A stretch of 64,000 nt of DNA. It comes from Pseudomonas sp. GM80 (GTDB taxonomy: Bacteria; Pseudomonadota; Gammaproteobacteria; Pseudomonadales; Pseudomonadaceae). Every line of letters starts with the position of its first letter. Within the stretch, counting starts at the first letter, position 1. The notes beneath the pieces were generated by a model that was not told where the DNA came from, made no database searches, and saw only the letters and a program-made list of their open reading frames with translations. The position numbers were made by a program, and so were the translations under genes. Below are positions 1 to 64,000 of the stretch, in pieces. The stretch covers positions 1 through 64,000 of the forward strand of contig NZ_AKJD01000042.1 in NCBI RefSeq assembly GCF_000282515.1, read 5' to 3'.

Positions 1-79
1 TGTAGGAGCTGCCGAAGGCTGCGATCTTTTGATTTTGTTTTTTAAGATCAAAAGATCGCAACCTTCGGCAGCTCCTACA
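1..79. repeat. REP-like inverted repeat downstream of pyrE
   Basis: The left arm reads TGTAGGAGCTGCCGAAGG and its reverse complement closes the element, with an AT-rich centre containing AAGATCAAAAGATC. The same family recurs at 13961-14048 and 21705-21829, and as a half element at 22481-22516. As the only palindrome after the pyrE stop it may also act as a transcription end or mRNA-stabilising hairpin. Confidence 0.85.
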
Positions 80-92
80 GAATGATGCCTTA

Positions 93-737
93 TCAGACGC
101 CGAATTGGGCGCGGTACGCTTCCACGGCCGGCAAGTGCTGCTTGAGTTGCGGATCATCCGCGAGGAACTCCAGCACCTGATTCAGCGACACAATGCTGAT
201 CACCGGAATGCCGAAATCACGCTCGACTTCCTGAATCGCCGACAACTCACCGTTGCCACGCTCCTGACGGTTCAGGGCGATCAGCACGCCGGCAGCCTTG
301 GCGCCGTCCTGCGAAGCAATGATTTGCATCACTTCACGGATCGCGGTGCCTGCGGTGATCACGTCGTCGATGATCAGCACGTCGCCGGTCAGCGGCGCGC
401 CAACCAGGCTGCCGCCTTCGCCGTGGGCCTTGGCTTCCTTGCGGTTGAAGCACCATGGCAGATCACGGTCGTGATGCTCGGCCAGTGCCACGGCGGTGGT
501 TGCCGCCAGCGGGATGCCTTTGTAGGCCGGGCCGAACAGAACGTCGAAGGGAATGCCGCTTTCGGCGATGGCTGCAGCGTAGAAACGCCCCAGTTGCGCC
601 AGGGCCGAGCCCGAGTTGAACAGGCCGGCGTTGAAGAAGTAAGGACTGGTGCGCCCGGACTTCAGGGTGAACTCACCGAAGCGCAAAACGCCGCGATCGA
701 TGGCAAAACGAATGAAATCGCGCTGATACGCTTGCAT
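93..737 (-). CDS. pyrE: Orotate phosphoribosyltransferase
   Basis: Transfers the phosphoribosyl group of PRPP to orotate, giving OMP in cytosolic de novo pyrimidine synthesis. The 214-residue product matches the family length. It contains the PRPP-binding loop [12 protein letters not shown] in its second half and the [11 protein letters not shown] substrate segment. The ATG at 737 (MQAYQRDF) is chosen over an upstream in-frame codon at 758 because it gives the E. coli-like length. It is divergent from crc with about 80 bp between them, the arrangement known in Pseudomonas. Confidence 0.97.
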
Positions 738-819
738 GAAAAAAACCCCAAATACCACGGATTTAGCTAATTAGCTTGACGCCGTGTATCATACACGCAC
801 GCGATTTTTGGGGCCATTT

Positions 820-1599
820 ATGCGGATCATCAGTGTGAACGTCAATGGTATTCAGGCGGCAGTCGAGCGCGGTTTGCTCAGTTGGCTGCAAGCACAGAAT
901 GCCGACGTCATCTGCCTGCAGGACACCCGTGCCTCCGCCTTTGAACTGGATGACCCAGCCTTCCAACTGGATGGCTACTTCCTTTATGCCTGCGATGCTG
1001 AAGTCCCTGCCCAAGGCGGCGTGGCTTTGTATTCGCGGTTGCAACCGAAGGCTGTCATCAGCGGTCTCGGTTTCGAGACGGCCGACCGCTACGGGCGCTA
1101 CCTGCAAGCAGATTTCGACAAAGTCAGTATTGCCACCTTGCTGCTCCCTTCGGGGATGAACGGCGATGAGGACTTGAACCAGAAGTTCAAGCTCATGGAC
1201 GACTTCGGCAAGTACCTGGACAAACAGCGACGCAAACGTCGCGAGTACATTTATTGTGGCTCGCTATACGTGGCGCAGCAGAAGCTCGACATCAAAAACT
1301 GGCGCGACAGCCAGCAATCCCCGGGCTTCCTGGCGCCAGAACGCGCCTGGATGGACGAGATTGTCGGCAACATGGGTTATGTCGATGCCCTGCGCGAAGT
1401 CAGCCGTGAAGGCGACCAGTACAGCTGGTGGCCGGACAACGAGCAGGCCGAGATGCTCAATCTGGGCTGGCGCTTCGACTACCAGATCCTGACCCCGGGC
1501 CTGCGCCGCTTTGTACGCAGCGCACGCCTGCCACGTCAGCCACGGTTTTCGCAGCACGCGCCGCTGATCGTCGACTACGACTGGACGCTGACCATCTAA
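820..1599 (+). CDS. crc: Catabolite repression control protein Crc
   Basis: Crc works with Hfq to block translation of mRNAs carrying A-rich catabolite activity motifs, setting carbon-source preference in Pseudomonas. The 259-residue protein has the exonuclease/endonuclease/phosphatase fold (N-terminal MRIISVNVNGIQAA, CLQDTR, C-terminal SQHAPLIVDY) but is known not to act as a nuclease. An in-frame codon at 784 is not used: the ATG at 820 gives the exact family length and N-terminus. A strong hairpin with a T tract follows. Confidence 0.97.
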   Translation: MRIISVNVNGIQAAVERGLLSWLQAQNADVICLQDTRASAFELDDPAFQLDGYFLYACDAEVPAQGGVALYSRLQPKAVISGLGFETADRYGRYLQADFDKVSIATLLLPSGMNGDEDLNQKFKLMDDFGKYLDKQRRKRREYIYCGSLYVAQQKLDIKNWRDSQQSPGFLAPERAWMDEIVGNMGYVDALREVSREGDQYSWWPDNEQAEMLNLGWRFDYQILTPGLRRFVRSARLPRQPRFSQHAPLIVDYDWTLTI

Positions 1600-1615
1600 G
1601 CGTCTTTTCGCCGTA

Positions 1616-1657
1616 CAAAAAATGTCCGTATCGAGAGATGCGGGCATTTTTTTTCGA
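1616..1657. terminator. Bidirectional rho-independent terminator
   Basis: A 10-bp stem (AAAATGTCCG paired with CGGGCATTTT, one T-G wobble) around a 12-nt loop is flanked by an A tract on the left and eight Ts on the right. It sits between the convergent crc gene and the M24 gene and could end transcripts from both sides. Confidence 0.85.
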
Positions 1658-2848
1658 TCAAAGGATTGTTTGGCTGGCAATGTCTCTCGGCGCGCGGGTC
1701 AGGATGTCTGGCTTGTCGCCAATCACCACCGTGTCGTCGATACGGAAGCCCCCCAAGCCCCACTGAAAAATCCCCGGTTCCGCCGAATACACTTCGCCGG
1801 CCATCAATGCACGCGTGTTGAACGCCATGTCGTGGGGAAATTCGTGGCCGATCAAGCCAAGACCATGCCCCGTACGATGAATGATCAGATCGGCAACCCC
1901 GTGCCGCTCGAAAACCCCTTGCGCCGCCGCATCAATGGCGCAGACCGGATTGCCCGTTACCGCCGCTTCACACGCGGCTTCATTGGCTTCCCGTGCCGCT
2001 TCGTACAACTGGGCCTGGCGTGGCGAAGGCTTGCCACAAAACCATGTCCGCTCGTTCTCGATGATCAGACCGTTGATGCGCGGAATAATGATGTTCACCA
2101 GACCATGACCCTTTTCGATCCGTGCACCGCACTGTCGGCCATCGCCGTGAGGCGCACAGCTCGCCGGGCCGGACAGGGTGAAAAACTCTATGCACTGCAC
2201 ATCCTCTCCGGGGAAACGATTGGCCGCTTCCTCGACAAACAGCGCCGCCATGCTCATGTCCAGCTCCTGAACCAGCCGTCCGGGGCGGATATTTTCCCGG
2301 TAGCGATCCTGCAACCAGTCGGTCAGCGCGCAGGCTTCGCGCATTAGTCGGATTTCCTCCGCATGTTTGACCATTCGCAATGTGCGGCACTCTTCGGTCG
2401 CGTTTTGCAGCACCAACGATGGCAGCAAAGTGCCGACGCGAGCCAACGGCGCCGTGATCGCGTCGACGCCAATGCGCGACCGATGCAGCCCGGCATCTCG
2501 CAAAGATTGTGCGACCAGCTCACTCCACTGACTGACCAAGGGCAGGCGATTTTGCACACGCGGATGCTCGGCATAGAAACGCGCATCCTCGATCCATAGA
2601 CGCCCGGCCTCCTGGGTAAAACGCCAATGATGCGTCGATAGCTCATGAGCGATCACAAACGGCGCGCCGTTCCTCGGTACTACGCACAGAATCGGCCGTT
2701 CCCACGTCTCGACGTCGGTATTGAAGTTGGTCGCAAACTGGAAGAAGTCGCCCTGAGTGAACACCAGCGCATCAAAACCTTCGCGGTCCATCTGCGAGTA
2801 CATGAGTTGCAGACGGTAGTCGCGCACAGCGTGTCCGAGGTGTGCCAT
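1658..2848 (-). CDS. Creatinase-like M24 (pita-bread) hydrolase lacking metal ligands
   Basis: A 396-residue protein with an N-terminal creatinase-type domain (about 1-160) and a C-terminal pita-bread domain. Of the five metal ligands of M24 aminopeptidases, the first Asp is Asn252, the second aligns with Glu266 (ENERT) and the last Glu is Asp (FRIDD, about 371). His328 (RTGHGLG) and Glu357 (SAEPG) are kept, and His234 is present. Creatinase has the same pattern (Asn, ERT, SMEP), and metal-free members of this fold hydrolyse creatine or ectoine. The product is therefore more likely a C-N hydrolase of a small compound than a peptidase; the substrate is unknown. The ATG at 2848 has GGAG upstream. 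The adjacent AraC gene at 2943 may control it. Confidence 0.8.
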   Translation of the reverse strand: MAHLGHAVRDYRLQLMYSQMDREGFDALVFTQGDFFQFATNFNTDVETWERPILCVVPRNGAPFVIAHELSTHHWRFTQEAGRLWIEDARFYAEHPRVQNRLPLVSQWSELVAQSLRDAGLHRSRIGVDAITAPLARVGTLLPSLVLQNATEECRTLRMVKHAEEIRLMREACALTDWLQDRYRENIRPGRLVQELDMSMAALFVEEAANRFPGEDVQCIEFFTLSGPASCAPHGDGRQCGARIEKGHGLVNIIIPRINGLIIENERTWFCGKPSPRQAQLYEAAREANEAACEAAVTGNPVCAIDAAAQGVFERHGVADLIIHRTGHGLGLIGHEFPHDMAFNTRALMAGEVYSAEPGIFQWGLGGFRIDDTVVIGDKPDILTRAPRDIASQTIL

Positions 2849-2942
2849 TGGCTGGCTCCGTGTCGTAGAAGTGCGGACAGTGTTCAACGAGGGCAGAGTT
2901 GACGTCGCGCCGATCCTTGCTCAATTGCCGGTACTTTCTTGC

Positions 2943-3836
2943 TCAAGAGTTTTGCCGGGACTGACGAAAATCCGTCGGACTGATGCCATAGGCTTTACGA
3001 AAGACTCGGGCGAAATGGCTGGAATCGGCAAATCCACTTTCCAGGGCAACTTCCAAAACAGTCTTGCCGGAGATTTCCAAAGCGTTGCGTGCCCGTTGCA
3101 GGCGCACGGCAAGTACGTGAGCGTGAGGCGAAGTACCAAAGGCGCGTTTGAATTCGCGGGCGAAGTGGAATTCGCTCATCGCTGCGATCGCCGCCAACCG
3201 GGCGATGCAGAGTTTTTCGCAGGGGTGACGCTCAATGTAGCGCAGGGCATCCATCAGGCCTTGGCTGGCAACTCTTGGCTGGGTGCTCGAAAGCTCATAA
3301 CTGTTCAACAAATGAGCAATCAACACCTGAACACTTAGATCCGCCTGCTCACGGGCGCCCCGACTGTTGTCACCGATGGACAGCGCCAACTGCCGGGCAA
3401 GCAAATGAGCCACTCTGTCGTTTTGATACAGCGGCTGATGCGTCCCGCGAAACCCGGCAAAGTTAATCCCTTGATCCTGCGCCGCAGCGGTCAACGCCGG
3501 CATTGGTAAATGCACATGGAGGATGTCGAAAGCGCTACGAGTATCCCAGCTCGCGGATTGGCTGGGCTGCAGCAATCGCACCTGACCGCGGTGAATCGGG
3601 CCGTCCCACACCTGCTGGCCGCCAACAGCGGCACGCGACTGCATAGGCGCAAGCATCACGCTGAGCAAAACATGCTCGCGCGGTTCCGTGCGTTCAAAAC
3701 GATAACTGCCTGTGGAAAATCGCTGCCAACGGAACACCGCAGCACCGGTCGATTGCAGACCTGTGAGGGCAGCGGCGGGTTTCATCCGCCATTCCTCGGT
3801 TTGCTGCTCGATAGAAGACGCGACAGGCTGAGACAT
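2943..3836 (-). CDS. AraC-family transcriptional regulator
   Basis: 297 residues: a poorly conserved N-terminal sensing domain (about 1-185) and two C-terminal helix-turn-helix motifs (about 195-292) with the family signatures MSEFHFAREFKRAFG and SGFADSSHFARVFRKAYG. It lies immediately upstream of, and on the same strand as, the M24 hydrolase gene, which is the likeliest target. The effector molecule cannot be told from the sequence. Confidence 0.9.
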   Translation of the reverse strand: MSQPVASSIEQQTEEWRMKPAAALTGLQSTGAAVFRWQRFSTGSYRFERTEPREHVLLSVMLAPMQSRAAVGGQQVWDGPIHRGQVRLLQPSQSASWDTRSAFDILHVHLPMPALTAAAQDQGINFAGFRGTHQPLYQNDRVAHLLARQLALSIGDNSRGAREQADLSVQVLIAHLLNSYELSSTQPRVASQGLMDALRYIERHPCEKLCIARLAAIAAMSEFHFAREFKRAFGTSPHAHVLAVRLQRARNALEISGKTVLEVALESGFADSSHFARVFRKAYGISPTDFRQSRQNS

Positions 3837-3865
3837 TGCGCACTCCGCCCGTCAGGCCCGCGAGC

Positions 3866-4234
3866 CTACTTGATCAACCGCCAGGTAAACGGATACCGGT
3901 ATGGATACCCTTCGTTGGCCTTGACCCCGGCAATGATCGTCAACACCAGTGCGCCAATCGCCAAAATGCCAATCAGGAAGAAGCCGACGATCAGCACCAT
4001 CAGCAGGAAGCAGATCAACGAGGCAATCGCCACGGTGATCTGAAAATTCAGCGCCTCTTTGCCCTGGGCATCGATAAACGGATCCTTTTCACGCTTCATC
4101 TGCCAGAGGATCAATGGCCCGATCAGGTTGCCGAACGGAATCCAGATCCCCAGCAAGGCGGACAAGTGACAAAACATCGCCCACTGACGAACCTCCTGGC
4201 TCGGCTTGGGCAGTAGCTCTTGCTGGTCACTCAT
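3866..4234 (-). CDS. DUF4870 membrane protein
   Basis: 122 residues with three hydrophobic stretches (around 30-50, 68-92 and 92-108) and motifs of the Tic20-like DUF4870 family (MFCHLSALLG, PLILWQMKREKDPFID, QGKEALNFQ). The gene occurs between crc and rph in other Pseudomonas. Its function is unknown. The start ATG at 4234 follows a GGAG-like ribosome site. Confidence 0.9.
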   Translation of the reverse strand: MSDQQELLPKPSQEVRQWAMFCHLSALLGIWIPFGNLIGPLILWQMKREKDPFIDAQGKEALNFQITVAIASLICFLLMVLIVGFFLIGILAIGALVLTIIAGVKANEGYPYRYPFTWRLIK

Positions 4235-4261
4235 CGCTTTCTCCTTGCGGTTATGAGCCTG

Positions 4262-4984
4262 TCAGTCGGCCAGTGCGGCGTTCTGCAGTTCGAAGATCTC
4301 GTTCATGCCTTTCTTGGCCAGTTCCAGCATGGCGTTGAGGTCTTCCGGCTGGAACGGCGCGCCTTCAGCGGTGCCCTGCACTTCGATGAAACCACCGGTG
4401 CTGGTCATCACGACGTTGAGGTCGGTCTCGGCAGCGGAGTCTTCCAGGTAATCCAGATCCAGTACCGCTTCGCCCTGATACATGCCGACCGATACCGCGC
4501 CGATCATTTGCTTGAGCGGGTCGCCGCCCTTCAGGCCGCCGCGCTTCTTGATCACTTTCAGTGCGTCAACCAGAGCGACCATGGCGCCGGTGATGGACGC
4601 AGTGCGGGTGCCACCGTCAGCCTGGATCACGTCGCAGTCGACGTACAGGGTGACGTCGCCCAGCTTGGACATGTCCAGCGCAGCGCGCAGGGAGCGGCCG
4701 ATCAGACGCTGGATTTCCAGGGTGCGACCGCCTTGCTTGCCACGGCTCGCTTCACGCTGGTTACGCTCGCCAGTGGCGCGCGGCAGCATGCCGTACTCGG
4801 CGGTCAACCAGCCCTGGCCCTGACCCTTGAGGAAACGCGGCACACCGTTTTCGACGCTGACGGTGCAGATGACTTTGGTATCACCGAATTCGACCAGCAC
4901 CGATCCTTCGGCGTGTTTGGTGTAGTTGCGGGTAATGCGGATCGAGCGGAGCTGATCGGCAGCGCGACCACTTGGACGTTTCAT
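4262..4984 (-). CDS. rph: Ribonuclease PH
   Basis: Phosphorolytic 3'-5' exoribonuclease that trims tRNA precursors using inorganic phosphate. The 240-residue product begins [13 protein letters not shown] and shows the RNase PH core ([12 protein letters not shown], the [20 protein letters not shown] segment, [18 protein letters not shown]). The ATG at 4984 with upstream GGAG is preferred over an in-frame codon at 5092, which would add a non-conserved 36-residue leader. Divergent from yicC. Confidence 0.96.
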
Positions 4985-5254
4985 AGGAGATACCTGTACT
5001 GAGGACGGAAAACTGCCGAGCATTATAGAGCGCTGCACTGCGACTGGGCACTTGTTAAAAATTCGGGCCGACGATCGAAGGCCCTGAAACACGCATTACC
5101 GACGGGCTGCAGCCCTTTGTCACACCGTGTGTTTGGGCGCATTCGCCGCACTGCGCTACAATCCTGCGCCTTTGCTGCCAGTCGGCATAAATTCATTGAT
5201 ATCGCGCTTGCGGAACCCAGGTTTCGCGCCGATCTGCATTGCGAGGTTACCGCC

Positions 5255-6118
5255 ATGGTGCACAGCATGACCGCCTTCGCCCGCGTCGAGAAAGCCGGCG
5301 TCCAGGGCACCCTGAGCTGGGAACTGCGCTCGGTCAACAGCCGCTATCTGGAACCGCACCTGCGCTTGCCGGAAACCTTTCGCGACCTCGAAGGCGCGGT
5401 GCGTGAAGCGCTGCGTCAGGGCCTGTCGCGGGGCAAACTGGAATGCACCCTGCGTTTCACCGAAGAAAGCACCGGCAAAGCGCTGCAAGTCGACCGCGAG
5501 CGCGCCGCGCAACTGGTCGCCGCCGCCGAAACCATCGCCGGCCTGATCAAAAACCCGGCGGCACTGAACCCGCTGGAGGTGCTGGCCTGGCCCGGCGTGC
5601 TGGTCGGCGATGCAACCGACCCACAGGCGCTGAACGCCGAGGCGCTGGCCCTGTTCAATCAAGGCCTCAAAGAGTTGAAGGCCGGCCGCGAGCGCGAAGG
5701 CGCGGAGCTGGCCCGGTTGATCAATGAGCGCCTGACCTCGATCGAAGAAGACGTCGTGACCCTGCGTGAACTGGTGCCGCAAATGCTCGCGACCCAACGC
5801 CAGAAAGTCCTCGACCGCTTCGCCGACATGAAGGCCGAGCTCGATCCGCAGCGTCTGGAACAGGAAATGGTCATCCTCGCGCAAAAAAGCGACGTGGCCG
5901 AAGAGCTGGATCGCCTGAGCACCCACATCATCGAAGTGCGCCGGGTGCTCAAGTCCGGCGGTGCAGCCGGGCGTCGCCTCGACTTCCTGATGCAGGAGCT
6001 CAACCGCGAAGCCAACACACTGGGCTCCAAGGCCTTTGATCCGCGCAGCACCCAGGCCGCCGTCAACCTCAAGGTGTTGATCGAGCAGATGCGCGAACAA
6101 GTGCAGAACATTGAGTAA
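5255..6118 (+). CDS. yicC: YicC-family endoribonuclease
   Basis: 287 residues starting MVHSMTAFARVEK. The N-terminal YicC domain includes ELRSVNSRYLEPHLRLP, and the C-terminal DUF1732 domain includes RRLDFLMQELNREANTLGSK. The family is described as a Mn-dependent endoribonuclease (YicC/MicR). The ATG at 5255 matches the family N-terminus; 46 further open codons upstream are not conserved. It sits 12 bp ahead of gmk, suggesting co-transcription. Confidence 0.93.
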   Translation: MVHSMTAFARVEKAGVQGTLSWELRSVNSRYLEPHLRLPETFRDLEGAVREALRQGLSRGKLECTLRFTEESTGKALQVDRERAAQLVAAAETIAGLIKNPAALNPLEVLAWPGVLVGDATDPQALNAEALALFNQGLKELKAGREREGAELARLINERLTSIEEDVVTLRELVPQMLATQRQKVLDRFADMKAELDPQRLEQEMVILAQKSDVAEELDRLSTHIIEVRRVLKSGGAAGRRLDFLMQELNREANTLGSKAFDPRSTQAAVNLKVLIEQMREQVQNIE

Positions 6119-6751
<633 letters not shown>

Positions 6752-6770
6752 TCAGCACTTCCCAAAATGC

Positions 6771-6799
6771 CTGCAAGCGCTTTACATTGGTGCTTGCAG
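6771..6799 (+). terminator. Hairpin after gmk (weak terminator candidate)
   Basis: CTGCAAGC and GCTTGCAG form a perfect 8-bp stem around a 13-nt loop 19 bp after the gmk stop. There is no T tract, so it may be an attenuating or processing structure rather than a true terminator. Confidence 0.45.
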
Positions 6800-6918
6800 C
6801 GCGTTGAAGGGCTTGGTTAAAAAATCAGCGCTTCCCTAATCGCTGGTGATTTTTTAAACTGTTGAGTCCGCTCGCCCAACCGGGCAGCGCGCATATTGCA
6901 TTCGCTCCGAGGAATACC

Positions 6919-7182
6919 ATGGCCCGCGTAACCGTTGAAGACTGCCTGAACCACGTGGAAAACCGTTTTGAGCTGGTCATGCTCTCTACCAAACGTGCCC
7001 GTCAACTGGCCACCGGCGGCAAAGAGCCACTGGTTCAGTGGGAAAACGACAAGCCTACTGTTGTTGCCCTGCGTGAAATCGCTGAAGGCCTGATGAGCTA
7101 CGAGTTCATCGCCAACGCTGAAATCGTCGAAGACGAACCGCTGTTCGCAGCGTTCGAGGACGAGTCCAACGAGGCCGTCTAA
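6919..7182 (+). CDS. rpoZ: RNA polymerase omega subunit
   Basis: The 87-residue product starts [20 protein letters not shown] and contains ALREIAEGL, the usual omega sequence and length. It aids assembly of beta' into RNA polymerase and forms part of a ppGpp-binding site. The ATG at 6919 has GAGGAA upstream, whereas the extra 19 codons of the longer frame are not conserved. It lies between gmk and spoT. Confidence 0.97.
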
Positions 7183-7239
7183 GCCTATGCCTGGTCGACG
7201 TAGCACGGCGCGGGGTCACAACCTACGGCAGGAATTATC

Positions 7240-9345
7240 ATGCCGAGCATAGACGCCCTCGCCGATCGCTTATCGACCTACCTCGGCAACGACCAGGTCA
7301 ACCTGGTCCGCCGAGCGTATTTCTACGCCGAACAAGCCCATGACGGTCAACGCCGGCGCAGCGGCGAGGCGTACGTCACGCATCCTCTTGCGGTGGCCAA
7401 TATTCTTGCCGACATGCACATGGACCATCAGAGCCTGATGGCCGCGATGCTGCATGATGTGATCGAAGACACCGGTATCGCCAAAGAAGCGCTGCAAGCG
7501 CAGTTTGGTGAAACCGTGGCCGAACTGGTCGACGGGGTCAGCAAACTGACCCAGATGAATTTCGAGACCAAGGCCGAAGCCCAAGCCGAAAACTTCCAGA
7601 AAATGGCCATGGCCATGGCGCGCGACATTCGCGTGATCCTGGTCAAACTTGCCGACCGCCTGCACAACATGCGCACGCTGGAAGTGCTGTCCGGGGAAAA
7701 ACGCCGGCGCATCGCCAAGGAAACCCTCGAAATCTACGCGCCTATCGCCAACCGGCTGGGCATGCATGCGATCCGCATCGAATTCGAAGACCTCGGCTTC
7801 AAGGCCATGCACCCGATGCGTTCTGCGCGGATCTACCAGGCGGTCAAGCGCGCCCGGGGCAATCGCAAGGAAATCGTCAACAAGATCGAAGAATCCCTCG
7901 GCCATTGCCTCGCAATCGACGGCATCCAGGGTGAAGTCAGCGGTCGCCAGAAACACCTCTACGGCATCTACAAGAAAATGCGCGGCAAGCGTCGGGCCTT
8001 CAACGAGATCATGGACGTCTATGCGTTCCGGATCATCGTCGACAAGGTCGATACCTGCTACCGCGTGCTGGGTGCTGTACATAATTTGTACAAACCGTTG
8101 CCGGGGCGCTTCAAGGATTACATCGCGATCCCCAAGGCCAACGGCTATCAGTCGCTGCACACCACGCTGTTCGGCATGCACGGTGTACCGATCGAGATTC
8201 AAATCCGCACCCGCGAAATGGAAGAGATGGCCAACAACGGCATCGCTGCCCATTGGCTGTACAAATCCAGCGGTGACGAACAGCCGAAAGGCACTCACGC
8301 CCGCGCCCGCCAGTGGGTCAAAGGCGTGCTGGAAATGCAGCAACGTGCCGGCAACTCGCTGGAATTCATCGAGAGCGTGAAGATCGACCTGTTCCCGGAC
8401 GAGGTCTACGTGTTCACGCCGAAAGGCCGGATCATGGAGCTGCCGAAAGGCTCCACGGCGGTCGACTTTGCTTACGCGGTACACACCGACGTCGGCAACA
8501 GCTGCATCGCCTGCCGGATCAACCGTCGACTCGCACCGCTGTCCGAACCGCTGCAAAGTGGCTCCACGGTCGAGATCGTCAGCGCACCCGGCGCCCGGCC
8601 AAATCCGGCGTGGCTCAACTTTGTGGTCACCGGCAAGGCGCGTACGCACATCCGCCATGCGCTGAAACTGCAACGCCGCTCCGAATCCATCAGCCTCGGC
8701 GAACGCCTGCTGAACAAAGTCCTCAACGGTTTCGACAGTTCGCTGGAGAAGATCCCAGCCGAACGCGTCAAGGCGATGCTCACCGAGTACCGCCTCGAAC
8801 TGATCGAAGATTTGCTTGAAGACATTGGCCTCGGCAATCGCATGGCCTACGTGGTCGCCCGCCGCCTGCTCGGCGAAGGCGAACAGTTGCCAAGCCCTGA
8901 AGGCCCGCTGGCAATTCGCGGTACCGAAGGTCTGGTGCTGAGCTACGCCAAGTGCTGCACACCGATCCCGGGCGACCCGATTGTCGGGCATCTGTCGGCG
9001 GGCAAAGGCATGGTCGTGCACCTGGACAACTGCCGCAACATCAGCGAAATCCGGCACAACCCGGAAAAATGCATCCAGCTCTCGTGGGCCAAGGATGTCA
9101 CCGGCGAATTCAACGTCGAACTGCGCGTCGAGCTGGAACACCAGCGCGGCTTGATCGCCCTGCTGGCCAGCAGCGTCAACGCAGCCGACGGCAATATCGA
9201 GAAAATCAGCATGGACGAACGCGATGGTCGCATCAGCGTGGTCCAGTTGGTGGTCAGCGTCCACGACCGTGTGCACCTGGCCCGCGTGATCAAGAAGCTG
9301 CGCGCCTTGACCGGGGTGATCCGCATCACCCGGATGCGTGCATAA
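7240..9345 (+). CDS. spoT: Bifunctional (p)ppGpp synthetase/hydrolase SpoT
   Basis: 701 residues. The N-terminal HD hydrolase domain has His48, and His72-Asp73 in MLHDVIEDTG. It is followed by the RelA/SpoT synthetase domain (YAFRIIVD, KDYIAIPKANGYQSLH), a TGS domain (DLFPDEVYVFTPKG, about 385-450) and a C-terminal ACT domain (after about 625). Both catalytic sites look intact, so it should make and degrade (p)ppGpp, setting the response to starvation. ridA follows 24 bp downstream. Confidence 0.97.
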   Translation: MPSIDALADRLSTYLGNDQVNLVRRAYFYAEQAHDGQRRRSGEAYVTHPLAVANILADMHMDHQSLMAAMLHDVIEDTGIAKEALQAQFGETVAELVDGVSKLTQMNFETKAEAQAENFQKMAMAMARDIRVILVKLADRLHNMRTLEVLSGEKRRRIAKETLEIYAPIANRLGMHAIRIEFEDLGFKAMHPMRSARIYQAVKRARGNRKEIVNKIEESLGHCLAIDGIQGEVSGRQKHLYGIYKKMRGKRRAFNEIMDVYAFRIIVDKVDTCYRVLGAVHNLYKPLPGRFKDYIAIPKANGYQSLHTTLFGMHGVPIEIQIRTREMEEMANNGIAAHWLYKSSGDEQPKGTHARARQWVKGVLEMQQRAGNSLEFIESVKIDLFPDEVYVFTPKGRIMELPKGSTAVDFAYAVHTDVGNSCIACRINRRLAPLSEPLQSGSTVEIVSAPGARPNPAWLNFVVTGKARTHIRHALKLQRRSESISLGERLLNKVLNGFDSSLEKIPAERVKAMLTEYRLELIEDLLEDIGLGNRMAYVVARRLLGEGEQLPSPEGPLAIRGTEGLVLSYAKCCTPIPGDPIVGHLSAGKGMVVHLDNCRNISEIRHNPEKCIQLSWAKDVTGEFNVELRVELEHQRGLIALLASSVNAADGNIEKISMDERDGRISVVQLVVSVHDRVHLARVIKKLRALTGVIRITRMRA

Positions 9346-9369
9346 CTCAACCATTACAAGGAGTCATAC

Positions 9370-9750
9370 ATGACCAAGACCGTTATCACCAGCGACAAGG
9401 CCCCGGCCGCCATCGGCACTTACTCCCAGGCGGTCAAGGCAGGCAACACCGTTTACATGTCGGGTCAGATTCCACTGGACCCAAAAACCATGGAGCTGGT
9501 TGAAGGCTTCGAAGCCCAGACCGTCCAGGTGTTCGAGAACCTCAAAGCCGTGGCCGAAGCTGCCGGCGGTTCGTTCAAGGACATCGTCAAACTGAACATC
9601 TTCCTCACCGACCTGAGCCACTTCGCCAAGGTCAACGAGATCATGGGCAAATACTTCGACCAGCCGTACCCGGCTCGCGCCGCCATCGGCGTGGCTGCCC
9701 TGCCAAAGGGTTCGCAGGTTGAAATGGATGCCATTCTGGTCATCGAGTGA
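9370..9750 (+). CDS. ridA: RidA enamine/imine deaminase
   Basis: 126 residues. Hydrolyses reactive enamine/imine intermediates (for example 2-aminoacrylate) formed by PLP enzymes. It has the family signatures [20 protein letters not shown] and [15 protein letters not shown], the latter containing the catalytic Arg, and a C-terminal VEMDAI. An AAGGAG site lies 7 bp upstream of the ATG. It directly follows spoT, as in E. coli and P. aeruginosa. Confidence 0.96.
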
Positions 9751-9756
9751 TGCGCA

Positions 9757-9781
9757 CGGCGCGGCCTTCAACGCCGCGCCG
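9757..9781 (+). terminator. GC-rich hairpin after ridA
   Basis: CGGCGCGG pairs perfectly with CCGCGCCG across a 9-nt loop, starting 6 bp after the ridA stop. No T tract follows, so intrinsic termination would be weak. Confidence 0.45.
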
Positions 9782-9818
9782 ACTGCTCTGCAAGAAAAGG
9801 TTTTGAAAGGATTCCACC

Positions 9819-10559
9819 ATGCGCAAAGCGCTAGCTCTCCCGCTGCTCGCCATTTTCCTCGGCGGCTGCGCCAGCAACCCTGCCGATCGTGACATCAGCG
9901 GCACCTGGATCAATCAGGTAGCGATCGATGCCGCAGCCAAGGGCGGCCCCCTGCGCGAAGCGCTTCAGGCTTACGGCCCGAACCTGGAGTGGGACGTCAA
10001 CACCAAGGCCAGTCAGGCCCGCTACACCAACGGTTTTGAGAACGTCGAAGGACGGCTGCTGGGCGAACAGTCCGGCGCCTGGAAAGTCGACTTCTATGGC
10101 AGCTCCGCCAGTGAGCTGAAACGTGATGGCAGCCAGCTGCAACAGGCGGCCAGCGACAACGAACCTGAACAGCTCTTCGACCGCGCACAGATTCCCGTAC
10201 CGGAAGGCGCGCCGATCGGCGCCAGCTTCGAACGTGCGCTGTATTCCGCCTACATGGGCGGCAGCTGGAAAATCGCCAGCGGTCAGGGCGAAGGCGAAAC
10301 CGTGCAGTTTCAGGCCGATGGCCAGGTGTCCGGTTTGCCGGGTGCCGACCGTTATGCCTTATGCCTGGCGGGCGATTGCGCGTCGATGAGCAACGGCAAC
10401 GACAGCATGTGGCTGCAGCAGAACGGTCAAGGCAATAACTGGATCTTTGTGCGCAAGGGCAAAGAGCTGGAAATCCTCCAGGCGGTTAACTCGGCGCTGG
10501 CGGATGAACAGCCGCAGTTCACCCCGGGTGATCGCAAGTGGTTGCTGGAAAAACAGTAA
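9819..10559 (+). CDS. Putative outer-membrane lipoprotein
   Basis: 246 residues with a short lipoprotein signal and lipobox LGGC (Cys17). Ser at +2 after the Cys predicts outer-membrane sorting. The mature part has a DISGTWINQ motif near the start, resembling the opening strand of lipocalin-like beta barrels, and a second GGSWKIASG strand near 150. No enzyme motif was recognised. A gene of this type follows ridA in other Pseudomonas, but its role is unknown. Confidence 0.8.
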   Translation: MRKALALPLLAIFLGGCASNPADRDISGTWINQVAIDAAAKGGPLREALQAYGPNLEWDVNTKASQARYTNGFENVEGRLLGEQSGAWKVDFYGSSASELKRDGSQLQQAASDNEPEQLFDRAQIPVPEGAPIGASFERALYSAYMGGSWKIASGQGEGETVQFQADGQVSGLPGADRYALCLAGDCASMSNGNDSMWLQQNGQGNNWIFVRKGKELEILQAVNSALADEQPQFTPGDRKWLLEKQ

Positions 10560-10588
10560 CCATCTTCTGGAATTACTGAATATCCAAG

Positions 10589-10750
10589 GTGGGAACCTCT
10601 GTGGCGAGGGGATTTATCCCCGATCGGCTGCGAAGCAGTCGCAAAACCTTTGTGCGCGGTTTATCTGATCAACCGCGATTGCAGGATTTGGGGCCGCTGC
10701 GCGCCCCATCGGGGATAAATCCCCTCGCCACAGGGGATCAATTCCCACAG
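10589..10750. repeat. Long intergenic inverted repeat (GTGGCGAGGGGATTTATCCCC type)
   Basis: The arms CTGTGGCGAGGGGATTTATC (about 10599) and its complement ending at about 10733 enclose about 80 bp that itself contains smaller palindromes (GCGGTTTATCTGATCAACCGC). A diverged copy of the same element lies at 59551-59704. It sits between two convergent genes. Confidence 0.85.
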
Positions 10751-10770
10751 TGGTTTGTGGTGTTAAGCAG

Positions 10771-11628
10771 TCAGCATTTACCCTCGAGGATAGCGGCGTA
10801 GCCTTCGCGGTAGCTTGGGTATGTTGGCGTCCAGCCCAGCGCTTTTGCCCGGGCATTGCTGCAGCGCTTGCTGCCGGTGCGCCGCACACTCGCCTCCGCC
10901 GCCCACTCGGTCACGCCCAGATACTCGCGCAACCAGTCGACCACTTCGGCCAACGGCGCCGGTGCATCGTCGACGCCGATATAGATGCTCTCCAGCGCAG
11001 TCCCCTGCCGATCCGCCTCCAGCAAAAACTTCAGCAAACCTGCTGCGTCATCGGCATGGATGCGATTGCCATACAACGGCGGCTCGACGGCCACGCGATA
11101 ACCCTCGCGAACTTGCGTCAGCAGACGCTCGCGACCCGGGCCGTAGATGCCTGTCAGGCGCAGGATGCTTGCCGGGATGCCGCTCTTGAGCGCGACTTGT
11201 TCGGCCTCAAGCATCAATTGCCCGGAGAAGCCGCTGGCAACCGTCGCTGAAGTCTCGTCTACCCATTCACCCTCCATCTGCCCATAAACACTGCTGCTCG
11301 ACACGAACAACAGTCGCTCCGGCACCTGCCCGTAGTCATCCAGCCAGCTCAGCACATTCTGCAAACCCTGCACGTAAGCCGCGCGATAGCCGGCCTCATC
11401 GTGATGGGTGGCCGCCGCGCAATACACCAGGTAATCCACTGCCCCTACCGGCCAGGTGTCCGGGCAGTCTTCGCTGAACAGGTCGCCGGCAACACCAATG
11501 ACCCCGGCGGGCAGGCGCGACACATCCCGGCGCAAGCCATGGACTTCCCAGCCAGCGGCCAGCAATTGCGTGGCCAGACGACTACCAATATCGCCACAAC
11601 CGGCAATCAGAACAGAAGGCGCAGACAT
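10771..11628 (-). CDS. NAD(P)-dependent epimerase/dehydratase (YeeZ-like)
   Basis: 285 residues of extended short-chain dehydrogenase type. The Rossmann motif VLIAGCGDIGSRLA is at the N-terminus, followed by VDYLVYCAAA and VSSSSVYGQMEGEWVDE, with sugar-epimerase-like GIYGPGRERLL and GNRIHADD further on. The catalytic YxxxK is not obvious because a Gln-Met pair follows the Tyr, as in YeeZ relatives. The ATG at 11628 (MSAPSVL) is chosen over a longer open frame. The substrate is unknown. Confidence 0.85.
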   Translation of the reverse strand: MSAPSVLIAGCGDIGSRLATQLLAAGWEVHGLRRDVSRLPAGVIGVAGDLFSEDCPDTWPVGAVDYLVYCAAATHHDEAGYRAAYVQGLQNVLSWLDDYGQVPERLLFVSSSSVYGQMEGEWVDETSATVASGFSGQLMLEAEQVALKSGIPASILRLTGIYGPGRERLLTQVREGYRVAVEPPLYGNRIHADDAAGLLKFLLEADRQGTALESIYIGVDDAPAPLAEVVDWLREYLGVTEWAAEASVRRTGSKRCSNARAKALGWTPTYPSYREGYAAILEGKC

Positions 11629-11817
11629 CGGAAAACTCCCATCGGAAAGCGACAGACTAGGCTCGACGAGTGACGAGCGGCTAGCAATCAAGGAAAAAAA
11701 GATACTCTATTACTTTTGTTAACAAGAATTACTTGCAATAATGCACGCCACTTTTGTTCTCGGCCTCACGAGGCCTGGAAGAGCATTAAACGTTTTTCTA
11801 TCTCAGGTCCGGCCAGC

Positions 11818-12777
11818 ATGACACGTAATCAAATCCCCGCTTCGCCAACCAAACGACCTCGCGCCTGGAGCGCGGTGGCGGCTCTGTTGCTCAGCCTGAT
11901 GCTGGCACCGACCGCCGCGTTCGCCGACGCTCAAGCACCCGCCGCACCGGCCGCGACCGAACAGCACGCACCGGCTGCCGACGCGCCTGCCGCTGCTCCC
12001 GCTGCAACTGATCCAGTGCAAGCGGTAGACGCTGCCGACGTTCCTGAAGTTCTGGAAGCCGACAACTCCTTGGGCATGGCCCACGACTTGTCGCCTTGGG
12101 GCATGTACCAGAACGCCGACATTATCGTGAAAATCGTGATGATCGGCCTGGCCATCGCTTCCATCATCACCTGGACCATCTGGATCGCCAAAGGCTTCGA
12201 GCTGATGGGCGCCAAGCGTCGTCTGCGGGGCGAAATCGCTGCCCTGAAAAAAGCCACCACCCTTAAAGAAGCCAGCGCCACCGCCGGCAAGGAAGGCACC
12301 CTCGCCAACCTGCTGGTACACGACGCGCTCGAAGAGATGCGCTTGTCGGTCAACAGCCGCGAAAAAGAAGGCATCAAGGAACGCGTCAGCTTCCGCCTTG
12401 AGCGTCTGGTTGCCGCCTGCGGTCGCAACATGAGCAGCGGCACCGGCGTGCTCGCCACCATCGGTTCCACCGCGCCGTTTGTCGGCCTGTTCGGTACCGT
12501 GTGGGGCATCATGAACTCCTTCATCGGCATCGCCAAAACCCAGACCACCAACCTTGCCGTTGTGGCGCCGGGTATTGCTGAAGCACTGCTGGCCACTGCA
12601 CTGGGTCTGGTTGCTGCGATCCCGGCCGTTGTGATCTACAACGTGTTCGCCCGCTCCATCGCCGGTTACAAGGCGCAGGTTTCCGACGCCTCGGCAGAAG
12701 TGTTGTTGCTGGTCAGCCGCGACCTCGACCACCAGCCTGAGCGCAGCTCGCAGCCGCACATGGTCAAAGTGGGGTAA
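11818..12777 (+). CDS. exbB: TonB-system proton channel subunit ExbB
   Basis: 319 residues: an N-terminal export signal (about 17-37), an Ala/Pro-rich periplasmic stretch (about 38-80), then the MotA/TolQ/ExbB core with transmembrane helices near 97-122, 225-250 and 260-285 (GTGVLATIGSTAPFVGLFGT). The Pro/Ala-rich extension is common in Pseudomonas ExbB. With ExbD it converts proton motive force into TonB movement for siderophore and vitamin B12 uptake. First gene of exbB-exbD-tonB; the 189-bp AT-rich upstream region is the presumed promoter. Confidence 0.96.
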   Translation: MTRNQIPASPTKRPRAWSAVAALLLSLMLAPTAAFADAQAPAAPAATEQHAPAADAPAAAPAATDPVQAVDAADVPEVLEADNSLGMAHDLSPWGMYQNADIIVKIVMIGLAIASIITWTIWIAKGFELMGAKRRLRGEIAALKKATTLKEASATAGKEGTLANLLVHDALEEMRLSVNSREKEGIKERVSFRLERLVAACGRNMSSGTGVLATIGSTAPFVGLFGTVWGIMNSFIGIAKTQTTNLAVVAPGIAEALLATALGLVAAIPAVVIYNVFARSIAGYKAQVSDASAEVLLLVSRDLDHQPERSSQPHMVKVG

Positions 12778-12783
12778 TCGGCC

Positions 12784-13212
12784 ATGGGCCTGCATTTGAA
12801 AGAAGGCGCAGACGACGATCTGGCCGAGAACCACGAAATCAACGTCACGCCGTTCATCGACGTGATGCTGGTACTGTTGATCATCTTCATGGTGGCCGCT
12901 CCGTTGGCCACCGTGGACATCAAAGTCGACCTGCCTGCCTCGACCGCCAAACCGGCACCGCGGCCAGAGAAACCGGTGTTCCTCAGCGTCAAGGCTGATC
13001 AACGCCTGTACATCGGCGAAGACGAAGTGTCGCCGGAAACCCTCGGTGCCTTCCTCGACGCCAAGACTCACGGCAAAAAAGACACCACCATCTTCTTCCA
13101 GGCCGATAAAGGCGTGGATTACGGCGACCTGATGAGCGTGATGGACAAGCTGCGCGGCGCCGGTTACCTGAAGGTCGGCCTGGTCGGACTTGAGACGGCA
13201 GCCAAAAAATGA
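12784..13212 (+). CDS. exbD: TonB-system proton channel subunit ExbD
   Basis: 142 residues with one N-terminal transmembrane helix carrying the essential Asp26 (NVTPFIDVMLVLLIIFMV) and a periplasmic domain of the ExbD/TolR type. Starts 6 bp after exbB and overlaps the tonB start by ATGA, showing translational coupling. Confidence 0.97.
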   Translation: MGLHLKEGADDDLAENHEINVTPFIDVMLVLLIIFMVAAPLATVDIKVDLPASTAKPAPRPEKPVFLSVKADQRLYIGEDEVSPETLGAFLDAKTHGKKDTTIFFQADKGVDYGDLMSVMDKLRGAGYLKVGLVGLETAAKK

Positions 13213-13955
13213 TCACGACGCGCCATAAGCTGACGCGTTACAGCGGTAGCCTGGCCGTGGTGCTGGGCGTTCATGCGCTGGCCATCGCGCTGGCGCTGAA
13301 CTGGACCGCCCGCCCGCCCATCGAATTGCCGCCGCAGGCAATGATGGTCGAGCTGGCCCCGGTTCCAGCCCCGCCACCGCCTGCTCCGCCGAAAGTCGTC
13401 ACACCGCCGCAGCCACCGGCTCCGGTCGAAGAGTTGCCGATCCCGAAACTGGCCGAAGCACCGAAAGCTGAAATCGCGGTGCCCAAACCTAAACCGAAGC
13501 CCAAGCCTAAACCGCCGAAGCCAGTCGAGAAGAAGCTGCCCGATCCGCCGAAGGAAAAACCTTCCGAGGAGAAACCGGCCGACACCCAACCGACTCAGGC
13601 ACCGACGGAGAAATCCGCCCAGCCTGCACCAGGTCCGTCGCCGGCCCAGATGGCGGCCAAAGCCAGCTGGCAAGGCACGCTGCTCGCGCATTTGGCCAAG
13701 TACAAAAAGTACCCGGCCAGTGCTCAGGCACGCGGTAAGGAAGGCTTGAACCGTCTGCGCTTCGTGGTGGATGCCGAAGGTAACGTGCTGTCGTTCGAAC
13801 TGGTGGGCCGCTCCGGCAACGCCGATCTGGACCGGGCTACCCTGGAAATGATCCGCCGCGCACAACCGCTGCCCAAGCCACCGGCTGACATGCTCAACAA
13901 CGGCTCGATCGAAATTGTTGCGCCGTTTGTTTATTCCCTCGAACGCCGCCGTTAA
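13209..13955 (+). CDS. tonB: TonB energy-transducing protein
   Basis: 248 residues: an N-terminal transmembrane anchor (about 13-30), a long Pro-rich spacer with Lys-Pro repeats (about 38-140) able to span the periplasm, and a C-terminal TonB domain (YPASAQARGKEG, VVDAEGNVLSFELVGRSG, LPKPPADM) that contacts TonB boxes of outer-membrane receptors. The start codon overlaps the exbD stop. A palindromic repeat follows the stop. Confidence 0.97.
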   Translation: MITTRHKLTRYSGSLAVVLGVHALAIALALNWTARPPIELPPQAMMVELAPVPAPPPPAPPKVVTPPQPPAPVEELPIPKLAEAPKAEIAVPKPKPKPKPKPPKPVEKKLPDPPKEKPSEEKPADTQPTQAPTEKSAQPAPGPSPAQMAAKASWQGTLLAHLAKYKKYPASAQARGKEGLNRLRFVVDAEGNVLSFELVGRSGNADLDRATLEMIRRAQPLPKPPADMLNNGSIEIVAPFVYSLERRR

Positions 13956-13960
13956 GTAGC

Positions 13961-14048
13961 AAGATCAAAAGATCGCAGCCTTCGGCAGCTCCTACATTGG
14001 AATGCATTTCCCTGTAGGAGCTGCCGAAGGCTGCGATCTTTTGCTTTT
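13961..14048. repeat. REP-like inverted repeat after tonB
   Basis: AAGATCAAAAGATCGCAGCC...CTCCTACA and its reverse complement flank a 16-nt centre. Same family as 1-79. It begins 6 bp after the tonB stop and probably stabilises the transcript end or ends it. Confidence 0.85.
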
Positions 14049-14138
14049 TGCAGTAGTCGCATGCCGCCCTCAGTCTGATAACGTGCGTCTATCGATTGCA
14101 GCCGGTATGCTTGGCCCGCATCTTCATGGACGCTTGCT

Positions 14139-15068
14139 ATGACCCTCACAGAATTACGCTACATCGTAACCCTCGCCCAAGAGCAGCATTTCGGCCACGC
14201 TGCCGAACGTTGCCACGTCAGCCAGCCGACCCTGTCGGTGGGCGTGAAAAAGCTTGAAGACGAACTCGGTGTGCTGATTTTCGAGCGCAGCAAAAGCGCC
14301 GTGCGCCTGACCCCGGTCGGCGAAGGCATCGTCGCCCAGGCGCAAAAAGTCCTTGAGCAAGCCCAAGGCATCCGCGAACTGGCCCAGGCCGGCAAAAACC
14401 AGCTGACCGCGCCACTGAAAGTCGGCGCGATCTACACCGTCGGCCCGTACCTGTTCCCGCACCTGATTCCGCAACTGCACCGGGTCGCCCCGCAGATGCC
14501 GTTGTACATCGAAGAAAACTTCACCCACGTGCTGCGCGACAAACTGCGCAATGGCGAGCTCGACGCGATCATCATCGCCCTGCCGTTCAACGAAGCCGAC
14601 GTGCTGACCCTGCCGCTGTACGACGAGCCGTTCTACGTGCTCATGCCGGCCCAGCACCCGTGGACGCAAAAAGAAACCATCGACGCCGGCCTGCTCAACG
14701 ACAAGAGCCTGCTGCTGCTCGGCGAAGGTCACTGCTTCCGCGATCAGGTTCTTGAAGCCTGCCCGACCCTGACCAAGGGCAACGACGGCGCCAAGCACAC
14801 CACGGTCGAATCCAGCTCGCTGGAAACCATCCGGCACATGGTTGCGTCCGGTCTGGGCATTTCGATCCTGCCGTTGTCGGCGGTCGACAGTCACCACTAC
14901 GCCCCCGGCGTGATCGAAGTGCGTCCGCTGTCGCCACCAGTGCCGTTCCGCACCGTGGCCATCGCCTGGCGCGCGAGCTTCCCACGGCCGAAAGCCATCG
15001 AGATCCTCGCCGACTCCATTCGCCTGTGCTCGGTGGCCAAGCCAGCGGCACCGGTTACGGCCGGTTAA
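14139..15068 (+). CDS. oxyR: Hydrogen peroxide sensor and LysR-type regulator OxyR
   Basis: 309 residues: an N-terminal winged helix (AAERCHVSQPTLSVGVKKLE) and a C-terminal sensing domain with the redox pair Cys199 (GEGHCF) and Cys208 (EACPTL) at the canonical positions. Peroxide forms a disulfide between them and switches on katB, ahp and related genes. recG starts 9 bp downstream, the oxyR-recG operon known in Pseudomonas. Confidence 0.97.
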   Translation: MTLTELRYIVTLAQEQHFGHAAERCHVSQPTLSVGVKKLEDELGVLIFERSKSAVRLTPVGEGIVAQAQKVLEQAQGIRELAQAGKNQLTAPLKVGAIYTVGPYLFPHLIPQLHRVAPQMPLYIEENFTHVLRDKLRNGELDAIIIALPFNEADVLTLPLYDEPFYVLMPAQHPWTQKETIDAGLLNDKSLLLLGEGHCFRDQVLEACPTLTKGNDGAKHTTVESSSLETIRHMVASGLGISILPLSAVDSHHYAPGVIEVRPLSPPVPFRTVAIAWRASFPRPKAIEILADSIRLCSVAKPAAPVTAG

Positions 15069-15077
15069 GCGAGCGTC

Positions 15078-17153
15078 ATGACTGAGCTGTCGCAAGTGTC
15101 GGTGACGGCACTCAAGGGTGTCGGTGAAGCCATGGCCGAGAAATTGGCCAAGGTCGGTCTGGAGAATCTCCAGGACGTGTTGTTTCACCTGCCGCTGCGT
15201 TATCAGGATCGCACCCGCGTGGTGCCGATCGGCCATTTGCGACCGGGTCAGGACGCCGTGGTCGAAGGCACCGTCAGCGGCGCCGACGTGGTCATGGGCC
15301 GCCGTCGCAGCCTCGTCGTGCGTTTGCAGGACGGCACCGGCGGGCTAAGTCTGCGCTTCTACCATTTCAGCAACGCGCAGAAAGAAGGCCTCAAGCGCGG
15401 CACGCGGATTCGCTGCTACGGCGAAGCCCGGCCCGGCGCCTCAGGGCTGGAAATCTACCACCCGGAATACCGCGCCATCACCGGCGACGAACCACCGCCA
15501 GTGGATGAAACACTGACCCCGGTTTACCCGCTCACCGAAGGTCTGACCCAGGCGCGTCTGCGTCAGTTGTGCATGCAGACGCTGACCATGCTCAAGCCAG
15601 ACACCCTGCCCGACTGGCTGCCGACCGAGCTGGCGCGCGACTATCAACTGGCGCCACTGGCCGACGCGATCCGCTATCTGCACAACCCGCCCGCCGATGC
15701 CGACGTCGACGAACTCGCCCTCGGTCATCACTGGGCCCAGCATCGCCTCGCCTTTGAAGAACTGCTAACGCATCAACTGTCGCAACAACGTCTGCGCGAA
15801 AGCATGCGTTCTTTGCGCGCGCCGGCGATGCCGAAAGCGAAAAAGCTGCCGCCGAAGTACCTGGCCAACCTCGGCTTCAACCCGACTGGCGCCCAGCAGC
15901 GCGTTGGCAACGAAATCGCCTACGACCTCAGCCAGCACGAACCGATGCTGCGGCTGATTCAGGGTGACGTCGGCGCGGGCAAAACCGTGGTCGCCGCCCT
16001 CGCCGCCCTGCAAGCGCTGGAGGCTGGCTATCAGGTCGCGCTGATGGCGCCAACCGAGATCCTCGCCGAACAACACTTCATCACCTTCAAGCGCTGGCTC
16101 GAACCGCTGGGCATCGAAGTGGCGTGGCTGGCCGGCAAGCTCAAGGGCAAGAACCGCGTCGCCGCGCTGGAACAGATCGCCAGTGGTACGCCGATGGTGG
16201 TCGGCACCCACGCGCTGTTCCAGGACGAAGTGCAGTTCAAGAATCTGGCGCTGGTGATCATCGACGAACAGCATCGTTTCGGCGTGCAGCAACGTCTGGC
16301 GCTGCGGCAGAAAGGCGTCGGCGGGCGCATGTGCCCGCATCAACTGATCATGACCGCCACGCCGATTCCGCGCACCCTGGCGATGAGCGCCTACGCCGAC
16401 CTCGACACCTCGATCCTCGACGAGCTGCCGCCCGGCCGAACCCCGGTCAATACCGTGCTGGTCACCGACACCCGCCGCGTCGAAGTCATCGAACGCGTGC
16501 GCGGTGCCTGCGCCGAGGGCCGTCAGGCCTATTGGGTGTGCACGCTGATTGAAGAGTCGGAAGAGCTGACCTGTCAGGCCGCCGAAACCACGTTCGAAGA
16601 CCTCACCCTCGCCCTCGGCGAACTGAAAGTCGGGCTGATTCACGGGCGCATGAAGCCTGTCGAGAAGGCCGCCGTGATGGCCGAATTCAAGGCCGGCAAT
16701 TTGCAATTGCTGGTGGCGACCACGGTGATCGAAGTCGGCGTCGACGTGCCCAACGCCAGCCTGATGATCATCGAAAACCCCGAGCGCCTTGGCCTCGCGC
16801 AACTGCACCAATTGCGTGGCCGTGTCGGTCGGGGCAGCGCCGCCAGCCATTGCGTGCTGCTCTACCATCCGCCGCTGTCGCAGATCGGTCGTCAGCGCCT
16901 GGGCATCATGCGCGAGACCAACGACGGTTTCGTCATCGCCGAAAAAGACCTCGAACTGCGCGGCCCCGGCGAAATGCTCGGCACCCGCCAGACGGGTCTG
17001 CTGCAATTCAAGGTCGCCGACCTGATGCGCGATGCCGACTTGTTGCCCGCCGTGCGCGATGCCGCGCAAGCACTGCTGGAACGCTGGCCGACCCACGTCA
17101 GCCCGTTGCTCGACCGCTGGCTGCGTCACGGGCAGCAATACGGCCAAGTGTGA
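15078..17153 (+). CDS. recG: ATP-dependent DNA helicase RecG
   Basis: 691 residues: an N-terminal OB wedge domain (about 60-150), helicase motif I GDVGAGKTVVAAL (about 296-308), motif II DEQH, and the C-terminal TRG region with QLRGRVGRG. It remodels stalled replication forks and Holliday junctions. Co-directional with oxyR and probably co-transcribed. Confidence 0.97.
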   Translation: MTELSQVSVTALKGVGEAMAEKLAKVGLENLQDVLFHLPLRYQDRTRVVPIGHLRPGQDAVVEGTVSGADVVMGRRRSLVVRLQDGTGGLSLRFYHFSNAQKEGLKRGTRIRCYGEARPGASGLEIYHPEYRAITGDEPPPVDETLTPVYPLTEGLTQARLRQLCMQTLTMLKPDTLPDWLPTELARDYQLAPLADAIRYLHNPPADADVDELALGHHWAQHRLAFEELLTHQLSQQRLRESMRSLRAPAMPKAKKLPPKYLANLGFNPTGAQQRVGNEIAYDLSQHEPMLRLIQGDVGAGKTVVAALAALQALEAGYQVALMAPTEILAEQHFITFKRWLEPLGIEVAWLAGKLKGKNRVAALEQIASGTPMVVGTHALFQDEVQFKNLALVIIDEQHRFGVQQRLALRQKGVGGRMCPHQLIMTATPIPRTLAMSAYADLDTSILDELPPGRTPVNTVLVTDTRRVEVIERVRGACAEGRQAYWVCTLIEESEELTCQAAETTFEDLTLALGELKVGLIHGRMKPVEKAAVMAEFKAGNLQLLVATTVIEVGVDVPNASLMIIENPERLGLAQLHQLRGRVGRGSAASHCVLLYHPPLSQIGRQRLGIMRETNDGFVIAEKDLELRGPGEMLGTRQTGLLQFKVADLMRDADLLPAVRDAAQALLERWPTHVSPLLDRWLRHGQQYGQV

Positions 17154-17232
17154 GCACGGTCGCAGTTTCTGCCAGCTCGCTGCGACCAAGCTGGTTATAC
17201 TCCTGCCATTGTTTCAAAAACGGATACACACC

Positions 17233-18633
17233 ATGACTGACGCAGCTCTCGCCCCCGAACCTCCGCACGCACCGTCTGTGATTCGGCTGCTGCTCGGCAA
17301 GCTGGGGATCGCTTACGAAGAAGTGCTCGACCACCACGGCCTCAATGCCTCGCGCAAAGTCCAAGCCGTGCTGCTCGACGACGCCGTGGGCGCGCTGATG
17401 GTGCTGTTTCCGCAGAGCCAATTGCTTGACCTCAATCGCCTCGCCGAATTAACGGGCCGGCGCCTCACCGCCGTGTCCACCGAGCGCCTGGAAAAGATGC
17501 TCGGCAAACACAGCCTGAGCCTGCTGCCGGGCCTGCCGGCGCTGACCAGTTCGCCGTGCCTCTACGAAGAAAGTCTGCTGCGCGAACCGAAGCTGCTGAT
17601 CAACTCCGGTGAGCCGGGCCTGCTGCTGGAAATCGCCAGCGAAGACTTCAAGACCATGCTGACCAAGGCCAGCGCCGCCAACTTCGGCGAAGCCCTGAGC
17701 AGCATCCGCCCGAACCTCGACCGCCCGGACGATGACCGCGAGGAAATCACCCAGGCCGTGCAAGCGTTCACCGCGCGGCGTATCCAGCAACGTCTGGAAG
17801 CGACCATCGAGATTCCGCCGCTGGCCGAAACCGCACAAAAAATCATCAAGCTGCGCGTCGACCCCAATGCCACCATCGACGACATCACCGGCGTCGTTGA
17901 AACCGACCCGGCGCTGGCCGCGCAGGTAGTGAGCTGGGCGGCATCGCCGTATTACGCCTCGCCGGGCAAGATTCGTTCGGTAGAGGACGCGATCGTTCGC
18001 GTGCTCGGTTTCGATCTGGTGATCAACCTCGCGCTGGGCCTGGCCCTCGGCAAGACCCTGAGCCTGCCCAAGGATCACCCGCAACACACCACGCCGTACT
18101 GGCAGCAGTCGATCTACACCGCCGCCGTCATCGAAGGCCTGACCCGCGCCATGCCGCGCGCCCAGCGCCCGGAAGCCGGCCTGACGTATCTGGCCGGTCT
18201 CCTGCACAACTTCGGTTATCTGCTGCTGGCCCATGTGTTCCCGCCGCACTTCTCGCTGATCTGCCGCCATCTGGAGGTCAACCCGCACCTGTGCCACAGC
18301 TACATCGAGCAACACCTGCTGGGTATCAGCCGCGAACAGATCGGCTCGTGGCTGATGCGCTACTGGGACATGCCGGACGAACTGGCCACCGCACTGCGCT
18401 TCCAGCACGACCCAAGCTACGACGGCGCCTACGCCGAATACCCGAACCTCGTCTGCCTGGCCGTGCGCCTGCTGCGCGGTCGCGGCATCGGTTCCGGCCC
18501 GGATGAAGACATCCCCGACGCCCTTCTCGAACGCGTCGGCCTGACCCGCGAAAAAGCCAACGACGTCGTCAGCAAAGTCCTCGAAGCCGAAGTCCTGCTG
18601 CGCGAACTGGCTTCGCAGTTCAGCCAGGCCTAA
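17233..18633 (+). CDS. YbaK-like domain fused to HDOD signalling domain
   Basis: 466 residues. The N-terminal about 150 residues (SVIRLLLGKLGIAYEEV, ASRKVQAVLLDD, LLPGLPALTSSPCLYE) resemble the YbaK/ProX aminoacyl-tRNA deacylase fold. The C-terminal part (about 195-400) is an HDOD domain (IPPLAETAQKIIKL, YLAGLLHNFGYLLLAHVFP), a catalytically inactive HD relative found in signalling proteins. The ATG at 17233 avoids reading into recG. The combination occurs in other pseudomonads; the role is unknown. Confidence 0.85.
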   Translation: MTDAALAPEPPHAPSVIRLLLGKLGIAYEEVLDHHGLNASRKVQAVLLDDAVGALMVLFPQSQLLDLNRLAELTGRRLTAVSTERLEKMLGKHSLSLLPGLPALTSSPCLYEESLLREPKLLINSGEPGLLLEIASEDFKTMLTKASAANFGEALSSIRPNLDRPDDDREEITQAVQAFTARRIQQRLEATIEIPPLAETAQKIIKLRVDPNATIDDITGVVETDPALAAQVVSWAASPYYASPGKIRSVEDAIVRVLGFDLVINLALGLALGKTLSLPKDHPQHTTPYWQQSIYTAAVIEGLTRAMPRAQRPEAGLTYLAGLLHNFGYLLLAHVFPPHFSLICRHLEVNPHLCHSYIEQHLLGISREQIGSWLMRYWDMPDELATALRFQHDPSYDGAYAEYPNLVCLAVRLLRGRGIGSGPDEDIPDALLERVGLTREKANDVVSKVLEAEVLLRELASQFSQA

Positions 18634-18638
18634 ACGCA

Positions 18639-18701
18639 TCGCGGGCAAGCCTTGCGCCTACGGGATCATTTCAATCCTGTAGGAGCAAGGCTTGCCCGCG
18701 A
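18639..18701. repeat. Short REP-type palindrome
   Basis: TCGCGGGCAAGCCTTGCGCC pairs with GGAGCAAGGCTTGCCCGCGA around an 18-nt centre. This is the second palindromic repeat type of fluorescent pseudomonads. It sits between convergent genes. Confidence 0.85.
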
Positions 18702-18732
18702 AGCCGTCAACGCGATCTGTGAAGTACTCGCC

Positions 18733-20088
18733 TCAAGCGGAATAACACAGCAGAACACCACCATTGATGTGAGGCCAAGGCTCGGCGTCCTTCCACAAAT
18801 TACCGCAAACGAAGAAGCGATCCGTCCCTTGCATCGACATGTCGGTCATGCCCTCCATGGATAGCGCCTCATCGAACACGACATAACCTTGACCGTTAAA
18901 CGCCGTTTCCAGAGAACCGTCGGATCGATAACACGCGGTCACAATACTCAACTCTTTTTTGACAAAACCGTCTCCGGTGCTCCCCGAGACGATGACCGAG
19001 CCATTGGTTTGTGTCACACAACGCCGCCAACTGAGCCCCTCCGCTACAAAATCGGCAAATAACGGCTTGCCTTTGTTGAAAGGCAGATTGTAGGAACCCG
19101 TGGAATTCAGAGCGACGATCAACCCCTTCCGAGGCTCGCTCCGCGTCATGAATGCATTGCCTACCGCAATAATCCGGCCGTCACTTTTTCGCACCGTCAT
19201 AGCAACAAGGTTAATCAGGGAAGGACTGAAAACGGTGACTGCAAGCCCCCCGTTGAAACCGCGGTCGACCTCGCCTGCGGCGGTAAGACGCGTCACATAG
19301 GCAGTCTGGCCTTCATCCGCGTTGAAATGCCCGCACACCAGTATGTGGCCGTCCTCTTGTAACGCAATGCCTTCGCTACTGCTCCAGTCAAACGTAAAAC
19401 CTTCAAGCTCGATGATTGCCGCACCTCGGCCCTTGAACGTCGTGTCAGGCGAACCGTCCTTGTTACGCCGCAAGACGATGCCTTTCATTTTGCCGAACTC
19501 ATCCCCGACATTGCCGACCAGCAGGAGCTTGCCATCGGGCTGTACGATCACTGAAGGTGAACCGGCAGCAGAAGCCTGCTTGCCCCCCTCCGCCGAATTG
19601 TCCCCGCGTCGCGCCGCACTCACCATTACCCCGGTGTGCCCGGAGCTGCCGTAATCTTCGTAGGGAATATGGAGAATGCCGGTTCCGTTCAGGGACTCAT
19701 CCAACCGGCCATCCTCGTGGTGACGGACGATCATCAGCCCATGAGAACCGGGTAACGATGCTTGCGCGAAAATCACCCAACCGCCGTTTTCTGCCGGGCT
19801 GACGCCAAAAATGTGACTGAACTCAAAGTTTTCCAGCGGTACCACGACCACGCCGTCCTGGTTGGCACCAAACGAATTATCCAGTGAGCTATCAGCATCC
19901 AGCCGCGTCACCGCACAACCTGCGTTTCGGCCGGAAAGAGACACAACCGCCAATACCTTGCCCCCTGGCAGGGCCAGCACGGCATCCGGCGCAGCTCCGG
20001 AGATGGCGGGGATTGGAAATTTAAGAATGCCTGTTTCATTGAAAGTCTTGTCGAGCGTTCCCGAACTTGCAATTCCTTGTTGTCCCAT
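18733..20088 (-). CDS. Delta-60 repeat protein (copy 1)
   Basis: 451 residues built from repeats of about 55-60 residues with the delta-60 signature (VQPDGKLLLVGN, LQEDGHILVCGHFN, SDGRIIAVGN, each followed by VxRLxxxGxxDxxFNG). The fold should be a beta-propeller-like array. No signal peptide was seen; the N-terminus is MGQQGIASSGTLDKTFN. The function is unknown. It has a close tandem paralogue upstream at 20240-21586. GGAG precedes the ATG. Confidence 0.85.
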   Translation of the reverse strand: MGQQGIASSGTLDKTFNETGILKFPIPAISGAAPDAVLALPGGKVLAVVSLSGRNAGCAVTRLDADSSLDNSFGANQDGVVVVPLENFEFSHIFGVSPAENGGWVIFAQASLPGSHGLMIVRHHEDGRLDESLNGTGILHIPYEDYGSSGHTGVMVSAARRGDNSAEGGKQASAAGSPSVIVQPDGKLLLVGNVGDEFGKMKGIVLRRNKDGSPDTTFKGRGAAIIELEGFTFDWSSSEGIALQEDGHILVCGHFNADEGQTAYVTRLTAAGEVDRGFNGGLAVTVFSPSLINLVAMTVRKSDGRIIAVGNAFMTRSEPRKGLIVALNSTGSYNLPFNKGKPLFADFVAEGLSWRRCVTQTNGSVIVSGSTGDGFVKKELSIVTACYRSDGSLETAFNGQGYVVFDEALSMEGMTDMSMQGTDRFFVCGNLWKDAEPWPHINGGVLLCYSA

Positions 20089-20239
20089 GATCTAGCTCCA
20101 TCAAGTGATGAGAGTCCGGTGCGGACCCTCATCACCATTGAGCGCCCGAATGCGCTTGAAAACACCTGTCAGAGTTGACAGGCCAGCAGCCTTCTCAAGC
20201 CAATTCCCGGGCACCATTGCATGACAAGGCCCCCGCACC

Positions 20240-21586
20240 TCAAGCGGAATAACACAACAGGAAACCGCCCTCCACCTGCGGCCAAGGCTCCGCGTCCACC
20301 GACAGAGCCCCACAAACAAACACTCGTCGACCATGCAACACCATATCGGTCGTGTCTTCGATCAGCAGCGGTTCATCGTAACGGTTGAAACCTGTGCCAT
20401 TGAATTTCGGGTCCAGAACCCCGTCAGGGCGAAAACGCGCTGTCACGCTAGACAATGTTTCAGTGACAAAACCGATGCCGGTATTACCGGCGACGATGAT
20501 TGATCCGTCTTCCTCTATCGCACAGCGCAGCCAATACAGCCCCTCAGACACAAAGTCGGAATACAGCGGACGGCCGCTATTGAAGACGAGGTTAAAGGAG
20601 CCGCTGGCGTTCAGAACGACGGTCAACGCTTTTGGCGGCACTCCCCGTGCAGGGCGCGCCCTGCCAACCGCAACGATCCGGCCATCGTCTGGACTGACGG
20701 TGATGGCGTCCAGTCTGATTTCGCTGCTGTTGGAAAGGATGACGGCGCGGCCGTTGTTGAAATCAGCATCGACCTTACCGGCAGCATTGAATCGCACGAC
20801 AAAGACGCCCTGATCCTCCAAACCGTTAAAAAGGCTCCCGCCGACCAAAATACGGCCATCCGCCTGAACCGCAACGCTGCTGGCGCTGTTCCATTGATGG
20901 GGAACGCCTTCAAGCTCGAGGATTGCAAACCCTTGACCATTGAAGGAGGTATCACGAGAACCATCCGAATTTCGCCGCAGGACGATACCTTTCAGCTTAT
21001 CGAAACCCTGAGAAATATTACTGACCAGGACGATTTTGCCGTCAGCCTGCTCGGCGACCGAAATCGAGGCAGACGTCTGTTGAGCACCATCGGTGGCCAC
21101 TCGACTGCCGGGGGATACTGCAAACGCGTTATGTCCTGACTTGCCAAAATCACCGTAAGGAATGAACAGAATGCCGGTTCCATTCAAGGACTTGTCCAAC
21201 TGGCCATCCGGCAAATGGCGAATAATCAACAAGTAACCGGTTGGCCCGGTCATGCCCTGACCCACAATCAGCCACCCACCCTTCGCCGTCGCGCTGATAC
21301 CGAAAATGTGCAATGCCTTAACGGTATCCAGCGGCACAAACACGAAACCGTGTTTATCAACGCCAAACTGCTCATCCAGCGCACCGTCCGCCTTGAGCCG
21401 CGCCACTGCATAGCCTGCGCTGTTTCCCGCCAGCGGCAGGGCAACCAGCAGCTTTTCTTCAGGCTGAGGCAGCACAGCACTCGGTACGAAACCGGAGATG
21501 GCGGGAATTGGAAATTTGAGGATGCCTGTTTTATTGAAAGTCGGGTCGAGAGCACCCGCACGAACGATTCCTTGTTGTTGCCCCAT
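20240..21586 (-). CDS. Delta-60 repeat protein (copy 2)
   Basis: 448 residues, colinear with its neighbour at 18733-20088, starting MGQQQGIVRAGALDPTFNKTG. It has the repeats VAEQADGKIVLVSN, VQADGRILVGGSLFN and SPDDGRIVAVG. The upstream bases are also duplicated: CACCTGTCAG and TGACAGG occur before both copies, so the unit copied included the 5' region. No signal peptide; function unknown. The ATG at 21586 is preferred to an open extension to 21664. Confidence 0.85.
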   Translation of the reverse strand: MGQQQGIVRAGALDPTFNKTGILKFPIPAISGFVPSAVLPQPEEKLLVALPLAGNSAGYAVARLKADGALDEQFGVDKHGFVFVPLDTVKALHIFGISATAKGGWLIVGQGMTGPTGYLLIIRHLPDGQLDKSLNGTGILFIPYGDFGKSGHNAFAVSPGSRVATDGAQQTSASISVAEQADGKIVLVSNISQGFDKLKGIVLRRNSDGSRDTSFNGQGFAILELEGVPHQWNSASSVAVQADGRILVGGSLFNGLEDQGVFVVRFNAAGKVDADFNNGRAVILSNSSEIRLDAITVSPDDGRIVAVGRARPARGVPPKALTVVLNASGSFNLVFNSGRPLYSDFVSEGLYWLRCAIEEDGSIIVAGNTGIGFVTETLSSVTARFRPDGVLDPKFNGTGFNRYDEPLLIEDTTDMVLHGRRVFVCGALSVDAEPWPQVEGGFLLCYSA

Positions 21587-21704
21587 GATCCTGCTCCATC
21601 CAGTGATGAGGGTCCGTTGCGGACTCTGCATCCCGATTGAGCACCCATCTGCGCGGCAAAACACCTGTCAGACCTGACAGGTCTACCTCGCCGCAAACAC
21701 TGCA

Positions 21705-21829
21705 TGTAGGAGCTGCGGCACGCTGCGATCTTTTGATCTTGATTCTGGATTTCAAAATCAAAAGATCAAAAGATCAAAAGATCAAAAGATCAAAAGATCA
21801 AAAGATCGCAGCGTGCCGCAGCTCCTACA
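21705..21829. repeat. REP-like inverted repeat with internal octamer array
   Basis: The arms TGTAGGAGCTGCGGCACGCTG and its complement enclose an AT-rich core in which ATCAAAAG is repeated six times without interruption (21757-21804). The arms differ from the 1-79 copy in both halves (CGGCACGC in place of CGAAGGC), so pairing has been kept by paired changes. Confidence 0.9.
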
Positions 21830-21875
21830 GGAATTGGTTGGGCGATTTGCTCCGGCTCGGCGTGACTGCCTTGAA

Positions 21876-22259
21876 TCAAGCCTTGGGCTTTGGCTTGCGT
21901 GGTTTCAGGTACTTCATCAGTCCTTGAAACCACATCACCAGCGCCGGGTTGCCCTTGAGCTGAATCGACTTGTCCTGAATGCCCTGCATGAACGCCAACT
22001 GCTTGTTCTTCGCCTGCAGCGTGGCAAAACCATACGCCGCATCTTTGAAGGCAATCGCAAACGCTGGCTCCGCGACCACGCCGGCCTTGCTGGTGATTCG
22101 TTGGTTCTTCACCACGAAATGCCGCGCCACCTTGCCGTCCAGGGTCTGTAGCTGAAACACCAGATCCTTGTCGCCCAACTGCTGCTGGAACGCAGGATTT
22201 TTTCGACTGGCCTTACCCATCAACAGACCCAGCATCCACAGGAGAAAACGAAATTTCAT
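21876..22259 (-). CDS. SCP2-like sterol/lipid-binding domain protein
   Basis: 127 residues. After a hydrophobic N-terminal stretch (KFRFLLWMLGLLM), the sequence KDLVFQLQTLDGKVARHFVV ... AFAIAFKDAAYGFATL ... FMQGIQDKSIQLKGN matches the pattern of SCP2-type lipid-binding proteins. It ends in a Lys/Pro tail. The ATG at 22259 is preferred to an open extension because it places the hydrophobic segment at the N-terminus. The ligand is unknown. Confidence 0.65.
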   Translation of the reverse strand: MKFRFLLWMLGLLMGKASRKNPAFQQQLGDKDLVFQLQTLDGKVARHFVVKNQRITSKAGVVAEPAFAIAFKDAAYGFATLQAKNKQLAFMQGIQDKSIQLKGNPALVMWFQGLMKYLKPRKPKPKA

Positions 22260-22600
22260 GCGCACAGCCTCAAAAGGAAAATGAACGGCCGGGGCAGTGT
22301 AAGGGATTCGCACAATAACGCCACTATCTGCCACCGTTGCAAGAGGATGTAGACCATTTCCCGCACGATGACCACCAAGTCACGATCCAAAGCCCCGCCA
22401 CTGATCGCTCCCACGCTCCGCGCAGAAATGCATCCCGAGCCACCCCGCCCCCCTTTCCTACACCTGTTGCAACACACCCCTGTAGGAGCTGCCGAAGGCT
22501 GCGATCTTTTGATCTTCCCCCCTGCAACTCCTTAGGAAATTTCCCGCAAAGCGCGGCGGCGTGCATGAACTAGGCGGCTTGAAGGTTCATCGATAGGCTG
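22260..22600. other. Non-coding gap with one half REP element
   Basis: The 341 bases between the SCP2-like gene and the DUF6124 leader hold no convincing ORF. The only recognisable item is a single REP arm (TGTAGGAGCTGCCGAAGG...) at 22481-22516 without its partner. The promoter of the downstream leader RNA should lie near the right end. Confidence 0.6.
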
Positions 22601-22614
22601 AGTACGTCACCACA

Positions 22615-22833
22615 AATCGGTGATACGGACGTGCAAGTCCGGTGGGAGTCCACATTGGTTATGGCAATTCGCCGAGCATTTTCCTATGCTCGCGGATCGT
22701 TATGGCTGCTGTGTATGGGAGACCTTCGGGTCTGCCGGGTGACTCCACCGGTCTTGCACACCTATGCACAGCTGCCACCACTTTCGAAGTGCGAGCGAAA
22801 CGGTGTCGGCTCCTGAAACTGGAGTAAGACCGA
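22615..22833 (+). ncRNA. Structured leader RNA motif upstream of DUF6124 gene (copy 1)
   Basis: Visible helices: CGGAC/GTCCG at 22626-22641; GTGG/CCAC at 22642-22653; CGAGCAT/ATGCTCG at 22673-22692; a 16-position stem pairing 22704-22719 with 22761-22776 (one T-T mismatch); and, inside it, AGACC-TTCG-GGTCT (22720-22733) and CCGG/CCGG (22735-22751). A second copy at 39725-39959 keeps every helix with changed bases, including two fully compensated pairs in the long stem. The motif ends directly at the DUF6124 start. It could be a cis-regulatory leader or an sRNA overlapping the 5' region; no known riboswitch class was recognised. Confidence 0.7.
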
Positions 22834-23205
22834 ATGATCAAACCAACACCCAATCCCCCCGAAACCCCGGACATATCGCCCTACGAATCGCTGGAATCAA
22901 AGAAATTCCACGAAGCCGCCGAGCGCGCCCTCGACCACCATTTCAAACCGCCCCTCGAACCGCAACCCAAACGCGAAACCGGCCTCTTCAGCCTCTCCCC
23001 CGGCACCGACGCCGAAGCCCTCATGGCCAACGCCTCCGAAGACCTCCTGTCCATCAGCGTCATCGCCTCCGACCTCGCCGACGACCTCCACGGCTCACGC
23101 CGCTCGGTAGCGCTGGCCCTGAGCAGAATGGCGGACGGGGTGAGATTGATGGTGGAAGGCACGCTCGACCACATCGAAGTACGGCGCGCGGCGGTCAAAC
23201 CGTAG
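22834..23205 (+). CDS. DUF6124 family protein (copy 1)
   Basis: 123 residues: a Pro-rich opening (TPNPPETPD), an acidic/basic helix (FHEAAERALDHHF) and a C-terminal helical half with the family pattern ANASEDLLSISVIASDLADDL and RRSVALALSRMADGVRLMVE. It has no signal peptide or membrane helix and is probably a small soluble helical protein. The family is frequent and multicopy in Pseudomonas, and its function is unknown. Both copies here follow the same structured leader. Confidence 0.85.
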   Translation: MIKPTPNPPETPDISPYESLESKKFHEAAERALDHHFKPPLEPQPKRETGLFSLSPGTDAEALMANASEDLLSISVIASDLADDLHGSRRSVALALSRMADGVRLMVEGTLDHIEVRRAAVKP

Positions 23206-23219
23206 CGAGAGGTGTGCAT

Positions 23220-23248
23220 GAAAAAAGGGGACGCCAAGTCCCCTTTCT
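23220..23248 (+). terminator. Terminator hairpin after DUF6124 copy 1
   Basis: AAAGGGGAC and GTCCCCTTT pair across the loop GCCAA, preceded by a run of As, 15 bp after the stop. The T tract on the + strand is short. Confidence 0.6.
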
Positions 23249-23273
23249 GCGACCGCTTGTAAAAATCCAGACA

Positions 23274-23305
23274 CAAAAAAGCTGCCAACAAGGGCAGCTT
23301 TTTAA
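23274..23305. terminator. Bidirectional terminator hairpin
   Basis: AAAAAAGCTGCC pairs with GGGCAGCTTTTT around AACAA, giving T tracts on both strands. It lies 14 bp beyond the stop of the minus-strand 53-residue gene. Confidence 0.8.
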
Positions 23306-23318
23306 GAAGCCGAAGCCT

Positions 23319-23480
23319 TCAACCGGCCAGTCGACCTACAGGCTCAAAATCACTGCCCTTGGACAACGCAACATCCAGAAAACGACTGCGCTTATCGGAG
23401 CGCTTGATCAAAACTTCACGAGCTTCAGCCTGGAACCGGGCAGCCATCATAGGCTTTGGTTCATGTTTGGACTTTTTCAT
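23319..23480 (-). CDS. Small basic hypothetical protein (53 aa)
   Basis: 53 residues, very basic at the N-terminus (MKKSKHEPKPMMAARFQAEA), no signal or membrane segment. The ATG at 23480 has GAGAGG six bases upstream and the gene ends just before a clear terminator, so it is likely real. It follows a GNAT gene on the same strand with 37 bp between. No family was recognised. Confidence 0.6.
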   Translation of the reverse strand: MKKSKHEPKPMMAARFQAEAREVLIKRSDKRSRFLDVALSKGSDFEPVGRLAG

Positions 23481-23517
23481 GGAAACCTCTCGGGTCTCGA
23501 AATTTGACTGGATAGTA

Positions 23518-24051
23518 TTACCGCTCAACCCCAATAACAAGCCGGCCCGTCGGATCAAAGCCAAACCCTAAACTCTCATACAACGGTATAGCAGCGGCTG
23601 CTGGTTCTTGAACTTCAATTTCCGTACAGCCGATCAGGATCGCGTAGTTTTCAATCGCGGTTAATGTCAAAGCGGCCACGGTGCCTCGCAACGGATGAGA
23701 TCGGTCTGGCTTGCCCTCCAGAATCACAATCTTGATGCACAGCTTGCTCTTGCGAGGTGAGGCATAACACAACCCACATAATTCTTGGTCGAACCAAAGC
23801 GAGACATCAAAGCCACGGGTGTCAACCTGCTTCCATTGGTGAACGTCGTGCCACGGGTACAGCGTTGCCTCATCTCCCCAAAGATCGGCGGCGTCGATGG
23901 CAGCGGATGTAATCGGTTCATATCGAATTTGAGATATATCAATACCTCTGGTTATGAGGTTCTGGTTCCCGCGCGCCAGGTCTTCCGCTGCCTTGCGCGC
24001 TTCAGATCGCCAGATCTGGTAGCGATACCCGTTTCCTCGACTCTGGGACAT
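23518..24051 (-). CDS. GNAT-like N-acetyltransferase
   Basis: 177 residues. The C-terminal half has acetyltransferase-like elements: strand VSLWFDQELCGLCYASPRK, acetyl-CoA-loop-like HPLRGTVAALTLTAIE, and the closing AAIPLYESLGFGFDPTGR typical of GNAT proteins. The pyrophosphate loop is degenerate, so activity is uncertain. The ATG at 24051 is used because the longer frame begins with TTG. Substrate unknown. It is the first gene at the distal edge of the secreted-protein array. Confidence 0.65.
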   Translation of the reverse strand: MSQSRGNGYRYQIWRSEARKAAEDLARGNQNLITRGIDISQIRYEPITSAAIDAADLWGDEATLYPWHDVHQWKQVDTRGFDVSLWFDQELCGLCYASPRKSKLCIKIVILEGKPDRSHPLRGTVAALTLTAIENYAILIGCTEIEVQEPAAAAIPLYESLGFGFDPTGRLVIGVER

Positions 24052-24191
24052 GGACAACCACTGGCAATTTTCAAGGTCGAGAGAGTAGCGGCGTTTGAAA
24101 GCTTTTGAACATCAACAGAAATACCCAGACACTCATTATCGGATCTAAGCAAACTGGACATTAAGCCCCCTCTCCTCCTCAACAAAAGCGA

Positions 24192-25295
24192 CTAGCGAAA
24201 GTCCTCCGCGCTTTTTGGGCGTGCTTCCAACCCGAAATCCGTCAATCGGTGGACGTAAGCGTTGCCACCGGCATTGCAAGATTGGCGGAACACAACTTTG
24301 TCCTCTTTGAGCACCTTCAGATAACTCACGAATGCCTGACTAACGAAGTAGGTGTAGGCACCGCTTTTGAACTTGATGATGTTCAGGTTCACGCTGCCTT
24401 CTGAAGCATCAACAACGAAGATTTTGCCCTTGGGCGGCAAAGCCGTCTTCGGATAGACCATCTCTATTTTTCCCGGAACACCATAACGGTACTGAACAGA
24501 ACCGGCCGTGGGTTTGCTGTTTCCGCGCGCGCAAATGGAAACCGTCTTGCCACCCTGTAACGGGCAGCTGAAATAAATGTCTTCGCCCTCCGAGCACAAC
24601 GTTCCATCCTGCCCGCCCTGCAATGGCGCTTTCTCTTGCGAAACGCGTTCTGGTGTTTGAGCGACATCGGCACAATTGGACAAACACACCAACTTGGAAA
24701 GATCCGGAACATCGCTTTCAGTAAACAGGTACGTCGCTGAGCCCTCACGATTGCGGGCGTGGTAAACGGGAACACTGACGGCGAGCCCCTTGGCAGACAC
24801 CGGTACTTCGGCATCCCGGCCCGAGACAACCCGGCCTTCGGCCTCCCCGCACAACTCCTCCAAGGCGACTTCATTGAACGAATCTTTCGTTGGCACGGTG
24901 AACGGCTTGGCATCACCTCGGCAATCGTAGCCGTGCCAGTAAGGCCCGGTGTTCATATCAATGTCTATCGAGAAGATATAGGCGCCGTCGAGTACTACCT
25001 TGCCGCTGTCGTAGGTAAAAACCAGCCAACGACGCGATTTCGCCTGGGAGTAGTTTTCATTCGCCAGGATGTATCGCTCGCCATCTCGATACAGCCAGAA
25101 ATCACTCATTGCTCCGGCCGACTCAGCCTCTTCGGATAGACGTTGCCCGGACTTGGCGTCCACCAAGAAATCGTCTTTCAGCGCCAGCGCACAGTCGCTG
25201 CCGACGTCCCTGCACGACTTGAGCGACGGAAACATCGGCCCCGCTGCCACAGAGAAAGAACACAGCAATAGCGCGACCAAACCTAATCTTTTCAA
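24192..25295 (-). CDS. Exported two-part protein, C-terminal half shared with 40450-40980
   Basis: 367 residues starting with TTG (site AGGAAGG upstream): signal peptide (KRLGLVALLLCSFSVAAG), an N-terminal Cys-containing half (about 20-225), and a C-terminal domain (about 233-367) with GEDIYFSCPLQGGKTVS, VQYRYGVPGK, VDASEGSVNLNIIKF and a final PKSAEDF. The last domain is clearly the same as the whole mature protein at 40450-40980. Its place in a T6SS-linked array of exported proteins suggests a periplasmic immunity or inhibitor role, which is inferred. Last gene of a tightly packed minus-strand run. Confidence 0.7.
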   Translation of the reverse strand: MKRLGLVALLLCSFSVAAGPMFPSLKSCRDVGSDCALALKDDFLVDAKSGQRLSEEAESAGAMSDFWLYRDGERYILANENYSQAKSRRWLVFTYDSGKVVLDGAYIFSIDIDMNTGPYWHGYDCRGDAKPFTVPTKDSFNEVALEELCGEAEGRVVSGRDAEVPVSAKGLAVSVPVYHARNREGSATYLFTESDVPDLSKLVCLSNCADVAQTPERVSQEKAPLQGGQDGTLCSEGEDIYFSCPLQGGKTVSICARGNSKPTAGSVQYRYGVPGKIEMVYPKTALPPKGKIFVVDASEGSVNLNIIKFKSGAYTYFVSQAFVSYLKVLKEDKVVFRQSCNAGGNAYVHRLTDFGLEARPKSAEDFR

Positions 25296-25369
25296 CTTGC
25301 CTTCCTGTCATGATTTACGGGTCTGATTGAACAGAAGGCATTTCGCCTTTGAACCCTGTGTCCTGCGTT

Positions 25370-26368
25370 TTAAAGCGAGTAATCCATCACTTCTTTCAAC
25401 TGCCAACACTGCCCACGCTCAAACCGATACTCGAAGACATAGTCGGTATCCGGTTTCTGCAGAATCGCGGTCGCTTTGTTGCCCCGCTCTTCCTTGACGG
25501 TCAACGTCAGGCCCTGGGCCTCTCGCTTTGCCAGATCAGGAATGATTGGAAACTTGAGTTCATCACCGCTGAGGCTGCGTTTTTGCATCTCAGGCTCAGG
25601 ATCGCCGGCCACGGTAGTGACCATTCTCAGCGGTTGCAGGACGAAAGCCTTTTGCACGTCAGCGCGCTCGGAAAACGCAGCGAGGAACACTGAAAACTCG
25701 GGTGAGGGACAAGCTACACGGGGCACGTCGCCGGTGGTTTCGAGCGACTTCTGGCGCAGTTCCTGTTGAAGCTTTGAGTCAGCAATGATCTTTGCATCGA
25801 GGTCTGCCAGGCGTTTTTTGATACTCGCCGCATCCTTGTAGGCACACACAACATCGACGCCGTTTTCAAGGTCTCGGCCGTCTTGGCAATCCTGCAACTC
25901 GGGGTCTGGCGGATCACCGCGAAAAAACCGCAACGACAACTGTTCGCCCTGCTTGATGAGTGGCAATTCCAGCGTCCAATAGGTGTAGCCTTCGAAACCA
26001 CCGTTTGACTCTTTTCGCCTCATGAGCACGTAAAGGGACTTCCCCGCTTGCTCAGGGAATTTACGTTCGAAAAAAAACACTGATGTGACTTCATCACCCA
26101 CGAGCGGCGCCACAAACGAGAGTTCTGGCCTCGTGGCACTCATTGTCGTGTAGAAAACCTCCCCACCGGGAACGTAGGCACCTGTCGTCTGACCTTTGAG
26201 CGTGTTCTTCAAGAACAACACGGTGATCTTCTGCTCGCCCACCGATGCCACCACCGGCGGATGCATTTGCTTGATGGTTTGCAGGTCATCAGCCGTTGCC
26301 GTTTGCGCGGTAAGACTGATGATGGATATGAGCATGCACACACAACTGAAAAACCTGGTCACTTCCAT
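25370..26368 (-). CDS. Exported protein with C-terminal CP-x-F/AFS domain
   Basis: 332 residues. The signal peptide (MEVTRFFSCV... ending QTATAD) starts at ATG 26368, which has AAGGAAG upstream. The N-terminal half is unique. From Cys220 (CPSPEFSVFLAAFSE) to the end (RGQCWQLKEVMDYSL) it matches a roughly 110-residue domain also found in the proteins at 34995 and 46963. One copy of that domain lies between vgrG and the effector, so an immunity-type role is plausible but unproven. Confidence 0.7.
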   Translation of the reverse strand: MEVTRFFSCVCMLISIISLTAQTATADDLQTIKQMHPPVVASVGEQKITVLFLKNTLKGQTTGAYVPGGEVFYTTMSATRPELSFVAPLVGDEVTSVFFFERKFPEQAGKSLYVLMRRKESNGGFEGYTYWTLELPLIKQGEQLSLRFFRGDPPDPELQDCQDGRDLENGVDVVCAYKDAASIKKRLADLDAKIIADSKLQQELRQKSLETTGDVPRVACPSPEFSVFLAAFSERADVQKAFVLQPLRMVTTVAGDPEPEMQKRSLSGDELKFPIIPDLAKREAQGLTLTVKEERGNKATAILQKPDTDYVFEYRFERGQCWQLKEVMDYSL

Positions 26369-26422
26369 TACTTCCTTGTTGATCGACGAATTGATCAATA
26401 TTCAATAACTGGCGCGAGGGCA

Positions 26423-27184
26423 TCACGATGACTCAGGTTCGCCGCATTTCAGCACTTTGATTTGCTCGTTCTTGATCGGAATCACACAGGCGCGACGCTT
26501 CTCACCGGGCGCGTAAAGCTCTGTAGTGCTTAACGTCAGGTGCAGGCCGTCATCTGCAAATACAGGTTCCTCAAATCTGGCATCGGTATAACCGGACCGG
26601 AATGACTTGCCATCAAAACTGCAGAACTGCGCAGATGAGAACACTCGCCATCCACCGTCAGGCGCGAGAATCTGAACCGTCAGGCACGGGTTGTCGAACG
26701 AGTAGAGATAGCGCGCGACTACGTCTTGATAACGCTTCGCGCCGGATCTGGAGACCTTGTTCATATCAACCACATCACCCGGACTGTCCGCCACGATCCT
26801 GTCCAGATACACCGCACGTTCCAGGCTCATTCTGGCGACGCAGCTATTTATTGATGTGGAATGCATCACCGCATCGGGGTCAATATCCGTGGCTTCGAGC
26901 GGGCATGTGGTATCGCGCAACTTGATCCATGCTCGCTGTGACTCTCTGGCGATGGCCATGAATGCCTTGCCCTGTTCGGGATCGCGTTTTTGCTGAGACT
27001 CAAACCTTGCCATCAGTTTTTTGTAGCTGGCATTGAGCTTTGCATCGGCTTTTTCGCGGTCGGCTTTCACGCAAACGTCTACTTGCCAGCTCACACTAAT
27101 GACTTTGCAATCGTCCTCAGCGTGCGCAATTGACCCGCACAGCATCCCGAGGGGCAACGCAATAAAGCGGACAATCCTGTTCAA
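26423..27184 (-). CDS. Exported LprI/DUF1311-domain protein
   Basis: 253 residues: signal peptide (NRIVRFIALPLGMLCGSIAHA), LprI/DUF1311 domain at about 24-130 (KADAKLNASYKKLMARFE, ESQRAWIKLRDTTCPLEA, SCVARMSLERAVYLDRI), then a C-terminal beta-rich domain of about 120 residues. M. tuberculosis LprI, which has this domain, is a lysozyme inhibitor. The best start is TTG at 27184, overlapping the previous stop and 8 bases after AGGGA. The inferred role is protection from lysozyme-like effectors, possibly the one at 43964. Confidence 0.75.
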   Translation of the reverse strand: MNRIVRFIALPLGMLCGSIAHAEDDCKVISVSWQVDVCVKADREKADAKLNASYKKLMARFESQQKRDPEQGKAFMAIARESQRAWIKLRDTTCPLEATDIDPDAVMHSTSINSCVARMSLERAVYLDRIVADSPGDVVDMNKVSRSGAKRYQDVVARYLYSFDNPCLTVQILAPDGGWRVFSSAQFCSFDGKSFRSGYTDARFEEPVFADDGLHLTLSTTELYAPGEKRRACVIPIKNEQIKVLKCGEPESS

Positions 27185-28035
27185 TTTTTCATTCCCTGAT
27201 GTGCAGTTCGTTCAGCGACGCGTTGCGGAATCTTCTGTGCCTTGCCGGCGGCAGCCATTGCCTCGCCGTATTCGCGGTAATAGCGCTGCGCTTCGTCTTG
27301 TTTGTTCAGTCGCCACAGCGAATCGGCCATGTTCAGCATCAACACCGTGCGTTTGCCGACCGCCTCAACACCGCGATAGAACTTCAGTGCCAGCTCATCT
27401 CTGCCGCCCTCGGCCAGGTAAAAACCCAGGCCGTTGTAGGCCTGAACGTTTTGCGCCGGGGGATGGCAGGCCATGTAGGATTCGGGACTTAAAAAGTTCA
27501 GGCTCGATTCGATGGACTCTGCGCGGGACTGCGCCGGTTCCATACTTGAAACATATTTCAGCAAGTCCTTTGGGGACACCGTTTCCAGGGTAGGAGTGAG
27601 CACATCACCGTCTGCGGAAACCCACTGATTGCCCTTCCACTCGCCGACACAAAAAGTGGCCCAACGATCAGCCAACACGCAACCGGTCTCCATGGAGATC
27701 ACATCGCAATGCTGTTGCGACACCAGTTTTTCTTCTTGATTCTCATCCGACAACATGCCGAAGACGACCGGGTCGAGCAACAAGGTTTTCTTGTCAGGAC
27801 TGAGCATATAAGAGTGTCCATCAGCGCCAATGTCAGCGCCGAAGAGCGGAAAGGTTTTGCCGTTTGCGGTGAACCATGCAGTCGCCGACTCAACGCCGGG
27901 CATGGTCCACTTTGTCGCTCGAAACGTAACCGTGTGCCCGCCGATACCAACAATTGGCGGATCTTCGTCTTCGGCAAAAGCGCAGGCGGCGGTTGCAAAC
28001 AGACTGCCGATCAACACCCACTTAAGGCTGGCCAT
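27181..28035 (-). CDS. Exported TPR-containing protein
   Basis: 284 residues: signal peptide (SLKWVLIGSLFATAACAFA), a mature region with Cys pairs (SQQHCDVISMETGCVLADR) and C-terminal tetratricopeptide repeats (AYNGLGFYLAEGGRDELALKF, LNMADSLWRLNKQDEAQRYY). The ATG at 28035 is preferred over a longer open frame because it places the signal first. Its end overlaps the start of the LprI gene. It may be a periplasmic scaffold or immunity protein; function unknown. Confidence 0.7.
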   Translation of the reverse strand: MASLKWVLIGSLFATAACAFAEDEDPPIVGIGGHTVTFRATKWTMPGVESATAWFTANGKTFPLFGADIGADGHSYMLSPDKKTLLLDPVVFGMLSDENQEEKLVSQQHCDVISMETGCVLADRWATFCVGEWKGNQWVSADGDVLTPTLETVSPKDLLKYVSSMEPAQSRAESIESSLNFLSPESYMACHPPAQNVQAYNGLGFYLAEGGRDELALKFYRGVEAVGKRTVLMLNMADSLWRLNKQDEAQRYYREYGEAMAAAGKAQKIPQRVAERTAHQGMKN

Positions 28036-28037
28036 AT

Positions 28038-28190
28038 TCAATCCTTTTCTCCGCCGGGCTTGGCGATTGCAGCTGCCTTTGGGTAACGCCATACGCCTCG
28101 ATCAGCTGCTCCCATGACCCCTTCGAGCCAAACGAACGCCGGCGACGAGAGCAGCCATGCCAGGCTGCCGGCGAAAAAATACTGATTCAT
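28038..28190 (-). CDS. Small hydrophobic protein (50 aa)
   Basis: 50 residues beginning MNQYFFAGSLAWLLSSPAFVW, one probable signal or membrane segment. The ATG has AGGGA seven bases upstream and the frame ends 2 bp before the next gene start, whose ribosome site it spans. This fits a coupled small gene, but the sequence is short and no relative was recognised. Confidence 0.45.
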   Translation of the reverse strand: MNQYFFAGSLAWLLSSPAFVWLEGVMGAADRGVWRYPKAAAIAKPGGEKD

Positions 28191-28209
28191 CGTGAATTCC
28201 CTGTCGCCG

Positions 28210-28581
28210 TTAACCGGGCTGTTTTTCCGTAAGGCATTTTGCGTAGCCATCGGCGAACCTGGCGTCAAAGGACAACGCCACCGGCTCGTCCAATTCGGCC
28301 GAGGTATTGAGCAATACGCGGGTAGCCGGGGTGTATTTGATCCAGCCGATGGTGCCGGTGCCGTCCGTGTCGAAAAACAATTGGGCGCGCACCACTTCGC
28401 CGTCGTCTTCGTCGATCAGCAGATTGACCTTGTCCTTGCCGACATACTGAAACGGGAAGTCGCTGCTCCTGACCAGTTCAGTGAGGTAGCCGTAGCAACT
28501 GCCTTCACTGGCACTCGCCGGCAGGGCAAAAGGCAAAAGCAGCAGCGCGCTCAGCATGCTCCGAATGAAAACCCGGTCCAT
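28210..28581 (-). CDS. Small exported protein of the immunity-like array
   Basis: 123 residues with a signal peptide (MDRVFIRSMLSALLLLPFALPASA) and a compact mature part of about 98 residues with two Cys (GSCYGYLTEL, YAKCLTE) and DEDDGEVVRAQLFFDTDG. The ATG at 28581 with AAGGA upstream is used instead of a TTG at 28599. It follows the previous gene with 10 bp between. No family recognised. Confidence 0.65.
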   Translation of the reverse strand: MDRVFIRSMLSALLLLPFALPASASEGSCYGYLTELVRSSDFPFQYVGKDKVNLLIDEDDGEVVRAQLFFDTDGTGTIGWIKYTPATRVLLNTSAELDEPVALSFDARFADGYAKCLTEKQPG

Positions 28582-28591
28582 CCCATCATCC

Positions 28592-29092
28592 TTATTCAAG
28601 CGGCGGTGATTCCGCGTCGGTCATCGTCAGCAGGCGGAATTCGTTGTTCACAAATTCGTAGTAACGGTCGCGGTTGACGCTTTCCAGCGAATTGCCCTGA
28701 GCGTCTACTTCACCATCGAGGGCAATCCCGGTAATGAGGATCAAGCGGCTGTCGGGTTGGTTGAGCATGGCGAACGTGCTGCCGTCGTAGGCATTCGGTA
28801 GCCCGCCGACAACTTCTCCGGTTTGTGCATCGAGCACTTCGGCGCAGATGGCTCCGCCGCCACAACCCAGTGGGTTGATGATGTAGTGGCCGGCGAAGTT
28901 GACCTTGCCTTTCAAGGCCTTCGCGCGCGCACTGTCCATTACCGGGTTGCTGTTTTCCTGCGGCACCAGCGCAGGGTGAGTCCCGGTGAAGACCGGGCTG
29001 ACGGTGTAATCCTTGAAATCCGGGTCGGCGGCGAAGGCCATGGATGAGGCCACCCATATCAAGCTGCCGAGTAGAACCAAAAATCCTTTCAC
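28592..29092 (-). CDS. Exported GCGGGAIC-motif protein (copy 1)
   Basis: 166 residues from GTG 29092, which puts a clean signal peptide (KGFLVLLGSLIWVASSMAFA) first and has GGAG upstream; an ATG at 29143 would add 17 hydrophilic residues. The mature part has VNFAGHYIINPLGCGGGAICAEVLD followed by TGEVV, shared with the protein encoded directly after the effector (43465-43974). The second copy's position suggests immunity, so this one may be an orphan relative. Confidence 0.72.
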   Translation of the reverse strand: MKGFLVLLGSLIWVASSMAFAADPDFKDYTVSPVFTGTHPALVPQENSNPVMDSARAKALKGKVNFAGHYIINPLGCGGGAICAEVLDAQTGEVVGGLPNAYDGSTFAMLNQPDSRLILITGIALDGEVDAQGNSLESVNRDRYYEFVNNEFRLLTMTDAESPPLE

Positions 29093-29129
29093 GCTGTAAC
29101 TCCATCTGTGCGACGTATCGTCGGGATGT

Positions 29130-29849
29130 TCATTCGAAGGCAATGCTGCGCACCGCTGTCTTGATCTGTTCGAAGCCTGCGGCGCTGATCGCCAACGGGA
29201 TGGCCGAACCTGATTCGGCGGCGCCGATCAGCACCTGCTCACCTTGCATCAGGCAGAAGGCAATACGGCTGAATTGAGGTTGATGCGGTGGGTGGTAGCC
29301 GATGATGAACCCCGACGACTTCGCGCCCTGCAGTGACTCAAAGGTATAGGTCTGCGAATCACCCGCCAGCGCTGTTGGCCGCCAGCCGTTTTCGGTCAAG
29401 GTCGCCGGGCACTTGCGGTCATTGGCCTCGCGCAGCAGTTGCAGTTCGATCGTGTCATCCGCTGGCGGCTGCGTCGTCAGGGAAGAAAAACTGCCGAGGT
29501 TTTCACACATCATCCCGAACCATGGCTGATTCCGATTGGCCGACGTTGCAAAATTCCATTCATAACCGCTGGATGTCGGCGCCTGCCACAAGTGCGGTGC
29601 GCTGGAGGGATCGGGCCGTTGTCGGGAGGCGATGAAGATCAGATCGGGGGCGTTGAATTGCAGCCATTGGTCTTGCAGGAGCGGCATGGAAAACCGGCAC
29701 GCCCCCATGTCGACGCCAACATCCGCCGGCCCCTGAGCGACCCGCGACTGGCCTGTCGTATTGCCGACCATCACGGTCTCAGCGGCATGGCCCATTTGAG
29801 CAAGTATGAACAAACACGCCAGTAATCCATGCAAATATCGAGGCTTCAC
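29130..29849 (-). CDS. Exported hypothetical protein
   Basis: 239 residues with a signal peptide (KPRYLHGLLACLFILAQMGHA) from a GTG start that overlaps the stop of the upstream hydrolase-PEP-synthase-like gene and has AAGGA upstream. The mature region contains four Cys (GACRFSMPLL, MMCENLGSF, DRKCPATL, AFCLMQGEQ), probably two disulfides. No domain recognised. It couples the metabolic operon to the exported-protein run. Confidence 0.65.
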   Translation of the reverse strand: MKPRYLHGLLACLFILAQMGHAAETVMVGNTTGQSRVAQGPADVGVDMGACRFSMPLLQDQWLQFNAPDLIFIASRQRPDPSSAPHLWQAPTSSGYEWNFATSANRNQPWFGMMCENLGSFSSLTTQPPADDTIELQLLREANDRKCPATLTENGWRPTALAGDSQTYTFESLQGAKSSGFIIGYHPPHQPQFSRIAFCLMQGEQVLIGAAESGSAIPLAISAAGFEQIKTAVRSIAFE

Positions 29850-32296
29850 TGCGCATCCTTCGCATTGATCAATTGCAGCTCACCATCCCGATACAACACT
29901 TCACACCCCACCCACGCCGGATCAACCTGCGGCATCACCGCCGACGGCTTGCGCAATTCCCGCAACAACGTCGAGCCATGCGACAGCCGCCCACCCATTC
30001 GCGCAATCACCGCCCGCGCCGTCTGGTAATGCGCGTGCCGCCCCGGATCGAGGGTGTCTTCGAGCAAAATATCCTCGCCCAGAATGCCCTGCACCTGCCC
30101 CGGATAAATCATGAACCCGGTGGCCTGCTCAGCGCCTTCACGGCCGTCCTGCCAGAAGCTGCCATCGCGCGTGCGCACGTCCGGGTGCGGCGCGAACCAG
30201 TGTTCGCGGTCGGCCAGCGGCATGGCGTGGTGCAGCCGGAAGAAGATGCGCATCAGGTTGTCGCGGTACCACTCGCGCACTTGCAAGTAGTAGCCACGCA
30301 GGCCCGGCAGGCCGGTCGAATGCGCGATGCGGATCAGGCTCGGCCACTGTGGAAAGGCCTGCAACGGCAGCTCGCTCGACCCCGGTCGCGGGGTCGCCGG
30401 ATCGGTTTCCCAGGGCAGTCGATGCGGGCTGTTTTCAAGGTTGTCGTAAGCGGTCGGCGGGCGCCCTAGCCAATCGCCGCCGCTGCTGGCCAGCGCCGTG
30501 GCGATGCACAGATTGCCTTGCACGACGAACACGTAAAACCGGGTGAACCAGTCCGCCAGTTGCTGACCATCGGCACCTTGGGCGACGAGTTCGGCCAGCT
30601 CTTGATCAAAGCGCTGCAAGCCGTGTTCAAGGCTGAGCAAATGGCCGCGAGCGATGCGTTGCATGCGCAGGAACAGCGGCAGCGAACGCAGCAGCTTCAG
30701 CGGTTGCCACGGCAAGTGCGGGGTCGCGCCGCCGACTTCACCGGCGTAATTGCTGGCGCTGATGCCCCAGTCGGCGAGCCGGGCGAGAAACAGGTCATTG
30801 TTGATGTAGGACGCGCCGCCGAACACCGCAGTGAACGGCTCGTTGTCCTGCAACACTCGCGCATCCCAGCGCGCCATGATCGCCGGGATACTCGCTGCCG
30901 CGCGGCGCTGGGCGTACTCCACCAGCACGCTCGGTTGCGGCGGCAGAATCTCGGCGATGTTGGCGGCAGTCAGGTGGCGACGCCAGCCGTAGTCGCTGAT
31001 CGGCCGGTATTGCAGCAGCCACAGTTGCGCACCGTCCCAGGCCCATTCGACGTCGCCGGGCACGTAGTGAAAAACGCGCAGCACGTCTTGCAGAAACTGC
31101 CACAGCAGCGCTTCGGTCAGACCGTGCGTGGCGGTAAATGCACCGCTGCGCCAGGCCTCGCCGACCCGCGACAGAGTGGCGCGCGAAGGGCTGACGTGAC
31201 CATCGGCCAACGACTCCAGATGACCTTCCACCCACTCCAGTTCAACCGACAGATGCCGGACAAACGCGATGCCGGAAACCTGCGGCGTGATAAAGCGCTG
31301 CACCACCACTTCCTCGACGCCTTCAGCGGTCAGTTCGGCGATGCGCGTCGGCACATTGGCGCGCGGCTCGCGCAGGTAAGTGGTGCTCAAACCGGCGTTT
31401 GCCGAATCAGCCTGATCCTCGCCATAGCTGGAGGAGCGCACGGCCCAGGTCACGTCAGGTTGCGCGGCGAGAAAGGCTGACAGGCGCGGATCATCGCAAT
31501 CGTTGAGGTTCAGCGCTGCCGGCACCGGTTGCCGGGCCAACTCCGCCAGACGCAAACGGCCGCCCTTGGTGTGTGCGACAAAACCACGCTCGCCGGACTC
31601 CAGCCACGCGGCAAATTCAGCCGGCGCGTCGATCCAAGGGTAATGGCCCCAACCGGGTTTGAGGCTGATGGTCAGATCGGCGCGGGCGAGAATCGCCGAC
31701 CATGCCGCCGCTTGCTCGATGCCCAGCACGGCGTCCTGATCACCCCAGACCAACTCGACCGGATCGGTAATCCACTCCAGCAGCGGCAAAGCCGTATCGG
31801 CGCGGATCAGGTCCCAATGCGGCACAAACGCCCGGCAACGCGCATAACCGGCGCCCATGCGCTGGTACTGCGCGGGCGTCCAGGTCTGATTGGAAAACTT
31901 GTGCGCGAACAGCCTCGGTTTGTTCGACAGCAGCCAGTGAATGGTCTTGCGAATCGGCAGCGGCGACATCAATGCCGGCAGCCGCCGTTGCCAGAGAAAT
32001 GCCCCCACCGGCGCCAGCAGCACGCTGCGCGAAAAGTGCCCAGGTCGGCGTTGCAGCGCATGCAGCACCAGCAACGCATTGACCCCGACCGCCATGATCG
32101 CGCTGCCCTGCTGCGTCATCGCCAGCAAAGTCTGCGCGTAATCCGCCAGATCCTCGCAGGGTGGCTGCGGGTTAGCGCCGAAACCGGGCAATTCCAGCGG
32201 CACCACGTCGTAGCGCTGAAAGTGCGGCAGCGCGTCATCCCACCAGTCGGCGGCGCTGCCGTTGCCGGCCAGCAGGTACATCAAAGGCTTGCTCAT
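29846..32296 (-). CDS. Alpha/beta-hydrolase fused to PEP-synthase-like phosphotransferase
   Basis: 816 residues. About 1-235 is an alpha/beta-hydrolase (YLLAGNGSAADWW, PLELPGFGANP, WGDQDAVLG, late His in GWGHYPW), although the nucleophile elbow AVGVNALLVL lacks the usual Ser. About 240-450 resembles the ATP-grasp part of PEP synthase (WAVRSSSYGEDQADSANAGL, VVVQRFI, VPGDVEWAWDG). The C-terminus has the phospho-His swivelling domain (GGRLSHGSTLLREL). Activity is not assignable, but the second half should move phosphate from ATP. ATG 32296 has GAGG upstream. Confidence 0.75.
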   Translation of the reverse strand: MSKPLMYLLAGNGSAADWWDDALPHFQRYDVVPLELPGFGANPQPPCEDLADYAQTLLAMTQQGSAIMAVGVNALLVLHALQRRPGHFSRSVLLAPVGAFLWQRRLPALMSPLPIRKTIHWLLSNKPRLFAHKFSNQTWTPAQYQRMGAGYARCRAFVPHWDLIRADTALPLLEWITDPVELVWGDQDAVLGIEQAAAWSAILARADLTISLKPGWGHYPWIDAPAEFAAWLESGERGFVAHTKGGRLRLAELARQPVPAALNLNDCDDPRLSAFLAAQPDVTWAVRSSSYGEDQADSANAGLSTTYLREPRANVPTRIAELTAEGVEEVVVQRFITPQVSGIAFVRHLSVELEWVEGHLESLADGHVSPSRATLSRVGEAWRSGAFTATHGLTEALLWQFLQDVLRVFHYVPGDVEWAWDGAQLWLLQYRPISDYGWRRHLTAANIAEILPPQPSVLVEYAQRRAAASIPAIMARWDARVLQDNEPFTAVFGGASYINNDLFLARLADWGISASNYAGEVGGATPHLPWQPLKLLRSLPLFLRMQRIARGHLLSLEHGLQRFDQELAELVAQGADGQQLADWFTRFYVFVVQGNLCIATALASSGGDWLGRPPTAYDNLENSPHRLPWETDPATPRPGSSELPLQAFPQWPSLIRIAHSTGLPGLRGYYLQVREWYRDNLMRIFFRLHHAMPLADREHWFAPHPDVRTRDGSFWQDGREGAEQATGFMIYPGQVQGILGEDILLEDTLDPGRHAHYQTARAVIARMGGRLSHGSTLLRELRKPSAVMPQVDPAWVGCEVLYRDGELQLINAKDAQ

Positions 32297-32305
32297 CAAC
32301 GATCC

Positions 32306-33748
32306 TCAGGCCAGATCGCGCAGCGCCGCGTCGAGCGTCGGATAGCGGAACGTATAGCCCGCCTCGCTCAGACGCTGAGGCACCACACGCTGCCCGTCGA
32401 AGAACAACTGCGCCATCTCCCCCGCCAGCGCGCGCACGGGCGCCGCGGGAACGTGGAACCACACCGGGCGCTTGAGGACCTTGCCGACGTTCTCGGCAAA
32501 CGCCGCCTGACTGACCGTCTCCGGCGCCACCAGGTTGTACGTGCCGTGCAGAGTTTCATCGTGGAAGGATCGGGCGATCACCTGAATCACATCGTCGCGG
32601 TGCACCCAGCTCATGATCTGCTGACCATCGCCCATGCGCCCGCCGAACCCGAGGCGAAAAGGAATCAGCAACGGCAACAACGCGCCGCCCGGACCGAACA
32701 CCACACCGAGGCGCAGCACCACCTGACGCACGCCAAATTCAGTTGCCGGTTGCGCGGCGGCTTCCCAGCGCGCGCAGAGTTCGGCCATGAAACCGTCGCC
32801 CTTGCTCGCCTGTTCATCAAGGCTTTCGCTGGCATCGCGCACGCCGTAAAAACCGATCGCCGAGGCCTGCACCCACAGCGCCGGTTTGTGCCGCGCATTC
32901 TTCAGCCAGGTCATCAGGCTGTCGGTGGTGTTGACGCGGCTGGCGATCAGTTGCGCCTGACGCTTGGGACTCCAGCGCGGCCCGGCCACTGGTGCGCCCG
33001 CCAGATTGATCACCACGTCGAAGGTTTCGTCATAACCCAGTTTGCTCAGCGACCGCACGCAGCGCGCGCGGCCGTCGAACAGGTACGCCGCCTTCAGCGG
33101 ATCGCGCGCCAGCACGCTGACCGTGTGGCCGGCGTCGAGCAATTGATTGACCAGCGTTTCACCGATAAACCCGGTGCCGCCCGTGACCAGCACACGCTTG
33201 TAGGCGCCGCCCGCAAACGGGTTGGACGGCTTGCCTTCACGGTGCATGCGCAATGCCGCCAGACCGTCACGAATCCCCGACGCGGTTACGCCCACGGCAA
33301 ACAGCGTCAGCACCCAACCCTTCCAGCCGAGATCGATAGCGCTCAGGCCGGTCGGCAAACTCGCCCACTGCGCCAGTTGCACCCCGTACAACGCAAAAAA
33401 CGCCCCGCCATTCACCGCCAACACGGTGTGCATGATGCGTTCGACCGCCGGCAGTTTGCGGCTGCGATCCTCAACCACGAAGTCCCACAGCGTCAGGCCG
33501 ATTTCCAGTGCGAACAACAGCGCAATCACAATCGCCCAGGCACCACCGAACTGCAGGTGCGCCATGCCGAGAAACAGAATCCCGTAGAAACACGAACGCA
33601 TTGCGTGGATCGACAACTCCAGCCGCGCACTGTGCCGATACGGCAGCGCCACGGTCAGCTCGTGGTGATAAAGGGTATCCAGCGCGCCGAGGCACGCTTG
33701 CGCAATCAGCAACGTCAGCGCCCAATCCAGCAGCGAAAAATCAGGCAT
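32306..33748 (-). CDS. TIGR01777-type epimerase with N-terminal membrane domain
   Basis: 480 residues: an N-terminal region with about four membrane helices (within 1-165), then an extended short-chain dehydrogenase of the TIGR01777/YfcH type (VLVTGGTGFIGETLV, VVINLAGAPVAGPRWS, WVQASAIGFYG, SWVHRDD). The ATG at 33748 overlaps the upstream stop by 8 bases; a GTG at 33760 is possible. Substrate unknown. Part of a three-gene operon. Confidence 0.85.
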   Translation of the reverse strand: MPDFSLLDWALTLLIAQACLGALDTLYHHELTVALPYRHSARLELSIHAMRSCFYGILFLGMAHLQFGGAWAIVIALLFALEIGLTLWDFVVEDRSRKLPAVERIMHTVLAVNGGAFFALYGVQLAQWASLPTGLSAIDLGWKGWVLTLFAVGVTASGIRDGLAALRMHREGKPSNPFAGGAYKRVLVTGGTGFIGETLVNQLLDAGHTVSVLARDPLKAAYLFDGRARCVRSLSKLGYDETFDVVINLAGAPVAGPRWSPKRQAQLIASRVNTTDSLMTWLKNARHKPALWVQASAIGFYGVRDASESLDEQASKGDGFMAELCARWEAAAQPATEFGVRQVVLRLGVVFGPGGALLPLLIPFRLGFGGRMGDGQQIMSWVHRDDVIQVIARSFHDETLHGTYNLVAPETVSQAAFAENVGKVLKRPVWFHVPAAPVRALAGEMAQLFFDGQRVVPQRLSEAGYTFRYPTLDAALRDLA

Positions 33749-34229
33749 GGTTCGACTCACTCATGGCGTTATCAGAAAGGGAATTTCGCCGGTCGTGGCA
33801 ATACAGCCAGGCCAGCGGCGGCAACAGCACAAGCAGCGCAAAGGCGTCGAACCAGAGGTGCGACCAGACCTGCTTTTGCAGCGAAACAAAAACGTCCTGC
33901 GGCGCCCACAGCACAATGCCGGCGAACAACCAGGCCCAGGCCATCGGCGCTTTCAAGCGATTGCCCAAATACACCAGCCCAAGCATGAACAACGAATAGC
34001 TTTGCAACGTCGCGCCGAACAGCGCGAGCCACCAGACCTGCTGCTCACGGGCAGCGGCCGGCACCGCGTCGGCGCCCCAGAAAATTTGTTCGAGTGTGTG
34101 CAGATAACCGTCGAGCAGCCCGGAGTGGCCGGCCCAGGTCAAAGTCAGACCGGCGAGCAAGTGCACCAGCGCGGCGGCGTATAACCACAGCACCAACGCG
34201 CGGCGAAGGGAGAAAGAGGGGACTGGCAT
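33741..34229 (-). CDS. Four-helix inner-membrane protein
   Basis: 162 residues with four predicted membrane helices (about 10-30, 65-88, 93-110 and 122-145) and a hydrophilic tail overlapping the next gene. First gene of the operon with the TIGR01777 epimerase. The helix layout with conserved His/Trp resembles small DoxX-like or DUF-type membrane partners, but no family was assigned. Confidence 0.7.
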   Translation of the reverse strand: MPVPSFSLRRALVLWLYAAALVHLLAGLTLTWAGHSGLLDGYLHTLEQIFWGADAVPAAAREQQVWWLALFGATLQSYSLFMLGLVYLGNRLKAPMAWAWLFAGIVLWAPQDVFVSLQKQVWSHLWFDAFALLVLLPPLAWLYCHDRRNSLSDNAMSESNHA

Positions 34230-34337
34230 TCCGTGTCCTGGGGGTATTCCTTTGAGGGTGGGGAGTTTAAAGGAAAATGGTGGGGGGCAGTCGCACGAAG
34301 GCGAAACCTTTACCCCACTGCTTCGCTGTTTTTATCC

Positions 34338-34964
34338 TCATGACTCGCCGTTGTTCGCATCAATCCACTCAAAGGCTGCCTTCAGGTCAGAAACCTTAGG
34401 ATCCGTCTTGACTGAAGAACGAGGTAAACAGGCAGAAAGTTTTACCGTCCTCCCTCTGACACTCGTCAGCCCGTAAAAACAATCCATCCACAAGCCCGTT
34501 TTATTAATCGAATATCTGTCATTAGCTGCGGCGATATTCTCATCAGAACCCCAAAGCGAAAAAGGAGAGATCAGAACCCGAATCGATGCAGAGCCAAACG
34601 CCGATAATTTGGCAAAGTCCACCCTTCCCACCTCTGAATCCTGCAACAACATGTCTTCAACCGCGTAGCTATACGTATAGGTGCCCTGTTCATTGAAACG
34701 CCCGGATTCCGTCACGCTTTTGTGGAAGCCAACAGGTTCTATCCTGAAGGAATTTTCTTCCGTCAGCACACCCGGATTCAGATCCAAATTCGAAATCAAA
34801 TCGCCATAGCAAATACCGTTTTCGGCTTTGACACTCAAGTTAAAACCAGGAACCTCAGGGAGATTGATCCCGCACGCTTCCAAAGGATCGCCACTTTGAG
34901 AAAAACATATTGGCGTGATTGATAGCGCGACAAAAGCAAAAAGCAGATCAGGCAAAACCTTCAT
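34338..34964 (-). CDS. Exported hypothetical protein
   Basis: 208 residues with a signal peptide (KVLPDLLFAFVALSITPICFS) and four Cys in the mature part (EACGINLPE, GICYGDL, MDCFYGLTS, SACLPRSS). It has short beta-strand-like segments and no recognised domain. An in-frame ATG at 34982 would add six residues. It begins the second block of exported proteins, upstream of the metabolic operon and 108 bp from it. Confidence 0.62.
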   Translation of the reverse strand: MKVLPDLLFAFVALSITPICFSQSGDPLEACGINLPEVPGFNLSVKAENGICYGDLISNLDLNPGVLTEENSFRIEPVGFHKSVTESGRFNEQGTYTYSYAVEDMLLQDSEVGRVDFAKLSAFGSASIRVLISPFSLWGSDENIAAANDRYSINKTGLWMDCFYGLTSVRGRTVKLSACLPRSSVKTDPKVSDLKAAFEWIDANNGES

Positions 34965-34994
34965 GTTTACATTCACCGGCATCGGCTTGGAGTA

Positions 34995-36374
34995 TCAGTA
35001 GCAATAACTGGCTTTGATTGGTGTGGCGGCGTTCTTTTTCAGCTCCCCCAAACTATATACGGATCCTTTGTGGCCTTTCGCTACACCCAGTTCATAACAC
35101 GCCACCGCTCGAGACAGGTCCTTTGTCACCAGCTTACCGCGTTCGAAAGCGGAGCCTAATGCGCCCAGTGCCTGAACGCTGCCCATGGTCGCAGCTCGGA
35201 TCAATGCCTTTTCAGCCAACTCTGGATGTTGGCATGTATCTGCGCCAGCGATTGTGTTGCCGTGACAGTAGTACAAGGAAAGCGTCAGAGCGCCGTCGGC
35301 CGAGATCTCCGCTGCTGCTTTGACCAGCGCCTCCACTTGGTCTGTGGGCAACTGCGGTGCCATGCCGGAAAGACTCAAGCTTACGGCACTCAAACTGGCT
35401 TCCGGATCTCCGGAGCGCGCTGCGCACAGATTGTTTTCCAATGCCGCCTCGAAAAGCTCTCCGGTGAGACGGTATTGCTCCAGACCACCCAGCCCGCTAA
35501 AAGCTCGGGCGCGCTGGCGACAAAAACTCTCCTCGACACTCAACCTGGGCTTACTTGCCACTAGCAGATCTTTGTCACTGATCGACCAATCCTCAACGCC
35601 TTCAAGCACCCAACATGCCTGACGAGAAAAGTTGAAAATCTTGATATTGCTGTTGCCCGCTCGCTTATCCACGACGTTGACGTGACTGGTGTCGATCTCT
35701 TCTATCTCAACTCCAGGCGTCTTACCGGGCACGATGGCCGCCATCAGCGGAAAGGTGAAAGAGGCACCACTGACACCCGAGGTCGAAGGCTCAAATGTAT
35801 CGGGATCGTTTCCTGCTACCGGTTTTAGCACCAGCGATTTGACCGTCAGCGCTGTAAGACGGCGTTGCGATTCACTGTTGGCAGAAAATGCTGCCAAGAA
35901 AGGCGCGAACTCCTCCGAGGGACACGCATCGCCGGTCAGCGCCGTCGACACGCTTTTATCGGACGCAAGAGCAGGAACAATCTTGTCCAGATACGCCGAA
36001 CGCTCGCGACTCATTCTGGTGATGCACAAGTTACTGACCGCCACGAAAGCAGGCTTACCCACCTCGATCTCGAACGCCTCCAACGGACAGTTCGCGTCGC
36101 GCAATTTCAGCCACGCACGTTGCGACTCTTTAACCTTCGCCGCGTACTCCGCACCTAAGGCTGGATCTGTTCGATAGTCAGACTCAAGCCGCGTCATCAG
36201 TTGCTTGTAGCTGACGTTCAACTGCGCATCGGCAGCCTTCTTCGCCTTCTCAGAGCAGGGCACCATTTCCAGACTTGAGGTGACGTTGCTGCAATCATCC
36301 TGCGCATACGCCGCCGAGACGGGCAGCAACAACGAGGCCAGCAGGGTAAAAACAAAACGGTTCACTGTGTTCAT
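34995..36374 (-). CDS. Exported LprI + CP-x-F/AFS + Sel1-repeat protein
   Basis: 459 residues in three modules. After the signal peptide (about 1-24) comes LprI/DUF1311 (28-133: AQLNVSYKQLMTRLE, ESQRAWLKLRDANCPLEA, SRERSAYLDKI). The domain from Cys151 (CPSEEFAPFLAAFSA to EDWSISDKDL, about 270) is shared with 25370 and 46963. C-terminal Sel1 repeats follow (ALTLSLYYCHGN..., ALGSAFERGKLVTKDLSRAVACYELG). It combines the domains of two neighbouring proteins. A GTG at 36365 has better spacing from AAGGA and may be the true start. Probably a periplasmic inhibitor/immunity protein. Confidence 0.78.
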   Translation of the reverse strand: MNTVNRFVFTLLASLLLPVSAAYAQDDCSNVTSSLEMVPCSEKAKKAADAQLNVSYKQLMTRLESDYRTDPALGAEYAAKVKESQRAWLKLRDANCPLEAFEIEVGKPAFVAVSNLCITRMSRERSAYLDKIVPALASDKSVSTALTGDACPSEEFAPFLAAFSANSESQRRLTALTVKSLVLKPVAGNDPDTFEPSTSGVSGASFTFPLMAAIVPGKTPGVEIEEIDTSHVNVVDKRAGNSNIKIFNFSRQACWVLEGVEDWSISDKDLLVASKPRLSVEESFCRQRARAFSGLGGLEQYRLTGELFEAALENNLCAARSGDPEASLSAVSLSLSGMAPQLPTDQVEALVKAAAEISADGALTLSLYYCHGNTIAGADTCQHPELAEKALIRAATMGSVQALGALGSAFERGKLVTKDLSRAVACYELGVAKGHKGSVYSLGELKKNAATPIKASYCY

Positions 36375-36385
36375 CCTTGAGTCAT

Positions 36386-36847
36386 TCAGGTTTTGCGTTG
36401 GGTGAATCTGGTGATGCATTGCTTCGGCCTGTTCATTTCCCAGTAAGTGCTGAGCAACACTTTGCGTTTTTTGTCGACGCGCAGATTGACGAAGCCATCG
36501 CCGCAATCCGGCTGCAACTCTTTGAAGGTGCCGGTTTTGGCTTGGTAAACGAACACCCTGAAGTAGTCGTAAGTGCCCATGCCGTCGTCCAGCTGCCAAA
36601 TCGCGAAATCTTTGGCACCGTCGAAATTGAAGTCCTCGATCTGTACCTTGAGTTCGTTTATGGCTTCAAAATCTAGGGTCCGGGGCTCGCTACGCGTTTC
36701 GCCCTTAACCGAGACATTCAGTGTGGAGCCCTCAATAACCAGCGTCGCTTCAACGCCTGTGACCGGGCTGAACTTAGTGGTTTCGGCCAGTGCCGGGATC
36801 GCCCACAGCAGGCCAAGCAGTGATACCGCTAGAGTTTTGAATTGCAT
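36386..36847 (-). CDS. Exported XAC2610-like putative lysozyme-effector inhibitor
   Basis: 153 residues: signal peptide (MQFKTLAVSLLGLLWAIPALA), then a beta-rich domain with the loop EDFNFDGAKDFAIW, followed by FRVFVYQAKTGTFKEL and paired Cys (PDCGDGF, QCITRF). The DxNxDGxxD-type loop and layout recall Xanthomonas XAC2610, which inhibits a lysozyme-like type IV secretion effector. The family link is made by eye, and the role as immunity against a peptidoglycan glycosidase is inferred. Confidence 0.6.
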   Translation of the reverse strand: MQFKTLAVSLLGLLWAIPALAETTKFSPVTGVEATLVIEGSTLNVSVKGETRSEPRTLDFEAINELKVQIEDFNFDGAKDFAIWQLDDGMGTYDYFRVFVYQAKTGTFKELQPDCGDGFVNLRVDKKRKVLLSTYWEMNRPKQCITRFTQRKT

Positions 36848-36856
36848 GTGCTTGCC

Positions 36857-37282
36857 CTATTCCCACTTGCATCCGGACTCGAGGGAGGAGTCGATGTTGG
36901 GGTTATTCAAGAAGTGGTAAACCTTTCCGTTGGACTTTTTCGTGTACTTCATCGAGACGATCTGCGTCCCTTGAGTCACGAAATCGTAGGTCCCCGCGAC
37001 CTTGCCATTGACGACTTCAGACCACGTTGTGGCGCTCTGCCAAGGGGTGTCAGAACCGAGCATCTCTTCCTCGGTATTCGTCAACACAATGGAGATGGGC
37101 TCACTGGACTTGGCGTACTTGACGAAGCCACCTGACCATTTGCTGGACGCGTCGTAAAAGGTACGGAACTCAAACTTTACCGGACTGGATTCGGAGAGTT
37201 CGAAGCAAAACGATTCGCTGGTGACTGCGCCGTGAGCCACTAGCGGGAAGAGGCTGGATAGTAGAAGAAGTACTTTTTTCAT
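36857..37282 (-). CDS. Small exported hypothetical protein
   Basis: 141 residues: signal peptide (KKVLLLLSSLFPLVAHG) and a mature beta-rich domain with one Cys near each end (ESFCFELSES, ESGCKWE), likely a single disulfide. Of two nearby ATGs, 37282 is chosen because AAGGA lies seven bases upstream. No family recognised; genomic setting suggests an immunity-type protein. Confidence 0.65.
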   Translation of the reverse strand: MKKVLLLLSSLFPLVAHGAVTSESFCFELSESSPVKFEFRTFYDASSKWSGGFVKYAKSSEPISIVLTNTEEEMLGSDTPWQSATTWSEVVNGKVAGTYDFVTQGTQIVSMKYTKKSNGKVYHFLNNPNIDSSLESGCKWE

Positions 37283-37316
37283 GTTCATTTCCTTATGAGA
37301 GATCGGGCGCACGTGC

Positions 37317-37843
37317 CTATTCCGATCCCGCTACACACTGCCCATCCTGAAGATCAGGAGCCAGCGCCCGATTTCCCGACAGATACCAACTCGCAAGCGA
37401 CTGACTCTCGCAATAAGCGTTCTTCTCTGCATCGTAATAAAACGCCACTTTGTGATTGGCCATCCCGCCCCGGTTGGGGACGAACAACTCGACGGCGAAC
37501 ACGACATCGGGCATAGCAGTTTTTCTATCCGATATCAGCGAGGGTGGCCCCAGAAACCTACAGGGCACGCCGTCAAAAGGCAGATCCAACTGGCCTTCTT
37601 GATACCTGTAAATCGCGCAAATGCCATTCGGATCTTCGATCACCACGGCAGCCATCGTTCCACCGCTCCAGTTCACGGCGCCATCTGCAATGGAGTGGAA
37701 ACTATCGGCAGGCATTTCGCTTTCCTTGACGATGGCAGCGATCATGTTGGTGGCATTGTACGGCTTGTACTTAAACCGACTGGCGCTGCGTTCGCGGACA
37801 ATATCCATGTCAACGTCATAAACAATAGGTAAACAACCTTCAT
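37317..37843 (-). pseudogene. Exported protein interrupted by a frameshift (relative of 41136-41657)
   Basis: From ATG 37843 (AGGAGAG upstream, ATGA overlap with the previous stop) one frame encodes a textbook signal peptide, MKVVYLLFMTLTWILSANA, then hits a stop at 37742-37744. The mature protein continues in the neighbouring frame (FKYKPYNATNMIAAI... to QDGQCVAG), open without a start or signal of its own. Adding one T in the GGTTTAAG stretch near 37773-37777 would join them. The mature part matches 41136-41657 (PCRFLG, VAFYYD, FCES/YCESQSLASW). It is a recent inactivation or a sequencing error. Confidence 0.8.
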
Positions 37844-38631
37844 TGCCTCTCCTGTCCTGCAATCTTTCTCGCATACTCAACAAGATCTTTTGGATAAATC
37901 ATCTGATTTATCTGGCTATCATCGATCCCATACAAAAATGCGATGGCACCCGCCTCAAACGCCCAATACCCGAAGTAACTACCGTCATCACCATTCATAC
38001 TCAAGTGAGCATCATGCCAACTGGCTTGTAGTTCCCCGAAGGAAACGTACCATTGAGCGCAATATTCATTCAAAAGCGCAGACGCAGCTGACCGATCTGG
38101 CGCATATATCGCCCTGATCAATTGCGAATACACCGGATGAAACCATTCATCAATATCTGCCCTTCCCGGCAGATTTTTCCGCAGTAAATCTTCGTAGAGC
38201 GTATCTTCGCCTTTGAAGCCAGCCCTATCAGTCAGGAACACAAACCTGGCCAAAAGATCATTCCGATGCATGAGTATGCACAGGCTCGCAACCTGTACAA
38301 ACTCCTCAAAGTCGCCGGGATAGTCTTCGATATTTAACGGCGATATATCGTATACGCCTTGATAATCAGCCAAGGCTTGTTGGTACAACTCAAAATTTCT
38401 CACTAGCCTTTCCAGTGGCTCCTGCAAGTTTGCAATAGGCTCACCTGCCGTATACCTGATGATCAAGGCATGAAGTGAATCCTGTTTAACCTCAAAGGCT
38501 TTTAAAGAAGCAGCCTGCCCCGGAAAGTCCTCTTCCAGATTATGAAAGCGCCAGTATGATTCCGAAGAGTCATAAAACTCGACAAGGCGCTTGTAATACG
38601 CCTCAGTCATAAAGGGCTGACGGCTATTCAT
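37840..38631 (-). CDS. PoNi-like (DUF1910/DUF1911) immunity protein
   Basis: 263 residues, no signal peptide, largely helical. The C-terminal part (DGSYFGYWAFEAGAIAFLYG, DDSQINQMIYPKDLVEYARK) matches the DUF1911 pattern, and the N-terminal half (MTEAYYKRLVEFYDSS) fits DUF1910. This pair defines PoNi proteins, cytoplasmic immunity to PoNe DNase toxins. No PoNe toxin gene is visible nearby, so this appears to be an orphan immunity gene. It overlaps the following frameshifted gene by ATGA. Confidence 0.78.
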   Translation of the reverse strand: MNSRQPFMTEAYYKRLVEFYDSSESYWRFHNLEEDFPGQAASLKAFEVKQDSLHALIIRYTAGEPIANLQEPLERLVRNFELYQQALADYQGVYDISPLNIEDYPGDFEEFVQVASLCILMHRNDLLARFVFLTDRAGFKGEDTLYEDLLRKNLPGRADIDEWFHPVYSQLIRAIYAPDRSAASALLNEYCAQWYVSFGELQASWHDAHLSMNGDDGSYFGYWAFEAGAIAFLYGIDDSQINQMIYPKDLVEYARKIAGQERQ

Positions 38632-38716
38632 GATTCGTCAATTCTCCAACCGTCATAGCGACCATTACAAGGATGTCCTTATCCATCGAACCTTCCATTA
38701 ACTCGAACGCTTTAGT

Positions 38717-39466
38717 TCACTGTTTGTTCTTGTCCGGAGCCATGGCCAATTGACGCGCTCGCTCTATCGTCGCGCGGATCAAGCAGGAATTCGACCATTC
38801 CCCGAAAACCGATTTATACGATTTCGCCTCAGGCAGACACTCCGCATCGCGAAACTTCATCCAGGCTCTTTGGGTTTCTCTCAGGCCTTTCTGTGCATTT
38901 TCGTCCAACCGCTCCATGCGCTCTCGGTAAACCAGGTTTAGCAGTGCATCCGTATCCGTCACGACCAGATCAAACGTCCCACTCGGCACAGTTGGCCACA
39001 CAACGTCCGCCAAAGCCTGCTTGGTTTCGTTGTTCCAATTGTAGAAACCGTTCTCTTCAATTTTCAGCCAGGCAGAACGCCCATAATGATTGGTCGGATC
39101 GCTCGCACTGACTTCAGACTGGTAAACAATTTCCAGATAGATCGGGTCGCTTGAGCGCTGAGGATCATTCAGCAGCGTTTGGCGAACGATGGCCCGTTGT
39201 TTTTTGCTCTCGGTGATTTCAATCGAAAAGCATGGGTCCGGTCCGGGACGGTCAGACGATTTCACCCGTGCCAGACACTCCTTACGAAGCGCCATAGAGG
39301 GCGAATCCGGCCCCGCTGCAATGTCTACCACCCTGACGAGTAGTCGTATTTCCGGATCTTTGGAAAAGTCCGCCTGAAGCACGGTCGCAATAAACGTGCC
39401 TTCCGCTTGGGCGAGGGACGATAGTAAGGACAGTATTAAAACGACGCCGAATCTGAAAATCTTCAT
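38717..39466 (-). CDS. Exported protein with C-terminal LprI/DUF1311 domain
   Basis: 249 residues: signal peptide (KIFRFGVVLILSLLSSLAQA), a unique N-terminal domain of about 130 residues with a Cys pair, and a C-terminal LprI/DUF1311 domain (LNLVYRERMERLDE, RETQRAWMKFRDAECLPEA, SCLIRATIERARQLA). The ATG at 39466 has CAGGGA directly upstream. Third LprI-domain protein of the array, here with the domain at the opposite end. Inferred lysozyme inhibitor or immunity protein. Confidence 0.72.
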   Translation of the reverse strand: MKIFRFGVVLILSLLSSLAQAEGTFIATVLQADFSKDPEIRLLVRVVDIAAGPDSPSMALRKECLARVKSSDRPGPDPCFSIEITESKKQRAIVRQTLLNDPQRSSDPIYLEIVYQSEVSASDPTNHYGRSAWLKIEENGFYNWNNETKQALADVVWPTVPSGTFDLVVTDTDALLNLVYRERMERLDENAQKGLRETQRAWMKFRDAECLPEAKSYKSVFGEWSNSCLIRATIERARQLAMAPDKNKQ

Positions 39467-39724
39467 TCCCTGGTTTCCTTGGAAAAACAATAAAAGCCTG
39501 CAATTCATCCGATCTGAATTTGACCCACTCAACCTTCAGAATCAGACGTAGATGCCCTGCTGTAAGACCCATCCACGTTCTGGCGTAGGCACCTAAACAG
39601 AACTCACGATCCTCTGCTAACCGGATGTCATGTTCGTCGGACATTTCCCGCAAGACGCCGAGCCATCCATGAACTATCCACCCCTTGCATTCACCGCTAA
39701 CCTTGATTTGTCACCGCAAAAAAC

Positions 39725-39959
39725 GATGACACGGACGTGCAAGTCCGGGTAAAAGACGACGCGCAACGTCATTGGTCGCTGATCGGGCATTTCCCTGCTC
39801 GCGCAACCGACTGTATGGCGGCTGTGCGCGGGAGATCCTTCTTTCGAGAATGATCTGCCGGGTCCGTCTGCCCGGTCTTGCACACCTGCGCACAGCTGCC
39901 ACCTTATTTGCGTGCAAGCGAACGGTAGTGGCTCCTTACATACAGACGGAGATACACCC
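39725..39959 (+). ncRNA. Structured leader RNA motif upstream of DUF6124 gene (copy 2)
   Basis: Same fold as 22615-22833. CGGAC/GTCCG at 39732-39747; GACG/CGTC at about 39755-39770 (different bases from copy 1, pairing kept); CGGGCA/TGCTCG at 39784-39801; the 16-position stem 39817-39832 with 39885-39900, fully paired here; and AGATC/GATCT enclosing TTCT-TTCG-AGAA (39833-39856). CCGGG/CCCGG follows. The sequence between helices has drifted while pairing persists. It ends at the DUF6124 ATG. Confidence 0.7.
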
Positions 39960-40346
39960 ATGTTCAAAGTGACGCCCAACCCGCCAGACAACACCTGCAC
40001 CCCAACCGAAGAACCCCTCGACACCGAAATGCTCGACAGAGAAGCCGCCGACCGCGCCTTCGCCCACTACTTTCCGCCTACCGTCGATAAACTGTTCAAA
40101 CGCCGCAAAAGCGGACTCTTCACTATCTCAACAGGTATTGACCCGGAAGCCCTACTGGCCAACGCCTCCGAAGACATGCTGTCCATCAGCTCCATCGCCG
40201 CCAAATTAGCGGACGACGTAGAAGGCTCGAATCGCTCCGTAGCACTGGCCCTTAGCCGAATTGCCGATGGCGCGCAGCTCATGGTGGAGCGTGCGCTGGA
40301 TCATCTGGAAGAGTTGATCGCGGCAAGGCAGGAAGCTAAAACGTAA
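39960..40346 (+). CDS. DUF6124 family protein (copy 2)
   Basis: 128 residues, paralogue of 22834-23205: TPNPPDNTC opening, ADRAFAHYFPP, then ANASEDMLSISSIAAKLADDV and RSVALALSRIADGAQLMVERAL. No signal or membrane segment. The ATG at 39960 follows GGAG of the leader. The gene stands on the + strand in the middle of a long minus-strand array, carrying its own leader. Confidence 0.85.
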   Translation: MFKVTPNPPDNTCTPTEEPLDTEMLDREAADRAFAHYFPPTVDKLFKRRKSGLFTISTGIDPEALLANASEDMLSISSIAAKLADDVEGSNRSVALALSRIADGAQLMVERALDHLEELIAARQEAKT

Positions 40347-40359
40347 GAGGCGCTCGTGG

Positions 40360-40442
40360 GACGGACTAAAAAATAAATCCGTCCCCTTGTCCTTCATAAA
40401 TAAATCCGTCGTTTTTGTTCGTTTTTATCACCGTCCCCTTGA
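40360..40442. repeat. Degenerate intergenic repeat, copy a (AAATAAATCCGTCCCC)
   Basis: Contains AAAATAAATCCGTCCCC and, after a short gap, a second ATAAATCCGTCG...CACCGTCCCC. It belongs to a family with copies at 41055, 41727, 42505 and 43258, each between genes of the AT-rich array. Confidence 0.6.
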
Positions 40443-40449
40443 CGCAATC

Positions 40450-40980
40450 TCACTTAAAATCTTCGGCACTTTTCGGGAGCGACTCAACACCCTTTAACGC
40501 CTTCCGATTTATGAATGAGTAGCCACCTCTGTCACAAGATTTTCTAGTGACAAGCTCGCCATCTTTTAGAACGGTTAGAAAACTTCTATACGCCTGAGAA
40601 ACAAGATAAGTATATTTCCCATTATAAAATTTTATTATATTCAAACTCACACCACCCTCAGAGGCATTAACCACATAAAATCGCCCCTTTGGAGGAACTT
40701 TACTTTGCGGATATAGAAGCTCTGTTTTTTCAGGTACACCATACCTATACTGAACATAACCAGAGTTCGGACTATTATTACCCAATGCACATACCGAAAC
40801 AATTTTCCCTCCCGGAAGCGGGCAGCTGAAATAAATATCCTCTTGCACACTACAGAGAGTGATGTCCTCCGCCTCCTCCTCAGAAAATGCTGCAGGCACA
40901 AAAATAACAAATATAAAAACCGTAAACAAGACCCTGAGAAACCTTGTTTCTAACATATAAAAAACAAAATGCTGAATCAT
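40450..40980 (-). CDS. Exported protein, whole mature part shared with 24192-25295
   Basis: 176 residues: a hydrophobic N-terminal signal (FLRVLFTVFIFVIFVPAAFS) and a mature domain with EDIYFSCPLPGGKIVSVCA, YVQYRYGVPEKTEL, VNASEGGVSLNIIKF and the ending PKSAEDF. It corresponds domain for domain to the C-terminal third of the 367-residue protein at 24192, but is much more AT-rich at DNA level. An immunity-like role is inferred from setting. GGAGAGG precedes the ATG. Confidence 0.7.
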   Translation of the reverse strand: MIQHFVFYMLETRFLRVLFTVFIFVIFVPAAFSEEEAEDITLCSVQEDIYFSCPLPGGKIVSVCALGNNSPNSGYVQYRYGVPEKTELLYPQSKVPPKGRFYVVNASEGGVSLNIIKFYNGKYTYLVSQAYRSFLTVLKDGELVTRKSCDRGGYSFINRKALKGVESLPKSAEDFK

Positions 40981-41054
40981 TTAAAAAATACCTCTCCAAT
41001 ATTTTTTGAAGTTCGCCTTTCTTTCCAGACGACTATTGGTTTCAATATTAAAAA

Positions 41055-41112
41055 TATGGAGACAGACCACGTATTTCGGGTCATTACTAAAATTTGGTCT
41101 GCCCCCATTTCA
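41055..41112. repeat. Degenerate intergenic repeat, copy b (GACAGACCACG)
   Basis: GGAGACAGACCACGTATTT...AAATTTGGTCTGCCCCC forms an imperfect palindrome and closely matches 43261-43310 (GGGGACAGACCACG...CGTGGTCTGCCCCC). Confidence 0.65.
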
Positions 41113-41135
41113 CCGCTCCGAATTTGATTCACAAT

Positions 41136-41657
41136 TTAATTAACATAACCACAAATACCATCACTCAACTTAGGGCGAACATTGATTTTTCCGTTAAATT
41201 TCCATGTAGACAACAATCTACTTTCACAAAAACTTTTCTTTGAGAAATCATAATAAAACGCAACCAAATCATTAACAGAAGCACCTAAACCTGGAGAAAA
41301 AACGTTAACTTTATAGTAAATATCCGGACCTTCCGGTCCGCCGGAAAAGTCTATTTCAGCCGCCCCTATAAATTCACACGGGGCTCCGCCATAAGCTCCA
41401 TAGAGACCGCCATTAGAAAATATAAATATAGAGCAGTTTTTTATGCTTTCGTCAAAAATTATTGCACTTACATATGCGCCATTAAAACCAACCGTACCAC
41501 TAGGCAAAAAAAGCATATCTTTGAGTTTTACTTCATTCTCCGTTGAAATTTTCAACTGCAAGGCCTCTGGAGGAACTACTACCTCAGGACCGGTATCGCC
41601 ATAAGCGAAAATGCTGACCAAACCAAATAGAATAAATAGAGCAATATCTTTTTTCAT
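41136..41657 (-). CDS. Exported hypothetical protein (intact relative of the frameshifted gene)
   Basis: 173 residues: signal peptide (KKDIALFILFGLVSIFAYG), then a mature domain with GAYVSAIIFDESIKNC, APCEFIGA, NDLVAFYYDFSKKSFCES and a C-terminal LSDGICGYV. Four Cys, probably two disulfides. It shares this architecture with the broken gene at 37317-37843. The ATG at 41657 is used because the upstream in-frame codon is TTG. No known family recognised. Confidence 0.7.
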   Translation of the reverse strand: MKKDIALFILFGLVSIFAYGDTGPEVVVPPEALQLKISTENEVKLKDMLFLPSGTVGFNGAYVSAIIFDESIKNCSIFIFSNGGLYGAYGGAPCEFIGAAEIDFSGGPEGPDIYYKVNVFSPGLGASVNDLVAFYYDFSKKSFCESRLLSTWKFNGKINVRPKLSDGICGYVN

Positions 41658-41726
41658 GATGGGCAACTCATTGCAAACGGCACAACCACATGCTGTCTTG
41701 GAATATTAAAAAAATCATAGGCCTCG

Positions 41727-41765
41727 CGTAACAAATAAATTTTGCCCCCTTTTCGCAGTCCCCTC
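41727..41765. repeat. Degenerate intergenic repeat, copy c (ACAAATAAAT...CCCCC)
   Basis: ACAAATAAATTTTGCCCCC followed by CTTTTCGCAG. Same half-element as 42505 and 43316. Read on the minus strand it gives a recurrent Lys-Gly-Gly peptide that explains several short spurious ORFs here. Confidence 0.55.
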
Positions 41766-41866
41766 CGATTACTCATAAACGAGGGCACAACACGTTTTAA
41801 AGCATTCATAAGCGTGTGCTGCTCACATTTGACTCGACGCATTTGGTGATCATTACCATCTATTAT

Positions 41867-42481
41867 TTAAAAAATTCTACTCATATCCGAGCACTCCTGC
41901 ACATTAGCAAGAACTTTGCGACTACCGTAGTTAAAAACACATACTGGATTTTTAAAGCTGCCTCGCATTCTCTTACAAACACCGCCACTCTTTTCCTTAT
42001 AGACACACTCTTCACCTGAAATAATCAACTCCTTGCCCGGTGTCAATGTTAATATCTCTCGCCCCTCTATACGATATACACTTTCGTATATTGAACCACC
42101 AGATTGCTGAATATCTTTGTAACTTCCGTCTTGCAGTTCGGATGCACCAGCAGGAACGGAGCCAATATACTTAGCTGAACCGTCTTTAATTGAAGCAACG
42201 AAGATCAGGATTTGAGAGTTAAGCCCCATGCCTTCGCTGGTGGGGTAAGAAAATATAAGGGGTGTGCTAGACTGATTCAATGATACTCTATAGATGTAAT
42301 CAGACTTACACCCTCGGTCCGGATTTTCAATAGCGAAAGCCCCGCCTTCGAAAGAAAGAGTTAGTCCACCCTTAGAATCCACGCTCTGGTCAAAAACCTT
42401 GCACAGTAGTTGGTATTCAGTCGGACCAGCTACAACCAAACCAATATAAGGCACCAACAAAACTATAATCAGCCAAGTCAT
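41867..42481 (-). CDS. Exported hypothetical protein
   Basis: 204 residues: signal peptide (TWLIIVLLVPYIGLVVAG) from ATG 42481, with AAAGG upstream. The mature region has six Cys (YQLLCKVF, DRGCKSDY, EECVYKE, GGVCKRMRG, NPVCVFNYG, VQECSDM), suggesting three disulfides. No domain recognised. The open frame extends to 42565 but that part translates the repeat element. Member of the AT-rich block downstream of the effector. Confidence 0.65.
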   Translation of the reverse strand: MTWLIIVLLVPYIGLVVAGPTEYQLLCKVFDQSVDSKGGLTLSFEGGAFAIENPDRGCKSDYIYRVSLNQSSTPLIFSYPTSEGMGLNSQILIFVASIKDGSAKYIGSVPAGASELQDGSYKDIQQSGGSIYESVYRIEGREILTLTPGKELIISGEECVYKEKSGGVCKRMRGSFKNPVCVFNYGSRKVLANVQECSDMSRIF

Positions 42482-42504
42482 ACCAACCTTTAAACATCGA
42501 GCGC

Positions 42505-42545
42505 GACAAATAAATCTACCCCCCTTTCCACCATCATTAAAAACG
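42505..42545. repeat. Degenerate intergenic repeat, copy d
   Basis: GACAAATAAATCTACCCCCC then CTTTCCACC; matches copies at 41727 and 43316. Confidence 0.55.
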
Positions 42546-42633
42546 CATACTGCCCATCTACTCATTGAAAATCACGTTCAATAAATCAATAGCAAAAATT
42601 GATTTGGGCAGAAACCACGTGCCCGAACGCGCC

Positions 42634-43143
42634 TTACTTTGAATCGCCTTCGTATTTTTGCGATTCAGGATTGAATCGCCAGATGTGCTGCGTAGTTAAC
42701 GATACCCCATTCTTCTGCTGAATACTGCCGTCTGAGTTTCGCTTATAAGAAAACGCCTTAATATCTCTAAAACCTTTATTTCGATCTTCGTCCTGCCCCA
42801 TAACTTTAACATCGGCAAAATATGAAGCACCCAATGACTTAAGATAACCATGACACTGGAGTAAAAAACTAAAAACTTTATCGCCACTTGACCCGACACC
42901 TGTTGAAGCTTCAAAGATGAAATCGTCATTACCGTCCTGATTTAGATCAACGGTGTAGGCAATACGCCCGTGATCCACTAAAAAATCCTTACCTTCCTGC
43001 GTTGACAATACTTTCGTCTTACCGTACCCAAGATTCCAATCAGTAATAAAACTCTTCGAGTCTTGCTCTGGATTACATATCTCGCCCACAGAAGACCATG
43101 CGATAGCAGGACAAAAGACAATCAACAGAAAAAAATATTTCAT
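42634..43143 (-). CDS. Exported hypothetical protein with Ca-type DxNxDG loop
   Basis: 169 residues: signal peptide (KYFFLLIVFCPAIAWS) and a mature domain with VDLNQDGNDDFIFEAS, a DxNxDG loop like that of the XAC2610-type protein at 36386 and of FG-GAP repeats, plus LLQCHGYLKSLG. It could be another member of the XAC2610-like inhibitor group, but similarity outside the loop is weak by eye. The second gene after the effector-immunity pair. Confidence 0.62.
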   Translation of the reverse strand: MKYFFLLIVFCPAIAWSSVGEICNPEQDSKSFITDWNLGYGKTKVLSTQEGKDFLVDHGRIAYTVDLNQDGNDDFIFEASTGVGSSGDKVFSFLLQCHGYLKSLGASYFADVKVMGQDEDRNKGFRDIKAFSYKRNSDGSIQQKNGVSLTTQHIWRFNPESQKYEGDSK

Positions 43144-43257
43144 AGATCATACATCCATAATGAAGGAGTTTCTGCGGTTTCTGCCAGCTCTAACCTCGCA
43201 CTGTGGAGATTTGGACCATACTGGATCGCGATAGTAATGGAGTAGTTCAGAGTGGAA

Positions 43258-43345
43258 AGTGGGGACAGACCACGGTTTTGGATCATTAATAAAACGTGGT
43301 CTGCCCCCATTTTCACCACAAATAAATCTGCCACCTTTTCTCACT
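43258..43345. repeat. Degenerate intergenic repeat, copy e (complete form)
   Basis: Combines both half elements: GGGGACAGACCACG...CGTGGTCTGCCCCC (a perfect 14-base inverted repeat) followed by CACAAATAAATCTGCCACC. It is the best preserved copy, in the 321-bp gap 43144-43464; the rest of that gap holds nothing recognisable. Confidence 0.65.
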
Positions 43346-43464
43346 ATCAACTTTTCTCATTGTGACCTTTTTTCATTTTTTTGCTATTTTGCGAAGATCT
43401 AAAAAATAGTAGGGTGACGGATTTAGCCAAGTCCATCTCCATCTCCTCGAAGTGATAACCGGAG

Positions 43465-43974
43465 TCACTGATCGACAAGATCTATTAAATTAAGCGCTTT
43501 TCCATCGAACTCATAGAAACGCAATCTGTTACCTTCTTCGAGGTCGTTACCATTTACATCTACCTCTGGGTCGGCTGCGACCCCCATAATCATGAGCAAT
43601 TTGCTGTCCGATTGGTAGACGGCCGCATAGGGTGCTGTTCCGTCATTTCCAACTATGTAATATGCATTAGGAAATGATGTCACAACCTCTCCGGTTTTTA
43701 CGTCAAGAACCTCCCCACATATCGCGCCGCCACCACAGCCGTTTGCGTAAACTACGTAATGACCAGCAAAATTTACGGGGCGCTTAATGGCACTCTTTCG
43801 CCCCTCATCCCAGATTTTATTTTCATCACTCACCACAACATCATGATGTTCGCCCTGAAATATTTCGTCGACTTTATAGTTTTCAAACCGCGGTGTATCA
43901 GCCTTAGCGAAACACGAAAACAGAAAAAGTGTGCCCAACCAAAATAAACGAAACCCCAAAAATTTAATTGCCAT
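43465..43974 (-). CDS. Exported GCGGGAIC-motif protein, probable effector immunity
   Basis: 169 residues: signal peptide (KFLGFRLFWLGTLFLFSCFAKA) and mature part with VNFAGHYVVYANGCGGGAICGEVLD, TGEVV and PEVDVNGNDLEEG, paralogous to 28592-29092. The start at 43974 overlaps the effector stop by 11 bases with GGAGG upstream, so it is translated with the effector. That coupling plus periplasmic export makes it the best cognate immunity candidate for the peptidoglycan-degrading effector. Confidence 0.78.
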   Translation of the reverse strand: MAIKFLGFRLFWLGTLFLFSCFAKADTPRFENYKVDEIFQGEHHDVVVSDENKIWDEGRKSAIKRPVNFAGHYVVYANGCGGGAICGEVLDVKTGEVVTSFPNAYYIVGNDGTAPYAAVYQSDSKLLMIMGVAADPEVDVNGNDLEEGNRLRFYEFDGKALNLIDLVDQ

Positions 43975-46966
43975 TATTTTTTGACTCCTCCAGAACACGA
44001 ATCATGTCAACTGGTAATATGTGAGCGGCATTTGTACCAACGCCATCATAATACGACTGTCCTTCAAAGCTTGCGACCCTGGCTAACATTACCGGTTTTC
44101 CGTCTTTCATTTCCGTGACTCCGTTCTCGTCTTTTTTCGACACGGGGCTTATAGTTTTACCTTTTCTAACACCTGCCGAGGCGAATTCTAAAGCCCAGGC
44201 GTAAGCAGCTTTTTCGATATCGCCATCCCCTTCCAGATATTGGATGAACGCCTTGCGTTTAATTCTTATTAAGTATTCTTCGAAAATTTTGTCCTGCATC
44301 TTTTCATCAAACTTAAGACTGGTATCAAGCTCAAGTTTTTTCACAGCACCATTGATCGTGTCAGCAATCATCTGATAGCGACCCGCCGCAAGAACATCAC
44401 GATCCATTTGTTTTTTCTGAAGTTCAGCGATTGTCCACGTCGTCAAATCAGTTTTATAAAAGGATTGGTGTCCACCCTTCGTTTTATTGTAAGCAGTGTA
44501 ATCGTTATTCGACTCTACACTTGCAAGCAAATTAGCAAATGCGCTGTGCGCCCAGCCTTTTCCAGGCACGGCAAACTTCATGAAATTATTGACAAACGCG
44601 ATAGGGTGAAAATGATAGACCTGTTTTGGTAGTGTCATCTGCAGCACACCCGCCAGTTCATCCCAAAAAACCAGTTTATCGATGCGTTCTTTTTCATGCT
44701 TCAATAACTTCGGAGAGTCTTCGAGTAATTTATCAAGACGACTCCACTTCGGTTCAGAGGATTTCGCCTGCCATTCGGTCGGATGGTAAGCAATCAACTT
44801 TGTCCACTTATCCCGAAATTCCACATTTTTTAATGCCGAGTTCAAGTCTGCGGAAGTTACTTCACCATCTGTGTTACCAAGAGCGTCGAGTTTCGCATGC
44901 AACTCTTTAAAAAAAGGCGGCATGGTGTCAGGATCAAGAAAACCATCCGAGTTTTCATCGCCCTCTTTGACAACTGTAAATCCTAATTTTGCCCAATCAT
45001 GCTGGGATATCAGCTGAGCTCCTGATGATGTAAATGTCACATCCACCTTTTTTATCAAGCCCGTCAGTTTCTTATTTTTCTCTGTCACAGTCGGCTCATA
45101 CCACTCGACTCCCTGTGAGTCTTTAAATGTGGTAACCGAGCCCATAGGAACTGTATGTTCGGACTCAAGGGTCGAAGACTGCCCGGCGGCTGCTTTACTG
45201 GCGAGTACCGTGCCGGCAGGCAGCTTCATGTAACTCATGCCAACTTTCAGGGCTGCTTCATTCTGCAAGAACTTATCGAGTCCCGTATCACTGGTGAATA
45301 TCTCAATATGGGCATGATATTTACTGGTGGTCGAACCCTCAACTTTCCCAGGGTTCTCCTGCAAGCCTAAAAACCCAACCGGATGACCCGCTTTGATAGG
45401 TGCCTGGCACGCGATTACCTTATCGAATTCGGTTGGTGTGGTTTCGGCCCAAGCGACCATTCGACCTTTACCGATATCTTCCACGCAGGCCCAGAAAATC
45501 GGTGGGACAGCTCCTGCACCTCTCAAACCGCCGGACAGACAAATGCACTCAGCCATCCGAACAAGAGAACTGCCAACTTTCAAGTTGAATACTTTAGTAC
45601 CGTCGAACTTAATTTCACTGTTCAAACAAAGGGCCATTTCCCCCATCGGTTCACCGGCACTCTCACCATTGGCAAGTGTACTCGGCACAGCGTACAACGG
45701 TAATCCGTTCGGGGCGGTGACACGTGCCTTTACTACCCCCTTCCAATAACCAGGCCGAGTTCGTTCCGGAGGTAATATTGCGCTCCAGATAGCAGTGTCT
45801 TTTTTGTTGGTTAATACCACACCGTCTTTCTTGTATGCGAACCATGCTTCTTGCCCGACCTTCCTGTTTGGAACCTTTCCGCTTAACAACTTTCCTTTGG
45901 CATAAGTAATGCCGTTACTGGCAAGCTTTTCGTCTAGAACCTCGAAAACGGTACCAACAGAAATCATTCCGTACTTTTCACACCCCGGCCCATCCTCGAC
46001 ATCACTGCGGGCTGTAAAATCCCCCACCTTGAACTTTATCTTCGGCTTGCCCAGCTCTTCCTCTGTCGGCAAATAGCCTTTGTATGGCATAAGGTGCATA
46101 TAGAGGCTGAAAAATACTAAGCTATTTTGTTTCTTTTTATTTGCACCCTCTTCCGGATTAGCGAGCGACTTATAGTCATGTCGAACTAGGCAAAAAGAAT
46201 TAGAGTATTTGAGCTTGGCCGGCTTATCGCCAGAATAATCCGACTGAAGATAATCTTCGTTGAGGCGATAGGCGACAACTACCCCATCGGCCATGCATCG
46301 AACGGGCTCATTCTTTACACAGTAAGGGGCACTGGCATCGCTAATATGAATACCACCGTGCCAAAAACCATGATTGCCTAATAAAAAATTCCCCGATCCT
46401 TCACTTTCGAGAGCTTTAAAGATCTCCTCGGAGTCCTTGAACTGTGTCCCGTCAGATTTTCTAAACGGGTACTGAAAGTTCATTAAAGGATAAGCGGTTG
46501 GCGCTGGCGGGGTTACGGGAGCAGGTTCTGGGGTAGAGGCAGGCTGGGATCCTGTCTTAAAAATCTCTTTAACTCGTAAAAACTTGATTGGCATCGGCCA
46601 AAAATTTGAGCCTGTTCCAAATTTAGCGGTAGCGGGACCAGTAGAATTTTGGGAGCCAAAAAAATTCCCACTTTTATTTTCCACATCGATATCTTCGACA
46701 AACCCTGTATGTGTTGGCCAAAGCGCAATGTCTCCAGGCAATACATCTTTCCATTCGATTACATCATAATTCGTGACATTTATCTTCAGAGCAGTAGTAT
46801 TGCTGTATGGAACTTTATAACCGGCCGTTTTTAGCATTTCCCATACTAAGGTTGAGCAATCAATCTCTTTCTTGCCGTCGCCATCAGTGTCTTTGCCTTT
46901 GCCGTCGCCATATACATAGTCGCCTTTGTTATAGAGCGATTTCTGCTCAAGTACTCCGGTAGTCAT
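43964..46966 (-). CDS. Multidomain peptidoglycan hydrolase, probable T6SS effector
   Basis: 1000 residues, no signal peptide. (i) About 1-130: NlpC/P60-type amidase, Cys37 in DCSTLVWEML and His86 in THTGFVEDI. (ii) About 160-560: M23/LytM peptidase, start GFWHGGIHIS (His203, His207), MADGVVVAY, SLYMHLMPY (His291), then a roughly 230-residue insertion before KAGHPVGFLG and the HxH pair His551/His553. (iii) EF-hand DENSDGFLD at 670-678 plus a degenerate partner. (iv) About 805-985: lambda-lysozyme-like domain, Glu818 in ASVESNNDYTAYN, AAGRYQMI, SYYDGVGTNAA. It would cut both peptides and glycan. Coupled to vgrG through the intervening gene; delivery by VgrG is inferred. Confidence 0.85.
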   Translation of the reverse strand: MTTGVLEQKSLYNKGDYVYGDGKGKDTDGDGKKEIDCSTLVWEMLKTAGYKVPYSNTTALKINVTNYDVIEWKDVLPGDIALWPTHTGFVEDIDVENKSGNFFGSQNSTGPATAKFGTGSNFWPMPIKFLRVKEIFKTGSQPASTPEPAPVTPPAPTAYPLMNFQYPFRKSDGTQFKDSEEIFKALESEGSGNFLLGNHGFWHGGIHISDASAPYCVKNEPVRCMADGVVVAYRLNEDYLQSDYSGDKPAKLKYSNSFCLVRHDYKSLANPEEGANKKKQNSLVFFSLYMHLMPYKGYLPTEEELGKPKIKFKVGDFTARSDVEDGPGCEKYGMISVGTVFEVLDEKLASNGITYAKGKLLSGKVPNRKVGQEAWFAYKKDGVVLTNKKDTAIWSAILPPERTRPGYWKGVVKARVTAPNGLPLYAVPSTLANGESAGEPMGEMALCLNSEIKFDGTKVFNLKVGSSLVRMAECICLSGGLRGAGAVPPIFWACVEDIGKGRMVAWAETTPTEFDKVIACQAPIKAGHPVGFLGLQENPGKVEGSTTSKYHAHIEIFTSDTGLDKFLQNEAALKVGMSYMKLPAGTVLASKAAAGQSSTLESEHTVPMGSVTTFKDSQGVEWYEPTVTEKNKKLTGLIKKVDVTFTSSGAQLISQHDWAKLGFTVVKEGDENSDGFLDPDTMPPFFKELHAKLDALGNTDGEVTSADLNSALKNVEFRDKWTKLIAYHPTEWQAKSSEPKWSRLDKLLEDSPKLLKHEKERIDKLVFWDELAGVLQMTLPKQVYHFHPIAFVNNFMKFAVPGKGWAHSAFANLLASVESNNDYTAYNKTKGGHQSFYKTDLTTWTIAELQKKQMDRDVLAAGRYQMIADTINGAVKKLELDTSLKFDEKMQDKIFEEYLIRIKRKAFIQYLEGDGDIEKAAYAWALEFASAGVRKGKTISPVSKKDENGVTEMKDGKPVMLARVASFEGQSYYDGVGTNAAHILPVDMIRVLEESKNNGN

Positions 46967-47988
46967 TGGTTAGCTTCCTGCTTAAAGCAAAGTGAGGACT
47001 CAGTTTTTACATTTTCGGCGATAAGTCGCGCCGCATTTTTTTTGGATAATTCAAATCCTTTGTCGGCTGCCGCCTGGAAACATGCAAGCGCACGACTTGG
47101 GCTGGTTATACCCAGAGAGCCCCTCTCGTATGAGAGCCCTAATTGATTCATTGCTTCCATAGAGCCGAGCTTCGCTCCCCCTTCAAGAGCGTTAAGAGAT
47201 TTCTCGGGGTCTGCGCAGGGGCGTGCCTGGTCATAGCGCCCCCCGTCACAGTAGAAGTTCGCGAGTGCAAGATTTGCTGCTCCAGAGGTACTAGCTGCAT
47301 TGAACAACAGTTCAAGAATTCTCGAGTTCTCTAGGCGTGGTGCTTGACCTGACAAACTCAACAGGACTGCTTGATACCCAGCCTCTGTAGACCCCTTATC
47401 TGCGCCGTCCAAGTAGCTATCAAGTGCGGAAATATAAAGCTGAGTCGATGCTGGAAACGCTGCTTCCATTGCCAAATCGACCAAAATTTCCCCTCTTCTC
47501 AAGCTGCGCACTCCTGGGGGAAGACTCGATATATCAATCTGGGAGTTCAGCACAGCGCCTAGTGACCAGTTCTCAACCCTGCTCAAAGACCAGCAATCGG
47601 TTTTTTGGAATGTAAGAATCTTCAGCAAATCTCCTTTCTGATTACGAACGAAAAGCTTATTCGGTAGTTGAACCATCACAGCCAAACTCGACATTTGGAC
47701 TGCCTCGGGAGAGAGCATGCTCAACTCATCAGCGCCCAAAGTTTCGACTTCTCGCTCAACCACTTTAGCTTCACGGCCCTCTGCAACAACCTCCATAAAG
47801 TGAATAGGTGAAGTGGTGAACGCGTGCTGCACCTCTGGCTCAGCAGAAAACACCTTCACAAATCCTTCAAAATTTTCGGCTGGGCATTGCACGGCGAATA
47901 CGTCAGAACTGAGGCCCAATGCCAGCAACATGGTCCATTTCAAGCGGAATCTGCCGGGGTTCTTTTTGCTTGTCATCACAAAACTCAT
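46963..47988 (-). CDS. Exported CP-x-F/AFS + Sel1-repeat protein between vgrG and effector
   Basis: 341 residues. The start overlaps the vgrG stop as TGATG and the stop overlaps the effector start as ATGA. Signal peptide (FRLKWTMLLALGLSSDVFA), a domain from Cys35 (CPAENFEGFVKVFSA to VENWSL, about 143) shared with 25370 and 34995, and C-terminal Sel1 repeats (AANLALANFYCDGG, GSMEAMNQLGLSYERG, ALACFQAAADKG). A periplasmic location argues for immunity rather than for a loading adaptor, although position between spike and toxin is typical for adaptors. Confidence 0.78.
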   Translation of the reverse strand: MSFVMTSKKNPGRFRLKWTMLLALGLSSDVFAVQCPAENFEGFVKVFSAEPEVQHAFTTSPIHFMEVVAEGREAKVVEREVETLGADELSMLSPEAVQMSSLAVMVQLPNKLFVRNQKGDLLKILTFQKTDCWSLSRVENWSLGAVLNSQIDISSLPPGVRSLRRGEILVDLAMEAAFPASTQLYISALDSYLDGADKGSTEAGYQAVLLSLSGQAPRLENSRILELLFNAASTSGAANLALANFYCDGGRYDQARPCADPEKSLNALEGGAKLGSMEAMNQLGLSYERGSLGITSPSRALACFQAAADKGFELSKKNAARLIAENVKTESSLCFKQEANQ

Positions 47989-50036
47989 CACTCAGAAAAC
48001 ACAAAAAAAGCCTTCGGCTTAACCTTCTCAGGCACCGAATTCCCGAACGCCTGATCCATCAAACTCCCCGCCTTATCCTTATCCGCCGCCCCCGGCAGCA
48101 CCGGCGGTTTAATCCCGATCCCGGTCCCATTCCCAGGCGCCCCACCGGCATTAATCTTCACCACCGGCCCAACCACCGTCACACCACCGCCATCGAGCTT
48201 GATAAAGCTGCCACCCCCAAGAATGGTCAGCTCCGTCCCGGCTTCAATAACGATCTTGTCCCCAGCCTTGAGGTGTATCTCTTTCCCGGCGCTGGTCAGT
48301 TGCGCAGTCCCCAGTTTGATGTGCTGGTTCTGCCCAACCGTCAGGTGATCATCGATTCGCGTTTCAACCTTGCGGTCGGACACCGTGGTGCGGTGTTCTT
48401 CGGCCTTGAGCTCGGTGTAGGTGTTCTTCTCGACGGTGTCGTGGCGTTCGTTGCCGACCCGAATCTTCTGGTCGCGCTCAACGTTTTCATCCCAATCGCG
48501 CTGGGCGTGGATGTAGATCTGCTCCGCGCCTTTCTTGTCTTCGATGCGCAGTTCGTTGTAGCCGCCGCCCCCCGGTGAGCTGAGGGTTTTGAACACGCTG
48601 CGCGTCTTGTTCGCCGGCAAGGCGTAGGACACCGGGTTTTCCTTGTGGTACAGGCAGCCGGTCACCAGTGGTTGGTCTGGGTCGCCTTCGAGGAAGGTGA
48701 CGAGGACTTCCATGCCGACGCGCGGGATGCTGATGGCGCCGTAGCGGTCGCCGGCCCAGGCGCTGGAGACGCGCAGCCAGCAGCTGGTTTTGTCGTCGGC
48801 CTGGCCTTCGCGGTCCCAGTGGAATTGCACCTTGATGCGGCCGTACTGGTCGCAGTGGATTTCTTCACCGGCGGGGCCGGTGACGTGGGCGGTCTGGCTG
48901 CCGAGTACGCGCGGTTTCGGGTGTTCGAGGGCCGGGCGGTAGAACACGTCCCACGGGGTGCCGAGGAAGGTGTTGCGGTAGCCCTGGTGGAAGTCGTCCT
49001 TGTTGTCGGTGGTGTCGCTGGTCACGCCTTCTTCGAGGACTTGCGGTTGTTTGCCTTCGTGGAAGATCTCGGTGAGCAGCCAAAGGTCGTTCCACTCGCT
49101 GCGCGGGTGGTCAGACATTTCCATGAAGTGGCCGCTGACCAGACGGGTCTGATCGCCGCGACCTTCGGCCTGGCGGTAGTCGGCGCGGTGGCGTTCGAGG
49201 GCGCGTTGGCTGAGGAACTTGCCGCGCGCGCGGTCGATGAAGCGACCGGGGTAGTCGTAGTCTTCCAGATCCGGTTCGGCGCTTTGGCTATCGGGAGCGG
49301 CGTCCGGTTTGTACGCCGCTTCCATTTGCAGACGCGGTTTTTCAAAGTCGTAGTCGCGGCGGGTGACGCGGCTGGTGCGGGTTTCCAGGCGCAGGCGGAA
49401 GCCTTTGATCACCGGCTCGTCAGCCACCATACCGCTGCCCTGAATGTAGGCGGTTGGCTGGCCGAGTTTGGGGAACACGGTCTGGTCGTCGCCGAACACC
49501 AGCAGGTGCCCTTTCGGGGTGTGCTGGAAGTGGTAGTGGATGCCTTCCTCTTCGCACAGACGCTGGACGAAGTGCAGGTCGGTTTCGTCGTACTGCACGC
49601 AGTAGTCGCGATCCGGGCACGGCTGGCTCAACTGGAAGTTGTAGGCGTTGCCTTTGATGCCGTGTTCTTCGAGGATCAGCGCGATGATTTTAGGCGCCGA
49701 CATCTGCTGGTAGATGCGCTGGTTGGTGCGGTGATGCAGGTACTGCAGTTGCGGCACCAGCGACACTTTGTAGCGGGTCAGGCGCTTGCCGGCATCGCCT
49801 TGGGCGACGCGATAGATCTGCCCGTGAATGCCGGAGCCCTGCGGATCGAAGGCGAGGAAGGCCTGTTTGTGCAGGAGCTTTTCCAGGTCCAGATCAGGGT
49901 TTTCGCTGACCAGTTCGAGGTCGAAGCGAAACGGCTGGCTAATGCCTTCGGTGCCGGTGAACGACAGCACTTGCAGGTCGCCGACATAGTCTTCGACCGT
50001 CAGGCTGAAGTGGGTCTCGTTAGCTGAGTTGAACAT
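47988..50036 (-). CDS. vgrG: VgrG (TssI) spike protein
   Basis: 682 residues: phage gp27/gp44-like N-terminal domains (FSLTVEDYVGDLQVLSF, YCVQYDETDLHFVQRLCEEEG), a gp5-type OB domain (HCDQYGRIKVQFHWDREG, RVSSAWAGDRYG, IPRVGMEVLVTF) and a C-terminal beta-helix of repeats (VGNERHDTVEKNTYTEL to LDGGGVTVVGP). A 50-residue tail follows, without a recognised toxin domain. It forms the trimeric tip of the T6SS tube. It is 28 bp from stk1 and overlaps the downstream gene, so it heads the effector module. Confidence 0.97.
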   Translation of the reverse strand: MFNSANETHFSLTVEDYVGDLQVLSFTGTEGISQPFRFDLELVSENPDLDLEKLLHKQAFLAFDPQGSGIHGQIYRVAQGDAGKRLTRYKVSLVPQLQYLHHRTNQRIYQQMSAPKIIALILEEHGIKGNAYNFQLSQPCPDRDYCVQYDETDLHFVQRLCEEEGIHYHFQHTPKGHLLVFGDDQTVFPKLGQPTAYIQGSGMVADEPVIKGFRLRLETRTSRVTRRDYDFEKPRLQMEAAYKPDAAPDSQSAEPDLEDYDYPGRFIDRARGKFLSQRALERHRADYRQAEGRGDQTRLVSGHFMEMSDHPRSEWNDLWLLTEIFHEGKQPQVLEEGVTSDTTDNKDDFHQGYRNTFLGTPWDVFYRPALEHPKPRVLGSQTAHVTGPAGEEIHCDQYGRIKVQFHWDREGQADDKTSCWLRVSSAWAGDRYGAISIPRVGMEVLVTFLEGDPDQPLVTGCLYHKENPVSYALPANKTRSVFKTLSSPGGGGYNELRIEDKKGAEQIYIHAQRDWDENVERDQKIRVGNERHDTVEKNTYTELKAEEHRTTVSDRKVETRIDDHLTVGQNQHIKLGTAQLTSAGKEIHLKAGDKIVIEAGTELTILGGGSFIKLDGGGVTVVGPVVKINAGGAPGNGTGIGIKPPVLPGAADKDKAGSLMDQAFGNSVPEKVKPKAFFVFSE

Positions 50037-50064
50037 TGTGTGTTCCCTGTTCGAATGTCATCCG

Positions 50065-51066
50065 TTATGCCCGAAGTCGCAGACGTTGCAGCCAGGACGA
50101 GGTGGCGCCCATGGCGTCACGCAATTGAGTGGCAGTGATGGTGCGTTCCGCCGCGTGGAAGCTCAGCGCTGTTTGCAGCGCAGGCCAGCAGTGTTTCGGC
50201 AGGTTTGCCGGAGCTTGCAGCTCGCGTTCAAGGTGCTCGTCGCGGGCCTGGGTCGAGGGCAAGCGGCGGAACGGGTGTTTGCCGCCCGCCAGTTCATAGA
50301 TCACACAGGCCACGCCGTAGACGTCTGCGCTGGCCGACAACGGTTGGCCTTCAAGCAGTTCGGGGGCGGCGTAGCCTGGCGTCCAGGCGTTGAAGCGCTC
50401 GCGGCTCAGGTGCGGCAGGCCGGGCAAGGTGCCCTCTTCTGCCTGGCCGAGACCGAAGTCGAACAGGCGCAAGCCGTCTTCGCTGAGCATGACGTTGCTC
50501 GGTTTCATGTCGCCGTGCAGCACGCCGCGACGGTGGGCGTAGGCCAGCGTGTCGAGCAGCGGCAGGACGATGTCACGCAGTTCTTTCCACGGCAGGCCGA
50601 GGGGCCGCTCGCAGAGCAATTTGTCCAGGGTCAGGCCACGCATGTATTCCATGGTGATGAAGGCCCGCTGGCAATCGGTGTCGACTTCAAAGGTGTGCGC
50701 GCGCACAACGTTGTCGTGGCGCAGGCGTCGGGTCAGGGCGAACTCGCTGTAGAGCAAGGCACTGGCGTCCGGCGATTCGGCAAATTCTTCGCTGAGGATT
50801 TTCAGCGCGATGTAAGGGTCGGGATCGCCGAACTGTTCGTGCAGCAGATCCCTCGCCCGGTATACAGCGCCCATGCCGCCAGCCCCGAGCAGGCGCTCGA
50901 GGCGATAACGGCCGGCCAGCACGTCCGGCAACGCGCCGATGCTGGCCTTGGTCGGGGCCAGCGCGGGTTCCGCGTTATGGGCTTTGGCGAAGGCGAAGTA
51001 GGTCAGGTTGTTGGCCTGTTCTTCGCTCATCAGCACATCATCGATGGGTGATTCGATTTCACTCAT
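50065..51066 (-). CDS. stk1: T6SS serine/threonine protein kinase (Stk1/PpkA type)
   Basis: 333 residues: Gly loop GAGGMGAVY (61-69), Lys89 in IALKIL, catalytic loop HGDMKPSN (184-191, HGD in place of HRD) and DFG (203-205), GYAAPE. No membrane helix or extracytoplasmic domain is present, so it is the short Stk1 form of P. aeruginosa HSI-II, not long PpkA. The start overlaps the phosphatase stop by ATGA. With the FHA protein and phosphatase it probably controls assembly after translation. Confidence 0.92.
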   Translation of the reverse strand: MSEIESPIDDVLMSEEQANNLTYFAFAKAHNAEPALAPTKASIGALPDVLAGRYRLERLLGAGGMGAVYRARDLLHEQFGDPDPYIALKILSEEFAESPDASALLYSEFALTRRLRHDNVVRAHTFEVDTDCQRAFITMEYMRGLTLDKLLCERPLGLPWKELRDIVLPLLDTLAYAHRRGVLHGDMKPSNVMLSEDGLRLFDFGLGQAEEGTLPGLPHLSRERFNAWTPGYAAPELLEGQPLSASADVYGVACVIYELAGGKHPFRRLPSTQARDEHLERELQAPANLPKHCWPALQTALSFHAAERTITATQLRDAMGATSSWLQRLRLRA

Positions 51067-51791
51067 TGGCGGATTACCACGGCAGTCAAATTGTCCCGAG
51101 CGGCACCCCGCAGGGCACCGTCGAACAAACGTTCCAGCGCCACGTGCGGCGCGCTGAGGCTGAGGGCGTTGCCGAGGGCATCGCTGCTCAGGCCTTGATA
51201 CAAACCATCGCTGCAGAGCAAAAACGCATCGCCCGGATAGACCTCGAGTTCGAGGACATCCAGGGTCAGTTGTTCGGCGGCGCCGACGGCTCGGGTCAAC
51301 GCCTGAGCCGACGGGTGCGCTGCCGCCTGTTCGACGCTCATCTGTTGCTCGTCGATCAGTTGCTGTTGCAGCGAATGGTCTTTGGACAGTTGATACAGAC
51401 GCTGGCCGCGCCACAGGTAGCAGCGGCTGTCGCCGGCCCAGATGCAGGCCGCGCGATTGCCTTCCACCAGCAGCGCCACGACGGTGCTGCCCATGATGCT
51501 GTCGTGACGGCCGGCAGTGACGGTCAACTCCTGCCCCAGGCGCCGGTTCAGCCAGTGCAGGCACTGGCGAATGGCTTTGAGGCGTTCGTCGAACTCGTCG
51601 TGTGCCGGCAGTTCAGCCAGGCTGGCGACGATCAACTGGCTGGCGACGTCGCCACCCTGATGACCGCCCATGCCGTCCGCGACCACCCACAGCCCCTGCT
51701 GCGGATGGTCGAGGAAGGCATCTTCGTTGCGCGCCCGCACCTTGCCCGGGTCGGTACGCGCCGCGCTGCGCCAGGGACTGGCCACCAGCAT
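51063..51791 (-). CDS. stp1: T6SS PP2C-type protein phosphatase (Stp1/PppA)
   Basis: 242 residues with the PP2C metal motifs: KVRARNEDAF (Asp24), VVADGMGGHQGGDVA (Asp39), CSDGLYQGL and the closing RDNLTAVVI. It reverses kinase action on the FHA protein in related systems. It is coupled at both ends: TGATG with tssM and ATGA with stk1. Confidence 0.95.
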   Translation of the reverse strand: MLVASPWRSAARTDPGKVRARNEDAFLDHPQQGLWVVADGMGGHQGGDVASQLIVASLAELPAHDEFDERLKAIRQCLHWLNRRLGQELTVTAGRHDSIMGSTVVALLVEGNRAACIWAGDSRCYLWRGQRLYQLSKDHSLQQQLIDEQQMSVEQAAAHPSAQALTRAVGAAEQLTLDVLELEVYPGDAFLLCSDGLYQGLSSDALGNALSLSAPHVALERLFDGALRGAARDNLTAVVIRQ

Positions 51792-54700
51792 CAGAGCTGC
51801 ACCGGCATACGGAAGGTGCGCAGCACGCCCATGTCGAACGGGTTCGGCGTGCGCTGGCTGGTCAGCAGGTAGTTGGCGCGCAGGCCGCCTACGTCAGCTT
51901 TCAGCACCAGCACGTCGCGACCAGTCAGGTACTCGGTCTGCATCAGGTCGAACAGACGGAACAGCGACCATGGGCCGGAGTTCTTCTCGATGCCGATCGG
52001 GCGGCCGGCCATTTTGTCCATGACCAGGCTGGTGCGACCGTCTTCAGCCTCGGTCGGCCACTTGAACGACATTGGCAGGATCGGGCCGTGACGGTATTCC
52101 ATGGTCTTGTCGCCGAACTTGAACTCGGAACGGCTGACGGCCGGGTCGAGGGTGTACGGCTCCAGTTTGAACTGCACGGTCGGTTCGGCCGGGTTGATCG
52201 AGAAGAAGCTCTGACGAATCGTCAGCGCCGCCGCCATCTGATCAAGGTAGACCTTGGACACCGGCAGGCTGTGACCGTCAATGCTGCGCATGCGGTAGTT
52301 GCCCGGATCGCCGCTGACGAACGGACGCATGTAGCTGTCGAAGAAGCGGTCAACGGTGCCTTGCGCCTTGAAGAACTCGCGGAAGTCGCTGATCGCCACG
52401 TCGCTGGTGCTGCTGGCGCTGAACGGATAACGCTTGCTGATGGTCTTGCCATACACGCTGTACAGTTCGTTCTGATAACGACCGTTGAGGTATTGGTAAG
52501 CATCGTTGAGCACCAGACGCCAGGAGTCTTCGGCCAGCACGTTGAACCACACGCTCAGTGGACGCGGCAGGCGACCGGAAGCGGTGCGCAGGTTGGTCAG
52601 CGCATCACGCTGGCCGCTCATGCGGGTTTTCGCCAGTTCGAACGCGGCTTGTTCCGGCGTGCTGGAACGGGCCAGACCGGACAGTTGCAGTTGCAGGTCG
52701 TTGAGCGCGTTGAAGGCTGGCGTCAGGTCGGCGCCCGGACCGTTGTTGTCATCGAGCAAACGATGCAGCGGTTCGAAGCGACGTTGCAGCGACTTCTTCG
52801 CTGTGTCCGGCAGGCTCTTGGCAACGTTCAGGGCCGAAGCCTTGTCCGCCACGGCAGACGCCAGTTTGCCGACTTTACCCAGTTTGCCCTTCTGCCCCGC
52901 CAGTGCATCGGCGGCATCACCGGCTTCATCGACCGGATCGGCAGCGGCCGGGAAGCGGGTGTTTTCACGCACTTCGGTGAGCAATGCGAGCACCGGCGAG
53001 TTGGCCGAAGTCAGGCCCGCCAGTTGCTCGGCGCCTTCACCGGCGTCGCTGATCGGCGGCAACGCCACCTGGCCAACGGCTTCGCTCCAGTAGTTGGCGT
53101 AGTCGCGGAAATACAGCTGCTCCAGTTCGACCATCAGGCGACGCAGGTCCATGTCGCTGATGCCCGCACCTTCGCCCAGCACCCAGTTGTCACGCAGGAT
53201 GTCGGTGACCAGCGCCGAACCCTGCACCGAGAAGTACTGTTGATAACCGGTCTGCGTGTAGAAGCCCGGGATCACGTATTCAGTGCCGATAAACAGCGAG
53301 CCTTGTGGGCCGAGGTGTTGGCTGAAACGGTATTCCGGCAAGTTGCGCGCCTGCTCGCGGAGCATGCGATAAACCACGGTGGCCAGCGATTCGCTGCGCA
53401 ATACCTGACGCGCCTGCGTGACCAACTGGTCGTTGAGCGGGTAGATGAAAGGCAGCTTCAGCAGGCGTTCGAGGTGAGTGTTCAGACCGTTCTGCACCGC
53501 GGTGTTGCCGGTGTAGCGCGTCGACCAGTCAGTGGCGACCCAGTCCTTCAGCCAAGCGGCGTCGCGACGGTCTTTCATGTTCAGCATCAGGTACGCGCGC
53601 AGGCTGTTGAGCAGCTTTTCGCGGTCCTTCATGTTGGCGCGGATCTGCCCTTCAAGCATCGTCGCAACGCGTGGCAGCAGTTGCTTCTCAAGCTCGCGCT
53701 CGTAAGCTTCTTTGACCACCGGATTAACCGTTTCACCCTGATACAGACCGCCACGCTCAAGGTAGGAGACATCACCTTTTTTCGGGAAGGCCTGGGTCGC
53801 GGCATAGCTGGTGTCGAGGGTTTTCAGCGCGCCCATCGCATCATCGCGCGGCGACAAGGCCGAGCGCTGCTGCGTCCAGTTCTGCGCGAGGTTGCGCAGG
53901 TTTTCCAGACGCTCGTAGTTGGCCGAGAAACCACCGGCCCAGAGCATGCCGAACAACGCCAGTGCCGCCAGTGCGCCGACGTACAACGCACGTTGCCCCC
54001 AATGGATGCGGCTGCGCTCGCGCTTGTCGAGACCGGCCAGATCGGCTTCAGGGAAAATCACCCGGCTGAGCAGGTGATGAATGAACCGCGAACGGCCGCT
54101 GCGCAGGGTCGGCAACACGCCGGCACTGATGCCGAGGTTGGCGCCGATGCCGGCGGTGCTCGCATCCATTTCCTGGGTCAGGTGCGGTGCACTGGTCAGG
54201 TAGAAACCGCGCAGTTGCGTAGCACGCTGATAACGGTTGCCGGTGAACGCCATGTCGACGAACAGACACATGCGCTCGCCGATCTGCCCCAGCTGGTGCG
54301 GGAAGTCGAGGATGCGGCCACGGCGCTGCGTGTCACGCTCGGAGTGCATGCGCATGATCACTTGGCTGTTGAGGCGACGCAGCAGTTCTTCGAACTCGTT
54401 GCGCAGCACGGCCACGTCGGTGCCGACCTGATCCTTGCGGAAACTGGTACCGAGCACCTGATCGCTTTCTTCGCGGGTCAGTTGATCGAAGAACTCGTCG
54501 AAGCCCAGCAGCTTGTCAGCCTTGCTCAGCACCAGATACACCGGCACGTCGACGTGCAGTTTCTGATGCACGTCTTGCAGACGGGCACGCACCTGGCGCG
54601 CCAGGGTGTCGATGTCTTGTTCGCTGCCGCCGAGCAGGGTTTCCACCGGAATGGTCACCAGCACGCCGTTCAACGGACGGCCACGACGACGCTTGCGCAA

Positions 54701-55330
54701 CAGTTCCAGCAAGGTGGTCCAGGCGCTGCCGTCGACTTCGGCGTCCGGCTGCGTCAGGTAACGGCCGGCGGTGTCGATCAGCACACCGTGATCGGCGAAG
54801 TACCAGTCGCAATGACGGGTGCCGAGGGTGTCGCGGGTCAGCTTGCGGTCGATCTTGTTGATCGGGAATTCCAGACCGGAAAAGTCCAGCAGGCTGGTCT
54901 TGCCCGAGGCCTGTGGGCCGATCAACAGGTACCACGGCAAGTCGCTGCGCCAGCGTTCGCTGCGGCCGCGATACAGGCTCGAAGTCTTCAGGGTTTTCAG
55001 CGCGTCTTTGAAGCGCGCCTTCAACTCTTTCTGTTCTTCGTCGATCTGCTCTTCGCGGCGGATGCGATCCTGACCGTCTTCGGATTCTTCATCGGCTTTC
55101 TTGCGGATGCCCGCGCGCCAGCTGACGAAGACCATGGTCAGGCCCCAGATCAGGAACAGCACGCTGATGGTCAACAGACGGGAGGTCGAACCTTCCCAGA
55201 ACTTGTAGTCATCAACCGCCAACAACGGGCCGACGAACCACACCAGCAGCGCCACGAACAGCACCAGCAGCAGGGTCCAGACCCAGGTCTGGCGCAGGAA
55301 GGCGCCGACTTTCTTGAAAAACTTTTTCAT
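51791..55330 (-). CDS. tssM: T6SS inner-membrane protein TssM (IcmF)
   Basis: 1179 residues: two N-terminal membrane helices (about 16-38 and 51-72), cytoplasmic GTPase-like domain with Walker A GPQASGKTS (138-146), a third helix (about 430-450: ALYVGALAALALFGMLWAGG) and a large periplasmic part with the IcmF-C region near 950-1150. It spans the envelope and contacts TssJ. The ATG at 55330 (MKKFFKKVG) is chosen over a 17-codon extension. Confidence 0.96.
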   Translation of the reverse strand: MKKFFKKVGAFLRQTWVWTLLLVLFVALLVWFVGPLLAVDDYKFWEGSTSRLLTISVLFLIWGLTMVFVSWRAGIRKKADEESEDGQDRIRREEQIDEEQKELKARFKDALKTLKTSSLYRGRSERWRSDLPWYLLIGPQASGKTSLLDFSGLEFPINKIDRKLTRDTLGTRHCDWYFADHGVLIDTAGRYLTQPDAEVDGSAWTTLLELLRKRRRGRPLNGVLVTIPVETLLGGSEQDIDTLARQVRARLQDVHQKLHVDVPVYLVLSKADKLLGFDEFFDQLTREESDQVLGTSFRKDQVGTDVAVLRNEFEELLRRLNSQVIMRMHSERDTQRRGRILDFPHQLGQIGERMCLFVDMAFTGNRYQRATQLRGFYLTSAPHLTQEMDASTAGIGANLGISAGVLPTLRSGRSRFIHHLLSRVIFPEADLAGLDKRERSRIHWGQRALYVGALAALALFGMLWAGGFSANYERLENLRNLAQNWTQQRSALSPRDDAMGALKTLDTSYAATQAFPKKGDVSYLERGGLYQGETVNPVVKEAYERELEKQLLPRVATMLEGQIRANMKDREKLLNSLRAYLMLNMKDRRDAAWLKDWVATDWSTRYTGNTAVQNGLNTHLERLLKLPFIYPLNDQLVTQARQVLRSESLATVVYRMLREQARNLPEYRFSQHLGPQGSLFIGTEYVIPGFYTQTGYQQYFSVQGSALVTDILRDNWVLGEGAGISDMDLRRLMVELEQLYFRDYANYWSEAVGQVALPPISDAGEGAEQLAGLTSANSPVLALLTEVRENTRFPAAADPVDEAGDAADALAGQKGKLGKVGKLASAVADKASALNVAKSLPDTAKKSLQRRFEPLHRLLDDNNGPGADLTPAFNALNDLQLQLSGLARSSTPEQAAFELAKTRMSGQRDALTNLRTASGRLPRPLSVWFNVLAEDSWRLVLNDAYQYLNGRYQNELYSVYGKTISKRYPFSASSTSDVAISDFREFFKAQGTVDRFFDSYMRPFVSGDPGNYRMRSIDGHSLPVSKVYLDQMAAALTIRQSFFSINPAEPTVQFKLEPYTLDPAVSRSEFKFGDKTMEYRHGPILPMSFKWPTEAEDGRTSLVMDKMAGRPIGIEKNSGPWSLFRLFDLMQTEYLTGRDVLVLKADVGGLRANYLLTSQRTPNPFDMGVLRTFRMPVQL

Positions 55331-55343
55331 CACACGTCCCTGT

Positions 55344-56219
55344 TTACGGCTGCGACTGCGGCTGAACCGCGGCCGGATCAAGCGGCTGATATGGTTGCAG
55401 AACGGTGTCGCGCTGCTCGCCCAAGACCCAGGCGAAGCCCGAATACATCACCACCAGGCAGACGAAGGTGAACAACACCACCATCCACGCCGGCACGATG
55501 CGCACCAGGTTGCGGCGCTGATCGTTCAAGCCTTCCCAATGCGGCGACAACTCGCGCGGCACGTCGCCACGCAACTGACGGATCTGCCGGTACAAGGCGT
55601 CGCGGATGCCTTCGAGTTCGAGCATGCCGCGTGCCTGCACGCGGTACTTGCCCTCGAAGCCGAGGGACAGGCACAGGTACATCAGCTCGAGCATCGGCAG
55701 GTGCTTGACCGGGTTCTTCGACAGCCGATCGAGCAACTGGAAGAACTTCTCGCCACCGAAGGTTTCATTGTGGAAGCTGCTCAAAAGGCTCATCTGCGAC
55801 CATTCACTTTCGTTGCCCCACGGCGTGGTCACGACGGCTTCGTCGACCACGGTGCAGAGCACGTAACGCGCGGCCATCACCTGGCTGCTTTCGGCGCCGT
55901 TGTGCAGGGCGCGCACTTCAAACAGCTTGAGCCCGGCGGTCAGGCGCTCGTTGAGCGCGTACAAATCTTCGCGGGTTTCGCTGTGCTTGAGGCGCACCAC
56001 TTCCGAGAGCAGTTCGGAGGACGCCGCCACCAGCGAATTGAGGCTGATGTTGAACGCTTCGGCCGGGCGCAGGCGCGCGGCGTAGATCATCCGTTCTTCC
56101 AGTTGCTCGAAACGCGGCGGCGCGGCGAAATCGGTCAGCGGACTCGACGCCGGGCCGTGGCCCTGACGGTCGAGCAGGACGGTTTTGTCGTCCTGGTTGT
56201 GTTCCATGTCCTTGATCAT
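55344..56219 (-). CDS. tssL: T6SS inner-membrane protein TssL (DotU)
   Basis: 291 residues: cytoplasmic DotU domain (ARYVLCTVVDEAVVTTPWG, SLLSSFHNETFGGEKFF, LELMYLCLSLGFEGKYR) and one C-terminal membrane helix (about 243-268). There is no peptidoglycan-binding OmpA extension, the usual short form. Lies between tssK and tssM. Confidence 0.96.
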   Translation of the reverse strand: MIKDMEHNQDDKTVLLDRQGHGPASSPLTDFAAPPRFEQLEERMIYAARLRPAEAFNISLNSLVAASSELLSEVVRLKHSETREDLYALNERLTAGLKLFEVRALHNGAESSQVMAARYVLCTVVDEAVVTTPWGNESEWSQMSLLSSFHNETFGGEKFFQLLDRLSKNPVKHLPMLELMYLCLSLGFEGKYRVQARGMLELEGIRDALYRQIRQLRGDVPRELSPHWEGLNDQRRNLVRIVPAWMVVLFTFVCLVVMYSGFAWVLGEQRDTVLQPYQPLDPAAVQPQSQP

Positions 56220-56224
56220 GTCGG

Positions 56225-57556
56225 TCAGTTCCTGATGGCCCAGAATTTCAGTTCAAGCTCGGCGAATTCGCCGGACACGTGGAACGCGAAGCCGCCGGAG
56301 CGCTCGAGTTGCGCCAGGTCTTCGGAACTGAGTTCGAGGATGAAATAGGTTTTGTTCGAGTGGAACGCGATCTGCCGTGGGGCCACGGGCAACGGTTTGA
56401 CCTTGATCCCCGGCAGGTGCAGGTTGACCAGTTGGCGGATACGCTCCACCGGGCCGACCTTGAGGTGCGCCGGCAAGCGGTGGCGCAGTTCTTCGGAGTC
56501 GCAGTTGGCACTGGCCGCCAGCACGAACGAGGCCGAGCCGAGCAGTTTGTGGTCGTGCAACGGCGACACGATGATGCCGTACTGACGCGCTTGCAGGATC
56601 AGCTCGATGGCGTGTTGTTCCAGCACCATCGACAGCACCTGACGAATCGCGTCCATCAGTTTGCGGAAGCTCGCGCCCTGGTCGGCGTGCGAGTAGCGGC
56701 TGTCCAGACGCGGACGTTTGCTGTCGCCGGAGAAGGTCGCCAGGTCGCCGAGCATGGTCAGCAGCGTGCGGTACAACTCTTCCGGGTGAACCTGCTCCAG
56801 CCCCAGATAGTGGCGCAGCAGCAACTCGGTACGGTTGATCAGTTGCAGCATCATGAAGTCGCCGACTTCGGCACCGCCGACCTTGCCGTTGGAACGAATC
56901 CGCTCGGCAATCGTGTCACCACGGTGGTTGAGCATGCTGATGACTTCTTTCAGGCACGACAGCAGGTAGCTGGAGGCGTGGGCCTGAATGTAGGTCGGGA
57001 CGAAATCCGGATCGAGGCTGATCACGCCGTCGGGCGTGGTGTCGAGCACGTCGCAGATCTTCAGTTTCACGTAGGCCTGATCGCTCTGCTGCTCGCCGAG
57101 CAACAGTTTGAAGTCCGGGCGACCACAGCTGACCTGGCTGGCGGAATCGTCGCCGGCGTTGGAGTCGGCCACTTCGGCGTCGTACGCGGTGTAGCGCGCG
57201 AGCACGTCGGACTGCTCCGGACGGCGCGACTCGATGTGGTTACCGGTGACCAGCGGCAGCGCCAGGTAGATCGGCGTGTTGCCGGTGTTCGGCGGCACGT
57301 CCAGCGCCAGCGGTTCGGTGTTGCCACCGAGTTCGAACAGGCTGCCGTCCGGCAGAATCCCCGAGGCGGCACTGATCACCAGTTTGCCCATGTTGAGGAA
57401 CTGCAGGTCGATCTCCAGATTGAGGAAACCCCAGGTGTAACCGCCCAACAACTGAGTGCGGGTTTTCATCTGGTGATCGTAATAGCGATCGTTGTGCTGG
57501 AAGTGCTGCGGACGCAGCAGCATGCCTTCCTGCCAAATGACTTTATGGGTATTCAT
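56225..57556 (-). CDS. tssK: T6SS baseplate connector TssK
   Basis: 443 residues, starting KVIWQEGMLLRPQHFQHNDRY, a classic TssK opening, followed by GFLNLEIDLQFLNMGKL and a C-terminal domain (PRQIAFHSNKTYFILEL). It connects the baseplate to the TssL/M/J membrane complex. Two bases after it comes tssJ on the 5' side, five before tssL. Confidence 0.96.
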   Translation of the reverse strand: MNTHKVIWQEGMLLRPQHFQHNDRYYDHQMKTRTQLLGGYTWGFLNLEIDLQFLNMGKLVISAASGILPDGSLFELGGNTEPLALDVPPNTGNTPIYLALPLVTGNHIESRRPEQSDVLARYTAYDAEVADSNAGDDSASQVSCGRPDFKLLLGEQQSDQAYVKLKICDVLDTTPDGVISLDPDFVPTYIQAHASSYLLSCLKEVISMLNHRGDTIAERIRSNGKVGGAEVGDFMMLQLINRTELLLRHYLGLEQVHPEELYRTLLTMLGDLATFSGDSKRPRLDSRYSHADQGASFRKLMDAIRQVLSMVLEQHAIELILQARQYGIIVSPLHDHKLLGSASFVLAASANCDSEELRHRLPAHLKVGPVERIRQLVNLHLPGIKVKPLPVAPRQIAFHSNKTYFILELSSEDLAQLERSGGFAFHVSGEFAELELKFWAIRN

Positions 57557-57558
57557 GG

Positions 57559-58068
57559 TCAGTCATCCGCCTTGGCGAGCACTTGATTAGTGTTACGGAT
57601 GCCGGTCTGGTCCAGGGTCAGATCGACTTCGGTGACTTCCAGTGGCGTGATCTGCACCGTGTGGCGCCATTGGGTTTCCGGCAAATCGCGGTAAGCGGCG
57701 AGAACGCCGACATAACTGCTGCCCTCTTCCACCTTGAGTTTCAGTTCCACGGTTTCGCCCGGGCGCAGTTCGAGTTCTTCGCTGGCCACCAGATCCGGGT
57801 TGAGGGATTCCTTGGCGCGCTCGTAGAGGCTGAAGAAGTCAGCATTCTCGAAGGTCACCGGGTGCTTGAGTTCGAACAGGCGCACGACGATCGGCGACGG
57901 CCGCCCGTTGAGGTCCGGGTTCAACTGATCGCTGCCGGTCAGTTTCAGGTTGATCTTGGTCACTTTCGAGTACGGCGACAGCGACGAGCAACCGGCGAGC
58001 AACACCAGCACGGTGAGCGCAGTCAGCGTCTTGAAAAAAGCGGTCGAGCGGCGAGACATGCGCATCAT
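57559..58068 (-). CDS. tssJ: T6SS outer-membrane lipoprotein TssJ
   Basis: 169 residues with lipobox LAGC (Cys27) followed by Ser-Ser, an outer-membrane sorting signal. The mature part is a transthyretin-like beta-sandwich (INLKLTGSDQLNPDLNG, PSPIVVRLFELKHP, YVGVLAAYRD). It anchors TssM to the outer membrane. The start overlaps the tagH stop by ATGA. Confidence 0.95.
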   Translation of the reverse strand: MMRMSRRSTAFFKTLTALTVLVLLAGCSSLSPYSKVTKINLKLTGSDQLNPDLNGRPSPIVVRLFELKHPVTFENADFFSLYERAKESLNPDLVASEELELRPGETVELKLKVEEGSSYVGVLAAYRDLPETQWRHTVQITPLEVTEVDLTLDQTGIRNTNQVLAKADD

Positions 58069-59261
58069 CCTTGGTGGTCGGTGTGGAGGGTGGAGATCAG
58101 GCGGATCTGTTCTTCGTAGGCCTGGGCGAAGTCGCGGGCCAACAGGCGTTCGCTCCAGTCATCGTCCTGGCGCAGCGCCTGGTGGTAACGGCCGAACGCT
58201 CTCCAGCGCCCGCCCGACGTGGCAATCAACGGCTTGTTGTCGCGCTCGAAACGCAGGGTCAACTGCTCCGGCGAGAAGTGCTCAAGCGTGCCGCGCACGG
58301 CGGCGCGGCTGGCGGTCAGCAAGGCCACCTGGTGCGCCTGCAAATCGCGGAACGCGCGGGAGATGGCTTGCTCGGCCGGCAGATGGCCAGGCTTGCTTGG
58401 CTGCAACAGAATCTGCAGGGCTTCGCTCGGATCAACGGCGAATTTCAGCGGATTCTTGTTGGTGCCTTGCACGGTGGTCTGGGCCAGACGCAGTTCGTTT
58501 TTAAGCTCCGAACGGGTGCGCAGACTCTGCTGCAAACCGCCGACGCTCTGACGCAACAAGCGCGCAGCGTTCAGCGCCAGGGCTTCGCGCTCGTCGTGGC
58601 TGAGGCCTTTGACGTCGACCCCCAGTGCGGCACCGAAGTGCTCCCAGAAACCTTCGCTCTGGCGCTCAACGGCTTTCGGCGCGGGCGCAGGCTCAGGCTC
58701 GACGGGGGCGCTGATCAGCTCCGGCACCATCAGGCTTTCCATGTCGATGCGCGCATAGTCGGCGCGCTGACGGCTGTCCTCGGGCGCGGTGTTCGGCGCC
58801 AGCAATTCGTCGATTTCCGAGTAGACGCGTTCTTGCTGTTCGAGCGCATTGAGCGGGTCGAGGTCGAGGAAGGCGTCATCCGGGATGATGCTGCCGGCTG
58901 CGCGCGGACGCCCGGCTTCACCGTCGAACGCCGCCGGGTCACGCACCAGCCGTGCACGGATCTCGAAGTCGCCCAGCACGTAGGTGCTGCCGTGTTCGAT
59001 GCGCACTGGCTCGCCCTTGCTCAGACGTGCGCCGCTCTCACCGTCCTGAACACCGTTGCTGCTGGTGTCCGTGAGGAAAAACACGCCTTCGCGAAAGCTG
59101 ACAATCGCGTGGTGGTTGGACAGGTGACGCTTGCGGTCAGGAATGATCCAGTCGCAGTCCTCGCCCCGCCCGATCACGCCACCGGCCTGTTTGAAGGTCC
59201 GCTGGCACAGCTCGGTGGGCACGAACTGCTTGGTATTCAGCATTTCGAAAACCAATTCCAT
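58065..59261 (-). CDS. tagH: T6SS forkhead-associated protein (Fha/TagH)
   Basis: 398 residues: N-terminal FHA domain (about 25-95: GRGEDCDWIIPD, LSNHHAIVSF, TSSNGVQDG) for phosphothreonine binding, an acidic linker, and a C-terminal TagH domain (SEGFWEHFGAALGV, about 205-395). In P. aeruginosa HSI-II it corresponds to Fha2 and is the likely partner or substrate of Stk1/Stp1. Confidence 0.94.
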   Translation of the reverse strand: MELVFEMLNTKQFVPTELCQRTFKQAGGVIGRGEDCDWIIPDRKRHLSNHHAIVSFREGVFFLTDTSSNGVQDGESGARLSKGEPVRIEHGSTYVLGDFEIRARLVRDPAAFDGEAGRPRAAGSIIPDDAFLDLDPLNALEQQERVYSEIDELLAPNTAPEDSRQRADYARIDMESLMVPELISAPVEPEPAPAPKAVERQSEGFWEHFGAALGVDVKGLSHDEREALALNAARLLRQSVGGLQQSLRTRSELKNELRLAQTTVQGTNKNPLKFAVDPSEALQILLQPSKPGHLPAEQAISRAFRDLQAHQVALLTASRAAVRGTLEHFSPEQLTLRFERDNKPLIATSGGRWRAFGRYHQALRQDDDWSERLLARDFAQAYEEQIRLISTLHTDHQG

Positions 59262-59279
59262 GTTTGATGCTCCTTGCGG

Positions 59280-59420
59280 TCACTTGCCGCGATTGACCGC
59301 TTGCGGATCACCCAACGGGCGATAGTCGGTGTCGTTGAATTTGTAATTGCCGCTACAGCCTGCAAGGCCGCATAGAACGACAAGGGTCAGCAGGACAGCG
59401 TGCCAGTGACGAACAGACAT
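59280..59420 (-). CDS. Small T6SS-cluster lipoprotein (46 aa)
   Basis: 46 residues encoded 18 bp before tagH: basic start (MSVRHWH), hydrophobic core (AVLLTLVVLCGLAG) with lipobox LAGC (Cys22), and a short mature tail (SGNYKFNDTDYRPLGDPQ). GGAG lies eight bases before the ATG. Its position matches the small orfX gene between sfa2 and fha2 in P. aeruginosa HSI-II. The function is unknown; it is probably the first gene of the tagH-tssJKLM-stp-stk operon. Confidence 0.75.
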   Translation of the reverse strand: MSVRHWHAVLLTLVVLCGLAGCSGNYKFNDTDYRPLGDPQAVNRGK

Positions 59421-59550
59421 CAGAGGGTCTCCAGGGGTAGACAAAGCACAAAGCGCCGACCCTTGCGGGCGGCGCCGTTATTAGCGAATTTGTTGGTTTG
59501 GGAGGCTCTAAACCGAAGCTCAGAGCCAATCCAAGGAGGTGCCACGATCT

Positions 59551-59704
59551 CCTGTGGCGAGGGGACTTGGCGAAACGTCGCACCGCCCCGCTGGGGTGCG
59601 CAGCGCCCCCAAAACCTGTGACCCGGTTTCTGCAGGGAAACCGCGTTTGCCGGACTGCGACTGCTGCGCAGCCGATCGGGGATAAATCCCCTCGCCACAG
59701 GGGG
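59551..59704. repeat. Intergenic inverted repeat (copy of the 10589 type)
   Basis: CTGTGGCGAGGGGACTTGGC at the left and GGGGATAAATCCCCTCGCCACAG at the right form the arms, with a GC-rich middle holding GCGGTTTCCCTG. It fills most of the 348-bp gap 59421-59768 between the sigma-54 activator and the small lipoprotein gene. The flanks show no clear promoter. Confidence 0.8.
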
Positions 59705-59768
59705 TTCACTGATCACAGGGGTTTCACTGCCCACAGGGATATTGTTGGATGCAGCGATCACTTTCTGC

Positions 59769-61289
59769 TCAACCATCAAAGTCACCCAAATTGATATTCA
59801 GGCGACCGAGGCGATACAGCAGCGTGCGGCGTGGCAGGCCCAGTTCGCGGGCGGCGAGGGTCTGGTTGCCGTCGTTCTTGCGCAGGCAATCGAGCAGCAG
59901 GCTGCGTTCGACTTTCTCCAGGCGTTCACGCAGGTTCAGGCCACTGTTGTCGTCGGCCATCGCCTCCATGCGCAGGGAAAAATGCTCGTCCAGCAACTCG
60001 CCGCCCTCGCACAACAACACCGCGCGTTCGACCAGGCCTTTGAGTTCGCGGACGTTGCCGGGGAAGTTGTAGCCAGACAGATGCTCCAGCGCCGCATCCG
60101 ACCAGCGCACCGGGTCGCGCTGCAAAAACGAACAGGCCTTTTCGGCGAAATGCCGCGCCAGTTCGAGAATGTCGCTTTCACGGTGACGCAGCGCCGGCAA
60201 CTCGATCGGGAATTGCGCGAGGCGGTAGTACAAGTCCTCGCGGAATTTGCCCTCGCTGACCAGCACCGACAAATCACGGTGCGTGGCGGCGATGATGCGT
60301 ACATCGATCTTGTGGGTGTCGTTGGAACCCAGCGGACGAATCTCGCCTTCTTGCAATACGCGCAGCAATTTCGCCTGCAACGACAACGGCATGTCGCCGA
60401 TCTCATCGAGCAACAACGTGCCGCCATTGGCCGCGTCGAACAGCCCGGCACGGTCGCGATCGGCGCCGGTGAAGGCGCCTTTGCGGTAGCCGAACAGTTC
60501 GCTTTCCAGCAGGTTTTCCGGGAACGCCGCGCAGTTCTGCACGATGAACGCCTGGGATCGACGCGGGCCGCAATCGTGAATCGCCCGCGCCACAACTTCC
60601 TTGCCGGTGCCGGTTTCACCGCGCAGCAGCACGGTATACGGGCTGTGCAAGACCTTGCTGATCAGCGAGTAGGTCTGACGCATCGCCGCACTTTTACCGA
60701 TCAGGCCATAACCGCTGACATTGGCCACACTGCGCGACGTCGGCGCGACCACATCCATTGGCTGACGCAGGCGTTGCAGCAAGTGCAACTGCCCCAGCAC
60801 GAACGAGCCAAGTTGCCCGAGCGAATCGGCGAAACCCTGCAAATCGACGCGGCGATGGCTGGCGCATAGCAGCAGACCTTCGACAGCCTTGTGCTGATTG
60901 ACCAGCGGCACGCACAGTAACGATTGCCAGGCGCGCGTGGCGGCCGGCAGGAAACTGGTTTCGTGCAGGCTGCCGCCGAGGTCGTCGAGGCACACCACGC
61001 GGTTCTGGCACAGGGCGAATTGCAGCAATTGCTCACCGTTGTAATCGGCAGGCAGGCTCGCCGCTTCGCGCGGTTGCAGGGCGCCATCGAGGTACTCGGC
61101 GTTCATCCCCAGGCAGGTGTGGGTAGCGTCGAGAAGATACAGCTGCGTCAATTCGCAGCCGCTCAACTCGGCCAGCCCACGCACGAAGTCACCCAAGAGC
61201 GCAGCGCCGTCTGCCGCACGCGACAGACTGGCGAACTGCGCCAGCAACGCTTCGGCATAGACCAGCGGCTGCGGCACTTGAGTGAACAT
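59769..61289 (-). CDS. sfa2: Sigma-54-dependent T6SS activator (Sfa2 type)
   Basis: 506 residues: N-terminal GAF-like domain (about 15-170), AAA+ domain with Walker A GETGTGKE (224-231), the sigma-54 contact GAFTGA (271-276), and a Fis-type helix-turn-helix at the C-terminus (DGNQTLAARELGLPRRTLLYRLG). It should activate RpoN-dependent promoters of this or linked vgrG/hcp genes. The ATG at 61289 has GAGG upstream; a GTG at 61298 is the alternative. Follows clpV by 10 bp. Confidence 0.93.
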   Translation of the reverse strand: MFTQVPQPLVYAEALLAQFASLSRAADGAALLGDFVRGLAELSGCELTQLYLLDATHTCLGMNAEYLDGALQPREAASLPADYNGEQLLQFALCQNRVVCLDDLGGSLHETSFLPAATRAWQSLLCVPLVNQHKAVEGLLLCASHRRVDLQGFADSLGQLGSFVLGQLHLLQRLRQPMDVVAPTSRSVANVSGYGLIGKSAAMRQTYSLISKVLHSPYTVLLRGETGTGKEVVARAIHDCGPRRSQAFIVQNCAAFPENLLESELFGYRKGAFTGADRDRAGLFDAANGGTLLLDEIGDMPLSLQAKLLRVLQEGEIRPLGSNDTHKIDVRIIAATHRDLSVLVSEGKFREDLYYRLAQFPIELPALRHRESDILELARHFAEKACSFLQRDPVRWSDAALEHLSGYNFPGNVRELKGLVERAVLLCEGGELLDEHFSLRMEAMADDNSGLNLRERLEKVERSLLLDCLRKNDGNQTLAARELGLPRRTLLYRLGRLNINLGDFDG

Positions 61290-61299
61290 CACACCCACC

Positions 61300-63957
61300 T
61301 CAGGCGAACTCGCACGTCACGCTGGCGTCGCCGTCGAGCGTGGCATGCACACGCTTGAGGCTCTCACCGGTGGCCATCGCGTCGAGCAGACGATCCGCTA
61401 CCAGCGGCAGCACGTGCTGATCGAGCAAGTGATCGATCAGGCGCGCACCGCTTTCGCTTTGCGTGCAACGCTCGGACAAATGATCGACGAGGTTCTGGCA
61501 CCAAGTGAAATCCAGCTGGCGACGGTTGAGGCGCTCGCCGAGACGGCCGAGTTTGATCTCGATCAGCTCGCGCAGCACCGGGCCGCCGACCGGGTAGTAC
61601 GGCACCACTTTCATCCGCGCCAGCAGCGCCGGTTTGAAGTGTTTGCTGAGCACCGGGCGAATGGTTTCTTCGAGCACTTCGGCGGTTGGCCGCGCGCCGT
61701 TTTCGCAGAGCTCGCTGATGCGGTCGCTGCCGAGGTTCGAGGTCATCAGGATCAACGTGTTGCGGAAGTCGATCTCGCGACCTTCGCCGTCGTTGGCCAC
61801 GCCTTTGTCGAAGATTTGGTAGAACAGGTTGAGCACGTCAGGGTCAGCCTTCTCGACTTCATCAAGCAGCACGACCGAGTACGGTTTCTGGCGCACGGCT
61901 TCGGTGAGCATGCCGCCCTCGCCGTACCCGACGTAGCCTGGCGGTGCACCGATCAGGCGGGAAACGGTGTGCTTCTCCTGGAACTCGGACATGTTGATGG
62001 TGGTGATGAAACGATCGCCGCCGTACAGCAGGTCTGCGAGGGCCAGCGCGGTTTCGGTTTTACCGACGCCGCTCGGGCCGACCAGCAGGAACACACCGAC
62101 TGGCGCATCAGGTTTGTTCAGGCCGGCAGCAGTGGCGCGCATCGAGCGATCCAATGCGTGCACGGCTTGTTCCTGACCACGAATGCGCGTGCGCAGGTCG
62201 GTGGCGAAACTGGCGACTTTGGCGTTGTGTTCGCGGGCCAGTTGCGCCAGCGGCACACCGGTCCAGGCGCTGATCACTTCGGCAACCAGACGCGGGCACA
62301 CTTCAAAGCTGACCAGACGCTCTTTGACCTGCGCGGCGGTCAGTGCGCTGTGGGTTTCGTTGAGCAGGGCTTCCAGCGCTTCGACGCTCTGGCCTTCTTC
62401 AACCTCAGCGGCAACGGTTTCGATCACGGTGCCTTCGGCGTCTTCTTCGACGGTGACCACCGGCTCCACGGCGGCCGCTTCGCGGGCCTTGGCCAGTTGC
62501 TGACGCAGTTCCAGCAGGCGCTCGGCCAAGGCTTTCTGTTCAGTCCACTGGGTTTCCAGTGCGACCATTTCGTCTTCGGCTTCATCGAGACGCGCTTCCA
62601 GCGCATCGAGTGCTTCGTGGTCGATCAGCAAGCCAGCTTCGGCATCGCGGCGCAGGGCCTGACGCTGACGGCCGCCTTCAGCCAGTTCGCCACGCAGGCG
62701 CTCAAGACTTTCCGGAGCAGCGGCGAGGCTGATGCGCACGCGGGCACAAGCGGTGTCGAGCACATCAACGGCTTTGTCCGGCAGCTGCCGACCGGCCAGA
62801 TAACGCGCGGACAATTCGGCAGCGGAAACCACCGCGTCATCACGCAGGTAGATGCCGTGGCTCTTCTCGTACACCTGGGCCAGACCACGGAGGATGGTCA
62901 CCGCTTCGCTGACGGTCGGTTCGTGCAGTTGCACCGGTTGGAAACGACGGGCCAGGGCCGGGTCTTTCTCGAAGTATTTCTTGTACTCGGCCCACGTGGT
63001 GGCGGCGATGGTGCGCAGCTCGCCCCGCGCCAGTGCCGGTTTCAGCAGGTTGGCCGCGTCGGAACCGCCGGCATTGCCGCCCGCGCCGATCAGGGTGTGG
63101 GCTTCGTCGATGAACAGAATGATCGGTTTCGGCGAGGCTTTGACTTCGTCGATCACGCCTTTGAGGCGACGCTCGAACTCACCTTTGACGCTCGCGCCGG
63201 CCTGCAACAGGCCCATGTCCAGCGACAGCAGCTCGACGCCTTTGAGCACTTGCGGCACTTCACCGGCAGCGATGCGCGACGCCAGGCCTTCAACGATCGC
63301 GGTCTTACCGACACCGGCTTCACCGACGACGATCGGGTTGTTCTTGCGGCGACGGGCGAGGATGTCGACCATCTGGCGGATCGCGCCGTCACGGCACAGC
63401 ACCGGGTCGAGTTTGCCGTCGCGGGCCTGTTGGGTCAGGTTGTGGGTGAAGCGCTGCAATAGCGATTCGCCCTGCGCGGCCGGTTTGCCATTGGCCGCCG
63501 GTTGCTCTTTTTGCGACAGGGCAAATTCTTTCAGGCGATCGATGTTCAGCTTGGCGAGCAGCGGCTGATAACGGCTGCCGGCGTAGCGCATCGGGTTGCG
63601 CAGCAGCGCGAGGATCAGCGCGGCGTCTTCGACCTGGGTCTGGCCCAGTTCGAGGTTGGCCACCAGCAGCGCGTCTTGCAGCCACTGCACCAGTTCCGGG
63701 GCGAACACCGGGTTGCGCGAAGCGCTGTGCTCGACCCGCGATTGCAGCGCGGCGCTGAGTTCACCGGCGTCGACGTCGGCATCTTGCAACGCGCGCGTGA
63801 GCAAACCGTTCGGGCGCTCGAGCAGGCCGAGCATCAGGTCTTCGACGAGGATCTTGCTGCCGCCACGGGCGACGCAACGCTCGGCCGAACGTTCCAGATC
63901 ACGACGGGTTTCGGCGTCCAGCGCCTGGATGAGTTGTTGCAGGTCTACGTTGATCAT
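61300..63957 (-). CDS. clpV: T6SS sheath-recycling ATPase ClpV (TssH)
   Basis: 885 residues: N-terminal double-Clp repeat that binds contracted sheath (1-145), first AAA+ module with Walker A GEAGVGKT (212-219), a coiled middle domain, and second AAA+ module with LLVGPSGVGKTETALALA. C-terminal ClpB-D2 domain ends near 885. It disassembles contracted TssB/TssC. Upstream comes the partial tssG. Confidence 0.97.
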   Translation of the reverse strand: MINVDLQQLIQALDAETRRDLERSAERCVARGGSKILVEDLMLGLLERPNGLLTRALQDADVDAGELSAALQSRVEHSASRNPVFAPELVQWLQDALLVANLELGQTQVEDAALILALLRNPMRYAGSRYQPLLAKLNIDRLKEFALSQKEQPAANGKPAAQGESLLQRFTHNLTQQARDGKLDPVLCRDGAIRQMVDILARRRKNNPIVVGEAGVGKTAIVEGLASRIAAGEVPQVLKGVELLSLDMGLLQAGASVKGEFERRLKGVIDEVKASPKPIILFIDEAHTLIGAGGNAGGSDAANLLKPALARGELRTIAATTWAEYKKYFEKDPALARRFQPVQLHEPTVSEAVTILRGLAQVYEKSHGIYLRDDAVVSAAELSARYLAGRQLPDKAVDVLDTACARVRISLAAAPESLERLRGELAEGGRQRQALRRDAEAGLLIDHEALDALEARLDEAEDEMVALETQWTEQKALAERLLELRQQLAKAREAAAVEPVVTVEEDAEGTVIETVAAEVEEGQSVEALEALLNETHSALTAAQVKERLVSFEVCPRLVAEVISAWTGVPLAQLAREHNAKVASFATDLRTRIRGQEQAVHALDRSMRATAAGLNKPDAPVGVFLLVGPSGVGKTETALALADLLYGGDRFITTINMSEFQEKHTVSRLIGAPPGYVGYGEGGMLTEAVRQKPYSVVLLDEVEKADPDVLNLFYQIFDKGVANDGEGREIDFRNTLILMTSNLGSDRISELCENGARPTAEVLEETIRPVLSKHFKPALLARMKVVPYYPVGGPVLRELIEIKLGRLGERLNRRQLDFTWCQNLVDHLSERCTQSESGARLIDHLLDQHVLPLVADRLLDAMATGESLKRVHATLDGDASVTCEFA

Positions 63958-63968
63958 GGCTCACGTCC

Positions 63969-64000
63969 TTAATGAATTTTGCTGCCCAGGGTCACCACGC
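63969..64000 (-). CDS. C-terminal end of upstream gene, probable tssG (partial)
   Basis: Only the last nine codons are inside the window (ending VVTLGSKIH, stop TAA at 63969-63971). The gene lies 11 bp upstream of clpV on the same strand, where tssG stands in HSI-II-type clusters. Identity rests on position only. Confidence 0.4.
   Translation of the reverse strand, partial: VVTLGSKIH

Follow-up and report, generated by a model that had tools for sequence, protein, structure and literature searches.

A predicted C4 antisense RNA before a DUF6124 gene belongs to a multicopy Pseudomonas family with self-matched and fast-changing target codes

The structured RNA leader in front of a DUF6124 gene in Pseudomonas sp. 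GM80 is, judged by its sequence and its Rfam match, a C4 antisense RNA of the phage P1/P7 immunity type, and it represents one of 28 C4 copies in that genome, all above the cut-off. The RNA class itself is already known; what appears to be new is the code it carries, comprising a loop a' that is invariant among the orthologues of copy 1 and a fast-changing, self-matched b part. Two such modules lie in the window, i.e. the 64,000-nucleotide stretch of contig NZ_AKJD01000042.1 that was analysed, with the following features.

22594..22599, + strand: putative -10 element TAGGCT (TAnnnT) of the leader transcript, copy 1; TA...T recurs at constant spacing before the 5' hairpin
22607..22623, + strand: 5' hairpin, copy 1, from the fold; segment 22607-22627 has a pairwise identity of 0.84 among 41 syntenic orthologues
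22626..22641, + strand: a1 hairpin, copy 1, loop GTGCAA, predicted upstream target or antagonist of loop a'; duplex with C4 of -37.3 kcal/mol including b1
Within 22626..22641, + strand: a1 segment GACGTGCAAGTCC, copy 1, found in 41/41 orthologues
22641..22652, + strand: b1, copy 1, predicted upstream target of loop b', with which it pairs; identity 0.53 among orthologues
22698..22782, + strand: C4 antisense RNA, copy 1, with stem 22704-22719/22761-22776 and tetraloop hairpin 22720-22733; RF01695 at 63.1 bits, covariation
22741..22748, + strand: loop b' GACTCCAC, the hypervariable segment for specificity, with complementarity to both b1 and the Shine-Dalgarno site
22753..22759, + strand: loop a' CTTGCAC, complementary to a1 and a2 (duplexes); CTTGCACAC in 41/41 orthologues
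22789..22795, + strand: a2 GTGCGAG, copy 1, predicted downstream target of a' with one G-U pair, from the duplex
22820..22825, + strand: b2, the Shine-Dalgarno region TGGAGT, copy 1, covered by b' in the duplex
22834..23205, + strand: DUF6124 gene, copy 1, 123 aa (PF19619, E 8.9e-21)
22834-22860, + strand: codons 1-9 of the copy-1 DUF6124 gene, shared leader peptide MIKPTPNPP, from motif counts
39733..39746, + strand: a1 hairpin, copy 2, from fold and duplex
39811..39906, + strand: C4 antisense RNA, copy 2 (RF01695, 57 bits)
39912..39918, + strand: a2 GTGCAAG, copy 2, from the duplex
39945..39951, + strand: b2/Shine-Dalgarno region GACGGAG, copy 2; b' duplex of -17.1 kcal/mol
39960..40346, + strand: DUF6124 gene, copy 2, 128 aa (PF19619, E 8.7e-22)

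Both copies exceed the gathering score of 45 for RF01695 and cover the model over its full length (1-87); the Rfam scan gives the best of overlapping clan matches, beneath which a weaker RF01394 match is possible. The original prediction had described a conserved, structured and covarying leader that could be a cis-regulator or a dual-function sRNA and that matched no known riboswitch class. Structure, covariation and the lack of a riboswitch match stand, as does the reading as probably a cis-encoded regulator that may also work as an sRNA; the class is a known antisense RNA. The long stem was recovered: with G-T pairs counted, copy 2 pairs at 16 of 16 positions and copy 1 at 15 of 16, the exception being a single T-T mismatch, and the changes reported between the two copies (A-T to G-C, T-A to C-G, T-G to C-G) were verified in the letters. 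As claimed, the TTCG hairpin and the two hairpins upstream (22607-22623 and 22626-22641) fold, and the motif extends up to the start codon. Relative to shuffled sequences, the isolated element reached z-scores of -4.5 (copy 1) and -6.7 (copy 2), with 0/200 shuffles folding as well in each case, and the two upstream hairpins alone were less remarkable (z -2.3 and -1.7). Covariation also persisted in further copies: in an alignment of 70 of the 172 C4 copies retained from six genomes, pairing was kept through changes on both sides at 16 of 22 consensus pairs. G7 and G8 were invariant in all 70, and the window copies read GGC in this region, as reported for two Acinetobacter RNAs by Weiss et al. 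(PMC5320573).

Further hallmarks of the class identified in the window copies were the long P1 stem, the enclosed tetraloop hairpin, the b' hairpin, a downstream target that matches loops a' and b' and places b' over the ribosome-binding site, and an upstream a1/b1 segment complementary to the same two loops. The class is also defined by RNase P processing to about 77 nt. The original prediction had overlooked the 28 genomic copies, the a1/b1 and a2/b2 target sites, and the position of b' over the Shine-Dalgarno site.

C4 RNAs were found to be abundant across Pseudomonas. Five closed genomes contained 42, 24, 35, 30 and 20 copies, 151 in total, of which 150 were analysed (145 of these above the cut-off), and three further genomes, sampled for their C4-less orthologous locus, contained 30, 34 and 36. 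Matches were obtained in 184 of 199 Pseudomonas genomes and in none of the other 15, with at least 20 copies in many genomes. From a survey of one genome per genus across the class, C4 was detected in 6 of 143, comprising GM80 with 28 copies and five others with 1-3, and DUF6124 in GM80 itself alone (1/143); 14 control genomes yielded no match. Also identified, in genome G061, were two pairs of C4 RNAs (L162/L163 and L192/L193) about 150 nt apart with no recognisable effector gene.

Genomic organisation of the modules follows a common plan, running 5' to 3' from the TAnnnT element through a small 5' hairpin, the a1 hairpin, b1, a spacer, the C4 RNA, a2 and b2 over the Shine-Dalgarno site to the start codon; within C4 the order is long stem, tetraloop hairpin, b' loop and a' loop. 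The promoter-like TAnnnT element keeps a constant spacing to the 5' hairpin that follows it (142 and 139 of 172 copies, anchored in two ways), and because this putative promoter precedes the first hairpin, a transcription start downstream of the long stem is disfavoured. The best downstream site for a' begins 0-8 nt after the end of C4 in 169 of 172 copies, and among the 154 copies whose first frame spans at least 70 aa, the start codon falls at positions 42-63 after C4. Predicted pairing of the C4 loops reaches -37.3 kcal/mol with the upstream site and -24.6 with the downstream site in copy 1, and -38.6 and -27.7 in copy 2. Missed by the original prediction, the upstream hairpin loop GTGCAAG of copy 1 is complementary to the 3' loop of the C4 stem. 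Given this complementarity, the long stem is replaced by an upstream/C4 duplex when the full leader is folded (minimum free energy -99 kcal/mol, z -4.6), with a1b1 paired to the C4 loops; the excised piece, unlike the full leader, folds into the C4 form. In these models, the a1b1/C4 duplex and the C4 stem are thus mutually exclusive folds.

Phage P1 uses C4 to silence its anti-repressor, from an immI operon in which a1/b1, C4 and a2/b2 follow one another in that order. We consider it probable that each Pseudomonas copy is likewise a self-contained antisense switch of the P1-C4 type, now controlling a chromosomal small-protein gene, a reading which draws on the family match, the structure, the covariation, the self-matched complementarity to both target pairs, and the coverage of the Shine-Dalgarno site. 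A single transcript would carry a1/b1, the C4 RNA, and the mRNA leader with a2/b2. By analogy with P1, where RNase P makes the cut, C4 would adopt its three-stem form, be excised, and act in trans on the transcripts of its own module, with loop a' docking on a2 and loop b' covering the Shine-Dalgarno site b2, so that DUF6124 would be left untranslated. In the uncut transcript a1/b1 would capture the same loops, a pairing that is more stable in silico, and might serve as an antagonist or timer. The direction of the switch, again taken from P1, would then be C4 silent and gene on in the a1b1-paired leader, and gene off once C4 is folded and processed.

The complementarity on which this switch would depend is matched within modules. 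Pairing was evaluated for 172 copies, after dropping six (L162, L163, L192, L193, L205 and L206) with no normal gene start after C4 or an atypical match. Self duplexes averaged -34.1 kcal/mol upstream against -26.1 with other copies (z -33), and -24.9 against -19.5 downstream (z -24), and 0 of 10,000 permutations reached the self mean at either site. The own target was the single best of all 172 in 45 rows upstream and 16 downstream, and among the best 5% in 110 and 64 rows, respectively. All four segment pairs favour self, with mean self and other complementarity scores of 12.19 and 8.58 for a'-a1, 12.56 and 7.77 for a'-a2, 14.22 and 11.61 for b'-b1, and 15.47 and 10.81 for b'-b2; even within one a' class, b'-b2 still favours the own Shine-Dalgarno region (15.37 vs 10.79). 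The best b' site lies over a Shine-Dalgarno-like motif in 112 of 168 copies, and the combined a'+b' code is distinct within its genome in 169 of 172. Several observations count against strict orthogonality of the codes. Based on duplex energy, 19-29% of within-genome pairs look cross-reactive, and avoidance of similar codes within genomes was not found, b' identity between same-a' pairs being 4.90/12 within and 5.11 between genomes. The window copies illustrate this poor discrimination: they share a', and the C4 of copy 1 pairs with the downstream target of copy 2 at -27.6 kcal/mol compared with -27.7 for copy 2's own C4, such that downstream energies do not separate them.

Effector genes were surveyed behind 178 C4 copies (28 from GM80 and 150 from the five closed genomes), with calls based on profiles built from the families found here and searched within 600 nt after C4. 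A small-protein gene or its remnant was recognisable behind 171 of them: 117 of DUF6124/DUF3077 type, 44 of an unnamed family of about 90 aa, and 10 Bro-N. One of the seven without a family match (L025) begins as a DUF6124 gene and is then interrupted, and about eight of the 178 modules look broken by eye. On contig C99 of GM80 (L025 and L035), this one module has a DUF6124 gene that appears to be broken a few codons in, with the remainder about 1.5 kb away. Viewed from the gene side, C4 was found in the examined flank of 23 of 30 DUF6124 loci in GM80, and two of the 23 are the second member of a tandem pair; of the seven without it, some lie at contig ends. Similarly, 68 of 80 named DUF6124 loci carry C4 at the expected place, and the other 12 comprise three at contig ends and nine without C4. 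Also observed were dispersed short repeats, perhaps REP-like, of the GTAGGAGCTGCCG.. type and a second type (window 1-84, 13960-14047, 21694-21839 and 22480-22516, and also 10594-10735 and 59551-59705), which recur in the flanks of many related loci.

The proteins themselves were characterised by profile and structure searches. The family of about 90 aa (L061, L006, L028 and 31 others in alignment A2) is predicted to form short strands and a helical hairpin (pLDDT 91), and the four members tried had no Pfam match. Models of family B (pLDDT 91.2) and DUF6124 (88.8) are confident and mainly helical hairpins, and comparison of the two profiles is weak (probability 2.8%). Neither model retrieved anything from the PDB at E <= 0.001, and for that reason no function was assigned from the fold. 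NCBIfam returned nothing beyond chance-level matches. Three of the ten Bro-N genes have Pfam matches to Bro-N, an Ant-type fold, and the one Bro-N protein scanned against PHROGs matched anti-repressor families. DUF3077 has a relative among phage protein families (phrog_36471, E 9.7e-12), and ten DUF3077 genes are preceded by a frame of 20-38 aa ending at their start. In P1, icd precedes ant in the gene order, and the short frame of the ten DUF3077 modules is comparable to this icd. Expression of ant in P1 is reported to require icd (PMC8201110).

Proteins behind C4 that are otherwise unlike each other share an N-terminal leader peptide resembling M-x-K-x-T-P-N-P-P. Of 99 family-A proteins, 87 place two prolines exactly at codons 8-9; the usual form is P-[ND]-P-P, and the window protein reads MIKPTPNPP. 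The same placement occurs in 6 of the 39 proteins of family B and in 3 of the 10 with Bro-N, and six more of family B have PP at codon 6; these family-B and Bro-N proteins have no sequence relation to family A beyond the PP motif. As the codons of the peptide vary synonymously, it seems to be the peptide rather than the RNA that is kept. Among GM80 family-A paralogues without their own C4 in the flank and with a visible start, two of four have SPP at this place, and nine C4-less orthologous proteins have no PP within their first 16 residues. A ribosome pause just after the start codon is a possible second control on C4-linked genes. In E. coli lacking EF-P, PPD and PPN were found only among pausing motifs, though no more than 2.8% of PPX motifs paused, and an upstream Asn could prevent pausing in some contexts (PMC4140641).

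Closer examination of the copy-1 locus, defined by its conserved upstream gene, showed how the code varies. Of the 80 named loci, 49 have this gene at the corresponding place, 40 of them with C4 and nine without; adding the window brings the C4 orthologues to 41. The copy-2 locus could not be followed, a match at E <= 1e-30 being present in only seven of 57 genomes. Loop a' CTTGCACAC and segment a1 GACGTGCAAGTCC are invariant in 41/41 orthologues, and b' occurs as 16 different 10-mers. By mean pairwise identity, a1 and a' stand at 1.00, the C4 stem and hairpin at 0.87-0.89, the two spacers at 0.75 and a2 at 0.72. Of the 17 segments measured, b1 (0.53), b' (0.46) and b2 (0.52) have the lowest values; codons 1-9 reach 0.91, the rest of the gene 0.76 and the far upstream region 0.56. 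A constraint to remain complementary should slow b1, b' and b2, yet these change faster than the spacers. Matching is nonetheless maintained, with b'-b2 pairing at -13.5 for self versus -8.8 for foreign b' (in 29 of 41 orthologues the own b' outperforms over 90% of foreign ones) and b'-b1 at -12.1 versus -9.5 (17 of 41). Pairs such as W1/L209 and L210/L211 are highly identical once the start codon is reached and diverge in the leader, and 25 of 36 pairs with flanking genes at least 97% identical differ in b' class. Mapped onto a tree of the flanking genes, b' class shows no phylogenetic signal (24 changes vs a shuffled mean of 24.9). Given that a spacer control is also without signal (8 vs 7.9) and many forks of this tree are weak, the tree, taken by itself, does not set b' apart; the counts of close pairs do. 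C4 presence carries little signal on the same tree (7 vs 8.5 changes, 10/200 shuffles as low).

A comparable pattern was observed among paralogues. For 14 family-A pairs with 95-100% identical proteins in six genomes, b' is shared in 7% and its mean identity is 0.36, against a reference of 0.33 between copies with different a', and the stems are 85% identical; among four family-B pairs with near-identical effectors, b' is shared in half. Two GM80 pairs with identical proteins, L011/L019 and L005/L010, have gene DNA that is 97% and 96% identical and leaders between C4 and start codon that are 58% and 43% identical, and no clear excess of self-pairing over cross-pairing is predicted within them. 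The code, and b most of all, turns over fast and mostly differs between paralogues with near-identical effectors, each copy bearing its own label. The same picture would result from recombination that homogenises genes and spares the leaders, from allele exchange between strains, or from diversifying selection.

The b types of a single locus thus replace one another quickly and in an allele-like manner, as specificity types do when selection is frequency-dependent, and this might suggest that the chromosomal C4 set mainly silences incoming phages or elements with C4-type anti-repressor mRNAs, the small proteins being secondary; this option was named for Acinetobacter by Weiss et al. 2016 (PMC5320573). 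The Bro-N genes behind some copies and the DUF3077 relative phrog_36471 are in keeping with it. Against this are the matched own targets that the modules keep, the purifying selection on copy-1-locus effectors (dN/dS 0.32, frames intact in 41/41), and tblastn searches with one protein each, in which DUF6124 hit one phage record, where it lies at the edge, whereas DUF3077 and family B hit no phage record. We regard immunity as the main role as unlikely. C4 is carried by five of six DUF6124 loci from phage and viral collections. One phage-like record from P. fluorescens Q8r1-96 (EU982300.1, 1-3405; L334) starts with a C4-DUF6124 module next to the repressor gene prtR.

The preference of the full leader for the upstream duplex, and the stronger pairing upstream than downstream (-34.1 vs -24.9), could also be accommodated by a purely cis-acting attenuator, in which the leader would toggle between an a1b1:b'a' duplex and the C4/a2b2 arrangement within one molecule and free C4 would be irrelevant. 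However, C4 is a free antisense RNA in P1/P7, processed chromosomal C4-like RNAs have been seen to accumulate by RNA-seq in Acinetobacter (PMC5320573), and compensatory substitutions maintain the stem on which the released form depends. We therefore think it quite improbable that the modules work in cis only.

The nine syntenic loci without C4 (L225, L227, L228, L230, L233, L240, L243, L247 and L271) bear on whether the effectors need restraint. All of them retain the a1 loop GTGCAAG together with the 5' hairpin and the region upstream, but C4 is missing, as are its downstream targets and the PNPP start, and the intact DUF6124 frame of 119-120 aa is entered from a different start codon. The a1 hairpin loop stands unchanged in all nine, without its C4, around 3900-4030. 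Retention of a1 suggests loss rather than gain of C4 at these loci, a direction about which the flanking-gene tree is uninformative. Control in trans by another C4 would find a candidate in one of three genomes, where a relative with the same a' exists (L321), and its b' misfits the Shine-Dalgarno region by eye. As the DUF6124 frame is intact in the nine loci, repression appears dispensable for this member, and the persistence of the gene in the absence of C4 speaks against a strong toxin. Small proteins under an antisense RNA, in many copies with paralogue-specific codes, would otherwise fit type I toxin-antitoxin-like pairs in which DUF6124-family toxins are restrained by C4. Besides these nine loci, about eight modules that keep C4 with a broken gene (by eye), and some effector genes that exist without their own C4, also count against such pairs. 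A PADLOC scan of eight proteins yielded only a chance-level match for a Bro-N protein (E 0.03) and none for the DUF6124, DUF3077 and family-B proteins. Toxin-antitoxin pairing is accordingly a very doubtful explanation. A new riboswitch or protein-binding leader, towards which the original prediction leaned, would fit a structured leader reaching the start codon; it was dropped after the RF01695 match and is hardly credible, because that full-length match and the loop/Shine-Dalgarno complementarity explain the structure without a ligand.

The antisense switch proposed above shares with the immI operon (c4-icd-ant) of P1/P7 the fold, the RF01695 match and the a1/b1 - C4 - a2/b2 order, and, in a subset, the short frame before the effector (ten DUF3077 modules) and a Bro-N effector (10 of 178 copies). 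It differs in that the Pseudomonas C4 RNAs are chromosomal and multicopy (20-42 per genome in the six counted), their codes differ between copies, and both window copies precede DUF6124 only, rather than the Ant/Bro-N effector of P1. IsrK (RF01394) and the CI RNA of phage P4 are C4-type phage antisense RNAs with upstream and downstream targets, and are single-copy phage regulators in contrast to the multicopy Pseudomonas C4; nothing on topic was present among the matches listed for P4 CI RNA literature. The position of b' over the ribosome-binding site is also as in P1, as given in PMC5320573. According to the same source, the Group 1 C4-like sRNAs of Acinetobacter baumannii AB5075 likewise have many chromosomal copies (21 similar sequences), variable a' loops and an upstream stem-loop (their Region 1), which may be the counterpart of a1. 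Evidence of processing was obtained for these sRNAs, and their targets are described as unknown, with retargeting proposed (PMC5320573); the Pseudomonas modules, by contrast, keep an adjacent gene together with their own matched targets. Weinberg et al. 2010 list C4 and a c4-a1b1 motif from gamma-proteobacteria and phage (PMC2864571); judged by name, this motif would correspond to the Pseudomonas a1/b1 segments, and DUF6124 and code diversity are not mentioned in the portion seen. No description of Pseudomonas C4 modules occurs in the available portions of PMC2864571, PMC12189769 and PMC8201110. The open-licence papers searched yielded no mention of DUF6124, and no link of C4 to DUF6124, to DUF3077 or to a matched-code expansion in Pseudomonas.

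Orthologous loci with near-identical flanks usually differ in code and their effectors stay nearly the same. We tentatively raise the possibility that the 20-40 C4 modules of many Pseudomonas genomes form an RNA-coded identity set, in which b' (and, between loci, a') would be a hypervariable label, rapidly exchanged or diversified and yet matched to its own b1 and Shine-Dalgarno site. If true, this would imply diversifying or negative frequency-dependent selection on antisense specificity, and a chromosomal self/non-self or superinfection-type system of RNA codes. C4, known from the phage literature and one Acinetobacter survey, emerges as a very common Pseudomonas RNA family that precedes proteins without known function, and DUF6124, DUF3077 and the unnamed family would thereby gain a common regulator. 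The 172 natural antisense-target pairs from six genomes should provide a testbed for the evolution of antisense specificity and for cross-talk between paralogues.
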